Shown: piece by piece, positions 1 to 54,466 of the stretch
How the letters are laid out: each line of letters opens with the position of its first letter
Numbering within the stretch: position 1 is the first letter of the stretch
Origin: an uncultured bacterium
GTDB lineage: Bacteria; Patescibacteriota; Gracilibacteria; Absconditabacterales; Absconditicoccaceae
Assembly: GCA_937872535.1 (NCBI GenBank)
Contig: CALMTC010000019.1
Coordinates: 1-54,466, forward strand
DNA: 54,466 nt
Direction of reading: 5' to 3'
The notes under the pieces: generated by a model
What the model was told of the DNA's origin: nothing
Databases searched by the model: none
The model's input: only the letters and a program-made list of their open reading frames with translations
Program-made: the position numbers and the translations under genes

Positions 1-2
1 CA

Positions 3-104
3 CAGAAACAAATCAAAGCTAATCAGGTAAATGCTCTCAAGGGATGAGTAAAGACTCAAGAAAGTAAATGATTAAGACTTGCAAGATTTATGTTGACAAA
101 ATAA
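3..104 (+). CDS. C-terminal tail of a truncated upstream gene
   Basis: An open frame enters from the left edge and stops at TAA 102-104, giving 33 residues that include two TGA-coded glycines. The tail is rich in Lys, Arg and Gln and ends RLARFMLTK, the sort of basic end seen in small RNA-binding or ribosomal proteins. I do not recognise the family. It lies 50 bp upstream of the Phe-tRNA synthetase start on the same strand and could be cotranscribed with it. Confidence 0.4.
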
Positions 105-154
105 TTCGAATATATAACTTCTCATTATTCTTTACATTTTCACTATTTTACACA

Positions 155-1438
155 ATGTCGGATAAAATAAATATTCATCACAACAAATCTCTTGAAGAGA
201 TCGATAATCTTCAAAATAGTGAAGAAGATTCTTCACCTCTTGCAAAAACTTTATCTGCAAATGTCTATAAAATACATTGAAAAGATGAAATAATATTCAA
301 TGAAATAAAAGAAATGATCTCTACTATTACTGATGAGAAAGAAAAGGCTCGTTTAATGCGTCTTTTAAGAATTTATACTATGCCAAATTTAAGTGAGATT
401 GAATGACATCCCATCAAACAAATCATTGATCGTATAACCAAAGCGAGTATATATGAATGATTTGATAGAGTATTCGCACCAGAGGTAGTGAGTATAGAAC
501 AAACATTCGATAATTTCAATTTCCCTAAGGATCATGTAGCAAGAAAAAAGAGCGATACCTACTATATTCAATGAGATGAATGAGCTAAAGATAGTCTCAT
601 TCTCAGACCTCATATTTCCGTCATGCGAGACTCTTACCTTAAACAACCTCAAGTACTAGAAAAACTAAGAACTGAATGAGCTGTTTCGGCGTTATCTCGG
701 GGCAAGGTCTATAGAGTTGATGATGTGGATGCAACACATCACCAAGTATTTCATCAGATTGATGGATTAAGAATAGTTGAAAAGGCAAAGCACATCATCA
801 CAAAGGATGATTTGAAGAATGTCCTCATTGAAAATGTTAAAGCATTGTTTTGAAATGAAATTACTTATCAGATTAGAGATGATCATTTTCCTTACACCGA
901 GAATTCAATGGAAATTGATGTACTCTATAATGGCCAATGGCTTGAAATACTAGGTTCTGGAACGGTTCATCCTAATGTACTCCAATCTCTCTGATTAGAT
1001 CCTGAAAAATATAATTGACGGGCATTTGGAATCTGAGTTGAAAGAATTGCAATGCCAGTAAAGAATATACCTGATATCAGGATTTTTTGGTCTGAGGATT
1101 CAAGAATCACTACACAACGAGGAACACTTGAAAAACAATACGAAGAAGTAAGTAAATTTCCCGCCAGTAGTAGAGACTTTTCAATTATCATTCCCAATAG
1201 TTATGATGAAAGAGAGATTACAGAACTCATGAGAGACAACTGACAGGAACTCATTGAGAAAATTGAAAAAACTAGTGAATGGGATGGGCAAGGTAAGTTT
1301 TGACCAGACCATAAGAGCGTTAGTTATAGAATAACTTTTAGATCTATAGATAGAACTCTCACTAACGATGAAGTCAACTTAATGTACTTCACCATGAGAG
1401 AAAAGATCAATTCTGAGTTGTGATTAACACTAAGATAG
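155..1438 (+). CDS. pheS: Single-chain phenylalanyl-tRNA synthetase (PheS catalytic core fused to FDX-ACB domain)
   Basis: 427 residues with TGA read as Gly. It charges tRNA-Phe with phenylalanine in the cytosol. Residues about 110-310 carry the class II core: a motif-2 region reading [17 protein letters not shown] and a motif-3 region FGIGVERIAM, followed by [12 protein letters not shown], which closely resembles organellar PheRS. Residues about 330-427 ([14 protein letters not shown] to the end) match the FDX-ACB anticodon-binding domain that normally ends the beta subunit PheT. Usual bacterial PheS is about 330-350 residues and lacks this domain; mitochondrial PheRS has exactly this layout. 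I chose ATG 155 over ATG 68 because the extra 29 residues are hydrophobic, unlike PheRS, and overlap the upstream gene. TATTTT at 144-149 lies 5 nt before the ATG, with no Shine-Dalgarno sequence. No pheT is in the window. Confidence 0.88.
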
Positions 1439-1464
1439 TTAGAGTCTTACATAAGCTTATATTA

Positions 1465-1470
1465 TATAAT
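1465..1470 (+). promoter_or_regulatory. Putative -10 box of the biosynthetic operon
   Basis: A perfect TATAAT lies 7 nt before the ATG at 1478. A start site the usual distance downstream of this box would fall at or next to the ATG, giving a leaderless or near-leaderless transcript. No convincing -35 box and no Shine-Dalgarno sequence are visible. Confidence 0.45.
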
Positions 1471-1477
1471 TACTATT

Positions 1478-2302
1478 ATGTCGAATAATATCACTTTAAA
1501 CTTCATAGAATGACTCTCTTATGTAGATTTTGTTGGCATTATTAATCAATGGAATGTATTACCATGATCTTTTGTTACACTTAATGAGTGGGTGCAATTC
1601 TGACAAATTACTCAGAAATCTCATCTTCTCGATATCGCTTGCACAACTTGATTCTCGCTTAGGGAGGTTTCATATCTTTCTTGATGCTCAGGTATTTGAG
1701 TCGACATTTCTAAGTATTCTGTAGAGTCTGCCCAATATAACAAAGATTTCTATACTCCTTCTCTCCCCATCAAATATATACATGGGAATAGTTTAGAACA
1801 AAACTTTGATGAAAAATTCTCACATATACTTCTTTGAGCATCGCTTTGATTCTTTACAGATCCTCAAGCAATGATAGCAAAATGCATATGATTTTTTGAT
1901 GAACATTGAATTTTACTTGTTTCTCCTTTTTATTGAAGTGGTCTTGGTACACCTTCAACTGAGAGTCTTGATTTTTTCAAAAGAACTATTGGTATACAGC
2001 CAACTCTTAGGAGTTATAAAGAAGTTATGTCGCTTTATAGAGATTTTGAGATCATATATGAAAATAGAAAGAAACCAATTATTGAATCAGCAGATGAACT
2101 TAAAAAATATTGTGCAGATACAGCGAACAGTTTTTGTACCCGCAATCTAGTAAATGATCAGCAGGTTTATAATCTTATATATAATAGATTGTTAGCAATC
2201 AGAGAAGCATGTAATCTGATGAGACCATATCAAGACTATTCTACACTAATACTCAGGTATAGAAAGAAAACATATCCGAATAGGTTCGTAGAATTATTCT
2301 AA
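1478..2302 (+). CDS. Class I SAM-dependent methyltransferase, first gene of the operon
   Basis: 274 residues. The SAM-binding loop is seen at about residues 48-75 (LLDIACTTG followed by GVDIS), with an acidic residue ending beta-2. Later strands (HILLGASLGFFTDP, HGILLVSPF) fit the Rossmann core. The C-terminal 100 residues are not diagnostic, so the substrate is unknown. The next gene begins 17 bp downstream and all six genes to 6696 are on this strand with overlaps or gaps of 17 bp or less. The methyltransferase therefore probably tailors the product of this operon. A glycine of the SAM loop is TGA-coded. Confidence 0.75.
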
Positions 2303-2319
2303 TTAAATCACACAATATT

Positions 2320-2823
2320 ATGATACTTACATGATCCAAAATCATAGAAGAGGTTCAAAATAAGAATATTATTCTTGAACCATTTGATATTTCTCAGATA
2401 AATCCCAATAGTTATAATTATAGACTGGGAAATAGATTGAGAAAGTTTGATTACATAGACAATGAAAAACATTTTTTTTTCGAAGAAGAAATTCCAGAAA
2501 CATGATACAAATTGGTTCCACATCAACTATATCTTGCTGCAACCTTTGAAACAATTGGTTCTTCAAAATATATGATTTCACTTATTGGAAGAAGTTCAAT
2601 GGGAAGATTATGACTATTCCTTCAATTATCAGCCAATATTGGACACACAGGCACTTGCCATAAATGGACATTAGAACTGGTCTCTACTAAACCATTTATT
2701 ATCTATCCATATATGAAGATAGGCCAGGTTTCGTTTTGGGTAAATCAATGAGAAGTTATTCATTATGATGGACTCTATAATAAGTTTGATAATCCACAAG
2801 AATCTTTACTTTCACTTCACTAA
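2320..2823 (+). CDS. dCTP deaminase / dUTPase-fold protein, paralogue 1
   Basis: 167 residues, close to the usual Dcd length. It begins MILTGSKI as Dcd proteins do and has GRSSMGRLGL at residues 90-99, the phosphate-binding motif of this fold. WTLEL at 116-120 retains the glutamate (E119) that aligns with the catalytic Glu of dCTP deaminases. The conserved Asp of the family motif (usually I-D-P-G) is replaced by His109. Its neighbour is a second, differently altered paralogue 4 bp downstream. Known members deaminate dCTP to dUTP or hydrolyse dUTP; here the substrate could be another nucleotide made in the operon. Confidence 0.78.
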
Positions 2824-2827
2824 TACA

Positions 2828-3361
2828 ATGATTCTCACTGGCAAACAAATTTTGCATGAAGTTTCTGCTGGAAGAATAACAATTAGTCCCTTTAACTCAG
2901 CTCACATTTCAACAAATTCCTATGATTTAACATTGGGCAATACTTTTATTAGATATACAGATGAAGTTATAGATCCCCAAAAAGATAATCATTATGAGAC
3001 AATTATAGCTTCGCGCGAAAGTCCAATTTTCATGGACAAAGGTGACTTTCTTTTATGATCAAGTTTAGAAAAAATTTGAAGTTCTTCTTATGTACCGATA
3101 ATTCATAATAAGTCTTCTATTGCCAGAATGTGATTATTTGTTCACATAACTGCTGATTTAATTGATATCGGTTCAATTTGAACTACTACCTTTCAACTCT
3201 ATGCCACCTTACCAATCACACTTTATCCTGGAATGCTTTTATGACAAGTTTCATTTTGGAAAACACATTGAGATATTAAGCTTTATGAGTGAAAATATCA
3301 GAATAGTAATGGTCCCGTTGCATCTAGAACATTTATAGACTTTCATAATAAATATGAATAA
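2828..3361 (+). CDS. dCTP deaminase-fold protein, paralogue 2, catalytic Glu replaced
   Basis: 177 residues, same family as the preceding gene (MILTGKQI start, SSIARMGLFVHITAD, LYPGMLLGQVSFW). The conserved Asp is kept (D113), but the position of the catalytic Glu is Gln123 (TFQL) and the GRSS motif has become NKSS (94-97). It probably cannot deaminate on its own. It may act as a partner subunit in a mixed trimer, or as a nucleotide-binding protein. ATG 2828 is chosen because it aligns with the paralogue's start. The last codons overlap the next gene's ATG by 8 bp, suggesting translational coupling. Confidence 0.75.
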
Positions 3362-4409
3362 GCCAGTATCTGACTATAATAGTAGAAGCGCCATTATCTG
3401 ATCTAACCAAATTCGCTTTTGACGGACACTTGATGAAATGAGCGGTTTTGCTCCAAGTGAAAGTAAGAAGTTCGTGGAAAATTATACTAGAGTTTTTTTT
3501 CAAGAGAAAGGCTACAAATATGTTAATCCTGAAGGGCTCGTTCCCAGTGACCACAGTAGCATATTATATACAAATTCTGCTGTTATAAATCTCATCTCCC
3601 AGATCAAAAATAATTCTTTTGCTTGAAAATTCTTTTGCATACAACGTTGCTTAAGAACTCAGAATTTAACTCAACAAAATAGCGAAATACCTGAATATAT
3701 GAGTTTATTTACTATGCCATGAATATTTGTAGAAATAGAAGAATATAATTCATTTTGTGGTGACATCATTGAGTTTTTATGAACCCTAATCCCATTATCA
3801 AGATTTAAAATTGCCTTTTCTAATGACCATGAAATACATAAGTTATACCGACAAGATTCAGCACTAGAAAATATGGATCATCCCTATGAATATTATAATC
3901 GAAAGTTTTGATCAAAAACTATTACAGGTGAAAAGGATACTTTTTCTGACAGTCTCACTTGAGAGTGAGCTTCAATTATGCTTAATAGTGGTAGTCAATA
4001 CGAAGAAATAGGAAATATTATTATACTAAAAATCGATTGAAAATCATCATTTGCATGTTTTTGATTTTGAATAGAAACAATGTTAAGTATTCTCAATAAT
4101 AGAGAAATACATCAAGTTTATTTTAGCAATATAGGAAATAATTTAGAGAAACATTTTCCTGATTTAAAGAAACCTCAAACAATCAGGCTCATAGACCTAT
4201 TTCAGCTTCTTTTTGAATTACATGGTTTTTGAATAGTCCCTGAAAATAGATGAAGAGGCCATATTATGACAAAAATACTGAAGAAAATTCAGCAACTTGC
4301 CTTGGAACTCAAATTATCGCAAGATCAGATAGAGGCTATTTTTTTAACTCAATCAGACCCAGACAAACTTCTACAATATTTTAAGAATTATAATAAAAAA
4401 AATGATTAA
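3354..4409 (+). CDS. AlaRS-like class II synthetase paralogue, catalytic part only
   Basis: 351 residues against about 870 for true AlaRS. The N-terminal half follows the alanyl-tRNA synthetase core: FFQEKGYKYVNPEGLVPSDHSSILYTNSA at about residues 43-71 matches the family's DP-x-LLFTNAG region. CIQRCLRTQN matches motif 2, and FGFGIETMLSIL matches motif 3, but the usual Arg of GLER is Thr. A C-terminal stretch (IVPENRGRGHIMTKILKKI) matches the AlaRS PSN-x-GRGYVLRR segment. Editing and C-Ala domains are absent. A role in activating an amino acid for a small molecule, rather than in translation, is inferred from the operon. It overlaps both neighbours by 8 bp. Confidence 0.72.
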
Positions 4410-5436
4410 ACCTTTTTGTCTTAAGAGAGGAGATACAATTTGCGTTCTTTCCCTTTCTCGAGGTGGCCCTCATACTTTCCCAGAAAGATATGAAGCTGGA
4501 AAAAAACAGCTTGAGGAGTGATTTTGACTAAGAGTGATAGAATGAGAGCACACATTCAAAGACGCGTCTTGGCTTGAGAATAATCCTCAGGCGAGAGCTG
4601 ATGATTTAATGAATGCATTTAAAAATCCGGCAGTGAAATGAATTTTTACTTCAATTTGATGAGAAGATTCTATTAGACTTCTACCTTTTATAGATTTCGA
4701 GATCATCAAAAATAATCCTAAGGTAGTTCTAGGATACTCAGATACAACCATTTTGCATTTTATGTGTTTTAAGGCGGGACTTACATCTTTCTATGGACCT
4801 TCAATCATGGCATGATTTGGAGAAAATTGATGATTATTCCCTTACATGGTTCAGTGATTAGAACACACGATATTTTCTAATGGTATTGTGTGACCATTAC
4901 TACCTAATAAAGATGAACGGACTAGTGAAAACTTGTCTTGGTCTAATCCTAAAAATCAGCATACTCTACGCAAAAGAGAAATAGCAACTTGACCAAGATG
5001 GATTCATTGAAAGGGCAGATGGTCGTGAAGATTGCTTTGAGGTTGCTTAGAAGTACTTGAGTTTGCTAAATCTACTACAATATGGCCAGACTCATCAGAA
5101 TGGAAAGATACTATTCTCTTTCTTGAACCCTCTGAAGAACTACCCACTGAAGATCAGGTAAAATATTGGCTCAGAAACTATGCTTCACAGTGAATTCTCA
5201 AACACTCAAAGTGAATTCTTTTTTGAAGATCAAAAATAGACAAGGATTGATCTCAAATAAATTATGATGATATACTTCTAAAAATCATCAGAGATGAAGA
5301 ACAGCTTGATATCCCAATAATCACGAACATGGATTTTGGTCATACAGATCCAATGTTAACTATTCCATATGGAGTTAATTGCATTATAGATTGTGAAAAT
5401 CAACTTATAAAGATTGATGAGACCTGTTGTTTATAA
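4402..5436 (+). CDS. S66-family serine peptidase (LD-carboxypeptidase / MccF-like)
   Basis: 344 residues, the usual length for MccF/LdcA. GYSD at about residues 113-116 carries the nucleophilic Ser, and FGHTDPMLTIPYG near residue 314 carries the His of the S66 Ser-Glu-His triad. The intervening ILFLEPSEE fits the family Glu region. LdcA trims murein tetrapeptides. MccF cleaves microcin C-type aminoacyl-nucleotides and gives self-immunity. The setting, beside an AlaRS-like synthetase, an ATP-grasp ligase and nucleotide enzymes, favours the immunity or processing role, but this is inference. It starts 8 bp inside the preceding gene. Confidence 0.8.
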
Positions 5437-5448
5437 CACTCAATTACG

Positions 5449-6696
5449 ATGAAAAAGATACTCATTGTCGAATTCTGATCACACTATAAAAGACCCCTTC
5501 TTGAAAAAATCATGAGACTATGATATCAACTTTATATTGCTGCAACGACCTATCCAAAACGACTTTCAGAGATTATTCCAAAAGAAAGATTTATTCTCAC
5601 TGACACATATAATAGCGTGCTCCTACTTGCAGATGTCAGTATTTTTATAAACTCTTCAAATATTACATTTGATTGAATAGGAACTTTTTGGGAAGCAACT
5701 GTGACACAAACTGCAGACTTAGCAGGTGCGCTCTGATTACCAAACATCAGTTGAGTAGGTGCAAGAAGAAGCTCACAAAACAAGCTATTAATGAGAATAT
5801 TTTGCCAAAGAGCTCATATTAAAATGCCAAAATTTTGTTCTATACATCTCGATGATCCTGAGTTTTATCAAAAAGTTTGTTCGTTTTGATTTCCCTCTGT
5901 TATCAAACCTCTCTATTGATCGTCAAGTCAGTGAGTTATTATGTTAAACTCTGAATACGATGTAATTACTACAATACAAAAAGTTAAGGCATCAACAAGC
6001 TTAAAAACAGAAGAAGTATTTAAGAATTTTTCTTGACAAATGCTTCTTGAAGAATATCTGCCATGAAGATTAATAAGTCTTGATTGACTAATATATAATT
6101 GAGAAGTCACATTCGCTGGATCAGTCGAGTTTTTCATGTGAAAAGAACCTTATTTTACACAAATTTGAAGTATCATTCCTGCGCAACTCAGTGAGACTGA
6201 TTTGAAGTCAGCTCAAGAATATGTTCTCACTATTATCAAAGCTTTAAGGTTTGATAATTGCTGATTCCACTGTGAATTAAGGATATCTGAGAATGGTCCT
6301 CTATTAATTGAAATAGCCGCAAGACTTCCTTGAGGCCCGCTTATCTTATGATATGAAAAAGCATTTGGGATTGATCTCATTAAAGGCATCACTGATATAT
6401 GGACAAATACTAGACCTTCCATACATAAAACCAGAGAACACTTTTCTCTTCATAAATGTGTGTTCCCTAAGATCACAAATACCGTTACACTCCTCTGACT
6501 TACAGGAACCGAGTGATTCTCTCAGAATGAATATATTTGGGATTACATTCAGGAAAAGAATATTGGAGACAAAATTAGAACATATCCTGAAATCCCTGAC
6601 TCTGTCGTCTATTACGCGCTTACCCATACTAATCGTGAAGAAATTTTATCAATCTCTAGTACTCTGGAGTCAAAATTAACATTTTTGCACGACTAA
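5449..6696 (+). CDS. ATP-grasp carboxylate-amine ligase, last gene of the operon
   Basis: 415 residues. The C-terminal half has the ATP-grasp metal and nucleotide motifs: FHCELRISENGPLLIEIAARLPGG at about residues 271-294 holds the paired acidic residues and the Asn/Arg loop. The upstream LLEEYLPG corresponds to the ATP-binding strand. Such enzymes join a carboxylate to an amine through an acyl-phosphate, as in L-amino acid ligases and carnosine synthase. It probably builds the peptide-like bond of the operon's product. The gap to the preceding gene is 12 bp. A hairpin with a T run follows at 6743-6775. Confidence 0.78.
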
Positions 6697-6742
6697 TACA
6701 ATACCAGAAAAGACGATCAAATAACTGTCTTTGTTTATACAT

Positions 6743-6775
6743 AAAAAAAATCTGACTCGATGTCAGTTTTTTTAT
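6743..6775 (+). terminator. Rho-independent terminator of the operon
   Basis: CTGAC at 6752-6756 pairs with GTCAG at 6762-6766. The stem is flanked by eight A on the left and a long T-rich run on the right, so it could work on both strands. It overlaps the likely ATG (6760) of the next ORF. Confidence 0.7.
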
Positions 6776-7077
6776 TTTTTTGGCTTATTTGAACCGTTTT
6801 TGGACTTAATAGGGAACACTTTGAACAGATCTATAGTTTTATTAAGGGAACAAGGTTTACTTCTATAGTTTCACTAATACACTGGTATTCTAAGGATTTT
6901 AACCCTCAATTCAACATTGAGGACAGATTTAGTGAAAAACAGAAAATCCTTTATGGATTCAGGGAGTTTGAAAGAGACTCTGAAGATATTTCAGTATTAA
7001 AACACAATTTTGTCAGTACGTTTGAATTTTACTTTCCTTTCGTTAGAGTGGATTTATTTTATAACTTTCTCCAATAA
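6760..7077 (+). CDS. Hypothetical protein sharing a motif with the small ORF after recombinase 1
   Basis: 105 residues. The start ATG lies inside the terminator hairpin, giving a hydrophobic N-terminus (MSVFLFFWLIG). At about residues 66-82 it reads EDRFSEKQKILYGFREFE. This is clearly related to ENRLSEKQKVIYGLTDFE in the 36-residue ORF at 12816-12926, directly after a serine recombinase gene. The ORF may be the decayed C-terminus of an older recombinase or a small element-borne protein. The true start is uncertain. Confidence 0.45.
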
Positions 7078-7085
7078 ATTATATC

Positions 7086-7847
7086 ATGGAACTAAATGAT
7101 TTTATGATCTCAAATATCCAGTTTGTTTTTTCTTTAAAGAATTTTTCTCTACCACAATCAGAATACTCTTCTTTTCTTTCTAAGTTTAAAAAGATCTTTG
7201 ACTGACAACAGATGTTAATACCAGTCCCTAAAAACGCACCTGCAAGTATTCCCATGATGAGCATTAAAGATCAAATTCATAATGAGATGACAATTTCTCC
7301 TGAAAGAATCTCTATTTTCTTTTCAGAGAATAACCTTAACAAGATAATGGAGGAACATACTCAAGCAGAAAGTCATATTAATACCTTTCTTAATTCAAAA
7401 GTTTCTAAAACCTTTGATATACTTTTCGATAATAATTCCTTGTCCATCTGATGGATTTGATGTGTAGTAAGGATCCTTTCTTTAGAAAGTGATGAGTCTT
7501 TCGAGCATGTATTTTCTTCAAAATTCAATGAAATATTTCTTTCAAATACAGATAAGCCACAAACATATTTTAGGTATGACAGACAAAACAGTAAAGAAAT
7601 TAACACAAGAGAATATAAATATAATTATATTTTTGGAGCTGGTTCAAATAGTATAATTCATTTTTTATGAAAGGATAGCAAACCAATCCAAAAATTCGTA
7701 AACCATATTGACTTTGACCTTAACACAAAGCCTCAGAAAAACACTACTATTGATAAAGAATTTTTAAAGGGCTTTTTTCAGATAGTTCAAGATGATCTCA
7801 ATGCTTCCATTAAAAATTTTGGTAATGTTATTTCAAAGCAATGATAG
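7086..7847 (+). CDS. Hypothetical soluble protein, TIGR04255-like in layout
   Basis: 253 residues, no signal peptide or membrane segment. Strand-rich, with a segment IPVPKNAPASIPMMSIKDQIH and repeated short amphipathic strands. I see only a loose resemblance to the TIGR04255-like protein at 17019, so the family is not established. It overlaps the next gene (membrane, coiled-coil) by 7 bp, so the two probably form a functional pair. The stop is TAG preceded by a TGA-coded Gly. Confidence 0.55.
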
Positions 7848-8605
7848 AAGAAGGTTTACATCCTACTAGTTCTGATGAGGATCAAAGTCTGTGATCATCC
7901 TCTTTTTTGCCCAATATAAATCTTGAATTCTGAAGCATAGAGGCGTCTTGACCTTTGATAGCCAACAACAGTAGTGACTTCCGTGATATAGTTATTAAAC
8001 AGTACGCAGAACAAGTTGAAAAGCTTACAAATGACTTATCAATCTTAGACACTAAAAATCAAAAGATTGAAAAGAACCTAAAGCAATTGACGAAAAATGT
8101 AACTAAAAATGTAAAAGCACTATCTAAGAATAAAACTGATTTCATTACCATGTCTGGTATTTTTATCTCTATTTTCACATTTATTTCGATAGAGATAAAA
8201 ATATTAACTGAAATAACTGATTTGTTACGTTTAAGTGGCTTTACTATAATTCTGGCATCTCTATTAATCTGGTTTGTGCTCCTTATTCACATAGTTGCTT
8301 CTAAGCGAATCAATGATGAGTACTCTCCACCACCAGAAAAATATCACATCGCAGCGATTTTATGAGTTCTTATTTGAATCATATTAGTCACAATGGGCGA
8401 TTATAACAATCCTTCTGTCACTAAAATAAACAACAAAATTGCCGAGTTAACAGGCAAAATAACAATATTTGAGGAACAACTAAAGTTACTTGAAAAAAAA
8501 GTTGAAATTCAAGACTCAGAAAAAACAGTAGATCATGATTTTAACCCTATCATCAATTTACCGGAGAATAATGTCCAAAACCTGAAGACCAACCAAACTC
8601 AATAA
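7841..8605 (+). CDS. Membrane protein with coiled coil, partner of the preceding gene
   Basis: 254 residues. A polar N-terminal 40 residues is followed by a Lys/Asn/Glu coiled coil (about 50-105). Two membrane helices follow at about 107-160 (FITMSGIFISIFTFISIEIKIL; FTIILASLLIWFVLLIHIVAS) and a third at about 172-186. A second coiled coil and an Asp/Asn-rich tail end the protein. The topology resembles membrane-effector proteins of defence systems, but no named domain is recognised. It overlaps both the upstream soluble protein and the downstream HTH gene. Confidence 0.6.
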
Positions 8606-8930
8606 CTCAACTGTCAGAAAACTCATAGATGGCTTTAAGAATGATTTTACTGACAGTGAGGCTTGTTCTTATGCTGGAATTTCCAGAGATACCTTTTATA
8701 GACATCTCAAAGAAGATAAGGACTTTTCTGACAAAATAGAGCAAGCTAAGAACCTCATCTTCATCTTAGCAAAAAAGAACATTCTGAAAGCAATCAGGAA
8801 GGGAGATTCAAAAATGAGTCTGCGATTTTTGGAGAAGAGACAAAGAGCGACATATTGAAAGGAAATCCCACCAACAGAAGAACCAACCACTCCAAGTGAC
8901 ATTTTCCAACGAAATTGAGGAAATTTTTAA
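8571..8930 (+). CDS. HTH protein resembling phage terminase small subunit
   Basis: 119 residues. It starts SKTGRPTKLNNSTVRKLIDG, then has a helix-turn-helix SEACSYAGISRDTFYRHLKED at about 29-49. The end follows the pattern KAIRKGDSKMSLRFLEKRQRATYGKE. This is the typical layout of TerS / phBC6A51-type HTH proteins (GRP-x-KLT, HTH, AI-x-GD, LERR, YG). TerS binds the packaging site of phage DNA. No large terminase is nearby. It overlaps the previous gene by 35 bp and is followed by hairpin element A. The 14713 gene occupies the same place in the second unit. Confidence 0.68.
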
Positions 8931-9051
8931 TGATAGAAAGCCATTTTAGAGCAAAAATTTTTCGTATTTCTTTGTAATCATCTCTCACAGAAGTAATTTG
9001 TGAGGTTTTTTTAATTGTAAAAACCCATACAATCCGTATAGATTTTTTGTT

Positions 9052-9204
9052 GCCTTCGGAAGCAATTAAAAAACAACCCGTCTCCATGAGACTTAAGATT
9101 TTTCGTAAAGGATAAAGTTGGACGTATAGCCCGACCGACTATCCTTTGTGAAAAATCGGGTTGTTGCTTCCGAAGGCGCATTTACGGGTTATGCGTCCTT
9201 TTTT
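9052..9204 (+). ncRNA. Element A: long hairpin with loop-to-3' pseudoknot ending in a T run
   Basis: The outer stem of 14 bp (9052-9065 with 9164-9177) is perfect. A second helix pairs 9073-9080 with 9157-9164, and an inner hairpin exposes loop GGACGTATAGCCCG (9120-9133). That loop pairs over 14 positions, with two G-U, to CGGGTTATGCGTCC (9185-9198), immediately followed by TTTTTT. The same architecture with different bases occurs at 15306-15474 and on the - strand at 38743-38902. It could be a terminator-based regulatory RNA, an attachment or packaging site, or an origin. It lies 36 bp before a secreted-protein gene. Confidence 0.7.
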
Positions 9205-9240
9205 GTATTTAAAAAATTTTTATTTTTTCTCGTTTACCCT

Positions 9241-9708
9241 ATGAAAAAATCTACCTTGGTTACAATTATTGCTTTTACTACATTATTTTTAGTTTCTCAG
9301 TGGTCTGGTACTGCATTTGCAAGTGATGAAATTATAGTTTCTTATCAAGTTAATGAACAAGATCAGAAAATCGTTATTGCCATTACCAAAGCAGTAGAGA
9401 AATTGATAGCAAAAAAAGGCGAAAGTAAACGTTCTAGCTATATTTCTCAGCTCAGCACGATTAGTGAAGCTTATAAAGAAAATATCAGGATTCATATGAT
9501 ACTTTCAGAGGTCATTAAAGCTATCTCGCCAGTCATTGAAGAGCCAGCTATCGTCCCATCAACAAATAATAACGAAATAGAAGAAGACATTACAGAAACT
9601 GATACTGATTTTGATGCTAACACATACTATACAGGTCCGAGATGAGGATGCTATTACTACAATAATAATTGAAATAAAACTTATGTAGATAGCTCATATT
9701 GTAACTAA
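9241..9708 (+). CDS. Secreted protein with C-terminal GPRGGCYYYNNNGNKTYVD motif
   Basis: 155 residues. A Sec signal peptide (MKK, then hydrophobic residues, cleavage near TAFA-SDE) is followed by a helical region. An acidic Thr/Asn-rich linker then leads to a C-terminal motif, TGPRGGCYYYNNNGNKTYVD. That short motif is known from phage, plasmid and large-virus proteins (PBCV-type basic adaptor-like repeats). I take ATG 9241 because it starts the signal peptide; the in-frame extension upstream lies inside element A. Its counterpart after element B is at 15519. Confidence 0.65.
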
Positions 9709-9736
9709 TACTTTATATCTTAATTATTATACTCTA

Positions 9737-10075
9737 ATGAAAAAATTATTCTTTCTACTTTTGCTTTGTGGTATCGTACTAGCTGGTTGCTCTAATCAAT
9801 CACCTGAACAAAAACTTGAAGAAAAAAGAGAAAAAAGTTGATATAATAAGTGTATGAAAAATGTGGAAAAATCAAAGATAGAAAGGAAACAGTGCATTGA
9901 CTCAAAACTTCAACTCAGCGGTTATTCAGATGGTATTGACTGTATTCAAGAGTCTCAAAATGGAATATGCAAGTCTATTGAAAGATATAATGCTGAAGTA
10001 AATGCCAGCAATAATTGCTTGAAAGAGATCAAAACATACTCCCCTACTGAGTGCACAAGTTTGCTTTATGAATAG
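9737..10075 (+). CDS. Small lipoprotein, Cys-rich
   Basis: 112 residues. The signal ends with the lipobox LAGC (MKKLFFLLLLCGIVLAGCS), so the Cys at about residue 18 should be lipidated. The mature part is charged and contains six further Cys, spaced as if for disulphides. Function unknown. It follows the secreted protein by 28 bp and its end overlaps the convergent gene at 10066 by 10 bp. Confidence 0.65.
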
Positions 10076-10842
10076 TCTTTTATAAAGTTTCATTTCTCAT
10101 CTATCTTAATCGAAAACTCCTGAAAGGTTTGCCATTTTTTACCATCCCTAAACTCATAACCAATCTTTCAGAATAGAAACGCTTCATCCTCTACCCAAGT
10201 TTTTCGTAAATCATCCTTAGATCATACTCTTGAACCCTTAATCTTCCAAAACTTACCGTCTTTCTTTGCAGTATATTGCCTCAATCATAGACGTTCTACT
10301 AGCTCCAATACCTTTTGAAAAGAAAAATCAGTCAAATACTCGTTATCAATTCAACTAGCAATAGCCCAGTTATAAACGATATTGAGATAATGATTGAGAT
10401 AGAATTTTCTTAACCCTTTTGTGCTAGAAAGTTTTGATTTGTTCTGTTTAAGTTCATTTCAGTCTACTATTTCAATAAATCATCAGTCTCAAACTAAAAT
10501 AAATACATCATTACGGAAATTAACGGCATTGAAAATATAGTATTCCAAGAGAAATTTGAAATCAGAGTATTGATATATTAGATTTTGAATAAGAGTCTTT
10601 GCAACAGAATGCGAGTAGCTATACGAAACATCCCTAAAAAGAAAGATCAAAATTATTCCAGCCAATCAAAGTTCTATTCAAAGCTCCTCAGATGTTTTCT
10701 GAAAATATGCCTCATCAATTCAGTAGCTTTTGAGGGTGGGTTGTATAGAGCGCCAAATATCATTCTTATACTTGTGTAAAGTACCTTGAGACTCAACAAA
10801 ATTGTATTTTGCTATGAATTGATCTGATCTTTTAATAAGCAT
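10066..10842 (-). CDS. Hypothetical protein, 258 aa
   Basis: Reads on the - strand from ATG 10842 to TAA 10066 with many TGA-coded Gly. There is a possible membrane-associated segment at about residues 54-67 (LGIELGLAGIILIFLF). The rest is mixed helix and strand, with charged patches and a Trp/Lys-rich C-terminus (GKFWKIKGSRVGSKDD). I do not recognise a family. It is a lone gene convergent with the lipoprotein and divergent from the interrupted ORF at 10846. Confidence 0.55.
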
Positions 10843-10845
10843 TTT

Positions 10846-11139
10846 ATGCCAAAAGAGGTAAATGAGAATAGCTTATTGAAATTATTATTAGAATAAATAC
10901 TTTTACATTATCCTCACAGAGGATTTTCTACAAGTCATCCTTCAAATCAAAATGAAAGAAGGATTATTGGGCATATAAATGGACACTTCACAGGCAAGAT
11001 CTCTATTGTGAGAACTAGCCTCTTGAATGAATGATGAAGAACTTGATACCTTTATTATTGAATGCAAGAGAATATCCTCAATTATTATGGATTTTGCTGA
11101 AAAGGAGGCTCAAGAGTAGCCTCTTTTTTCATTATTTAA
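10846..11139 (+). pseudogene. Interrupted short ORF before recombinase 1
   Basis: A frame opening at ATG 10846 encodes 16 residues, meets TAA at 10894, and then stays open for 80 codons to TAA 11137. The downstream part contains five TGA codons readable as Gly and no ATG until late. It may be a decayed gene or not coding at all. A terminator hairpin lies in its last codons. Confidence 0.25.
11104..11129 (+). terminator. Terminator upstream of recombinase 1
   Basis: GGAGGCT pairs with AGCCTCT around a short loop and is followed by TTTTTT. It separates the recombinase gene (ATG 11155) from whatever is transcribed upstream. Confidence 0.65.
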
Positions 11140-11154
11140 TATCAATAAGACAAA

Positions 11155-12816
11155 ATGAGATTAACAGCTGAAAATGCGATAATTTATTGTAGGGTTTCAT
11201 CAAAATGACAGCTAGAATGATGATGACTCAACAGCCAAGAGGTTGCTTGTAGACAATACTGCGAAAGAAATTGATATAGTGTTATCAATGTTTTTCAGGA
11301 TGCTTTTACTGGATGAGACTTAGATAGACCCTGATTGAATAAGCTTTTTGAGTTCATCGATGTTACCAATAAGGAGAATCCAGACAAACCAGTGAATGTA
11401 TTTGTTGTTGATGATATTAGTAGAATTGCAAGAGATTATCAGGTTCATCTCGAACTTACCAAATGACTTGTGAAAAGATGAGTAAAGTATGAGACAGTAA
11501 ACATGAAATTTGAAGATACACCAGCAGGAAAAATGATTGAGTGAATTATGGCTATTTACTCTGAATATTTCAGGAGAAACAACCAACACCAAGTCATCAA
11601 TAGACAAGAAGCAAGGTTACTTGATTGATACCGACCACGAGACTATCCCTTGTGATACAAAACAGAAAAAGCACCAGTAGGATGAAAAATACTTGTACAG
11701 GATGAACCAAACGCAAGCATAATCCAAGAAGCTTTGCTCTGATATGCGAATTGATTACTCAATAGCGTCAAAGAAGTTGCTCATTTCTTAGAGAAAAAGG
11801 GACTAGATTTGAGAAGATACAAGAAAAAAAGAAAAGACACAACCAAAGTACATACCTCACTTGCTCAAAGAATTTTGACAAATATTCTTTATGCTGGCTA
11901 TATTGAATACAAAAGAATCACAAGAGACAAAGACTGAATAGTGAAAAAACAACGAGATGTTTCATTGAGAAAATGAAAGCATGAATGATTGATAGACTTA
12001 GAAACATATCAGAAAATACAAGAAAAACTACTCTGAAAAAGACCCTACACACATGAAACAAAAATCATCAATGATGAATACCCTTTGAGATGATTTATTA
12101 TTTGTGGATGTTGTGAATTGTTGTTTACTTCTGGAAAATCAAGGAGCAGAAATTGAAAACAAATACCATATTATCAGTTCAATAAAAAGTGTATTCACTC
12201 AGGAAAATCTATCCAAGCAGTAAAACTCCACACAGCGATGAATGAAGAGTTGCAAAAGCTATGAATCGACAAACAGTTCTTAGGATTTATGAAAATATTG
12301 ATTTCCCAAGAGTACGAGCAAAGAAAACAAGATAAAAAGCTTAGTACAAAAAATATCCAGAAAGACATTGATAAATCACAAGGAGAAATTGATAATCTTC
12401 TCAACTCTCTTGCAAGCTCCAGCTCTTCTATCGTACAAAAGAAAATAGAGCAAAAAATTGAAGAGTGTGAACTGAAGAGATTAAAACTTACAGAACAGTT
12501 GAAACAGATTGAAACAAGTATAGAAATAACAAAAGTGTTGGATTTGGCATTTGAAATACTCTCAAATCCTTACTACATACGAAAGAATTGAACCATAGAC
12601 CAGAAACAAATGTTATTGAGACTTTTGTTCAGTAAAAAAATTCCAATCGATTTCTCGACGGGAACTTACTGAACACTACCATTTAGTAGTTTATTCCTAC
12701 ATACTAAAGATATTTGAGAACACAATTACAGTCATCTGGAGACAATCGGAGCCTATTTGAACACTTACACCATAATGTGTTATGAAAAGCCAACTTTATG
12801 TATATTTCCCAACTAA
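11155..12816 (+). CDS. Large serine recombinase 1
   Basis: 553 residues. The resolvase domain is at 1-150: AIIYCRVSS has the catalytic Ser, and VFVVDDISRIARD and IMAIYSEYFRR are helix and catalytic-pocket motifs. The recombinase domain is about 165-300 (PLGYKTEK). A zinc-ribbon-like segment (FIICGCCELLFTSGKS then KKCIHSG) and a long C-terminal coiled coil at about 380-480 follow. Such enzymes integrate and excise phages and genomic islands. It sits at the right end of a unit that carries the TerS-like gene, element A and secreted proteins, so it probably mobilises that unit. Confidence 0.9.
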
Positions 12817-12926
12817 TGCGTTTTTATGTTAATGAAATGACAGATTGAAAGCAACTAGAAAACAGGCTCTCAGAAAAGCAAAAAGTTATCTACGGTTTGA
12901 CCGACTTCGAGTCCTCTGCTCTATAA
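12816..12926 (+). CDS. 36-aa ORF coupled to recombinase 1
   Basis: Its ATG overlaps the recombinase stop (TAATG). The sequence ENRLSEKQKVIYGLTDFE recurs, diverged, in the ORF at 6760-7077. Conservation of this motif argues that it is translated, perhaps as a recombinase accessory peptide or recombination directionality factor. No function is known. Confidence 0.45.
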
Positions 12927-12955
12927 GAGCATAAGTATTGAACAAGTAATATTTT

Positions 12956-14122
12956 TTACTGTTTTCATTTACTATTCAAGAAATCAGATATAAATCATAA
13001 CTTCTCTAAAGTATGCATAATTCATCTCAACAAGTAATTATTTACAAAGTTAATAGTATAAATCCTTCCCTTAGGGGTTATAGAACTAACTATTCCCTTC
13101 TTTCTTAGCTGTGCTATGGTACGAGATTTTTGTACCGAATTATTTATTCAAAATTTATTCAGCTCCTCTGCTTTGATTGTCATATCTTTAGAATTAATAA
13201 GATAGCTCAATATTTTATGTTCTTTATCTGTTATATGTTCCCTCTCTAGGGCAAAATCTATTGTGGGTATTAAAATATTACTTCTTACATATGTTCATTG
13301 GAGTAAACTATCGATTTTTTCAATCTCATTCTTCAGTCAAAGCAAGAAATATTCACACCAACTTAAAATATCATTATCTTTTAACGAATCTGCTTTTGCT
13401 AACATATCATAGTATTTTTGCCTGTTAGAGTAAAATATTGCTGAAGAATTTATAATTCTTCATTTTTTTACTTGGAATCACATTTTTATTAAGAAAGCAT
13501 ATGTAAGCACTCTTCACATTCTACCATTACCATTATCAAATGGATGAATATAGGCAAAACGATGATGAGCTATAGCCACCATTAATAGTTGATATTGTTC
13601 TCTGTGAGAAGAATTAGTGAATTTAACAAATTCATCGAAATAATCTTGCACAACCTTAAAATCAGGTGGAGTATGCTTCGACCCTGTAATAGTTACATTC
13701 ACTTTTCTTAAATCTCAAGGATTTTTTGACCCCTCTACCGAGAGGTTTTCTGTAATAATCATATGTAATTGTGAAATATAGGCACGATCTATTGCGGTTC
13801 TTTCTAATGTATTATCCTCAATAAAGCTCATTGCTTTTTCTATATTTTGGATTTCCTGGTTTTTTTCTTCTTCAGATAGTTTTTTTTCAATAATTTTTTC
13901 TACATATTCAGCTAATGTCGTATTATTTCCCTCTATTCTGGCAGATCCTAAAGTTTCCATAATATGAAATATCTCTTTTAATTGAAAAAAAATATAGGGA
14001 GGAACGGTTCCTGATAACTGCTTAGACCTCAACTTTTCCAAGTCTAAAATAATATTGGCAAGATCACTTCCCCACAAAGGATCTGGAATTTTTATTTGAT
14101 TGTTCATATCACTACTTATCAT
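12956..14122 (-). CDS. Fic-domain protein (AMPylase-type) with N-terminal inhibitory helix
   Basis: 388 residues. The active-site motif HPFDNGNGRMGR spans residues 193-204; Gly203 is TGA-coded, so in the standard code the protein would end just before the final Arg. The N-terminal motif SARIEGN (60-66) fits the Fic inhibitory helix (S/T-x3-E-G/N), here in cis. The C-terminal 110 residues look like a winged helix (TDKEHKILSYLINSKDMTIKAEELNKF). Fic proteins transfer AMP or other groups to Ser/Thr/Tyr. This class is common as single genes in genomic islands. It faces three 89-bp repeats upstream of its start. Confidence 0.85.
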
Positions 14123-14135
14123 TAAGTAAAACTTT

Positions 14136-14402
14136 ACTTATCAATAGCATACATAAAACACCCTTATTTATCAACACTTTCTCCCATATTTCTCTTCAAC
14201 TTACTTATCATTGTCCAAAACATTACTTATCAGTAAGACATATAAAACACCCTTATTTATCAACACTTTCTTCCATATTTCTCTTCAACTTACTTATCAT
14301 TGTCCAAAACATTACTTATCAGCAAGACACATAAAACACCCTTATTTATCAATGTTTTCTCTCACATTTCTCTTCAACTTACTTATCATTATCCAAAATA
14401 TT
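14136..14402. repeat. Three tandem 89-bp repeats upstream of the Fic gene
   Basis: Units start at 14136, 14225 and 14314, each exactly 89 bp, with a fourth partial copy (ACTTATC) at 14403. Each unit contains several ACTTATC/TTTATC words (GATAAGT on the other strand), like clustered binding sites. Copies differ at a few bases, mostly in the third. There are no spacers, so this is not CRISPR. Likely roles are a promoter or operator array for the Fic gene, or iterons. Confidence 0.9.
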
Positions 14403-14483
14403 ACTTATCTATAAAATCTCCATTAAGCTACATACATAAGTAATACTTAAAATTTAACCTAAAAGATATTGAAGACTCAACTC

Positions 14484-14518
14484 AAACCTCTACTCTACAG
14501 ATAGTCAGAGGTTTTTTT
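14484..14518 (+). terminator. Rho-independent terminator
   Basis: AACCTCT 14485-14491 pairs with AGAGGTT 14507-14513, followed by TTTT. It lies between the 89-bp repeats and the second recombinase unit. From here to 14712 there is no gene; the stretch is AT-rich with a G-rich patch (GGGAGGGG near 14640) but no clear signal. Confidence 0.65.
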
Positions 14519-14712
14519 GATCTTAGAAAAACAATACAAGTAAATTGTCAAAACTAGCGACAAAATCAGACACAAAAACAGCCCCTTTTTGTCGTGGGGT
14601 CAAAATAGAAACATAAGTCAATAACTATCAAACGAGCAAGGGAGGGGTGACAAAATGAAGCACAAATCGTGCAAAATAAATGCAAAAACTTTACAATTTT
14701 ACAGTACAAGAA

Positions 14713-15267
14713 ATGGCGAAAAAGGTGTGAGGGGGCGACAAACACGATTGGGACACTATGAAGCAGGAGTATATCAAAGGTGATGTGCCGTCTGTTTCAG
14801 AATTTCTAAGGCACAAAATAGGCACTAATACGGCACTTTCTGGAAATTCAAAGAATAAGACCAAAGGATGGCGTGAGGAAAGGTCTGAGTATTGGGACAA
14901 AGCCTATAAGTCACCGAGAATAACAACCGAACAGCAGAGGAATTTTTCGCTTGCTTTTGATGAGCTGACGGAGATATTGCTTGAATATGCTCAGGCACTG
15001 AAAAAGAACCTGAGACATAGGATGAAAGATAGTGTAACAAAAACTTGAAAGTATGTACCACCAATGGTGAGTATCGGCGAGATGCAAGCTATATTCGATT
15101 TCATATCACCCTTTATGAGTTGGAACAGATGATCAACGGCGGATGAAGATCAAGCAAAATTTGATCTCGTTGAGAAACTCAAAATTTGCTATGAGAAACA
15201 AAGGAAAAGTAGAGAGAACTTAGCAGAACGAAAAGATAGACTCAAAAATAATCACTACAACTTCTAA
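14713..15267 (+). CDS. Terminase-small-subunit-like protein of unit 2
   Basis: 184 residues, starting at ATG 14713 (MAKKVGGGDKHDWDTMKQEYI). It then has a region PSVSEFLRHKIG followed by KTKGWREERSEYWDKAY. The pattern D-W-x(3)-Y-x-G...G-W-x-x-R matches the N-terminal HTH part of TerS-like phage proteins. The C-terminal half is Lys/Glu-rich helix. As with the gene at 8571, it is followed at once by a copy of the hairpin/pseudoknot element and a secreted-protein gene. The two HTH proteins are not close in sequence. Confidence 0.55.
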
Positions 15268-15305
15268 AGGGTTGAAAAAATAGCAGGAATCATTACCTTT
15301 AAATT

Positions 15306-15474
15306 GCCTCGCAGGCAATTCATAAACCACAATTCGAAAGTAGTGCATCTGATGCACAATGTTTTTGTAGCGAACAAAGTAGGAGGTATAGCCGACCGAA
15401 CTGTTTGCTGCAAAGCTCTTTTCGGGTTGTGGTTTGCTTGCGAGGCACCCATTTACGGCTATGCCTCCTTTTTT
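15306..15474 (+). ncRNA. Element B: second copy of the hairpin/pseudoknot element
   Basis: Stems pair 15306-15313 with 15439-15446 and 15324-15332 with 15427-15435. An inner hairpin presents loop GGAGGTATAGCCG (15382-15394). This pairs over 13 positions with CGGCTATGCCTCC (15456-15468), followed by TTTTTT. Compared with element A, the loop bases changed from GGACG to GGAGG and from CCCG to GCCG, and the 3' strand changed to match. The outer stem sequence is also different but still paired. An extra hairpin GTGCATC/GATGCAC is inserted. It lies 44 bp before the ATG at 15519. Confidence 0.72.
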
Positions 15475-15518
15475 GTATTTGAAAAAAAGGCTTTTTATGT
15501 TTTTACCCTCTATACCCT

Positions 15519-16511
15519 ATGAAAAAAATCATTGTTTTATTCGTTTGTTTTTTGGTTGTCTCTGTAGGCTATGCTATGGACTACAAACCAACAAGTAGCG
15601 ATCAAAAGATGGTAACTAACTTTGGCTCACAACTAGAAATCTTGGTAAAGTCTGACCTTGAAAGAGCAAGGACAATTAGTCAGAAGGTCAAAACGCTTGT
15701 CTTGAGCTTGAAGCCCTGAACTAAAAATCACTGGATCATCTCTTTGATTGGATCAAAACTTGATGAGCTTATTGCTAAGAAAGACTCAGAAATTGATCTG
15801 AGTGGTGGCTTTGATGCTTTGTCGTGACTTACCAAGGTTTATCAAGCAATTAAATTTGATAAGTTTATTACTGCGTATGAAAAGGCTGTTGTATCAAACG
15901 CCGATTACCAAGTTTTGTGAGTGGTCTGGTTTGATAAAACCAATATTAAGACTAAGGATCTTTCAAAGATATTGGAAGGCGTCGGTGATAAGAAACCATA
16001 TTTTTATATCAAGCTGTGAAGCGGGTCAATTATACCTGTTGTATGAAAAGCTGTCAGTCCTTTCGTCACTATGCAAGAACAGACTTCCTATAGTATTTTC
16101 AAAGTACCAAAGAACAGCATCGATACGGCACAACTTTTTATAACGGACAAGATAACTTGTTCGGTTGATGCAAAATACTGTGAGTGAACTTTTGTCGCGA
16201 ATTTAAAAGATATTCCTCTCATAAGCTACTCATCTTCAGAGCAGACCAAACGAGAAGCATCAGAGGCGGGGCAAATTTGCAAACAGAACTCTTGGATTTT
16301 CTCTATGTATGATTGCAATAAGACTGCTGATAGAGATGCTTTTGAATGAATGAGTAAAACTCTCTTTAATCATTTTGAGAGTGATTATGATTTAGAAATA
16401 AGTGATAGCAATGTTGGTGCTCATTACTGTAAAGAAACTAATCTTGGTAAAGAGTGCCTATGGATCAGCGACCGTAAAGTGAACTCCATCACAAACCTCT
16501 ACTACAAATAA
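15519..16511 (+). CDS. Secreted protein, 330 aa, after element B
   Basis: A Sec signal peptide (MKKIIVLFVCFLVVSVGYAM, cleavage near GYA-MD) precedes a soluble domain with several Cys in its C-terminal third (ITCSVDAKYCEGTF, QICKQNS, YDCNKTAD). No family is recognised. Its place directly after element B mirrors the secreted protein after element A. The extracellular location suggests a surface or host-interaction cargo of the mobile unit. It contains seven TGA-coded Gly. Confidence 0.6.
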
Positions 16512-16538
16512 TCTTTTACCCTCCTTAATTTGCTTTCA

Positions 16539-16895
16539 ATGCACAAAGAACAAGAACACAAACTTTACATTCAGTCCTCTATTGCAAGAAGTCTACCAGC
16601 TATGGTAAGAAATGAGCTTTCAACGCTATCTGCTCAAAAACAAGAAGAATTTGTTGAAGAGTACAAAAGAAAACAAAAATCTCTAGCAGTAGCTTATGGG
16701 TGCTTGCTCCTTTTGTTTGCTTCTCACTACGGCTATCTCAAAAGACGATGAATGCAACGGCTATTTTGGCTTACTTGATGATGAATCGTTGTCTGGTGGT
16801 TTATTGATATTTTCAGATTACCTTGAATGGTTGCAGAGTATAACAAAGATATTGCTATTGAAGTTATGAGGAATTTGAAAACAATCTCTCATTAA
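16539..16895 (+). CDS. TM2-domain membrane protein
   Basis: 118 residues. An N-terminal charged helix (1-50) is followed by two membrane helices joined by a short basic turn: SLAVAYGCLLLLFASHYGYLKRR, then FWLTGGGIVVWWFIDIFRLPGMV. The WWFIDIF-x-PGMV end is the TM2-domain signature. I start at ATG 16539 rather than at the in-frame TTG three codons upstream. It follows the secreted protein by 27 bp. Function is unknown; TM2 proteins are often small partners of secreted or envelope proteins. Confidence 0.65.
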
Positions 16896-16926
16896 ATATT
16901 AAGCTTAAGAAGATGCTTTATAAGTA

Positions 16927-16952
16927 AGGCAACTCGATGCCTAAAGTTTTTT
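16927..16952 (+). terminator. Terminator after the TM2 gene
   Basis: AGGCA 16927-16931 pairs with TGCCT 16938-16942, followed by AAAG and TTTTTT. Confidence 0.5.
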
Positions 16953-17018
16953 GTATTGATTATCTAAATAAAAAAAATATCATTCATTCGAAGTTAATTT
17001 TTCTAATTAAAGAACACT

Positions 17019-17780
17019 ATGAGTAAAGAAAAGCCAATTCTTTATAAAAGGGCAACTCAACTTAAGAATGTTATATTAAGGATCGATTATCCTTCTTTTC
17101 CTGCTGATAAAATATCCATCATTGATTGAATTTTAAAACCGAAATACCCTATTGTAAAACAACTTCCTGTGAAAAAATGAGAGATTCAATATAATTTTGA
17201 TAAAGATGAACTCAATAGAACAATTATAAATTCTTTTGAACGGATATATCAGGATACAAGTAAGACAAAAAGCATTAAAATAACCGAGTCTTATATAGGG
17301 ATAACCTACACAAAATATAAAGATCGTTCAGATTTACTAAAAGATGTCGATGAATTTATACAAAAAATCATCGATGCACTGGACATCAAGACTATCAATA
17401 AAATCTGACTCAGATATGTGAATATATTAGATAATACTGATGCAAAAGAATTATCAGACCGAAAGCAATTTGTAAATAAAAAACTAACAACCAGCCTAGA
17501 ATTTTCAACAGAAAACACAAAGACAGTGAGAAGCTTGTCTCAAATACATCTTACTACTGAGAGTTCTATGATTATATTCAGATATTGAGTTTTCAATAAA
17601 GACTACCCTAGTGATATTATCAATCAAGAATTTGTCTTAGATATAGATTCTCAAACTATTTTTCCGATCGACGCAACAGATAAAACGAGTATTATCAGCA
17701 CAATTGACCAATATAATAAAAATATCCAAAAAATCTTTGAAACTGCCATTACAGAAAAATATAGAAATATAATTAAATAA
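17019..17780 (+). CDS. TIGR04255-family-like protein
   Basis: 253 residues, soluble. The central KINKIGLRYVNIL segment (about residues 126-138) and the strand-rich halves match the layout of TIGR04255 proteins, which are widespread, uncharacterised and often in mobile regions. It is first of three close genes (17019, 17810, 18056) on this strand. The two followers are a small acidic protein and a TQDCDL-motif protein, so the three may form one system. Confidence 0.55.
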
Positions 17781-17809
17781 TTTATAATTCTTTATCAATA
17801 CCCATAAAG

Positions 17810-18055
17810 ATGTGAAAAACATACTTTTCAGACATTGATACAGTCAATTTTTGAGTAAATTATGCTGAAGCAAACCAAGATATCGACTATCTAAAAACTT
17901 TAGAGGATATTGATGAAACTAACTTTTGATCTAATGAATTTGAGTGAAATTTGACTCAAGATCATAGTACACATTGAGAACCTATTGAAGCATATAAAAA
18001 GAAATCTGTAACTTTTGAAATCTTATCTTTAGATGAGTATATAGCAAGCATCTAG
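17810..18055 (+). CDS. Small acidic protein, 81 aa
   Basis: Starts ATG TGA, so its second residue is a TGA-coded Gly. Very acidic (YLKTLEDIDETNFGSNEFEG) with no hydrophobic segment. The stop TAG abuts the ATG of the next gene directly. The size and charge suggest an antitoxin-like or adaptor role, but nothing specific is recognisable. Confidence 0.5.
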
Positions 18056-18628
18056 ATGAAAGATTCAAGAATCAGTGCCAGAATAAGAAGAAGGAAGAAA
18101 TATAGAATTCATCAAGGTGACATTATAAGAGATGTTACGGTGGTTTCTGTTAAAAGAAAAGATAAGGTTATAAAAGCAAATTATCCATACTTAATAGTAA
18201 TGACTCAAGACTGTGACCTTGAGCAAGATTTTGATGCCAGAAAAAAAATAGGCGGTAGTCAAGATGCTTACTTAATAAATATCTTAGTATGTCCTGCTTA
18301 CTCTCTCGAGACATTTCAAAAGTGAGAACATCTTACATACGGCTGAACGATTTTGAAAAGACAAGAGTTTGCTGGTAAAGGTATAGATAAAGTAAAACAT
18401 AACAGAGAGCCTAGATACTATTTTTTAGAATGAGATGTGAAAATGTGAATTCCTGATTTAGTACTAGACTTTAAGCTTTTTCTGACAATAGATAGAATGG
18501 AACTATATTCACATTTCAACAAACACTATGTGGTAAGCATAGAGGAATTATTTAGAGAGTATGCAATGCAAAAGTTTGCGAACTTTCTTTCCAGAATATG
18601 ACTACCTACTTTCCAAAAAGAAAGTTAA
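18056..18628 (+). CDS. TQDCDL-motif protein, 190 aa
   Basis: A basic N-terminus (RIRRRKKYRIHQGDIIRDVTV) leads into PYLIVMTQDCDLEQDFDAR at about residues 45-64. The motif VMTQDCDLEQD is familiar from uncharacterised proteins of mobile elements. The middle is strand-rich and the end helical. No catalytic assignment is possible, though the conserved Cys and Asp residues could be an active or metal site. Directly adjoins the small acidic gene. Confidence 0.55.
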
Positions 18629-18659
18629 AATAAAAAATATTCTTTAATATTTAAAAAAA

Positions 18660-18857
18660 ATGATCTCAGAAGACATCCTCCACAAACCTTGACGGTCTTA
18701 TCAACTTTTAGACAATGGCAAAATCAAATACATCAAAGATAAAACTCTTGAAGAAAAGATTGTAGAGTCTCCCATTGAGAAATTAAGAAAGAGAATGGCT
18801 AGAGAAAGCGAAAAGAGAGATAATTTGTCCGAAGGTTCTATGGTGATCAATTTGTAA
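18660..18857 (+). CDS. Small charged protein, 65 aa
   Basis: Helical, Lys/Glu-rich (KIKYIKDKTLEEKIVESPIEKLRKRMARESEKRD). One TGA-coded Gly. Lies 31 bp after the TQDCDL gene and may belong to the same transcript. Family unknown. Confidence 0.4.
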
Positions 18858-18915
18858 AAAACTACAATTTTTAAACAAAAGATATTGAAAACGAAACTAT
18901 TTGATATAAATAGAG

Positions 18916-18954
18916 TGTCATTTACTCCGAAAAAGGGGAAATGACATTTACTCC
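18916..18954. promoter_or_regulatory. Inverted plus direct repeat, possible operator
   Basis: TGTCATTT 18916-18923 and AAATGACA 18939-18946 are inverted. CATTTACTCC occurs at 18919-18928 and again at 18945-18954. The second arm covers the ATG of the 64-aa ORF at 18941. Confidence 0.45.
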
Positions 18955-19135
18955 AAAAAAACCTCAGATCAGAAAGAAATGATCCCGCACCGATGCGGTG
19001 GTTTTTAGGATGGTAAAATCAAAAGAGAAGCCTACATCCCTCTATCCTATTTGAGAAGCAATCCACGGACTTATTAAAATAATTGGACTCGATAACATTA
19101 AAAAGTTCGATACCCCAGACAATCAGAACACATAG
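18941..19135 (+). CDS. Small basic protein, 64 aa, before recombinase 2
   Basis: Starts in the inverted repeat and ends at TAG 19133. Basic N-terminus (FTPKKPQIRKKGSRTD), then a helical part IGEAIHGLIKIIGLDNIKKFDT. It overlaps a GC-rich hairpin (CCGCACCGATGCGG near 18984). It could be a small DNA-binding accessory of recombinase 2, but there is no firm homology. Confidence 0.35.
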
Positions 19136-19202
19136 ACATATTGTTCGACCTACAACCACGACTCGTATTACTTCTTGAAAATGATCGAACATTTTATTAT
19201 AT

Positions 19203-20933
19203 ATGGGATACTTTACCCATAATATTCCTTCTATGACAGAATTAAGCGATCAATATGTCATTTATTGTAGAAAATCGACAGATGAAAGCTCAGGACAACA
19301 AACCCAATCAATACCTGATCAAATTAAAAGCTGTATGGAATATGCTAAAGCAAATAACTTACAAATAGCCCTCAAACCTGATGATTTTCCTTTTGAAACT
19401 CAGGTAGATATTGCAAAGGAAGATGCAGAGGCTGATATTTATATTAGGAGAATATACCAAGATACAAGAAAGTATTACATTATCAAAGAGCAAAAATCTG
19501 CCAAATTACCGTGAGTCAGACCCAAACGAAAGCTACTTATGAGTCTTATAAAAAAGTGAAAAATCAAAGGACTTTTAAGTTACGCTCCTGACAGACAAGC
19601 TAGAAATATGCTAGAAGGGTGAGAAATCATTGATTGTGTTGATCAAGGACTTGTAAACTTAAAATATAATAATTTTCAGTTTGAAAATACACCTTCTGGG
19701 AAAATGATGCTTGGAATATGGCTTGTGTTTTCCAAGCAATACTCTGATAATTTATGAAGCCTCATTCATAGGGGGAAAAGCACAGGTGTATCGAGGTGAA
19801 AATCCCAAGGGAACTATAAGTATTGATATACAAGAGATGAGATCACTGGATACTTCAAACCGCATCCTGAGTATTTTTCGTTAATGAAGGAAGCCTTTAG
19901 AATGAAAGTTTATGATAATAAAAGTGATGAATATATCGCATCTCGGTTGAATAGTCACGGGTTTTTGAGAAAAACGAAAAAAACATCGAAGGAGGTTAAC
20001 CGAAAAAGATTGACTGAGGTTTGGAGAGATCCCTTTTATTATGGAATCTATATAAGCTGAAATAATAGAGTAAACCTCCTCGAGATAGATACTCCTTTCG
20101 AACCTCTTATCTCTGAAACTGAATATAATGTACTCCTCTATAGGTACACTGGCTGAGATACTACACTACATCCAAAATACATAAAAGATGATAATGAAGA
20201 GCTTTTACCTCTCCCTAGATGATTTCTCAGAGCTACTGATGGCACTGCATTAGCATTTTATATCACTAACAAGCATAGAGTTAATAAAAGACTCAAAGAA
20301 GCACAGAAAAAAGATCCCAATCTAACGCTCAAAGACATTGTCGGCTCACACGAGATCAGATTCAGAAATGCACATAAAGAATCTCCAACATACTGATACG
20401 ACATTTCTTTCAGCACTATAGAAAAGACAATCATAGAAATGCTCAACCAAACCAAAATTGACGATAAAGGCTATAATGAATATATAGAATATGTCGGAAA
20501 AATACTAGATAAACTCAATTTAGATAATAGAACCAAGATCAACAACTTAGAGTTTCAGATCGGGAACCTAACAAGCCAAAAAAAAGAGTACATTAAACTA
20601 TATATGTGAAAACTCACGCGTGAAGACGAACAAGAAATCTATTCTAACCAGCTTTTATCTTATGACACTAAGATAAAGTTGCTTGAAGAAGAAAGAAATA
20701 GCATCTCAACTAACGAAAGAGACACCATTGTGGAACTCTCCACATTGGTAAATTTCCTTAAAACCATAGGTCATCACTATGCTAATGTCTCCTATGTTCA
20801 AAAGAGAAAAATTACCGAGCTACTTTATTCGAACATTATAGTTGATAAAGAAAAAAGGCTTACTTTTGAGGTAAAACCCTTATTGGAACACTTATTTTCT
20901 AAAGAAATCTCATTCTTTGGAGATGAAGACTAA
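19203..20933 (+). CDS. Large serine recombinase 2
   Basis: 576 residues. The resolvase domain has YVIYCRKSTDESSGQQTQSI with the catalytic Ser near residue 23. An insertion of about 45 residues follows, then LLSYAPDRQARN and PSGKMMLGIWLVFSKQYSDN. The recombinase domain (GNYKYGYTRDE onward) is at about 200-300. A long C-terminal coiled coil ends the protein. It closes the second unit (TerS-like gene, element B, secreted protein). A short inverted repeat GTTCGA/TCGAAC flanks the upstream region at 19142-19193. Confidence 0.88.
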
Positions 20934-21101
20934 TCTGTTAAACTCTCTTCAATCAGAATTGTTCAAAATGCAGTATATCTTCACCCGCATTGATACTATT
21001 ATTAAAGAAAAGTCGTATCAGATGCAAGCGGAGTAAGAGCAATATACAAGCGGATTAAGACAGAAGAGGGGAATTATGTTCAGATATAATGATTAAATCG
21101 C

Positions 21102-21126
21102 TCATTACTCTTAAAACCAGTAATGA
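21102..21126 (+). promoter_or_regulatory. Hairpin over the Rep1 start codon (possible nick or binding site)
   Basis: TCATTACT 21102-21109 and AGTAATGA 21119-21126 form an 8-bp perfect stem with a 9-nt loop; the Rep ATG lies in the right arm. TATAAT at 21085-21090 is about 35 nt upstream. The same hairpin covers the start of Rep2 at 29881. It could be an HUH nick-site hairpin or an autoregulatory mRNA structure. Confidence 0.55.
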
Positions 21127-22082
21127 ACACTATCACAACAGTAAATCCCAGTAAAACACAGAAAAAGGTATTTTTCTCAACTATTGAGAAATTTAAGAAA
21201 AGTCAGGCTCTCAAAGAAAAGCTTATTCCCTATTTGGAAACCCACTACCCCAACCTTCTCAAGAATCCAATTAGAAAACAAAGAATTAGAGAGTGTTGCA
21301 ATATGGTTGCCTTTCGTAGGTATTTAGAGACTGGTGATGTTCAGCTGGTATCATCAAACTTCTGTAAATATGACAGGATTTGTATTGCTTGTGCTACCAA
21401 AAGAGCGATGAGAATGATTAAGAAGTTTTCTGAATGAATGGCACAACACAATCTTTATGAAAAGAACTGGTACTATATTGTTTTGACAATAAGTCACAAA
21501 CAAGGCAACAAACTTTCTGATCTTATGGATAGATTGATGCTCTACAAGGAAAGGCTAGCGAGAGCTTACAGAAATAGCAAAAGAGATAATCAGCCAAATA
21601 AGAGTTTTTTTAGTAAATTCGATGGTATGGTAATCTCTATTGAAATTGCTCACAAAGGGAAAAATGGATGGCATCCGCACATCAATATTTTGGCTTGTAG
21701 TAGTGATGAGATTTCCATAGAGAAAGGAAAATATGTTAAAGGCGACACAAACCCCATTCTTTTGAATGAGCGGAAAGAAATAACTGGTGGCACAAGCTAT
21801 ATCCACAATATTCGTGAAATTGAAGTTAAAAAAAACCACTTCTCAAGAAGTGGTATCGGTGAGGTGTTTAAATATGCTATTAAATTCAGTGATCTGACTA
21901 TGGAACAGCTTGCAGAGGTTATGTCTGTACAATCTAAAAAACAGTATCGTTTCTTTGCTACCTATGGTATATTTAGGGGCTGGGAGGTCGGAAAAGGTTC
22001 AAAATATGAGTGAAGCTGGAAAGATGGGGTATTTTTGTATGACAGAAATAATAAAAAATACGATTTAGCAAAAAACATCTAG
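21123..22082 (+). CDS. Rolling-circle Rep / HUH endonuclease, copy 1
   Basis: 319 residues. A Cys-rich N-terminal segment (FCKYDRICIACATKRAMRM) precedes the HUH core: motif 1 WYYIVLTISHK, motif 2 HPHINILAC (H-x-H of HUH), and motif 3 GEVFKYAIKFSDLT with the likely nicking Tyr. This is the order of Rep_1-type plasmid initiators and IS91-like transposases. A near-identical gene lies at 29902 in the same orientation, and the 8 kb between them carries the minus-strand sugar/antibiotic-like cluster. Confidence 0.8.
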
Positions 22083-22102
22083 CCTAAAGCTTTATTTAAA
22101 TA

Positions 22103-23368
22103 TTATATCCCTTTCATTTTATCAAAAATTTTATTAACATAATTCTTTCAAGCATTATTCGTCAAAGATGCACTATTAAATAAATCAACTAATTCATTAA
22201 TTGTAGCACCAGCAACAGCGATCCAAGCTACAGGATATCATCGTTCAAATCATTCAGTTTTTATATTCATAATTTGTGGTGTCTTTTGTTCTATTCAAAA
22301 TCATTGTAAAAAAATAGCAAGATCAAGCATTTTATTAGGAGTTAGATCTTTATGTTTTTCAGATAACCTTTTTTTACTTAATGGGACTCATAGGAAAACA
22401 TCATTTTTTGTATTAAAACAAAAGGAATTAGGCATACTACTACCTGTTGTTCTATGTATACCGTTACATTCAAGAACATATGTAAACCAAGATCAATTAT
22501 CATAAGTAAATAATAAATCAAAAGAGACATTACCTCTTATTCATTGGGACTGCAAATTTATCAATAAATCATTGAAATCAAATTCAATAGATTTCTCTAT
22601 TTTATATTTCTCATCATTATTGATGTAAGAAAAAAAATTTGTGCTTCAAAAATATTCTCAATTTTCAGTAACATTATTAACTAATCATCGATTTTCGATT
22701 CTATTATTTTGTATAGAAAAAGTAATACTACCTTCTCTAGATTGATTTCAAATAAATTCTTGGATTAAATATTCACTATTAAAAAGATTAGTTTCTCATT
22801 CTTTCAAATAATTAGCAAATTTTGCACAGATATTTTGAATAGAACATTTAAGGTTAGAATATACTCAATCATATTCAGATATACCAACACCATTTCAATT
22901 TCCATCAATCATACTATGTTTTAATACGAACTTACTTCCACTAACAAAACCTTCTTCTATTACATCAATAATTTTTTCTATAGAAACTTCTGATGCCGGA
23001 ATAATGATTGATTTAGGTATATATTTTTTCATTTTTTCATCATTCAAAAATATTTTAACTAATCATGTTTTTGAAAGTATAGAATGCGATTCAGGTGATG
23101 TATATAAACCGGCAATTCATGAATCTCAATTATTATGAACAATTTGTATATTATTATTTTCATTAAGAATATTATACAAACTACTTTTGCATATTTTTTT
23201 TATTTCCTTAGAAAATCTTTTACAATTATGTGTCCTTATTGGATCATAAAAATCTCATTGATAACTGGTATAGATTATCTCATCAGATGATAGACGTACT
23301 CATCAACCAATAGCAGAACTTGGTTGTGTTTCAATACAAATTGTTTTCATAGAATGTAATATACGCAT
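22103..23368 (-). CDS. ATP-grasp family protein
   Basis: 421 residues from ATG 23368 (an ATG six codons later is equally possible). The ATP-grasp core runs from about residue 110 to 330: KFVLKHSMIDGNGNGVG is the lysine and glycine-rich ATP loop, EYLIQEFIG the adenine-binding strand, and GNVSFDLLF...YVLECNGIHRTTG the metal site (Glu, Asn). It probably ligates a carboxylate to an amine or thiol. It is last in a seven-gene minus-strand cluster and ends 20 bp from the convergent Rep1 stop. Confidence 0.68.
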
Positions 23369-23389
23369 TAAAAATAAAATCTTACCGCA

Positions 23390-24235
23390 TTATAGAAATT
23401 TATATTTTTTTAGTTTTTGTACTATATAGTCATATTTCGTATTAAAAATCTCATCATTATGAATTTCAAAGATAATCGATCTTCTCGCAAGAAAGAAGAC
23501 TCTTTCAAAAAAACTCTTGTCACGATTTCCTGTATATATCTCAATAAATTTTCGCAATACATCATCTCCAGCTTCAAAAAAATGACAAAAATCAAGTTCA
23601 ATTCAGCCAATTTTACTATCAGTAAAATCAATAATTCATGTAATTTCTTGTCTTGTTTCATCATAAATAATATTCTTATTTTGAAGATCCGTGTGAACAA
23701 AAGCTTTTTTAGGTGACTCATAATTAAAAAACAATTCTTGCATATAATTTTCTAGATCATTCATCTGATTTTTAGAGAGAATTGTGCCTATTTTTTTATG
23801 CAAATCTTCTTTTAAAGTATCTACAAAAGCTCTTAATCAGCTATTATCTGTTCAATCATTTGTAGATTCGTTTTTATGTCAAAATTCACTCAAAGGTATA
23901 CTATGTAATTCTTGCATAAATCATACTAATTGATTTATAACTTTATCCGTATAAATAGATTTTTCGTCAGGTAGTTGTATCCCAGAAATTAATGGATAGA
24001 CAATAAAAGAATCGTTAATTATTTGGCAATTAGGAATGGCAAGAGAAACATATTTTTTAATAATAGATAGTTTTTCCATTTCCTCTATCATTCACTTTCT
24101 TTTTTCTTCAGTTTTAGGAAGTCTAAAAATTACTCTATCTACTATATAGACCTCAAAATCCCATCATATTGATATATGTTGATAATTGATAATTTTTTTA
24201 TTCAAATATTTCTCAATAAGGGAGATATAATTCAT
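23390..24235 (-). CDS. Aminoglycoside-phosphotransferase-fold kinase
   Basis: 281 residues. FVHTDLQNKNIIYD (Brenner-like motif HxDxxxxN) and GIIDFTDSKIGGIELDF (DFxxxxxG-x-x-x-x-D) give the catalytic and metal sites of the APH fold. An N-terminal lobe has VYIVDRVIFRLPKTEE. Substrates of the fold include aminoglycosides, homoserine, choline and sugars. In this cluster it may be a biosynthetic sugar kinase or a self-resistance enzyme. Gap to the upstream deacetylase gene is 17 bp. Confidence 0.75.
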
Positions 24236-24252
24236 TTCTTAGTAAGTAATAT

Positions 24253-25071
24253 TTAAAGCTGTTTTACTGAAATAAGTTGAATATCTTTTTGATTTAAAAT
24301 ATCTTTTACTTCATTAGATTTAAAGAAATCATACTCTTTTTGACGAGAAATATAATCAGAACACAAATCTTCATAATCAATTTGTTCTCCCAAAACATGT
24401 ATTAAGAAATAAGTTGTACCATCTTGAATTTGTTTCAAACGATTTTTAGAATATTCATTAAAATCATTTCAATTATATAATGAGTTTGCATCATAATGAT
24501 CTAAAACAGAAAATCCGATCTGTTTTAATTTATCAATATAAATATCACAATCATAGAATCGATTACCTAGTGAATCTCATTCTTTTGGTTGAGATATAAA
24601 TGGCTGAATTTTAAATAAAGTAGCAATTTCTAAGTAAATATTAAATAATTTCTTGTGAAGTAATACGCCCATATGAGAATCATAGTGAGATGGTTTTAAT
24701 CAAGCCTTTAGAGATATCTCTAATTGACTACATAATTCTTTCTTTATATCTTCATAATTTGCATTTTCAAACACCTCATCCAGAGTAGAGTGAAAATACC
24801 CATTTTTATCAACTAAACTAGGGACTTCCGAAATAGGTAAAGTGGGACGCCACTTCATAGACTCATTATCTCGTTCTGATGTTAAAGTTAAGTGAACTCA
24901 CAAATCAAGGGCAATATTTTTCTTATAATTTTCAATAGCGTCTTCAAATCATTTACAAGGAATCATAATACTTCCTGATGTAGCAAATCATGAATTTAAC
25001 AAATCAAAAGAAGCTTTATTTGCACTTTTAGAGACACCTATATCATCAATATGAATTATGATTTTTTTCAT
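24253..25071 (-). CDS. ChbG/YdjC-family carbohydrate deacetylase
   Basis: 272 residues. IIIHIDDIGVSKSANKA corresponds to the N-A-D-D-x-G metal motif, LGVHLTLTSE to the second motif, and KPSHYDSHMGVLLH to the T-H-x-D-S-H metal motif. The family removes N-acetyl groups from amino sugars such as chitobiose (ChbG) or hopanoid glucosamine (HpnK). It supports a product with a free amino sugar. It lies 5 bp after the GT8 gene in the same transcript. Confidence 0.8.
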
Positions 25072-25076
25072 TCTAT

Positions 25077-25937
25077 TTATTTTGTTAAATCATTATAAAA
25101 TTTCCTATAATCTCATGGATAAGAATGTTTTCATTTAAGAATTAAATTATAAAAAAACTTCATACACAATATTCTAAATTTATCAGCAATACCATTAAAG
25201 TGAATGATTTTTGCATTCCTTAGTATCTTATCATGATTTCAATCAACTATAAAACGATGTTGAAAGTTGTACTCAAACTGGGAAGAAATCTCTAAATTAT
25301 TTAGATACATTCGAATATTTATAATTGATTGATCTGCTCGTTTGATATAAGTATTATATTTATGAAGAATTCACATAAGTTGATTATAGTAATTTTCATT
25401 TCTATAACGTGATGGAAGGAGAAAGACTCATGCATTTCCTGCAGTGTTTTTAATTACAATTCAATCATCAAAAAGTTTTTTTTGTAATGCTTCATTTTCT
25501 ATTGATATAAATATTTGATCTTCTCATTGATAAGATTCTTTTATCATTAGAAAATCGTCTATAGAAAATAGTTCATCTAACGGTTTTGTAACTATTATAT
25601 CAGCATCTAGATGTAGTATTTTCTCATAATTATCAAATATTTTATGTCTCCAAAGTAAAAATCTTGCATAAAAAACCTTTGGATCAATTTCTTTTGGCAA
25701 ATGTTTCATTACTGGTCAAATTTCATATTTCGTAAGATCGTTTTTAATAAAGATGATGCCATCATAAATTTTTTGTAAATTTTGTAAATCTCACAATGAG
25801 AAATCAGTATAACAAATTATAATATCTGGATGAGATCAATAATTATGGACAATGCTTTTTAAACAAATTTTAAGACAACTTAAAAAAGCTTTATTTGCAG
25901 AAAAAAATATACAATATCTAGATATTTCATTATGCAT
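25077..25937 (-). CDS. Glycosyltransferase family 8-like
   Basis: 286 residues. ILHLDADIIVTKPLDELF carries the DxD metal/nucleotide-sugar motif typical of GT8 (LgtC, glycogenin). AGNAGVFLLPSRYR and HFNGIADKF fit the acceptor and C-terminal His regions. It probably transfers galactose, glucose or a related sugar. Its start overlaps the upstream GT2 stop by 8 bp. Confidence 0.8.
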
Positions 25938-26772
25938 GAGTAATTTTAATAGGATAATTTCAATAATTTTTTTTGATCTCTTCTAAAATCACTTCAGGTA
26001 TGATATTAATCTTCTCCATAAAGCAATGAAAACTAATATATTTTATATCATTTTTATCTATTAAACGAATTTCAACCTTGTTTTTTATATTTCGTTTTGA
26101 CAACCAATGTTTTACACAATGTTCTGATTTAGCTCCTCAATGATAAGTTTTGTAAGAATAGTGATCTACAGCCACAGATTTATTATATCATACAATTGTT
26201 TCATTTCTCTTTAAGTTTAAAAAGAAATCATCATGTTCTTTAGCATATTTTAGCTGAGAATCTCGTCCTCATGCATTCTTTATTAATGAGGTTTTTGCAA
26301 CAAAGAAATTAAATATTGTATCATATTTGAATGATTCTTTAACTGGATCTATAAAATGATACAATACATTCTCCAAAATCTGATAGTCTCAATGAAATTC
26401 ATATTCTTCTCTTCATATGTTATTTACAGCTCATCAAAGAACATCATATATTCATCAAGATACTCATTCAATAAGAAGAGATAAACAAGTTTTTTCTGTA
26501 CATACAAAATCATCATCAAGCAACAAAAATAGTTCAGTAGTAACTAAATCGAGAGCTGTATTTCTTTGGGTAGAGATTCCTGATTCTGGATCAACGAAAA
26601 CATGATTCACATCATCTCTTTTATGGGGTGTAGAAGAAGAATCTACGACAATAATTTTTAGATCTGGAAAAAAATCACGAAAAGACGATACCATATTATC
26701 TAAAGCTTTTTCTCTTTCATGAGTTGCAACTATAGCAGTAATGTTTTTTGTAGTAGTTCATAATTTTAACAT
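25930..26772 (-). CDS. Glycosyltransferase family 2-like (A)
   Basis: 280 residues. GT-A fold: ITAIVATHEREKAL, LKIIVVDSSS, STQRNTALDLV and LLLDDDFVCTE, which is the DxD region. AKEHDDFFLNLKR matches the ED-x-D-F catalytic region of N-acetylgalactosaminyl- or galactosyl-transferases. It overlaps the GT8 start. Confidence 0.75.
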
Positions 26773-26790
26773 TTCTAATACTTAAAATCA

Positions 26791-27699
26791 CTAAAACGCA
26801 AACTCATAAGGTATAATCTTTGCTTTATGATTATTGATTAACTCATTATGCGTATTTTTGAATCGTGAATAAAGTCTAAAATTTATTTTGACTTCAAAAT
26901 CATTTTTAACGATCCTATAAAATTCTAATCATTCAAATATTAACTGATATGATGCTAAATTAGCTCATTCATTTTGCAAAATACTAGCTAAGATCATAAA
27001 AGAATTTAGAGTTTCCACTGGAAACCTAGTGTTTTTATGGTTTATAACCTCTATAAGGTATTTCTTTGCTTCTTCTCGTAATTGATTTTTGAAATAATGA
27101 TATCATAGAAACCAATAAAATCTCATACAACCAGGATTTTCTTTTATTCCATTCTCTAATTGAGTAATATATTTTTGTCTATGTGGTTTTATTTCAGGAT
27201 AATGACTCAAGCTAATTCAGTTCAACCATAATCCATTTTTATTGTTGTCTCTAATATAAACTTGAGGACATGCATGCACAGAAAACAAAAATCTTACAGC
27301 ATTTTTTCTAATAAGACACATTTTGTAGTCTTCAAATGGTTCTTTATATCTATAGTCTATCCACTTCACAAAATATCAATCCACTTTTTCACTAGGGTTA
27401 ATTTTTTTTATAGCTATAATGTCTTCTCTAGAAATATGCTCATCGCCATCTAGTATTAAAATTCGTTCTGCTTTATTATTCTCTATTGAGAAATTTCTAG
27501 CCTCAATTAATCTTTGATCAGGATATGGATTTTTATATAATATCGGATTTATATGAAAATTTCTCAAAATCTCTAAAGTATTATCTTCAGATCAAGTATC
27601 TACTACAACTATATCATCAAACAAGTCATAAATTTCTCATAAAGATTTATGTAGTCTATTTCCTTCGTTTTTTACTATCATACTGAGTCCAATATCCAT
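26791..27699 (-). CDS. Glycosyltransferase family 2-like (B) with helical C-terminal repeats
   Basis: 302 residues. DIGLSMIVKNEGNRL, IVVVDTGSEDNTLEI, EARNFSIENN and ILILDGDEHIS give the GT2 core with its DGDE metal motif. From about residue 190 the sequence is helical and TPR-like (CMRFYWFLGYHYFKNQLREEAKKYL). This layout is like SunS-type or other TPR-tailed GT2 enzymes that act on peptides or small glycans. Gap to the preceding ABC-F gene is 47 bp. Confidence 0.78.
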
Positions 27700-27746
27700 A
27701 GAATTTTAATAAAAATAAAATACTAAATAGAAGTTTCAGATCAGAC

Positions 27747-29342
27747 TCAATTCTTAAAATTAATTCTTCTAGTAAAAGATAAATTATCTATAAATTTCTG
27801 ATCATGAGAGACAACAAAGACCATTCCATTGAAATTATTAATAGCATTCTCAAGTTCTTTTATTGTAGCGATATCTACATGATTTGTTGGTTCATCAAAT
27901 ACAACACAGTTACATTTTTGAAGAGATAGTAAGGAAAAAATCAATCTTGCTCTCATACCCGGACTTAGAAGAGGTATTTTTTTTTCTCTATCTTCTTTTT
28001 CAAATCCCAATTTAGATAAAATATAATTTACAGTCTCAAAAGAATAATTTCCTTGAGATTCCAAAAATTCAATAGAGTTTAGATTATGAGGTAACTCATG
28101 ATGATCTTGAGAAAACACTCAAATCTTTATTGAAGGACTTATCTCAATCATTCAATTGTTTCCCAACTTATTTGTTAATAACTTAATAAAAGTACTTTTA
28201 CCTTGTCCATTTTCTCCTGTTATTAATATTTTATCTTTTGCATTAAAATTTAAGTCTTTTACAGACAACTCAAAGCTATCATTATCTGGATAACTGTATG
28301 TTAAGTTTTCAATTCTAATTTTACCTTCTGGGAGTTCTGTTGTTTCTAGAATAAATTCAATAGGTTTTTTCTCTTTAGGTTTTTCTACCTCTTTCATTCT
28401 TTCTATTCTAGAAGCTATGTTTCTAGCTTGAGAAGCTAATTTTTTTGCTACTTTTGATGCTCCATCTCACTTATCATTATCTTTTGTATTCCCCCTATTT
28501 CAAATTACATGGGCTTTATTCTGTAAATTTCTTTTAGACTCTTCCATACGATCGTATTCTTCTTGTTGTCTTTGATATTCTAATAATTGATTTTCATATT
28601 GTTGCATTTTTTCTTTTTCATAAAAGTCATAGTCACCACTATATTCTGTAAGTTTTCATGAATCAATTTCGAATACTTTAGTTACAACCTCATTTAAGAA
28701 TGCTTTATCATGAGATATTATTAAACAAGATGCTAGAGATTCTTTCAATAAATTTATCAATCCATCTATGGCACTTATATCTAAGTTATTTGTAGGTTCA
28801 TCTAACAAAAGCAAATCTCCTCACTTTAAAATAGTTGCAGAGAGCAAAAGTTTATTCTTTTCTCACCCGCTTAAATTTTTAATTTTAGTTTTTTTACTAT
28901 CATATTTAGATAAACCAACTTCGTTCAAAACTTTTTCTGCTTTATAATCAAATTCATATCACCCCATTCTTTCGAAAAGTTCATATTTTTCTCAGTACAA
29001 ATCTAATAATGTAGGATCATTAAGCTTTTGCATAAGATCATTAACATCATTTTCTACCGCCTCAATTCACGTATATTTTTTCAGAAATCAGTAAATTGTA
29101 TCATCCAAATTATCAATATGAATTTGTTGTTTCATATATCCTATTAGAGGAGAATTATTTCAGTAATTTATCTGTCATTCAAAATCACTATCCTCTCAGG
29201 AAAGTATTTGAAATAAAGTAGATTTTCATGCTCCATTTACTCAGACCAATCAAGCATTTATTCATTCTCAAAGAGTTAGATTAGCATCATCTAGAATAAC
29301 CCTCGCTCAGAAATTTTTCTTAAGATTTTTACACTGTAACAT
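27747..29342 (-). CDS. ABC-F ATPase (ribosome-protection or translation-factor type)
   Basis: 531 residues, no membrane domain. Two ATPase modules: Walker A GVNGAGKST at 34-42 (Gly39 TGA-coded), signature LSGGEKNK and Walker B LLLLDEPTNNLD; then GENGQGKST, LSPGMRARL and CVVFDEPTNHVD. A charged linker (about 260-330) joins them, the ABC-F arrangement. Members either protect ribosomes from antibiotics or act as translation factors. As the first gene of a cluster with kinase, deacetylase and glycosyltransferases, self-resistance to a ribosome-targeting product is plausible. Confidence 0.85.
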
Positions 29343-29663
29343 AATTAATGAAATTTATATATTAAAATTAAAACCTATTCTATAATTTTCTTAACTTATG
29401 ATATAAATACTCCATTCAATATTTATACATAAAATCTAGATAAAGTAAATATACATAATATAATATAATATTTCAAGGATAAATTTAATTAAGCCAAACA
29501 AGATATAAATTATATGAAAAGATCCAGATTACTTCTTAAAGTCTCTTTAAATAACGCAAAATCATAAAACTAAGGTAGATATTAGCGAGATGATCCATGG
29601 AATACAAGCAAGTTTGAGGCAGAAACTTATGATTAAGGTAGCGTAAGATATTAAATGATTCTG
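29343..29663. other. AT-rich intergenic region before the Rep2 unit
   Basis: No gene. It is very AT-rich near 29450-29520 (repeated ATAATATAAT words). An inverted pair AATCATAA 29560-29567 / TTATGATT 29627-29634 and a direct pair TAAGGTAG at 29571-29578 and 29634-29641 are present. These could belong to the origin or end of the Rep-borne element. Confidence 0.4.
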
Positions 29664-29729
29664 TTTGTATTCTATTTGTATTCTATTTGTATTCTATTTG
29701 TATTCTATTTGCATTCTATTTGTATTCTA
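29664..29729 (+). repeat. Six tandem copies of TTTGTATTCTA
   Basis: Six perfect-length 11-bp units; the fifth has one change (TTTGCATTCTA). The array ends 2 bp before the ATG at 29732. It is open in one frame, so a TTG start inside it would yield a repeat peptide, but a regulatory or slipped-strand role is more likely. Confidence 0.92.
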
Positions 29730-29731
29730 TT

Positions 29732-29875
29732 ATGTCTCAAATTTACATAGATGATAAAACGATAAAAAGAGTTATTTTCATCAAATTTGATGTTGATTTC
29801 CCCATATCCTATGAACAATTTAGGTATAAAAATGAGTTTTTTGAGATTCGTAAACACTTGAGATATAATAATTAA
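29732..29875 (+). CDS. 47-aa ORF upstream of Rep2
   Basis: MSQIYIDDKTIKRV start, ends LRYNN, with its stop inside the block conserved before both Rep genes. Upstream of Rep1 the matching end reads FRYND but the rest differs, so the ORF is cut by the homology boundary. It may be a leader peptide or a chance ORF. Confidence 0.35.
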   Translation: MSQIYIDDKTIKRVIFIKFDVDFPISYEQFRYKNEFFEIRKHLRYNN

Positions 29876-29880
29876 ATCGC

Positions 29881-29905
29881 TCATTACTCTTGAAACCAGT
29901 AATGA
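29881..29905 (+). promoter_or_regulatory. Hairpin over the Rep2 start codon
   Basis: TCATTACT 29881-29888 with AGTAATGA 29898-29905, the same stem as at Rep1 with one loop base changed. Conservation of both arms and position supports a functional site. Confidence 0.55.
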
Positions 29906-30870
29906 ACATTATCACAACAGTAAGCCCTAGTAAAACACAGAGAAAAGTTTTCACCTCTACAATCGAGAAATTCAAAAAGAGCCAACTACTGAAAGAAAGA
30001 CTTATCCCCTATTTGGAAACCCACTATCCCAATCTTCTCAAGAACCCAATCAGAAAACAAAGGATTAGAGAGTGTTGCAATATGGTTGCCTTTCGTAGGT
30101 ATTTGGAAACTGGTGATGTCCAGCTTGTCTCATCAAATTTTTGCAAGTATGACAGAATTTGTATTGCTTGTGCTACCAAGAGAGCTATGAGAATGATTAA
30201 GAAGTTTTCTGAATGAATGGCTCAAAATAACCTTTACGAAAAAAAGTGGTACTATATCGTTTTGACAATAAGCCATAAACAAGGTGACAAACTTTCTGAT
30301 CTTATGGATAGACTAATGCTCTACAAAGAAAGGTTAGCGAGAGCTTATAGGAACAGCAAAAGGGACAATCAGCCGAATAAAAGTTTTTTTAGTAAATTTG
30401 ATGGTATGGTGACCTCTATCGAAATTGCTCACAAAGGAAAGAATGGGCGACATCCACACATCAACATATTGGCTTGTAGTGACAAGGATATATTGATTGA
30501 AAAGGGCAAGTATTGGAGATGAGAAACCAACCACGACCTTCTCAATGAACGAAAAGCAATCACAGACGGCACAAGCTATATTCACAATATCCGCCATATT
30601 GAAGTCAAAAAAGACCACTTCTCAAGAAGTGGTATCGGTGAGGTGTTCAAATATGCTATAAAATTCAGTGATCTAACTATGGAACAACTTGCAGAAGTGA
30701 TGTCTGTACAAGCAAAAAATCAGTATCGTTTCTTTGCTACCTATGGTATATTTAGGGGGTGGGAAGTCGGGAAAGGTTCAAAGTATGAGTGAAGCTGGAA
30801 AGATTGAGTGTTTCTGTATGATAACACCTCAAAAAATTACTCTCTTCTAGAGATGCAAAAAAAACATTAA
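29902..30870 (+). CDS. Rolling-circle Rep / HUH endonuclease, copy 2
   Basis: 322 residues, nearly identical to copy 1 through about residue 305 and different only in short patches (KYWRGETNHDLL) and at the C-terminus. HUH motif RHPHINILAC, motif 1 YYIVLTISHK and Tyr motif FKYAIKFSDLT are intact. DNA homology between the copies begins at AGATATAAT just upstream (29855) and ends near the stop. The stop overlaps the convergent gene at 30867. Confidence 0.8.
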
Positions 30871-31400
30871 ATTCAAAATTGTTGTAAAACATTATTTTGC
30901 AACTCTTCTTCGGATAAACCTTCTAAATCTATTCCCAATGACAAAAGATTTGCTTTTGCCGTATTTTGGTAATTTTGTACAGCTTTTTTCGATTTTCTAA
31001 TCTCATTATTTAACTCAGTAAATTTCTTAAATTTCAGTAAACCCATAAGAATATGGTCTCAGCTTAACAACAAATCACATATATTTGATAATACAGAAAA
31101 TTCAAAAGATTGATTGTTAGGCGTTATATTTATAAAGTTTTTTACAGATAACTCTTCCGTAATGTTTTCCATATGAGTTTTATCAAAAGAGAATGTCAGT
31201 CATCATAAAGATCCATAATCTTTTGAAGTTGCTATTATATAAACACAAGTATCTAATGATTCAATGATTTGAAAACAGAGTTTATACTTATCTTTTTGTT
31301 TGTTAGTGTTTTTATCAACCATATTTTTACAACGGTAAAATCAACGCTTTTGGGGCATTTGATTTTTACGATTTACATACTGAAAAGTTATATTACTCAT
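30867..31400 (-). CDS. Putative partner (toxin?) of the Panacea protein
   Basis: 177 residues, overlapping the Panacea gene by 8 bp. N-terminal part is strand-rich (FQYVNRKNQMPQKRGFYRC). A middle hydrophobic stretch (FSVLSNICDLLLSGDHILMGLLKF) and a C-terminal coiled coil (KKFTELNNEIRKSKKAVQNYQN) follow. No toxin family is recognised. The tight coupling to a Panacea antitoxin-domain gene is the only functional clue. Confidence 0.5.
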
Positions 31401-31872
31401 CCATCACAACTTCTAATTTTAATTTGTCTCATATATGTTGATTTCAACCGAGGGTCGCTCATAAATCTTTCATAGGCTTAGTTTGATAAGCAAGTTTTGT
31501 TAACTCAAACGCATTAAATGATGATAGGCTATTTAGCATTTCGTCAATAAAAGTCTTCTCTTCATTTGGAAAATTAAAATCCATAGCAAAATTGTCTTGT
31601 AATTCATATTTACAGACTTCATCTCCTGAAGGAATAGCATAACAAACATATTTTAAGATTCATTTTTTAACAAGGACATTTACCTGATCATATATTTTTT
31701 GATCAAAAGGTCAGTAGGTATATCTTATATACGAAAAATCAGTTATTTGCTTATGAAGTTTTTTAAGTCCTCATAAATCTATCAAATAACATAATTTCAT
31801 AATTTCAGTTATAGAACATCATAATCTGTTTGCTATAACATAGATTATTAGTTTTTCGTTGTTTGAAAACAT
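31393..31872 (-). CDS. Panacea (SocA-like, DUF4065) domain protein
   Basis: 159 residues. EKLIIYVIANRLGCSITEIMKLCYLIDL at 6-33 followed by YIRYTYGPFDQKIYDQVN is the classic SocA/Panacea start (KL-x-YL-D ... Y-x-x-GP). It ends AFELTKLAYQTKPMKD, the usual helix. Panacea domains serve as antitoxins against many unrelated toxins. A palindromic AT-rich promoter (ACTATAAAAGTGTAGTATAGT near 31890-31910) lies upstream. Confidence 0.75.
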
Positions 31873-31966
31873 TGTTTGAAAATATTTCACTATAAAAGTG
31901 TAGTATAGTAAAAGTATGAATTGTGTCAAAAAATTCAAGCCAATAAAATGTGGCTTTATAATTACA

Positions 31967-33190
31967 TTAGCATTCTTCCTCCTTTTCCTTCTTTGCTGAA
32001 ACTCTGCTTATAAACATCGTTTCTTTATGTTCTACAAAGTCTTCAAACTGGCTAGGGTCTATTTTCCCTTCTTTGAGAAATTTGGTGAATTTGTTTGTAT
32101 CGAGCTTGAGTAAGTCACCATATACTCAGTCTTCTTTCAGTTTTTCAATCACTTTGTCTTCTTCGTCTTCATCAATCGCATAGCTTTCTCTTGTTGCTAA
32201 GCTCATTTTGTATGAGTCAGAAAAGAGTTTACTTACACCCTGTTCTTTTGCGTAGTTTACCAAAATATCTTTGTAAAACTTCTTTTTCTCCTCCAACACA
32301 TCTAATTCGTCAGAAACTTTCTTGTACTTATCAATTAGCTTTCTTATTGAGTCGATGTCATCGATCGGAGTTTGCAGGGTTTCATCTTTCATTGTCTCGT
32401 GCTTTCGAGCTGGACAGATTACTTTGAAAGGACAGTAATCACAATGTGAAGCGACTTTGGTTTCAAAAGCATTCTGATTTCATTTCTTGAGGAGCTTCTT
32501 TTTGGCTTCTATTTCTTGAGCGATAGCAAGATAGTCCTCTTGTACTTTTTTCACTAGCTCATCAGTAATCTCCCACTGGTAGCATTTATTAAAATGCAGG
32601 TAGTAGACTCTTCCTATTACTTTTTTGACTTTTGAAGCATAGAGCTGTTTGATACCAAAACCATAAAGGTTTATCTGTTCTTGTATCTTATCTTTGGCGT
32701 CTTGCGGTATTTTGGTGTTTGTCTTGTAGTCGTTGATGATAATATCATCACCCTGCATATCGAGCCTATCTATCTTTCATCTGAAACCTATCTCCTCTGA
32801 TAGATTGAAATTTACATCTTGCTCTGTACCAAAAAGTTTTTCTTGGTCAAAAGGGCTGTACTGTGAGTAGTATTCTTCCAGATATGAAACTCATCTTTGA
32901 TGGAAAGCGTCAATGTCGGCGTCAGTATACCTGATATTTTCACTCTCTTTAAGTTTTTTGATCTTTTCCTGTCGGTCTTGGTTGAAAAAACTGATAAGCT
33001 CCTCTTCTGACATAAGAGAAAAAACTCAGACTTTTTTGTAAAGCTCTTCTAGGCTGTCGTGTACCGCAGTACCAAGAATAAGATGCAGATTTTCTTCAAA
33101 TTCAGGCTTATAACCTTCTATTTTTTCAAACCTGTATTTCATCGGGCAGGTATTATAGGTATTTATCTGAGAAAATGAGTAAGTTGCCAT
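31967..33190 (-). CDS. PD-(D/E)XK nuclease, RecB/Cas4-like with Cys cluster
   Basis: 407 residues. Starts YSFSQINTYNTCPMKYRFEK (the RecB-family S-x-x-x-x-Y-x-x-CP motif). Then comes LGTAVHDSLEELY (motif with His), FRGKIDRLDM and IIINDYKTNTK (D...D-Y-K nuclease core). HCDYCPFKVICPA completes a four-Cys iron-sulphur site with the N-terminal Cys. The C-terminal 120 residues are helical. It is last in the restriction-modification operon, 52 bp after Res, so it may be an accessory nuclease of that system. Confidence 0.8.
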
Positions 33191-33242
33191 TATTTTGATG
33201 ATTTAGTGAGTTGATAAACGGTGTGAGCGGTTTGATAGTATT

Positions 33243-35789
33243 TTATTCAAAAGCCTTTACTTTTTCAATCAGCTTTCTTTGTTCACTTGGTACTTTGGCA
33301 TCAAAAACAATCCTGTACTCAAAATTAGGATTATGCTTTTGAAACTCCATAAATCAGATTTCCTTTGCAAAAACATCGTCTACGATCTTGGTATCTCACT
33401 TTTCAAAGTATTCTTTGGCTTTTTCATAGTTAGCTTTTTTGTCTGAGCCTTTAATTTCCACAACCAAATATTTCTTTGATGAGTCAGGCTTTTCAATAGA
33501 GATTAAGAAATCAGGAAAGTATTTTTTGAACCTCCTTTGTTCTTCCTCGTAAATCTCGTATTGAAAGAAAAAGTCAGTATAGTTTTCATTACCTGTTCAA
33601 CCCGTGAAATAGACATCTTTTATTGCTTCATCATCACTAAGGGCTTTTTGAATATGTTTGAAAATCTCTAATTCGTCCGAACTGTCGAAGTTGTAGGGGT
33701 TGATATGAAATCATAACCTATTTTTATTATCCAAGCTTTCCTTGTAGCAAACAAGGTTTAAATGGTCTTTATCCACATCAAAAGTAAATGAGTTTGTTTC
33801 TACTTTAATCAGTTTTAGTTCTTCTTTTAAGCTCGTTTCTTTCTCTGTGTATTCATAATAATGTTTATAAATTTGATCGATAATGAAGAAAAGCTTTTTG
33901 TTGTCGTCAGATATTATTTGTTCGATTTGCTCTTTTTCATACCCAATGTTTTGAAAAATCTGCTTTATTGTAGTGAAATCGATATGAGTATATTTGTGAA
34001 TAACCCAAAGTATCTCATAGTAATTCATAACTCTATTCAAAAGCTTTGTTTCAATATTTTGTTGTCCCTTGTCTTTGTACTCTGTCCCAAGCTCTTTGGT
34101 ATGAATATAAATATCCTGAGGCTTATACTGCTCAAAGTTTATCTTGTAGCGAGAGAAATCTTTTTGCTGAGAGGCAATAATGGATTTTATGACTTTTTTG
34201 ACTGAGATTATTGCTCTCTTTTCGATCGTGCAAGGAATAGATTGTTTTTCTTTACTGGTACTATTCAAACCCTGTATATCGACTCAAAAATTAAGCTTCA
34301 ACTCACTATCAAGCATTTTGTAGTTTTCTTTGGATAGAAAAATGCTCGCCTTTTTATCATTTTTTCCAATTGATCTCAAACATCTGGTCGTTGCTTGGAG
34401 TGTAAAAATCTTTGGTGGTTTTCTATAAAGAGCAATTGCAAACAATGATTTACAATTTCGTCACTCAGTACCCTTATTTACTAAAAGAATGATCTGTTTT
34501 TGACTTTCTGGAGTATCCAAAAGCTGAAACTCTTTGAGTTCTTCATTGCTGACTTCTGAGTGATTTTCAATGACTTTGTTGCTTCCAATACCCATTTCTT
34601 TCAAAATCTCCTTTTCAAGCTTTTGTCTCACTTCTTTGAGTTCCTCTATGTTTGCCGTGTAAATAGCAATCTTTGGGAGTTTATTTTCAAATCTTTCTTC
34701 ACCGTATCTTTGCCAAAACTCACTAATAACAAGCGTAAGAAAATCGTCTGATTTGACCTCTCCAAACTCTATGATTTCTGCTTCTTTCAATATACCGTCT
34801 TGGATACCTTCTTTGAGTCAAAAGTAGTAAACAACATTTGAGATCATTTTACCTTCGACATATGGCGTCCCTGTCATATTGATACAATTTATCAGCGATT
34901 TGTTTTCGTGTATTCTATTGATAGCATCCTTAGTTTTTTTGATTTCTCACTCAAGAGTCATTCCGAAGCTATGATGAGCCTCATCGATAAAAACACTCAG
35001 ATTTTCTAATTTTTTGAGAGAAATAAGCCTTTGATTTTCTATTTCGTGCTGTTCTCTTGCCTTTGGGTCTCCCAAAAGACTATTTTTCAGATCTCATTGA
35101 TTACCTTTCCTCGTTTTTACGATGATCTTTTGAGAGTTGGTGACAATAACATTGTAAACACTCCCTTCGGAGACTGCTATGGTATGCTTTGTGTCTTCCA
35201 GATAATGATATTTGATTTGAAGCAAGGCGTTTTGATATTCTGGCGGTATAATGTTTCTTTCATCAAATGATTTGATCTCTTTGAGAGATTGTATGATGGT
35301 CTTGTCGGGTGCGAACACAAGAAAGTTTTTGGCAAAAAGAGGACTCTCAGGGTGGTAGTAGCTCAAAACAATATCATAGAGCATAAACGCCGTCATCAAA
35401 ACTGTCTTACCTGTCCCCATCGTCAAAGCATAGACTTGGTTGGTATAGTCATCATTACCAAAACTACTTCCTATTTTCTCAGCAATCTTCTTTCTTTTGT
35501 CTTGCTCTGAAAGCTCCATCAAATCCAGCACCTCGTCTGATGAATACTTAAGCTCTTTGATAAGTTCTTTAAAAGGCAGTATGTCAAAAACGATCTCATT
35601 CAAAGGTTTGTTTTTACAAACCTCTTTGAGGTATATATAGCTTTCTAAGGCTTCCTTTTGAGGTTGTCTCAGAAAGTTGACCTTGTGGATATACTTCAAA
35701 ATATTCGATGTTTCAGGATAAACACCTTCATATCATTGTTCTTTTCGGGCTTGTATTTTACTTTGGAGAGCATTGAGAAAAAATTGCAT
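33243..35789 (-). CDS. res: Type III restriction enzyme Res subunit (helicase-nuclease)
   Basis: 848 residues. Walker A MGTGKTVL near residue 97, DEAH box (VFIDEAHHS), NMTGTPYVEGK, then a second RecA domain with GRNCKSLFAIALYRKP and QATTRCLRSIG (motif VI). The C-terminus has FPDFLISIEKPDSSKKYLVVEIKG, the PD...ExK endonuclease site. In Type III systems Res and Mod together cut DNA after ATP-driven movement. Its mod partner is upstream in the same operon, separated by three small genes. Confidence 0.88.
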
Positions 35790-35815
35790 AGGTTTTGGTT
35801 TGGTTGATAAAAAAC

Positions 35816-36001
35816 TTAAAAATCCACAGCAAATGTTCACTTTTTAACTCAGGCTAACTTTTCCATTTTCGCTGTTTCCCTCTTCCTGTATGTTTCCATT
35901 GGATTTGCTATGATTTTGATTTCACCCGTTTCAATATTTGTATATTTTACCTTCTTTTCTGTGTCATCGACCCGTTCCCGTGTCCGTCATTTCTTTTCCA
36001 T
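35816..36001 (-). CDS. Small basic protein, 61 aa, in the R-M operon
   Basis: Starts at an ATG overlapping the stop of the previous gene (TAATG). Sequence KKVKYTNIETGEIKIIANPMETYRKRE looks like a short strand-pair domain. It lies 26 bp before res. No family recognised; it may be a linker or regulatory peptide of the operon. Confidence 0.45.
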
Positions 36002-36567
36002 TATACTTTGGTCAAACATCGTCAAAAAAGTATAGTGAGTAAAGTGTGTCAAATCAGTCATATGAGTCAGGGTTTTTTAATTTCAATAGTCCCGCAATTT
36101 ATAAGTTGCTTCTCTTGTTCTGTTAAGTCAGATCGATTCACTCTCGTGAGACTTAGGTTTTCAAACCGTTTGTCACTTTTACCATTCACACTATTGAACC
36201 ATTCAATAGCTTCCTGATCTGGCAAACTATCCTTAAAAGTACGATTTTTTGAATAGTCGCCAAATCATTGGTGCAAGACCTGTTGGATTTCTCAAAGGTG
36301 CAACTTATAGAGGTAGTTTATCCACATATTCGGGCTTCTAAACCTTGAGTGAAGTATCATATGTGGCTCAATAGCTATTGGGTGGACATTCAAATAATCA
36401 TCGTAATTCTCAGAGTGAAATTGAATACTGTTTGCATCTCCTTTCAAACCTGTAAGCTGACAAATATACTCAATTTTATAGCCTTCTTTTAGACATTTCT
36501 TTTGGAGGTTGTTTATTTTCATTCTATAATCTCCTGAAAATCAATTATATTCTTTCATAGCAGTCAT
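36001..36567 (-). CDS. HNH-like protein in the R-M operon
   Basis: 188 residues if started at ATG 36567 (MTAMKEYNGFSGDYRMKINN); a shorter start is at 36522. YICQLTGLKGDANSIQFHSENYDDYLNVHPIAIEPHMILHSRF follows the spacing of HNH nucleases and their HH-x-DY-x-kP-x-V relatives. Only one Cys of the zinc pairs is evident. The C-terminus mentions no further domain. It may nick DNA or serve as a specificity accessory to the Type III system. Confidence 0.5.
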
Positions 36568-36596
36568 TTTTTTATTTTGAGAAAAGTAAAAAACTG

Positions 36597-36755
36597 CTAT
36601 TTACCCTTTTTCACTGTAGTTTTTTTGATTGGTTTCTTATTTACTGGTGGCTCTCGTTTTTCATACTTCAGTCCATCTTTTGTTCTATCTAACTTCTTTT
36701 TTGTGAGATCGTCTCCCTGATGAAACCTTTTACCAGCTCTTGATTTTGTAGGCAT
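36597..36755 (-). CDS. Very basic 52-aa protein in the R-M operon
   Basis: Lys/Arg-rich throughout (KSRAGKRFHQGDDLTKKKLD; PVNKKPIKKTTVKKGK), like nucleic-acid-binding tails. It begins 26 bp after mod. Unknown function. Confidence 0.45.
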   Translation of the reverse strand: MPTKSRAGKRFHQGDDLTKKKLDRTKDGLKYEKREPPVNKKPIKKTTVKKGK

Positions 36756-36780
36756 TGATTATTTTTTTATAATTTAAAAA

Positions 36781-38694
36781 TTATTTAACCTCTATATCAT
36801 AGGTTTCAAACAGCTCTTCACCCAAAATATCAATAATTTTGATTGCGAGGGTGAACTTTCCTTTCTTTGAATACTGCCAACTATAAGAACCTTTGACCGT
36901 TTCTTTTTTAGATGGATTATCGATAATCTCGGCATTGAATAACTTATCATCATAGTCAGCATCAATAGCTATGCTGTCTATAGTCTGCTTTCGATCTTCA
37001 ATGAGTGTTTTATCAGACTTCCCTTTGTTTTCTATTTCTAGCTTTTTAAGTAAAACTGGCGAAATAAAATCGTTTATAGAAATTGATAAATCTGATTTTT
37101 TTACTTCAATTTTACATTCCAAAACGGGTTTCTCTTTGAATATAATGCCTTCTTTTTCAATAAGTATATCTCTGACATTGATTGTACAACTGGTCGTGTT
37201 TTTCTTTCTGATATATGCTTCAATATCCAGCTCTTTTCCGCTACAAATAATATCAATATCGTAGTATTTCAAAGGGCTATTTGAGTAAATATAGTCATTC
37301 TGGTTAGTTTCCAAATGAGTCATAATATCGTCTATGTCTTTCTTTGAAAGAATGCGATTTGGATCAATGATTTTCACATACGATCAGGAATTTTTACCGT
37401 CAAAATAGCCTCTCACCGACTCTACACCATAACTTTCCATCAAAATTTCCTTATAAGTCGCAATACCTTCATCTTTGTTTTTAAAAAGATTGTATTCGTT
37501 TACATTGTATACCTTAAAGGCAAGCGGTGTAGTAAGAAATCATTTTTTCTCTTGTTCAGAAGATCAATCTATGTAATGAAATGGATTTCAATCAGGCAGA
37601 ATTGATCATAAAATATTTGTATGGTCTTTTGGATCTGGAATATGCACATTAGCAAAATGAAGTGTCCTACGCTTGGAAACCTCAGCACGATCTTTGATTT
37701 GTTTTTCAATAATAGTATTTAACCTGCTAATAGTTGTATTGATTGCACCTGTATTGATGTCACAACCTATCCACTTACGACCAAGTTTTTGAGCAACTGC
37801 AATTGTTGTGCCACTTCCCATAAAACAATCCATTACAAGGTCTCAAGGATTTGACGAAGCACTAATAATTCTTTCAAGCAATTTTTCAGGTTTCTGAGTT
37901 GGGTAATCCATCTTCTCAGAGCTTGTCGATGCAATAAATGGTATATCCCAAACATCAGTTGCTTTTTTATCGTATGACATCTCATAGATAATATTACCGT
38001 GTTCATCTCTTGCTCTCATATTTTTACCATCTCTCCCTTCTCTTAGACTTTGTTTTACTGGTGTTTCACGAATTATTTTTATAGTATTAAACTCAATGCT
38101 ACTCGTCTTCTTATAAAAAAGGATTGTATCATAAGATTTTGGAAAAGACTGAGAAGAAGCACTCATCTTATTGGTATAGTTCCAAATAATTTCATTTACA
38201 AAGTTTTCTTCACCAAAAATTTCATCCATAATACATCTCAAATGATGATTTTTATGCCAATCGCAGTGTAAATATATCGATCAATTTTCTGTCAATAATT
38301 CTCTCAGCAATAAAAGCCTTTCATACATAAATTGTAAGTATTCATCTTTTCATCGAATATCGCTATATTGAGCCTCTTCAAAAAGGTTTTGTTCTTTTCC
38401 TGCTAGCTCTTTTCATCTGAATTTTATCGTTTTGACATAGTCAGCTTTACTATCAAAAGGCGGATCTATGTATATGAGATTTACTTTTCATCTATATTCT
38501 TTGAGTAAGTGAGAAAGCACCTGAAAGTTATCTCACCAAAAAATCTTGTTGAACTCTTGGCTTTCTTTGTCTCCATACACCTCTTTTTCTTGAGATGGGT
38601 AGTAATCTATATGAAGTTGGGCGGTTTTACCATCCCAATTGAGCATTGGGCGTCCTTTGGCTTTGATGAGATTTTTTTCAGTTTTTTCTGACAT
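36781..38694 (-). CDS. mod: Type III modification methyltransferase Mod (beta-class N6-adenine)
   Basis: 637 residues. YIDPPFDSKADYV is the DPP[F/Y] catalytic motif IV near residue 75. DCFMGSGTTIAVAQKLGRKWIGCDI near residue 290 is the SAM-binding motif I. The order IV before I is the beta class used by Type III Mod proteins. The C-terminal 200 residues (from VKIIDPNRILSKKD) form a separate strand-rich domain, read through by a TGA-coded Gly. It heads the six-gene operon that includes res. Element C lies 49 bp upstream. Confidence 0.88.
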
Positions 38695-38742
38695 AACAAA
38701 AAAGTGCTTATGGAGTAAAGCACCGTTGGTATGAGTCTATAC

Positions 38743-38902
38743 ACAAAAGAGACGCATTACCGGCGGGGCTACCCCACAAATTGGATTTTTAAAGTCACAA
38801 CCGTGAGCCCGACGATAACACGCCTCAGCTTGTAAGTTATGACTTTAAATAACCCAAAAATGAGCTATTGGTTTTTTCCAATTTATTTTTTTGTGGGGTA
38901 GC
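38743..38902 (-). ncRNA. Element C: third copy of the hairpin/pseudoknot element
   Basis: On the - strand. The outer stem GCTACCCCACAAA / TTTGTGGGGTAGC (38890-38902 with 38768-38780) is perfect over 13 bp, and AAAGTCA/TGACTTT forms an inner stem. The apical loop GAGGCGTGTTATCG (38813-38826) pairs over 14 positions, using G-U, with CGGTAATGCGTCTC (38749-38762). This is followed by TTTT. Primary sequence differs from A and B almost everywhere, yet the helix plan is the same. It precedes mod by 49 bp. Confidence 0.65.
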
Positions 38903-38935
38903 AAATTCAGTATAAATTTACTCCCTAAAATTACA

Positions 38936-39043
38936 ATGAAATATTTGGAAAATGGGATTGTTTATTGAGAGAATATGGCTATATTTAAGACAAATAAAGC
39001 CAACATAAGAGCGATGAGCGTTTTACAATACCTACAATTCTAG
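38936..39043 (+). CDS. Possible 35-aa ORF
   Basis: MKYLENGIVYGEN start, one TGA-coded Gly, TAG stop 2 bp before the KilA-N gene. Too short to judge; it could be a leader peptide. Confidence 0.25.
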
Positions 39044-39045
39044 CT

Positions 39046-39912
39046 ATGCCAAAAAATCAAATTCTGACCGTTGAAGGTCACGAAATAGTTATATTTTCAC
39101 ATCAGGGCGAAGATTTCATTTGTCTTACAGACATTATGAAAAGCGTTGATGGCAACCAAAAGATAGAGAAATGGATGAGCAATAGAGGGACGATTGACTT
39201 TCTGGGAACTTGGGAAGCGATGCACAACCCTGACTTTGATTATCCAGCTTTTTGAGACATCAGAACTGAGTCTTGAACTCCATCTTTTACTATTTCTGTC
39301 ATAAAACGAAAAGATAAAACCAACGCTATCGGTATATTTTCAAGAACAGGTAAATTCTGAGGCACTTATGCACATAAGGATATTGCATTTGAGTTTGCAA
39401 GTTGGCTCAGTCCCCAATTTAAGCTCTATATCATCAAAGAGTTTCAAAGACTCAAAGAAGAAGAGCAAGAAAAAATGGCTCTCGGTCGGGATATAAAAAG
39501 GCTCATCAGTAAAGCAAATTATAGACTACACACTGACGCCATCAAAGAAAATCTGGCTCATACGGTTTTGCATCAAACATATCTCTACACAACAGAAGCT
39601 GAAATGCTCAATATAGCAGTATTTGGTATGACTAGTACGGAACGAGCTAAACAAAATCCTAAGAAAGCTCAAAAAGGCAATATTAGAGATGACGCCTCCG
39701 TAGAAGAGCTTACCGTACTATCAAACTTAGAGGTACTGAATGCTGAAATGATCAAAAATGGCATATCGCAAGAGAAAAGACAAGAAATACTTATACAAAG
39801 AGCCTCAGAACAATTACAAACGCTATCAAAACTCTGAAGTATCAAAAAAATTAAAGAGAAAGTTGAAACCGAAAACATAAAAAAGCTTTGAATTAAAAAA
39901 AGCCTGAAATAA
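39046..39912 (+). CDS. KilA-N domain protein
   Basis: 288 residues. The N-terminal 140 residues show the KilA-N pattern: ICLTDIMKSVDGNQKIEKWMSNRGTIDFLGTWE, then GRTGKFGGTYAHKDIAFEFASWLSPQFKLYIIKEFQRLK. KilA-N is a DNA-binding domain of phage antirepressors and phage-like islands. The remainder is helical. It faces away from the R-M operon, with element C between, and may regulate unit 3. Confidence 0.85.
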
Positions 39913-39923
39913 GCCTGAAATTA

Positions 39924-39947
39924 AATTACCCCTAATTCGGGGTAATT
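39924..39947. terminator. Hairpin after the KilA-N gene
   Basis: AATTACCCC 39924-39932 pairs with GGGGTAATT 39939-39947 around a 6-nt loop. There is no T run on the + strand, so it may be an attenuator or operator rather than a classical terminator. Confidence 0.5.
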
Positions 39948-40011
39948 AGAAAAACCTTGTTGTGAATTAAGGTTTTAATGTGATCACAATTATTTTATAC
40001 AACCTAGCTCT

Positions 40012-40737
40012 ATGAATAATATCTTTATTGCTAATTTTAAAACTGATATATCTTTTGAAGACTATGAAAATCAAAAATTTGATGCACTTCATAATGAAAT
40101 AGTGAAATCTGGTTGGACAGAAAATATGCTATCAATGCTTTTAGAGGTTGCTTTTTATCCAATCAAAAATGATGAGAGCTTCTTATCATATTTTTCAAAC
40201 TCTAGGGAGCTTAGTTATCTTATCTTTCAGATATTCTATTGCCCTCAAAATCTTTATATAGATGGTGATAATCCATATACTTTTAGCACATTAGATAAAA
40301 TTTGAGAGGGCGGAAGATTTGCTGTCTATGATATGGCTACTCTTGATGAAAAGATTTCTTCGTATGAAGATTACTCTCATAAAAATGTCTTTTTTCTGAC
40401 TTATCTTGTGACTTTAAAAAGATATTTCAAAGATAAAGACCCATTTAGTCATATTATGAGTGAAAATATTCATCCAGATTCGACTCTCGTAGAATATCAA
40501 AAGTTTTTTAAAGATATTCAGGGGGTGTCTGATTTATGAGAAGAATTTAATAATTTTCTACTAAGAGCTGAAGTGAAGAATTGAAAACCATACTATTTGG
40601 AGGCGGAAACCAAGTCCAAAAATACTGATTTTATGTATTGGAAAAAAAAGTTATGATCGCATAGAAAAATTGAAGAAAATGCCAATGATGACCAAGTGGT
40701 TTCACTAAAGGTCATTAAAAAATTCAAATATGAATAA
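40012..40737 (+). CDS. Hypothetical protein, 241 aa
   Basis: Soluble, aromatic-rich, with internal TGA-coded Gly and no recognised domain. The C-terminus (KPYYLEAETKSKNTDFMYWKKK) has a Glu-x-Glu-x-Lys pattern that could be a nuclease-like core, but other motifs are missing. It stands alone between KilA-N and a small gene in unit 3. Confidence 0.5.
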
Positions 40738-40776
40738 CCATTGAAATTCTCGCATATTTCTCTATAAATTTTGCAA

Positions 40777-40835
40777 GCCCTAAGCAAAGGCTACTTTTAA
40801 ATACAAGTATGGTACTAACTCCCTAAGCAAAGGAG
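40777..40835 (+). repeat. Two hairpins sharing the core CCCTAAGCAAAGG
   Basis: The 13-nt core occurs at 40778-40790 and 40821-40833, each closed by different matching flanks (GCC/GGC and CTCC/GGAG). Both lie just upstream of the 50-aa gene at 40859, so they may be regulatory RNA hairpins or protein sites. Confidence 0.55.
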
Positions 40836-40858
40836 AGGTAAAGGAACATATTTTGTAA

Positions 40859-41011
40859 ATGACAATTGAACAAGCGAGACAGTTGCTTGGTGATGAGCTT
40901 TCTCAGAAAATGAGTGACAAAGACATTGAGGATATGGTGAGTATGTACAGGGCTATATCTAGGCTATTTATCAACGATCTCATTAAGAAGAGAAATACCA
41001 AAACAACTTAG
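40859..41011 (+). CDS. Small helical protein, 50 aa
   Basis: MTIEQARQLLGDELSQKMSD, then an amphipathic helix and a basic tail. It is followed by a strong terminator, so it forms its own transcription unit. It resembles short regulatory peptides of mobile elements but no family is recognised. Confidence 0.5.
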   Translation: MTIEQARQLLGDELSQKMSDKDIEDMVSMYRAISRLFINDLIKKRNTKTT

Positions 41012-41016
41012 TACAA

Positions 41017-41039
41017 AACGCCCCTAAAGGGCGTTTTTT
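41017..41039 (+). terminator. Terminator after the 50-aa gene
   Basis: AACGCCC 41017-41023 pairs with GGGCGTT 41029-41035, followed by a T run. Confidence 0.8.
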
Positions 41040-41148
41040 CCTTACTTATTACAACAATGAGATCATAATAAATTAAACTTGCAATTTATGATTAAATAAC
41101 AATACTTAAAACGCTCATCGGCTTCTTTATCAAGTTTAACTCTAAATA

Positions 41149-42888
41149 ATGAGAGATAGCAAGAAAAAAGCGAACAACCTCAGATATGACTTACAAACTA
41201 AAAGTCTTGTTTTTGATAAAAAACCAGAAAAGCAAAAGAATAACTGACAGAAAAAAGCAATCATCTATACGAGGGTTTCGACTGAAGAACAAAAAATAAA
41301 GTGAAACGGAATCAATGCACAAATGCAAGATTGCGAAAGATGGGCTAAAGACAATAATATTCAAATTATAGGTTATTATAAAGATGAAGCAGAACCGTGA
41401 AAGAACCTTTGAAGAAAATGATTTATAGAGGCCATTTCTTTTTTAGAAAAAGAAAATAAGAAGTGAGTAAAAGTAGACTTTTTTATTTGTTGAAGCACCT
41501 CAAGGTTTTCCAGAAATCACAATGTAGGAAAAAGTTTTGATATGGTTGGAAGAGTTGAAGCGACCTGAGCAAAGCTAGTGGCTGTTGGTAATGGTTGAAT
41601 CCAAGAAACAGATTCTGAAGAGTGACTTATAAGTTTGACACTTAATTTTATGGTAGATGCCCTAGAAAGTAAAAGGTGACAGAAAAGAGTAAGAAATTGA
41701 CAAAAAGCAAAAGTATATGAATGACTGCGACCTTTCCCTGATGTTCCACTATGATATGAAAGAATTATCGAAAAGGTTTGATGAAAAGAAATAAAAATAC
41801 TTATACAAAAAGACCCTCAAGCCAGCATTATTCGTGAATGACTGGAATTATTTGCAGAATGAGTCCTTCTTACAAAACAACAGCTCCATAATTTTTTCGA
41901 TGAAAGATGACTCAAATCCAACAGTAAAAAGAATAAAACAGGCAAGCTTCACGAAAGTATTATTGATAGAATTCTTGATATACGAAAACTCTATGTTTAT
42001 GCTGGCTATATCACCTATCCTGATCGAGGTATAAACGAACTCGTGCCAGCAAAACATCAACCTCTTATAAACTTAGAAATAGTTGATAAGATTATGAGAA
42101 GACTTTATAAGGATTGAGACATTACAAATCATAAAAAAAGAGCCTATGACGAAGATGCTTCAGAGTATCCTCTAAAAAGAATTTTGCTGTGTCCAAAGTG
42201 CGATAAAGCCGTCACTAAATGGAAATCTAAATCAAAAACCTGAGATTATCATCACTATTATGGTTGTAATACTAAATGATGTTCTTTGTTTAAAAAAGGA
42301 CTGCCTAGAGAAAGCGTCCACGAAGCAGTAAGAGAAAAATTAAGATCAATTTCCCCTCCAGCTTCAGCGTTAGTATTATTTGAAAAAATCTTCTTAGAAG
42401 AACGAAAACAGGCAGAAAAAGACATTGATGTTATCAACAAAGAAAGGAGAAACAAAATAAGACTTATAAAAGATGAGATGGATAGAATAGAGGCTATGCT
42501 CGATAACATAACTAACAATCAATTATTTGAAAAAAAACAACAAAGACGAGCTGACCTTAATCAAGAAAAGGAGAACTTAGAGTATGCGATTGAAGACATC
42601 AGATTTACACAGAATGAGTTTGTAAGTACCTTTAATGAAGCAAAAACAGTCATTGGCAATCCTCTTGTTATATGGGATTTACAAGATACTGAGTTAAAGC
42701 AGTTATTAATTAGAGTGTGCTTCAACAATAAAATTTACTATACAAAAAATCAAGGATTGCACACCCCTGAAATCTCAGTTATTTATTTATCTTTGGGCGA
42801 TTTATCATCTGATAAAACCCCTAATCTGGAGATGACGGGAGTCGAACCCGTGTCTAAAAGACAGAAGAAGAATGGTCTACCACAATAG
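41149..42888 (+). CDS. Large serine recombinase 3, its end running into ssrA
   Basis: 579 residues. Resolvase domain from about residue 42: AIIYTRVSTEEQ with the catalytic Ser, VDFFICGSTSRFSRN, and a Gly-rich QETDSEEGLISLTLNFMVDALES. The recombinase domain follows (PFPDVPLGYERI), then a zinc ribbon (LLCPKCDKAVTKWKSK, YGCNTKGC) and a coiled coil at about 410-490. The last 20 codons (from 42827) are antisense to the 3' end of tmRNA. Such overlap is what integration at the ssrA 3' end leaves behind. Confidence 0.88.
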
Positions 42889-43197
42889 TTTGCTTGATTT
42901 TTCCCCGCAGGACTGCGGGGCGACTTGAGCCAAGAAACAGGCGTCGGTCTTTTGAAAAGAGGGCCAGTTTTCCTGCTGATTCGCTCCGTTCTTAGCAGGA
43001 GTGGGAGACGGAGTTAAAGCTTTCACTTAGCGACCTTTTGAGGGGTTGACTACGCAGCGTATGCGTGGTTGAAAGCGGCAAGTCTCAAGTTAGAGTTTGC
43101 ATTTTGGATTTTGATAGATTCTTTTGGATTCGGTACTATCATCGAATAGTGGCTGATTAATCTCCTGAGATTCTTTTATCAATACCAACACATCCCC
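42827..43197 (-). ncRNA. ssrA: tmRNA (ssrA), tag ANSNLRLAAFNHAYAA
   Basis: The 5' GGGGATG (43197-43191) pairs with CATCTCC at the 3' end. The T-arm reads GGGTTCGACTCCC, and CCA is not encoded. The tag frame GCA...TAG (43100-43050) reads ANSNLRLAAFNHAYAA, ending in the protease-type AYAA. A GC-rich hairpin CCCCGCAG/CTGCGGGG fits a tmRNA helix. tmRNA rescues stalled ribosomes with SmpB. The tag is longer than the common 10-11 residues and contains no TGA codon. Confidence 0.9.
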
Positions 43198-43209
43198 ATT
43201 GATAACCTC

Positions 43210-43237
43210 CTTATAAGATTTTTTTTGGGAAAGTAAA
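43210..43237 (-). promoter_or_regulatory. ssrA promoter
   Basis: On the - strand: TTTACT (43237-43232), 16-nt spacer, TATAAG (43215-43210), about 12 nt before the mature 5' end. Confidence 0.55.
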
Positions 43238-43290
43238 GAGATAAAGCGGAGAGTCGTGGGCCCCTCCTTCTTCACTAAAAAAATCTCTTT

Positions 43291-43394
43291 TCATCATTGC
43301 GAGGAGGTTTCCGACGAAACCTGCCTGCGGTAGGCAAGCAATCCATCCCACTAGCTTTTCAGATGGATTGCTTCATTTTATTCGCAATAACGAG
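43291..43394. repeat. Palindromic intergenic repeat, copy 1
   Basis: An inner perfect 12-bp inverted repeat AAGCAATCCATC (43336-43347) / GATGGATTGCTT (43362-43373) sits inside weaker outer arms ATTGCGAGG / TTCGCAATAACG. The same plan recurs at 45014-45102. From 43395 to 43565 there is no gene, only an AT-rich stretch. Confidence 0.75.
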
Positions 43395-43565
43395 CTTAGC
43401 TGCACCACTTTTTCCCTCCCCGAACGAGCAGAACACTTTAAAAAACCAGAATAAAAATTTTTTTGTCAATGATTTTTGGTTCGGGAAAGTCCGTTTTTTT
43501 GTGTGAAAATATTTTTTCGATAGTATGGAGAAGTTAGATAGCGTTTTATTTGATTTGGAGAGATA

Positions 43566-44246
43566 ATGGATCAAAGAAATAGAGATTTATTGATTGATAT
43601 AAGAGATTTTACGCGATGATATCCTCATTCGCCGAAGTTGTTGTTTAGAAATTTCAATTTCAAACTCTATAAACATGAATTCTGTGTGCTCATGGGGAAG
43701 TCAGGATCTGGAAAATCAACACTGATTCAATTTCTGATCAGAAAGCTCAAACCGCATCCTAAGACTATCTATATCAATAATGAAGATGTTTCTAGTTTCT
43801 CAATAGACGAAATTCAGTCTCATAGACAAAAAATCGGCATCGTCTTTCAAGATTATCAACTCATACCTACAAAAACTGTAGCTGAAAATATTATTTATCC
43901 TCTGGAGCTGAAGTGATTGAGTGAAAAAGTCATCAAACAGCGTCTCGAAGAAATTCTTATTCTGATGGGACTTCACGACAAAAGAGATGAAAAAATTTCA
44001 TTCCTGAGCTGAGGAGAAAAGCAAAAAGTTTCTATCGGTAGAGCTATTATTTGAAGACCAGACTATATTATCGCTGATGAACCTACAGGAAACTTGGATC
44101 GAGCTGCGACCACTTCCATAGCTGATGTTCTCATTGAACTCAACCAAAAATGACACACTATTCTCTTGATTACTCACGATCCCATGCTCCTAGAATATAT
44201 CAATAGCAAACAACCAACGATCTCTCATACTATGCCAACTTTTTAA
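43566..44246 (+). CDS. FtsE/LolD-like ABC transporter ATPase
   Basis: 226 residues. Walker A GKSGSGKST near residue 41, Q-loop GIVFQDYQLIP, signature LSGGEKQK (the first Gly at 44010 is TGA), Walker B DYIIADEPTGNLD and H-loop LITHD. Size and motif set fit FtsE, LolD or MacB-type ATPases, which work with FtsX-like permeases in cell division or export. No permease is adjacent; two small genes follow in the same direction, the first after 19 bp. Confidence 0.85.
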
Positions 44247-44265
44247 TCGATTTATCTAGGAAAAA

Positions 44266-44514
44266 ATGACAGAACAAAAACTTTCTTCTCTTCTCAAAAC
44301 TCAAATCTTGGATCAAGTAGAAGAGCTAGATATTCCTGGTTATATGATGGATGAGACCAAAGACATTGTCAGACACCTCAATTACTACAAGCTCAAAAAT
44401 CTCTTTGATAATATGGATGACTTCAAAACTTTTTTACTGGAACTCGATCATCACAACACTCAACAAATAAAAACTTTACTTCTCAACCATTTGAAGCTAT
44501 GACAACTCAAGTAA
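44266..44514 (+). CDS. Small acidic helical protein, 82 aa
   Basis: MTEQKLSSLLKTQILDQVEE onward, nearly all helix, with one TGA-coded Gly three codons before the true stop. It overlaps the next gene by 16 bp. Family unknown. Confidence 0.55.
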
Positions 44515-44774
44515 AATCAAAAATCACTGCTCAACATACTGTCGCCAAATCGGATGAGAAAAAGACTAAGTGCTACTATATTTCTCAGAGATGAAAAGAA
44601 GAACTTGGTGACTTATTGAGCATGAAATTCCCAAATCATCTTATGCAAAGTATCAAACAAATCGCCGAGGCAATCAAAGGGATTTTTCTTTTCAAGTCGA
44701 ATGAATATGTGATGGGCAATAAAACAAGGCTAGAAGTTTCTCGTTCTCTCAATAAAAAAACTTATAAAAAATAA
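44499..44774 (+). CDS. Small basic protein, 91 aa
   Basis: Basic, with YYISQRGKEELGDLLSMKFPNHLMQSIKQIAEAIKGIF in the middle, which could be an HTH-like helical pair. Translationally coupled to the 82-aa protein, whose charge is opposite. The two may bind each other. Function unknown. Confidence 0.55.
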
Positions 44775-44796
44775 TTTTCTGCAAAACCTCCCCTTC

Positions 44797-45171
44797 CCCT
44801 CCTTCCATAAGGAGGGCATTAGCTCTATAGCATTCCTCCTTTATCGAAAGGAGGTGCCAGCGGGTGGAGGATTTCTCAACTAAAAAAGTGTTGTCCTGAT
44901 GTGGCAACTTTTTTTATGAAAAATTTTCTTCTGCTTTTAGAACAGAATCACCCCTGCCCCCTCTTTAATAAAGAGGGGTATAATAGAAAAAATCCCCATT
45001 GAGGGATTTCTTTCGTCATTGCGAATGAAATGAAGCAATCCACCTGAAAAACTAAATAGCATGGATTGCCATATCGTCGCAAAGCTCCTCCTCGCAATGA
45101 CGGTAACGGAGAGGTCTTCGACTTCCCTTCGACAAGCTCAGAGAACTGCAGTATTCACCAGAAATTAAAAA
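44797..45171. repeat. Cluster of short palindromic repeats
   Basis: No gene here. Perfect hairpins: CCCTCCTT/AAGGAGGG (44797-44816), CCTCCTTT/AAAGGAGG (44835-44854), CCCCTCTTT/AAAGAGGGG (44958-44978). A second copy of the GCAATCCA repeat follows (outer arms CGTCATTGCGA 45014-45024 / TCGCAATGACG 45092-45102; inner 45035-45042 / 45062-45069). Then comes CTTCGACAAGCTCAG, a short word seen between genes in many bacteria. Confidence 0.75.
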
Positions 45172-45387
45172 TTATTTTTTTGAATCTTTTTCAGATTTTT
45201 CGTCTTCGTCGTCGAGTTTTTTGAGTTCTTTTTTCATTTCGTTGATGCCAGATTTGAGAAAATCCGTCGTTTTTTTTCGAAAAGATTTTCCTTTTGGGGT
45301 CATACTCAGTCAACCAACTCACAAAATTGTGGTGCCAATAATAGCTCCAGCTACTCGCTTGTTGATTGCTTTTTGTGTTTTTCCCAT
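45172..45387 (-). CDS. Small YtxH-like protein, 71 aa
   Basis: N-terminal hydrophobic segment RVAGAIIGTTILGVGGLS, then a Lys/Glu/Asp-rich helical tail ending in runs of Asp, Glu and Lys. This is the plan of YtxH-like gas-vesicle or envelope stress proteins (one membrane helix, coiled tail). Divergent from the 3D-domain gene. Confidence 0.55.
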
Positions 45388-45491
45388 TGTAGTTGGTTGA
45401 CGATAAATTTGTTTTAGTTTAGCTAAGACGGATATGTTTTTCAATCGTTTTTCTGACTTGCATTGAGAAGCGATTTTTTTATCCTCTCATC

Positions 45492-46817
45492 ATGCTAAAA
45501 AGAATAGCTGGAGTTTTGATGACTTTTTTATTTGGATTGATCACTGTATCGATTGCCTATGCGCAGACGATATTAATTTTTTCGTGATGAACAATTATCA
45601 CTCAAATTCAAGACAGCATTATTACTCAACCAGAAAAAAAACTTTTTATTAATGAAAAAAAAGTGTTGCCTTTAGATAGAGCTTTTATACCGATTCCACC
45701 TGCTGTCCCTTCTGCTCAAACGATCTTGGACCGTAAAAAAGCGGTCAGTTTTGTTGATTTATGCGAAAGAAAAGTTTTTGTAGTGACTGCGTACTACTCT
45801 CCAGAAAAAGATCAACCTTTCTACTATAAGGGGAACTACAAAGATGAAGTAATTCTCAATGGAGAAGGACTTAAGGGAGCATCTGGAAAAAAAGTTTTTA
45901 ATGGAATGCTCGCTGCTCCTGCGACTTACTCTTTTGGTAATGCTGTGATTTTTCCTGGATTTGGTGTAGGGAAAGTAGAAGATAGATGAGGCGCTATTGT
46001 AGAAGCTGGGAATAGAGGCTATACAAATGATAGAATTGATATCTGGTTTTGAAAAGGGACTGAGTGACTCGTTAAGGCGTTGACTTTTGGTAAAAGGACT
46101 TTGACTGGCTATCTTTGTGATATTGAAGCTCAAAAAAAACTCGATCTTCATATCTGATTTTCTTATGATACGATACCTTTCTATAAAAACTTTTTTGATA
46201 TGACTCTGCGAATCAAAGAGATGCAATTTGGTAGAAAAGATCCACGAGTTTTTGCTCTCCAAAAATATCTGGTAAAACTGTGATTTATGGAGACTAACCA
46301 GATGACGAGCTCTTTTGATGAGACGACTAAAGCTTCACTTTGTAGCTATCAGGTAGCTAGATTTCTTCTCAAAAAAGATGATCCTTCTTGCTGAATTTAT
46401 GGACCAAGAACCAGACAAGTTCTCAAGCTAGAAGCTCAAACAAAATGACTACTACCAGAAAATTATCGAGCACAAGGAACTTTTAATGATGTTCTCAAGT
46501 ATGTAAAACTCCAGCAACTTCGCGATCAGAAACCTCAAGTTTCTCAGATCCAGACCCAGCCTAATACTCAAAAATCGAGCTCTGGAAAACATGTTTTTAC
46601 TCAGTCTTTTGTCTGAGGACAAGTAGATCCAGAAATTAAAATTTTACAAGAAAAATTAAAAAGTTGGGGATTTTATAAAGGTGTAATCAATGGAATTTAT
46701 GATAGAAATACGATAAAAGCTGTCTATGATTTTCAACTTGATGCAAAAATCACGATAAAAGCTGGTTCTGAGTGATTTATCTGACCTGCTACTAAAAAAG
46801 CTCTCAATAGTAGATAA
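45492..46817 (+). CDS. Secreted 3D-domain and peptidoglycan-binding protein
   Basis: 441 residues. Signal peptide (MLKRIAGVLMTFLFGLITVSIAYA). A 3D domain follows at about 90-210 with the conserved acidic residues in KVEDRGG and YTNDRIDIWFG, the active-site type of MltA/resuscitation-like lytic enzymes. Two peptidoglycan-binding repeats come next (MQFGRKDPRVFALQKYL; then VDPEIKILQEKLKSWGFYKG). It probably remodels the cell wall. Confidence 0.8.
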
Positions 46818-46842
46818 TTTTTGTTTATTTTTCACACCATTG

Positions 46843-47292
46843 ATGAAAGTAATTATCCCTAGAAACATACAAAAAGGCTGGTTCTCAATGAATTTCCAGA
46901 TAGGTCCGTTTACTATTTCGATTATTCAGCTATTTATCTTGGCTATTGGAATTGGTCTTGCTTTAGCTACTTATAATGCTTTTGCTCAAGCTCAACCTGG
47001 CACTACTAGTGTCATCTGAATTGTCTTCTGAATTATTATTTTCCTTATCTTTGTCATTATAGCTTTTTTTGAGATTTCGGAGCTATCTCTTATTCCCTTT
47101 CTTGCTAAAATGGTAAGAACTTATTTTCTGGATGTCCCTCAAAAACACCAAATGAACTATGAAAAAATTAATCCTACTGAACTTCTTATCAAAAAAGCAA
47201 GAGGAGACGAGAAAGCTACAACCGTTGAACAAAAAAGTAATTCTGTCGATGCAGAACTTATTGCTAAAGTACAGAAAGATATTTTTGAATAA
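46843..47292 (+). CDS. PrgI-like membrane protein
   Basis: 149 residues. IIPRNIQKGWFSMNFQIGPFTISIIQ start, two membrane helices (about 28-50 and 64-85), then LIPFLAKMVRTYFLDVPQKHQMNYE. This matches PrgI-family proteins, the small inner-membrane partners of VirB4 in type IV secretion systems. No other T4SS gene is visible. It follows the 3D-domain gene by 25 bp. Confidence 0.65.
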
Positions 47293-47362
47293 AACATCTT
47301 TTTAGCATAGAGAAAGAATCAGTCTCAGCGGATCACGAAAATTTTATTTTTGAGTGATAAGG

Positions 47363-48319
47363 ATGAATTTTTGGCAAGGAGTCAGTATTATTTGAGCGAT
47401 TGTCATTATCATATGAATGAAGCATATTTTTTCGATAAAACCACCGTATGTCGTACCTCGTTCATTGATTCACAAGCCGTACTCTTTTTTTTACCAGAGT
47501 TTAAGTTTTTTATTTTTAATTATTTGTGTGCTTATTAGTTTTAATCTACACTATAAGTGAGAAAATCAACTAGTGGATGAAAAATCTATACCAATACAGA
47601 TTCTGTTTGATGTATCTCTGTCAATGAGTGCTGATGACATTAAACCAACGAGGTTTCAAGCAGCAAAACAGGCAGTTCTTGAATTAGTAAATTCACTGAG
47701 TGGCTATAAAATTTCGATAATCACTTATTCTGGCATCCCGTTCATTTATGCACCATGGTCGACTCACAATCTTAGTTTGGAAGCTTCGATCTGAGCCATG
47801 GAGATGAAAAACTTCCCTCCGACACTTGATTTTGTGGGAACTGCTCTCTGAGATGCTCTTTTGCTTTGAGCTCAAAATATTAAGACTATTCAAACTGGCT
47901 GACTAACAAGCTGAGCTATCATTCTTTTGACTGATTGAGACTCAAATAAAGGATTTAATCCCGAGCAAACAGTTTCTTTGCTCAAAAAGTATGGTCTATC
48001 ATTACGAATTTTAGGCATTGGCGACAGTAACTATCTTATTTGAAAAGATTTTAGCTGACTACCAGTAAAAACTACGATCAATAATGATCTTCTCGAAAGA
48101 GTGGCTAAGGCAACTCAATGAACTTTCTGGGCTGTTGATAATCAACAAGATTTTCAGACGATTTTCAATCAGATTAAACAACAGATAAAAGACGGAGAAA
48201 AACAGCATTTAATAGCCACTTTTGAACCACTTAACATTATCTTAATCCCCTTGGGAGTCATAAACCTCATTTTCTTACTAGCAATTTTCATAGCATGAGC
48301 TAGAAAAACTTACCACTAG
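47363..48319 (+). CDS. VWA-domain membrane protein (BatA-like)
   Basis: 318 residues. N-terminal membrane helices (1-20 and about 45-62), then a von Willebrand A domain with a complete MIDAS: FDVSLSMSADD (DxSxS), VGTALGDAL (Thr) and ILLTDGDSN (Asp). A C-terminal membrane helix (NIILIPLGVINLIFLLAIFIAG) follows. BatA/BatB-type proteins of this layout occur with MoxR ATPases; none is seen here. The reading frame contains many TGA codons. Confidence 0.8.
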
Positions 48320-48326
48320 TAAAAAC

Positions 48327-50114
48327 TTACATAGCTTTTAAAAAACCAACTCTCACACTATTTTTCTTGAGTTTCACACCAAAGAGACTTAATTTACCAC
48401 TACACTCAATAGGAAGATCTTTATCTAGTTTTTCCTGAACTACTTTCCTGAGAGGCAAAACTATTTTACTGATCATTTCATTTTTATTCTTACTATAGCT
48501 TGAAGCTGAAAGTAGTTTATTTGAAATTTCAGTATCGAGATTCGAGAAAAGCATTGAAAGAAGTTCAACAGTCGCGTTTTGAGAATGAAGTTCTTGAGAG
48601 GTAAGTTTTTTCCCTCTGACAAATATTTTACCATGAACCATATCTAAAATAACATCATGCTGAGCTTCTTGGACCAACACATCTTTTTCTCAGACTATAA
48701 TACCACCATCATAAGTCTGCAAGATACGGTTCCCTCTTGGCACGAATTTCGAGCAAACATCCTGGGTAATTGCTTGTTCGATGATGAGTCCATCTTTTTC
48801 TAATCAATCTGCCCAACTATTATACAATAAAGAAGCTCCAGGATGAGTTTTCTCGATGCTACGGACCGCAGTCATCAAACTTTGTCTCATTGTTTCATGT
48901 GGAGAGACGAAAGTCACCGTACCACCCATTATTGTACTATCATTTGGATATAAAGCCATTATTCCTGGAAACTCTCTTAGATTTTTTTTGAGGTGGCTCA
49001 TAAAATTAGTAAAAGAAATAGAGTTTTTTCTCGTAATTCTGTGAGCGAGATACATATTATTGAGAGAATCTAAGAAATTAGTCATTGTTGCATCTGAATA
49101 ATCTTTAGTCAAAAGCTGCTTAAGGCAATATAAAACTTCAATACTGGTTGCTCCCATTATTTTCCCATATGTTTCTAAGATAGGATCATTGGTTGTATCT
49201 ACAAAGTTTTTATAAAACTTTGGTTTTTTAATTGGTAATTGTTGTGAACATGCAGGAGAAAAACTTTCCTGAAAAAATTTTTTTGCATCTTGAACCCAGC
49301 TGAGAACTGTAGACCTTTCTTTCGTAAGCTGTTCAATAATCACCGGTTTACCAGAATAAACTACAGCAAAATCAAAGGGAAAATAAGGTATATTATCAAG
49401 TCATTTCACTATTTCATTGAGTCTATAACCAAAAATTTCGCATCAAAGCTCATTTTGTGATATTGTTGTACTTGCATCTTCTTTGAATGCTATAGTCGGA
49501 TAATATCCATCAAAAAAGCTTGAAATTTTCGTTGAAGATGATGGTTTTCCACTAATCACTATATCTAATTCCATTGCTTCGTAAATCAAATCTCTGAGTC
49601 AAAGAATCTCGTTATTGAGTGCTGATTGGATAGTTTGTTTTTGGATTTTCTTAAGTTTATTTTCCGTCAAGGAACCATCGAGCGTTTTGAGACCTGTCAC
49701 AATTCCAAGTGCAACGAGTGAGTTAAAACCCAGTCCCATGCTTCTTGGTAGCTCAGAAAAAATTGTGATTTTCAAACCTTTATATTTTTCTATGTAACTC
49801 TTATATTTTTTCTTGAGATATTTCTCGACATCCATGAAATATGGAGCATAACAAAGTAATGGAGTCGTCGTAAAACTGCTTTCTGATGGCTCATAATAGG
49901 TGATATTTTCTAATGAAATTTTCCCTGTATTGGCTGGAGAGATTCAAATATAAAGACGAAGTGGTATTTTTTGTTTGATACTAATACCAGTGTAATTTGC
50001 CATCACATCTCATGACCAGTTTATCATGAATGGCATTGATATAACCGTAGTATGCTGACCGAAAAAAGATTTGTAAAGATCGTAGTAGTCTTTTTGGAGA
50101 GATTGAGAGTTCAT
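48327..50114 (-). CDS. GHMP-kinase-like protein, 595 aa
   Basis: The N-terminal 250 residues follow the GHMP fold: MPFMINWSGDVMANYTG near the start, and the phosphate loop FSELPRSMGLGFNSLVAL at about residues 107-124 (consensus PxxxGLGSSAA, here diverged). The C-terminal half (from VQDAKKFFQESF) is long, helical and unlike standard kinases. Substrates of the family are galactose, homoserine, mevalonate and others. It pairs with a PLP enzyme 29 bp upstream. Confidence 0.62.
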
Positions 50115-50143
50115 GAGCAGTAGAGTGGATGAGTAAAAAGAGA

Positions 50144-51283
50144 CTAATTTTCTAGACCTTTCCCCGTTGAGATGATGATTACTTTTGAACTAGGATCAAT
50201 ATCTGGCCTCTGATGAGAGAAAAAAGCTGCGAATGCCACACTGGCTGAATGCTCACATTTTATTCCAAAATCTTCTAATAATTTTTTCGTCTTTCCTATC
50301 TCTTCATTATCTACTTCTACATAAATATTTCCTGGCTCATTAAAAATATGATAAAGAATTGGTAGAACTCAACTAAATGTAGAAGATAATTTTTCTGCAA
50401 GCGTTGGTTCTTTGTATTTTATTTCAAATTCTTCTGAAAATTTTGAACCATTTGATTGTGTAATTTCGAATTCTTCTACTCAGTATTCAAGTGCATACTT
50501 CAAAGGATGTTCATCTTTTGGTCCTACGCCTATAATTTTAGTATCCATACCAAGTTCTTTAATAGCGAGCCAAACTCCCACGATAATATCACCACTTCAA
50601 CATGGCAGCACAATATAATCTGGTTTCTGATCCTTTACTTCATAAAATAGCTCTTTGTAAGCATTCATGCTTAATGGTTCCCAGCTATTTGTTACTGCCC
50701 AAATATTTTTCCATAGTAACCTTCTTTCAAATTTATCAAATTCCTCTATAATTTGTTTTCAATCTCTTGGTCTTAATATTCAACGATACTTGGAACCATC
50801 TATTGTTAAAACATTTGCCCATTCACTAAGCGATTTTTTTCTCTCCTTTGATACCCACGGAAATACTAAGCTAGTATAGTCAATTTGAGCTCTGGAGCAG
50901 TATCTACTAAGACTGTAACCAGCATTTCATGCTGTGAGACAGACTATTTTATCGATATCATTCTCGATGGCGTAGTTTACAATAAATTCACTTCTTCTAT
51001 CTTTGTGAGTTCCGTAAGGATTAAAACTTTCATCTTTAATAAACATGCGTTCTAATCACATAATTGCACTTAGTTTCTGATTTTCAATCAAAGGGGTGTT
51101 TTGAGCTCAAAATGTGATGTGTAGTTGTTTAAAAGGGACAAGACTTCTAAATCATGGCACTTTATAACCGCCTTCTACAATCAAATTACTGTAATAACTG
51201 CTGTTTGATGGATCATTAAATGTATTGATCTCGAATGGATAGACATTATCATTTTTGAAACATTTGAGCTGAAGAGTTGACAT
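50144..51283 (-). CDS. PLP-dependent threonine-synthase-like enzyme
   Basis: 379 residues. FNPYGTHKDRRSEFIVNYA has the PLP lysine in the position of the family motif NPTGSFKDR. KIVCLTAGNAGYSLSRYC matches the S-x-GN-A-G substrate loop, and VLPCGSGDIIVGVW is the phosphate-binding Gly loop. Threonine synthase makes Thr from O-phosphohomoserine, and a GHMP-like kinase adjacent would fit that chemistry. Other beta-replacement enzymes share these motifs. Confidence 0.78.
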
Positions 51284-51454
51284 ACAGATGATCGAAAAAT
51301 GAGATAAAGAGGTTTGATGATCGGGGTATAAATGATTTTTTTAAAATAGCAACTAAAAAAGTTAGGAAAAAAGTATGACAAAAACTAGTATTGCAATTTA
51401 CTGGCTTTTCATCAGTATATCGAAGAAAGAATTTTTAGATTTTTTGGTAGTTTT

Positions 51455-52480
51455 ATGCTCCATATTAAACAGAATTACTCGCTTCAAAACTACAATACTT
51501 TTCGCGTCGATATTTTAGCAAAGCAACTCATTACTGTAGAAAATGAAAATGATGTTTTAGAGGTCTGCAAAAACGATTTTTTAGAGCCAGAAAATTATTT
51601 TATTTTATGATGAGGAAGTAATATTCTTTTTACAAACCCTGAAATTTCTACGGTAATAAAAAACGAAATTAAGGGCTTTGAAGTACTTGAAAAAAATGAT
51701 GATACGGTGGTTATTAGAGTTGGCAGTGGCGAAGATTGGCACCAAACGGTCTTAAGATGTGCAGAATCTGAGCGATATGGGCTAGAAAATTTAGCTCTTA
51801 TTCCTGGAACAGTTTGAGCCGCTCCTGTCCAAAATATTGGAGCATATGGAGTTGAAGCAAAAGATTTGATCGTAGAAGTCGAAGCAATCGAGCTTTTCAC
51901 CTGAGAAAAAAAAGTTTTTAGCAATGAAGAGTGTCTATTTTGATATCGTAGCAGTATTTTCAAAAAAGTCCTCAAACAGAGATATTTTATCACGAGTGTA
52001 AGCTTTAAACTCTCGTTGCACAAAAACTTGAATCTGAGCTACAAGGGAATTACTGATGAAATCGCTGCTCGCGGGCTCACGCAAGCTAATCTAAGAGCTT
52101 CTCAAATGGTAGAAATAGTTTCTCATATCAGAAAAACAAAGCTTCCTGATCATCATACCGTCTGAACTGCTGGAAGTTTTTTTCAAAACCCAATTGTTTC
52201 TCTTGCCGTAAGAAACAAGCTTGAAAAGTCATATCCTGATATGCCTCGATATCCTATTGATGACTCAACTGTCAAACTTTCGGCTGGCTGGCTGGTAGAA
52301 CAAGCCGGTTTTAAGGGCTACTTTGACCACGGAGTCTGAACTCATAAGGCTCATGCACTCATTTTAATTCACGATGGCTCGTCAACTGGTAAAAAAATCT
52401 GGGAATTTGCACAACTGATCCAGCAAAAAGTGAAAGACCAATTTGCTGTCGAGCTCGTAGCTGAGGTAAATGTGCTGTAA
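51455..52480 (+). CDS. murB: UDP-N-acetylenolpyruvoylglucosamine reductase
   Basis: 341 residues. MurB makes UDP-MurNAc in peptidoglycan synthesis using FAD and NADPH. LQNYNTFRVD start; FILGGGSNILF FAD loop with both first Gly residues TGA-coded (51608-51613); [44 protein letters not shown] carries the catalytic Ser, and EVNVL ends the protein with the catalytic Glu. The subclass is probably type I by length. It is followed by a bidirectional terminator. Confidence 0.93.
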
Positions 52481-52535
52481 TTCTTGCTCTCTTTTAAAAA
52501 TTTTTATTCTGGTTTTGTAACAAAATTCTTCATTA

Positions 52536-52571
52536 TAAAAAAAATGAGCAGCTGAGTGGCTCATTTTTTTA
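52536..52571. terminator. Bidirectional terminator after murB
   Basis: ATGAGC 52544-52549 pairs with GCTCAT 52559-52564, flanked by an A run on the left and T7 on the right. It can end both murB and the RNA candidate arriving on the - strand. Confidence 0.8.
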
Positions 52572-52619
52572 GTTTTTGAAAGAAAAAACTCTCTATCATA
52601 TAGTCAGAATTTTTAATTA

Positions 52620-52755
52620 CTTTACCCAAATGGCCGTGGCACAAAGGTATTTCTACCTCCTAGCATAAAGTGGTGGCTCAGTCCCTACGAATAGGTCCAT
52701 ATCGGCCTCCTGAACAATGGCGTAAAGAGAAATATTGTGTTGCGCTCACAAACCC
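52620..52755 (-). ncRNA. Unidentified structured RNA candidate
   Basis: A GC-richer island in AT-rich surroundings with no ORF. On the - strand: hairpin TTGTG/CACAA (52751-52735), then closing helix CTTTAC (52727-52722) / GTAAAG (52625-52620), inner GGCCG/CGGCC, hairpin CCTA-TTCG-TAGG and hairpin AGGTA-GAAA-TACCT with stable UUCG and GAAA tetraloops. A terminator follows at 52571-52536. It contains GGGACTGAGCC, faintly like 6S RNA, but I cannot assign 6S, SRP or RNase P RNA. Confidence 0.5.
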
Positions 52756-52825
52756 TTTAGGTTCTTAGTTTTTATATAGTCAAATCATTATTTCAAGTAT
52801 TTTTATTTGTCATCTCTTTTTTTAA

Positions 52826-54085
52826 TTATTCAAGAGACAATCTATCAATTTTATTTGTTTTAAAGAGAAATTTTTCTGTTTGTAGGTCAAATCGGACTGT
52901 TTCTACTCATCAACAATATTCACTATCTTCTTTTTTCTTTAAAGGATATATAAATAAATTTTCATTTTCTACCCTCAGTTTCATATTCCATAAACAGTTT
53001 TCAGATGGTAAATCTGCCTTTATTGTGATATATTTTTTTACTACTGATGTTTTATTATGCTCAAATTTACCATAATAAATAATAAGATCAGAGTTCGGTT
53101 TTTCTTGGTCAATAAATGCAAAGGTTCAGCTATTTGCATCAATTGATCCATATTTTAGGTATCTATCTTCTAAAATAGGAAGACCGTCAAGCTTTATTAT
53201 TTTTTCTCCATCAACTTGTTTTCAAATTAGACGCCCTCATTGATTAAATCCTAAAAACCAGTCTTTATCTTTATTTATTTTTTCATAACTTTTATAAGTT
53301 CTTGTAACTATATTGTAAGCAGTTTTCAGAAAATAATTTTTATCAAAAAAATAAAGCACTCAGTCGTAATACGATGGATTTCATCAGATTTTTTCAGATT
53401 CCAAAATAATATATTTATTTGAACGCTTATCAAAAAGAAGAGCAGCTCGATCAGCTTCTGAGACAGTTGGATTCGTTAATCTTACTAGAAGATAAGTATT
53501 TGAAATCTCGTAAATATAAGGTACAAATATTTTTTCGGCTTGATGATCTTTTTTATCACTAAATAGCTCACATAATTTTTCTTGTGTAAGAAACTTTTTC
53601 TGTATCTCAAAACAGTCTTGAGCGGTTAGTAAACCATTACCTCAAAACTCTCTTGTTTTAGCTAATCATAAAAGATTAAGGGTTGAAAAAAAGTCAAATA
53701 CTTTTTCAGATGGTCCAAGTGCTTCCAACTTTTTAAATGACTTATCCAAAGATTTTCAGTCTATTTTTTTAGTAAAAATAAGCATGTCTTCTAGTGTCTT
53801 TGGAAAATTTCAGTCATCTAGCGGTTTATTTTCTGAAATTTCTATATTATTTATAGCAGAAACTGTATTTGCTGCCTGAGTTTTTAGAATAATATCATCC
53901 TTTCATACAAATCATAAGATCGCTTTCCAATTAAATAATGAAAGCTGAAAAACCTGTTTTTCATTGGTCACTAAATGAGACAAACCAAAAAAAGCTAATG
54001 CAATTAAAAGTACAATAAACCTTTTTTTTAATTTAATTTGAAACCTAGTAAGCTTTTTTATATGAGAAATTGCCTTATGTAACAT
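52826..54085 (-). CDS. Membrane-anchored protein, 419 aa, unknown family
   Basis: An N-terminal membrane anchor (RFIVLLIALAFFGLSHLV at about residues 22-39) is preceded by a basic stretch. The exported part is strand-rich in its second half with repeated Tyr/Asp/Lys segments (YIYEISNTYLLVRLTN; ALLFDKRSNKYIILESEK; LIIYYGKFEHNKT) like beta-propeller blades. No catalytic motif is seen. It lies downstream of the 16S gene on the same strand but behind a terminator. Confidence 0.65.
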
Positions 54086-54140
54086 CCTTATTTTTTTGAT
54101 AAATATGTTCTATATACTCAACTTTTTTCTTTTTTCAAAC

Positions 54141-54172
54141 AAAAAAAACTACCTACGCAATGAGATAGTTTT
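54141..54172 (-). terminator. Terminator downstream of 16S rRNA
   Basis: On the - strand AAACTATCTC...GTAGGTAGTTTTTTTT forms a stem of 5-6 bp with one mismatch and a T8 tail, about 65 nt after the 16S 3' end. Confidence 0.6.
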
Positions 54173-54235
54173 TCTGGTACACTAGACTAGTATAAAGAGA
54201 CAAAGCTATAAGGATTTTTAATTTTTTCTATAAGT

Positions 54236-54466
54236 TAGAATGGTGGTCTATCCCCACGTTCCCGTAGGGATACCTTGTTACGACTTCACCCCAGTCATTG
54301 AACCCCTCCTTAACCCGCATGGCGGATCTTTAGAGAGTGTCAACTCCCATGGTGTGACGGGCGGTGAGTGCAAGGAACAGGGACATATTCACGGTGACAT
54401 GGCTGATTCACCATTACTAGCAATTCCGACTTCATGTAGTCGAGTTGCAGACTACAATCTGAACTG
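54236..54466 (-). rRNA. rrs: 16S rRNA, 3' part
   Basis: Reading from the right edge on the - strand: GAATTGCTAGTAAT, CACCGCCCGTCACACCATGGGAG and GACTGGGGTGAAGTCGTAAC are diagnostic of helices 28, 44 and the 3' minor domain. Helix 45 is TATCCCTACGGGAACGTGGGGATA. The tail then reads GACCACCATTCTA where most bacteria have GATCACCTCCTTA; the 3' end is set by that alignment. Helix 44 is slightly shorter than in E. coli. The gene continues beyond the window. Confidence 0.95.

Follow-up and report, generated by a model that had tools for sequence, protein, structure and literature searches.

A structured RNA family with a long-range pseudoknot, likely a cis-acting leader, on probable integrative elements of Gracilibacteria-type bacteria

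An RNA element in which the apical region of a long hairpin pairs with a strand beyond the 3' end of that hairpin recurs ahead of genes carried on what are likely integrative elements of candidate-phyla bacteria. Twelve such elements were recognized in 10 genomes, three of them in the 54,466-nucleotide stretch of DNA analyzed here (the window) and nine in relatives. They very likely represent a real structured RNA family, and each is likely to act in cis as a leader controlling the gene behind it, a function inferred from sequence alone. That the terminator stem of a switch is formed by the long-range helix itself is a narrower proposition, toward which the evidence leans only slightly.

All 12 elements share a long 5' hairpin (helices P1 and P3), an apical strand B, a 3' strand B', and a U-rich tail, with a connector of 3–11 nt between the hairpin and B' and a B:B' helix of 10–16 bp. 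In each window copy, read on the strand that leads into the next gene, the parts follow one another as the P1 5' strand, a side hairpin, the P3 5' strand, an A-rich segment, and B, and then as the P3 3' strand, the P1 3' strand, a connector of 5–9 nt, B', and a tract of four to six T residues (Table 1). The side hairpin produces a three-way junction in all three, and the RNA folding z-scores are -7.7, -6.8, and -6.1 for copies 1, 2, and 3. An earlier note had described three copies of a hairpin whose apical loop is complementary to a 3' segment running into a T tract, each 36–49 bp before a gene; the copies, the complementarity (3/3, with T4–T6), and the spacing all held, the position 38743 given there for the third copy being the 3' end of a minus-strand element. 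Its account of the apical loop required refinement, in that the minimum-energy fold is not simply open and a small hairpin, P4, overlaps the pairing segment.

Table 1. Positions in the window of the three element copies, the genes behind them, and the recombinase and Rep_1 genes
Feature	Position	Strand	Detail
Copy 1 promoter-like site	9015..9042	+	TTGTAA - 16 nt - TATAGA; 5-7 nt before hairpin
Copy 1 promoter-like site, alternative register	within 9015..9042	+	TTGTAA-18-TAGATT
Copy 1 whole element	9052..9204	+
Copy 1 P1 5' strand	9052..9065	+	partner 9164-9177
Copy 1 P2 5' strand and side hairpin	9073..9092	+	ACAACCC pairs with 9158-9164
Copy 1 side hairpin, three-way junction	within 9073..9092	+	GTCTC-CAT-GAGAC
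Copy 1 P3 5' strand	9097..9114	+	partner 9140-9157
Copy 1 strand B, apical region	9120..9133	+	GGACGTATAGCCCG
Copy 1 hairpin 3' half	9140..9177	+	P3' 9140-9157, P2' 9158-9164, P1' 9164-9177
Copy 1 strand B'	9185..9198	+	CGGGTTATGCGTCC, complement of B
Copy 1 T6 tract	9199..9204	+	immediately 3' of B'
Gene behind copy 1	9241..9708	+	ATG at 9241; 155 aa, N-terminal signal-like sequence, no Pfam family (code 25)
Copy 2 promoter-like site	15272..15299	+	TTGAAA - 16 nt - TACCTT
Copy 2 whole element	15306..15474	+	P1 15306-15318/15434-15446; P3 present
Copy 2 side hairpin	within 15306..15474	+	GTGCAT-CTG-ATGCAC
Copy 2 strand B	15382..15394	+	GGAGGTATAGCCG
Copy 2 strand B'	15456..15468	+	CGGCTATGCCTCC; T6 15469-15474
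Gene behind copy 2	15519..16511	+	ATG at 15519; 330-aa secreted-type protein
Copy 3 promoter-like site	38909..38936	-	TTGTAA - 16 nt - TATACT
Copy 3 whole element	38745..38902	-	P1 38902-38890/38780-38768
Copy 3 side hairpin	within 38745..38902	-	ATTGG-AAAAAA-CCAAT
Copy 3 strand B	38826-38813	-	GAGGCGTGTTATCG
Copy 3 strand B'	38762-38749	-	CGGTAATGCGTCTC; T4 38748-38745
Copy 3 separate intrinsic terminator	38698..38723	-	GTGCTT..AAGCAC TTTTTT; 3 nt before ATG
Gene behind copy 3	36781..38694	-	ATG at 38694; N6/N4 DNA methylase (Mod-like, PF01555)
Restriction-type gene accompanying the copy 3 methylase	33243..35840
Large serine recombinase genes	11155-12816, 19083-20933, 41149-42888
Rep_1 genes, rolling-circle type	at 21123 and 29890

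The window corresponds to a single contig from a genome of 1.25 Mb in which TGA is read as glycine; code 25 alone opens long reading frames in it, with recognizable products such as a phenylalanine-tRNA synthetase-like protein. Its island carries three large serine recombinases, which are divergent from one another, and two Rep_1 genes that are 89% identical and 8.8 kb apart, together with a methylase, a restriction-type gene, KilA-N, Fic, and glycosyltransferases. At its 3' end the tmRNA gene overlaps with the third recombinase. Because of this gene content and of the recombinase at the tmRNA 3' end, the RNA elements of the window probably reside on integrative elements, and the region 9000–42888 is likely a stack of them ending at the tmRNA 3' end. 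A direct repeat at the tmRNA end that would bound the island was looked for and not found.

Other features of the same sequence were recorded in passing. Three 89-bp repeats, 85–90% alike, lie in tandem around the start of the Fic-domain gene (14113–14414), and 11-bp tandem repeats (ATTCTATTTGT; 29658–29734), possibly iterons, immediately precede the second Rep_1 gene. Two neighboring dCTP deaminase-like genes have overlapping open frames (2320–3361), and an inverted repeat (42 nt, 90%; 43352–45054) surrounds 1.6 kb containing an ABC-transporter gene, possibly a small mobile unit. The 16S rRNA gene (54200–54260, minus strand) has the 3' end ...GGGGATAGACCACCATTCTAAC, without a CCUCC anti-Shine-Dalgarno motif.

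How readily such an arrangement arises by chance was gauged with a crossing scan written for the purpose, which scores a hairpin, an apical region pairing with a 3' strand, and a T run. In its final form the three window copies score 102, 98, and 86, against maxima of 71 elsewhere in the genome (1.22 Mb, both strands) and 68 in dinucleotide shuffles (1.17 Mb); with the T requirement relaxed, background rises to 75. By this whole-genome scan the window's three are the only copies in the genome, all within one island. Applied to stretches of up to 20 kb around the recombinases and Rep_1 genes of relatives, the scan returned the same architecture at nine loci (L123, L124, L125, L126, L127, L132, L135, L178, and L200), the last from a different family of the class in which TGA is a stop codon and the recombinase gene has no in-frame TGA. 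Two of these, L135 (71) and L126 (72), score within the background range and thus rest on other features, namely promoter, ORF, and carrier. Two candidates were rejected: a locus neighboring a DNA methylase (L146), where high scores came from a bidirectional inverted repeat readable on both strands, and a tandem repeat at +3427 of L126. At 10981–11298 of the latter locus a tRNA-like segment repeats with a period of 99 bp up to the contig end.

A confounding issue for the distant copies is that the scan that found them demands pairing, so that their pairing is not independent evidence. Two are partly independent of it, and B:B' pairs in both. L125 was initially noticed on visual reading of the sequence ahead of a methylase gene, whose product shares 72% identity with the copy 3 methylase; in this element ~36 nt of the 5' arm are duplicated in tandem, and one copy alone pairs with the 3' arm. 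L178 was also found (45.5 bits, E 1.7e-9) by R1, a nested covariance model built from copies 1 and 2 without the B:B' pairs. Across 49 family genomes R1 matched only its own two source copies, and two extra weak matches obtained with laxer filters were rejected, the architecture being absent. As R1 does find L178 when given the locus, genome-wide model searching is insensitive here. No match was obtained with DNA patterns of the element in viral contig and genome contig collections, with copy 1 against phages or copy 2 against plasmids by blastn, or with Rep_1 and recombinase queries against the viral contig collection.

Covariation supports both of the crossing helices in the sequences that can be aligned. 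In alignment A8, a plain MAFFT alignment of the window copies and L178 with non-homologous inserts shortened by hand, the two longest stems from a blind search were B:B', with 14 columns, and P3, with 13. Paired cells make up 93.5%, and 15 of 27 pairs, in both crossing helices, show change on both sides; none of 500 shuffles reached as high, and slid controls were 37–52% paired. In a second subfamily (subfamily II; L124, L125, and L127) the three longest stems are B:B', P3, and P4, all 100% paired, with one compensatory change in P4. Covariation within this subfamily alone is weak, as 19 of 500 shuffles reach the observed value and three sequences offer little power. Between subfamilies little sequence is common other than a strand rich in A on the 5' side of B and, at the start of B itself, a GGRCG-like motif (A7, A8). 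The earlier note's claim of a covarying pseudoknot thus held, with nine more homologues and compensatory changes in both crossing helices, and the test by which it could have been refuted, a lack of further homologues with compensatory changes, was run and passed.

The energetics point in the same direction, with reservations. The sense-strand hairpin is more stable than its antisense counterpart in 12 of 12 elements, and B:B' adds 3.6–16.7 kcal/mol to the best nested fold, pseudoknot penalty not included. G·U pairs outnumber A·C appositions in B:B' by 32 to 2, a biased count; because the scan scoring favors G·U over A·C, the strand bias of distant copies is not independent evidence. Geometry is the main worry for a full B:B' helix: the rod of P1–P3 must bend to allow it, as the short connector cannot span a straight rod. 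The side hairpin, found in seven copies (the remainder have bulges or internal loops only), is possibly where the rod could bend in those seven.

The placement of promoters and genes, neither used by the scan, ties the element to the sequence on either side of it. A promoter-like hexamer pair, mostly TTGAAA, TTGTAA, or TTGACA with a spacer of 16–18 nt, ends 3–6 nt before P1, which places the inferred transcription start at about the first base of P1. Summed over the elements, the sigma-70-type promoter score comes to 133; shuffles average 108, and none of 300 is as high. Individually, the sites are convincing in ~8 of 12; those of L123, L125, L127, and L132 are unconvincing. An ORF begins 7–74 nt 3' of B' on the same strand in every element, and in L200, where the ATG is 7 nt from B', no promoter fits between the two. 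Eight copies have a strong T tract directly after B' and, before the ATG, nothing further like a strong terminator. L124, L125, and L127 have a weak tail after B' (TTATTCTAA and similar), and these three and copy 3 carry a separate intrinsic terminator directly before the ATG, so that B:B' is not always the sole terminator. As one form or the other, U tract or separate terminator, lies ahead of the ORF in 12 of 12 elements, a polymerase that initiates at the promoter has a terminator to pass. A promoter upstream and a terminator before the ORF are what an attenuator leader calls for, and both are present, although this is an inference without expression data.

At six loci (L123, L126, L127, L132, L135, and L200) a tRNA or tmRNA gene has its 3' end overlapped or abutted by the recombinase gene, as is usual for serine-recombinase islands. 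L178 shows a 15-nt repeat, one copy at the 3' end of a tRNA and the other ~12.2 kb away, which brackets both RNA and recombinase. The RNA element lies 1–11 kb 5' of the recombinase, inside the integrative element. Carriage on serine-recombinase integrative elements, mostly at tRNA or tmRNA 3' ends, is therefore likely. Rep_1 genes are present in the window, L125, L127, and L135 and were not seen in the fetched stretches of L123, L126, and L132.

The genes behind the elements are varied. DNA methylases follow copy 3, L125, and L127; signal-peptide proteins follow copies 1 and 2 and L135, and membrane proteins L123, L124, L132, and L178 (both by eye); a zinc-ribbon-like protein follows L126, and one with a C-terminal hydrophobic segment L200. 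The N-terminal region of the protein behind copy 2 is weakly similar to the gene product behind copy 1. With no function common to the cargo, a gate belonging to the mobile element is a better fit than a metabolic riboswitch. Nor was a conserved ligand-binding pocket, as a metabolite riboswitch should possess, seen in alignments A7 and A8.

A mechanism can be proposed from the relationship between P4 and B'. In L125, L126, L127, L132, and copy 3, B comprises the P4 5' strand and the P4 loop, and the P4 3' strand is similar in sequence to the 3' half of B' (CGTCCTC versus CGTCCTT in L127, for example); P4 is weak in copies 1 and 2, L123, and L135. Where B forms a P4 hairpin with such a 3' strand, as in several copies, P4 and B:B' would be mutually exclusive. 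In the model, transcription begins at the first base of P1, and the element forms the 5' leader. P1 and P3 would fold in the nascent RNA, often with the side hairpin, exposing B apically while partly holding it in P4. As B' emerges from RNA polymerase, its 5' half would base-pair in the P4 loop while its 3' half displaced the P4 3' strand, and the resulting 10–16-bp B:B' helix beside the U tract would serve as the stem of an intrinsic terminator, closed by a pseudoknot. Most transcripts would end there as a short RNA of ~110–170 nt; were P4 kept closed, or the apical region bound, polymerase would read through into the cargo gene for a methylase or a secreted or membrane protein. In copies with weak U tracts the choice between B:B' and P4 would instead govern the second terminator, immediately ahead of the start codon. 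Inference covers transcription and termination as well as the switch and its signal, and a terminator-stem role for B:B' is given only a modest preference over its negation. Sequestration of a Shine-Dalgarno sequence by B', which resembles CCUCC, was considered and dropped, as the purine strand is B and the 16S 3' end has no CCUCC.

Other readings of the same architecture must be weighed against a cis-acting leader. The element might be the gene of a trans-acting small RNA, a promoter-RNA-terminator unit of its own with the gene behind it read only by leaky read-through. The promoter-like site at P1 and the U tract do delimit a discrete unit of 110–170 nt, and sequence differences between copies are expected if their targets differ; a co-directional ORF so closely behind every element, only 7 nt away in L200, nevertheless argues against this, as does the second terminator directly before the ATG in four copies, pointless for a small RNA that has already ended, and this reading is considered unlikely. 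Less probable still is a cis-acting antitermination signal like put of phage HK022, by which the RNA alters polymerase to pass a terminator before the cargo. An ordinary terminator does lie between element and gene in copy 3, L124, L125, and L127, and the element starts at +1, as put sites do; however, the eight copies in which B' enters a U tract without a strong second terminator fit B:B' as the terminator, and antitermination is judged very unlikely.

Also very improbable is an attenuator under antisense-RNA control, of the pT181 or IncI repZ type, in which a counter-transcript binding the apical loop would set B:B'. The topology is that of the repZ pseudoknot, and many carriers have rolling-circle Rep_1 genes, but a consensus scan detected no sign of an antisense promoter (summed score 122, shuffle mean 124; 171 of 200 shuffles at least as high), and the genes behind are cargo rather than rep. 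A site acting as DNA, whether an origin, single-strand origin, or transfer, packaging, or recombination site, is suggested by residence on integrative elements, some with rolling-circle Rep genes, and by the co-occurrence in the window of three elements and three serine recombinases. Against it stand the strand bias in pair stability, the promoter at P1, the constant co-directional gene start, the failure to see Rep_1 in the fetched stretches of several carriers, and recombinases that abut tRNA or tmRNA ends instead, so that this too is very unlikely. Among the functions that the earlier note had left open, attachment site is not supported: such a site would lie at the ends of the integrated element and have a short shared crossover core, but where ends can be placed, recombinases abut tRNA or tmRNA 3' ends with the RNA well inside, and the 15-nt repeat of L178 is far from the RNA. 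A packaging or origin role is not needed and not strictly excluded, promoter, strand bias, and gene placement arguing against it. The terminator-type cis-regulatory RNA is favored, by the promoter at the base of P1, the co-directional ORF, and the terminator before the start codon.

Comparison with known systems indicates where novelty may lie. No Rfam 15 family matches the element at gathering score, and an E-value-mode search with copy 1 gave nothing near it; Rfam recognizes only SSU rRNA and tmRNA in the window and only tRNA and tmRNA at the loci of seven other elements. Neither such an RNA nor regulatory RNAs on mobile elements of these bacteria were found in the full-text literature searched, which included few subscription journals and no preprints. 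Attenuators and terminator riboswitches share the succession of promoter, structured leader, U-tract terminator, and start codon, and, as inferred by sequence in several copies, the alternative pairing of one strand, but here the putative terminator stem is a long-range pseudoknot of apical loop and 3' tail, no aptamer is conserved, and the element is spread over unrelated mobile-element cargo genes. The repZ leader of IncI/IncB plasmids (the Inc RNA system) likewise has a long hairpin whose apical loop pairs just upstream of the gene. That pairing comprises few base pairs and acts on rep-gene translation under antisense control, whereas the element has a far longer pairing beside a U tract, cargo genes, and no antisense promoter signal. 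SAM-II and preQ1 riboswitches have the same A-B-A'-B' H-type topology in a leader; the element differs in its far longer helices, the absence of a conserved ligand core, and the lack of an Rfam match. The put RNA of HK022 is also a structured RNA from promoter +1 on a mobile element, and is an antiterminator not known to have a pseudoknot with a U tract. ToxIN-type (type III) antitoxin RNAs pair a pseudoknot RNA with a terminator upstream of a gene, but the element has no tandem repeats and no toxin gene behind it. Attenuating leaders are thus well known as a kind; what would be new, again by inference from sequence alone, is the pseudoknot as terminator stem and the mobile-element setting.

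A bolder reading goes further, to a new class of RNA in which the intrinsic terminator is a pseudoknot made by toehold strand exchange, the 3' strand invading the apical hairpin, and which serves as a portable gate of candidate-phyla integrative elements, keeping cargo silent until a factor from the element or the host blocks the exchange. Taken as a whole, this reading is tentative, and the balance tips slightly against it.

Gracilibacteria-type candidate-phyla bacteria are scarcely accessible to experiment. The element, being compact and self-contained, could be assayed directly with purified RNA polymerase without culture of the host. The proposed mechanism suggests that a long-range pseudoknot can build intrinsic termination, a switch geometry beyond standard nested covariance models. 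If true, this would be, as far as searched, the first structured regulatory RNA described for the mobile elements of these bacteria.

Follow-up and report, generated by a model that had tools for sequence, protein, structure and literature searches.

A probably new family of pseudoknotted RNAs in Absconditabacteria

Two similar elements, here called A and B, within a 54,466-nucleotide stretch of bacterial DNA (the window) belong to what is probably a new family of six RNAs, all from one bacterial family of Absconditabacteria that uses genetic code 25. The element spans approximately 155 to 170 nucleotides, and its six copies retain base pairing through extensive sequence change. On balance we are evenly divided on whether it is an undescribed 5′ leader RNA that controls the transcription of accessory genes by choosing between stop and read-through. 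To our knowledge, few regulators are known from the episymbiotic Absconditabacteria, and in a limited literature search we came across no structured regulatory RNA described from this group. A compact, well-supported fold represented by six sequences with defined ends and downstream genes can be tested directly, and it would enlarge the set of RNA families and perhaps supply a new regulatory switch.

Elements A and B differ by compensated changes

The first-pass annotation of the window had proposed that B differs from A at two helices in ways that preserve pairing, and had called this direct evidence of selection. All of the strings that it quoted for A and B are present in the window. The change from GGACG/CGTCC in A to GGAGG/CCTCC in B is a true swap of a C-G pair for a G-C pair. 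The change from CCCG/CGGG to GCCG/CGGC is also compensated, but it is not a second such swap. Rather, one C and one G that pair with each other have been lost, shortening the helix from 14 to 13 bp, and an adjacent G.U pair has become G-C. The outer stem (P1) of B is likewise altered yet paired as claimed, although the 8 bp quoted for it fall short of the real helix. The strands of this stem are GCCTTCGGAAGCAA/TTGCTTCCGAAGGC in A and TGCCTCGCAGGCAA/TTGCTTGCGAGGCA in B, the latter forming 13 to 14 bp that include one G.U pair.

The helix formed between loop and tail is a pseudoknot, a feature that the annotation had not recognized, and it comprises 14 pairs in A and 13 in B, where the T preceding the T-run gives one more. 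The complete architecture consists of P1 (12–14 bp), an asymmetric A-rich bulge, P2, and a three-way junction carrying the small hairpin P3 and P4. The large apical loop of P4 begins with AAG, and part of it forms 12 to 14 bp with the 3′ tail just before the T-run. Both A and B fold far better than shuffled versions of themselves (Table 1). With these two copies alone, 17 of 52 pairs are changed on both sides, a count that none of 500 shuffles reached with the same hand-edited alignment. Selection on pairing was the correct verdict, but two copies were insufficient to show it.

Table 1. Locations of the elements, their pairing strands, and adjacent features. Coordinates refer to the window unless a genome and contig are given.
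Feature	Location	Strand	Description	Evidence or remark
Element A	9052–9205	+	Architecture as in B	CM 133 bits; fold z −7.95
A, pseudoknot 5′ strand	9120–9133	+	GGACGTATAGCCCG	
A, pseudoknot 3′ strand	9185–9198	+	CGGGTTATGCGTCC, then T6	
Gene downstream of A	9241–9708	+	Small secreted protein	N-terminal part weakly similar to the protein after B
B, promoter	15272–15299	+	Sigma70-like, TTGAAA-16-TACCTT	Ends 5 nt before P1; weak taken alone
Element B	15305–15475	+	P1/P2/P3/P4 and loop-tail pseudoknot; ends TTTTTTG	CM match 107 bits; fold z −6.3; pair counts
B, P1 5′ strand	15305–15318	+	TGCCTCGCAGGCAA	Read from sequence; structure prediction
B, pseudoknot 5′ strand	15382–15394	+	GGAGGTATAGCCG, in the P4 apical loop	
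B, P1 3′ strand	15434–15447	+	Ends TTGCGAGGCA	
B, pseudoknot 3′ strand	15456–15468	+	CGGCTATGCCTCC, followed directly by T6	
Gene downstream of B	15519–16511	+	Secreted protein (signal peptide), code 25	
Gene downstream of F	36781–38694	−	N6/N4 DNA methyltransferase	Pfam PF01555, E 6e-57
Terminator-like hairpin after F	38698–38723	−	GTGCTT/AAGCAC and T6	Ends 3 nt before the methyltransferase start codon
Element F	38743–38903	−	Divergent third copy in the window	Five-copy model, filters off: 31 bits, E 1e-4; fold z −7.2
Element C	G010:C5:25842–26006			A+B model, whole-genome search: 55 bits, E 2.9e-9
Element D	G030:C7:18773–18932			A+B model, whole-genome search: 40 bits, E 5.4e-6
Element E	G046:C2:8235–8392			Four-copy model

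Four additional copies occur in the window and in related bacteria

A covariance model (CM) was built from A and B only, without the pseudoknot, and run on 49 genomes of the bacterial family and 353 of the class. Elements C and D belong to two further genera of this family and E to another genome. Element F, which lies at 38.8 kb and was missed by the annotation, was also recovered independently by a scan for the architecture; it has a P1 of GCTACCCCACAAA/TTTGTGGGGTAGC and a 14-bp pseudoknot of GAGGCGTGTTATCG/CGGTAATGCGTCTC. The window thus holds three copies (A, B, and F), and three related bacteria hold one each. Copies are rare, being present in 4 of the 353 genomes of the class, all four in one family, although the genome search pre-filters its candidates and may overlook copies as divergent as F elsewhere. 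Elements A through E measure 154, 171, 165, 160, and 157 nucleotides; each of them finishes immediately at a T-run of six or seven residues, and F ends at TTTTG. A coding function was dropped from consideration because these lengths and the paired one-base indels break any reading frame.

Several other matches were discarded. CM matches in genomes G141 and G665 lack the pseudoknot, and one of them lies within coding sequence. A genome pattern scan gave five matches, among which D and E are real and the others were rejected. A first viral pattern scan returned 120 chance matches; later viral pattern scans returned none, nor did blastn searches against phages and plasmids. Searches of Rfam 15 with A through E individually, and with F as part of a scan of the whole window, yielded only chance matches below the curated cut-offs.

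Pairing is preserved in all six copies

The first-pass annotation had named a covariation test with more copies as the check on its proposal, and uncompensated variation in such copies as the result that would speak against it. We ran this test, and the four added copies (C–F) vary at the positions in question with compensation; uncompensated variation did not occur among them. The pseudoknot comprises 12 to 14 contiguous pairs in every copy, and no covariance model contained it. When the natural 12-bp pseudoknot cores of the six copies are compared, 72 of 72 cells pair, and only one of the 720 possible assignments of 5′ to 3′ strands pairs fully, which is the true one. For P1, 8 of 12 pairs carry changes on both sides, with 98% of cells paired. 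The remaining helices, P2 through P4, covary as well, again beyond what the annotation had described, and P4 contains one U.G pair that is the same in all of A–E. In the hand-edited alignment of A–E, 38 of 52 pairs are changed on both sides, compared with 0 of 500 shuffles. Note that the alignments (A+B, and later A5 and A6) were edited by removing length-variable bases, such as the extra P2 pairs of B, so that columns match. This editing leans toward the structure, whereas the 72-cell and permutation checks on natural sequences are independent of it. The original observation is confirmed by these data and was understated.

Inverted repeats arising by chance might be expected in a compact, AT-rich genome, but we consider this explanation close to negligible given fold z scores of −6 to −8 and compensation across six copies. 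Furthermore, in an architecture scan of 1.5 Mb of sequence from the bacterial family (3.1 Mb counting both strands), A–F were the only loci with at least 12 pseudoknot, 10 P1, and 11 P4 pairs, a cut-off that was picked after the copies had been seen. No shuffled or viral control locus matched at the same values.

The pairs themselves bear on whether the hairpin acts as DNA. Among the paired columns of A–E there are 24 G.U cells and 4 A.C cells (p = 9e-5 on the assumption of independent cells). A DNA hairpin would favor neither, and therefore the excess of G.U argues that the plus-strand RNA is under selection. The window does contain HUH Rep_1 genes, serine recombinases, and a terminase-small-like gene, as might suit a hairpin used in single-stranded form during recombination, rolling-circle replication, or packaging. 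Such a role is nevertheless very improbable in our judgment, since the element also has a promoter and a T-run, and the genes read around D and E include no recombinase or Rep within approximately 10 kb.

Promoters and downstream genes

All six copies are preceded by a sigma70-like promoter whose −10-like hexamer ends 5 to 7 nucleotides before P1, and TTG is present at −35 in every case. The promoter-like sequences are TTGCTT-17-TATAAT for D, TTGCAA-16-TATAAT for E, and TTGTAA-16-TATACT for F; that of A, like that of B, is weak taken alone. A gene on the same strand begins 14 to 56 nucleotides downstream in six of six copies, and so each copy has the arrangement of a leader, with a promoter on its 5′ side and a gene just beyond its 3′ end. 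We infer that the element is the 5′ leader of this gene.

The main rival explanation is an independent, trans-acting small RNA, in which promoter, fold, and terminator form a complete gene and the neighbor is incidental. We regard this as possible, at roughly one chance in three. It would account for the promoter-like sequence and the T-run that bracket A–E, for the stable closed fold, and for the diversity of the neighbors, which are unrelated apart from those of A and B (secreted, membrane, DNA methyltransferase, and unknown proteins). Relatives of the gene downstream of D in nine other genomes also lack the RNA, and no element was found with orthologues of the gene downstream of A. However, a same-strand neighbor in every one of the six cases has a probability of 1/64 by strand alone, and the interval between the last T-run and the ATG is too short for a second promoter in D (14 nucleotides, with the upstream gene divergent) or in F (3 nucleotides). 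Moreover, the alignment of A and B begins at P1, crosses the T-run, and extends to ATGAAAAAA of the next gene, including its ATG (0 of 2000 shuffles), and the same test found no homology upstream of P1. This pattern, together with the weak similarity of the two proteins, links the RNA with the gene that follows it. The sequence TTTACCCT, which occurs four times in the window, lies shortly before three start codons (9233, 15502, and 16515) and may be an initiation or promoter motif.

The downstream genes do not show the conserved link to one pathway that is expected of a riboswitch. Because they are unlike one another, and because relatives of the D gene lack the RNA, control by a single metabolic pathway is unlikely.

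Proposed mechanism

If the element is a leader, it would set whether RNA polymerase stops at the terminator or reads into the gene. In A–E, the tail has an alternative partner in the 3′ end of P1. The two can form a hairpin of 6 to 7 bp immediately ahead of the T-run, only modestly significant in each copy taken singly (p = 0.04–0.09), and this hairpin would exclude both the base of P1 and the pseudoknot. The fold with P1 and the pseudoknot would then be the read-through state, and the hairpin of P1 3′ strand and tail the stop state. Element F lacks this hairpin and instead has a separate terminator just before the ATG (Table 1). Forcing the terminator hairpin costs 0.5 to 7.6 kcal/mol, with the pseudoknot not yet counted. 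The fold with P1 and the pseudoknot is so stable that it appears not to need a ligand, and either a trans-acting small RNA or a processive antiterminator would also be compatible with this.

Processive antitermination by RNAs of the HK022 put or Bacillus EAR type, whose nascent fold binds RNA polymerase so that terminators in mobile-element operons, the one immediately after the RNA included, are ignored, offers an analogy that we consider rather unlikely to hold here. A constitutively stable pseudoknotted fold with a terminator immediately behind it is what such an RNA might look like; the downstream genes are unrelated, and several copies reside in islands that also carry large serine recombinases and terminase-small-like genes. 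On the other hand, D precedes a single gene, polymerase contact is only postulated, and likeness to put or EAR was checked through the Rfam search alone, which gave no match. In a broader form, to which we assign a slightly higher but still low probability, a new class of leader RNA would have spread with accessory islands and would make polymerase resist termination, thereby controlling entry into mobile or accessory operons in a CPR lineage with code 25.

Relation to known RNAs

In its logic, the putative leader comes closest to pseudoknotted attenuator riboswitches and to put/EAR antitermination RNAs. Transcription-attenuating riboswitches such as those for fluoride (crcB) and preQ1 likewise precede a gene and have a pseudoknot strand that overlaps a possible terminator hairpin. 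They differ from the present element in its very long pseudoknot (12–14 bp), the absence of a common downstream pathway, and the lack of an Rfam match, and a ligand role here is only hypothetical. EAR and HK022 put are stable leader RNAs located near terminators, on phages or in operons of unlike genes. This resemblance of setting extends to our element, for which an interaction with polymerase is hypothetical and Rfam gives no match to either; EAR was described as the epsC motif (PMC2864571). In the odc1 motif (PMC8632094), P1 is extended and capped by a large loop, and this loop pairs with a terminal strand to make a pseudoknot. There, however, it is the 5′ end that pairs with the loop, whereas here the 3′ tail does so, P3 and P4 are added, and the taxa differ.

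Phage phi29 pRNA is similar in size and in the complexity of its fold, and A follows a terminase-small-like gene. A terminase-linked, pRNA-like RNA was nevertheless dropped because C–F do not follow such genes, and no packaging ATPase was identified nearby. The gene just upstream of A (8535–8930) matches a terminase small subunit (PHROG 4102, E 8e-16); the one just upstream of B (14680–15267) looks similar in layout and matched no family.

Genomic setting

The window derives from a genome of 1.25 Mb whose genes are open under code 25 only (TGA = Gly). In L139 (8161–9807 and 12406–16719), an OLD-like nuclease gene (PADLOC Old, E 5e-70) lies upstream of copy C and two large serine recombinases lie downstream. 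Within the window, three copies of a 124-nucleotide unit, 85 to 90% alike with 89-bp spacing, occupy positions 14113–14414 and adjoin the start of a Fic gene (12956–14122, minus strand). Near-identical HUH Rep_1 replication genes (21123–22082 and 29890–30870) flank approximately 8 kb of ATP-grasp, glycosyltransferase, and ABC genes, which suggests an integrated rolling-circle plasmid or composite element. Finally, the end of a large serine recombinase gene (41149–42888) falls within the 3′ part of the tmRNA gene (42824–43197), an overlap that suggests integration at tmRNA.
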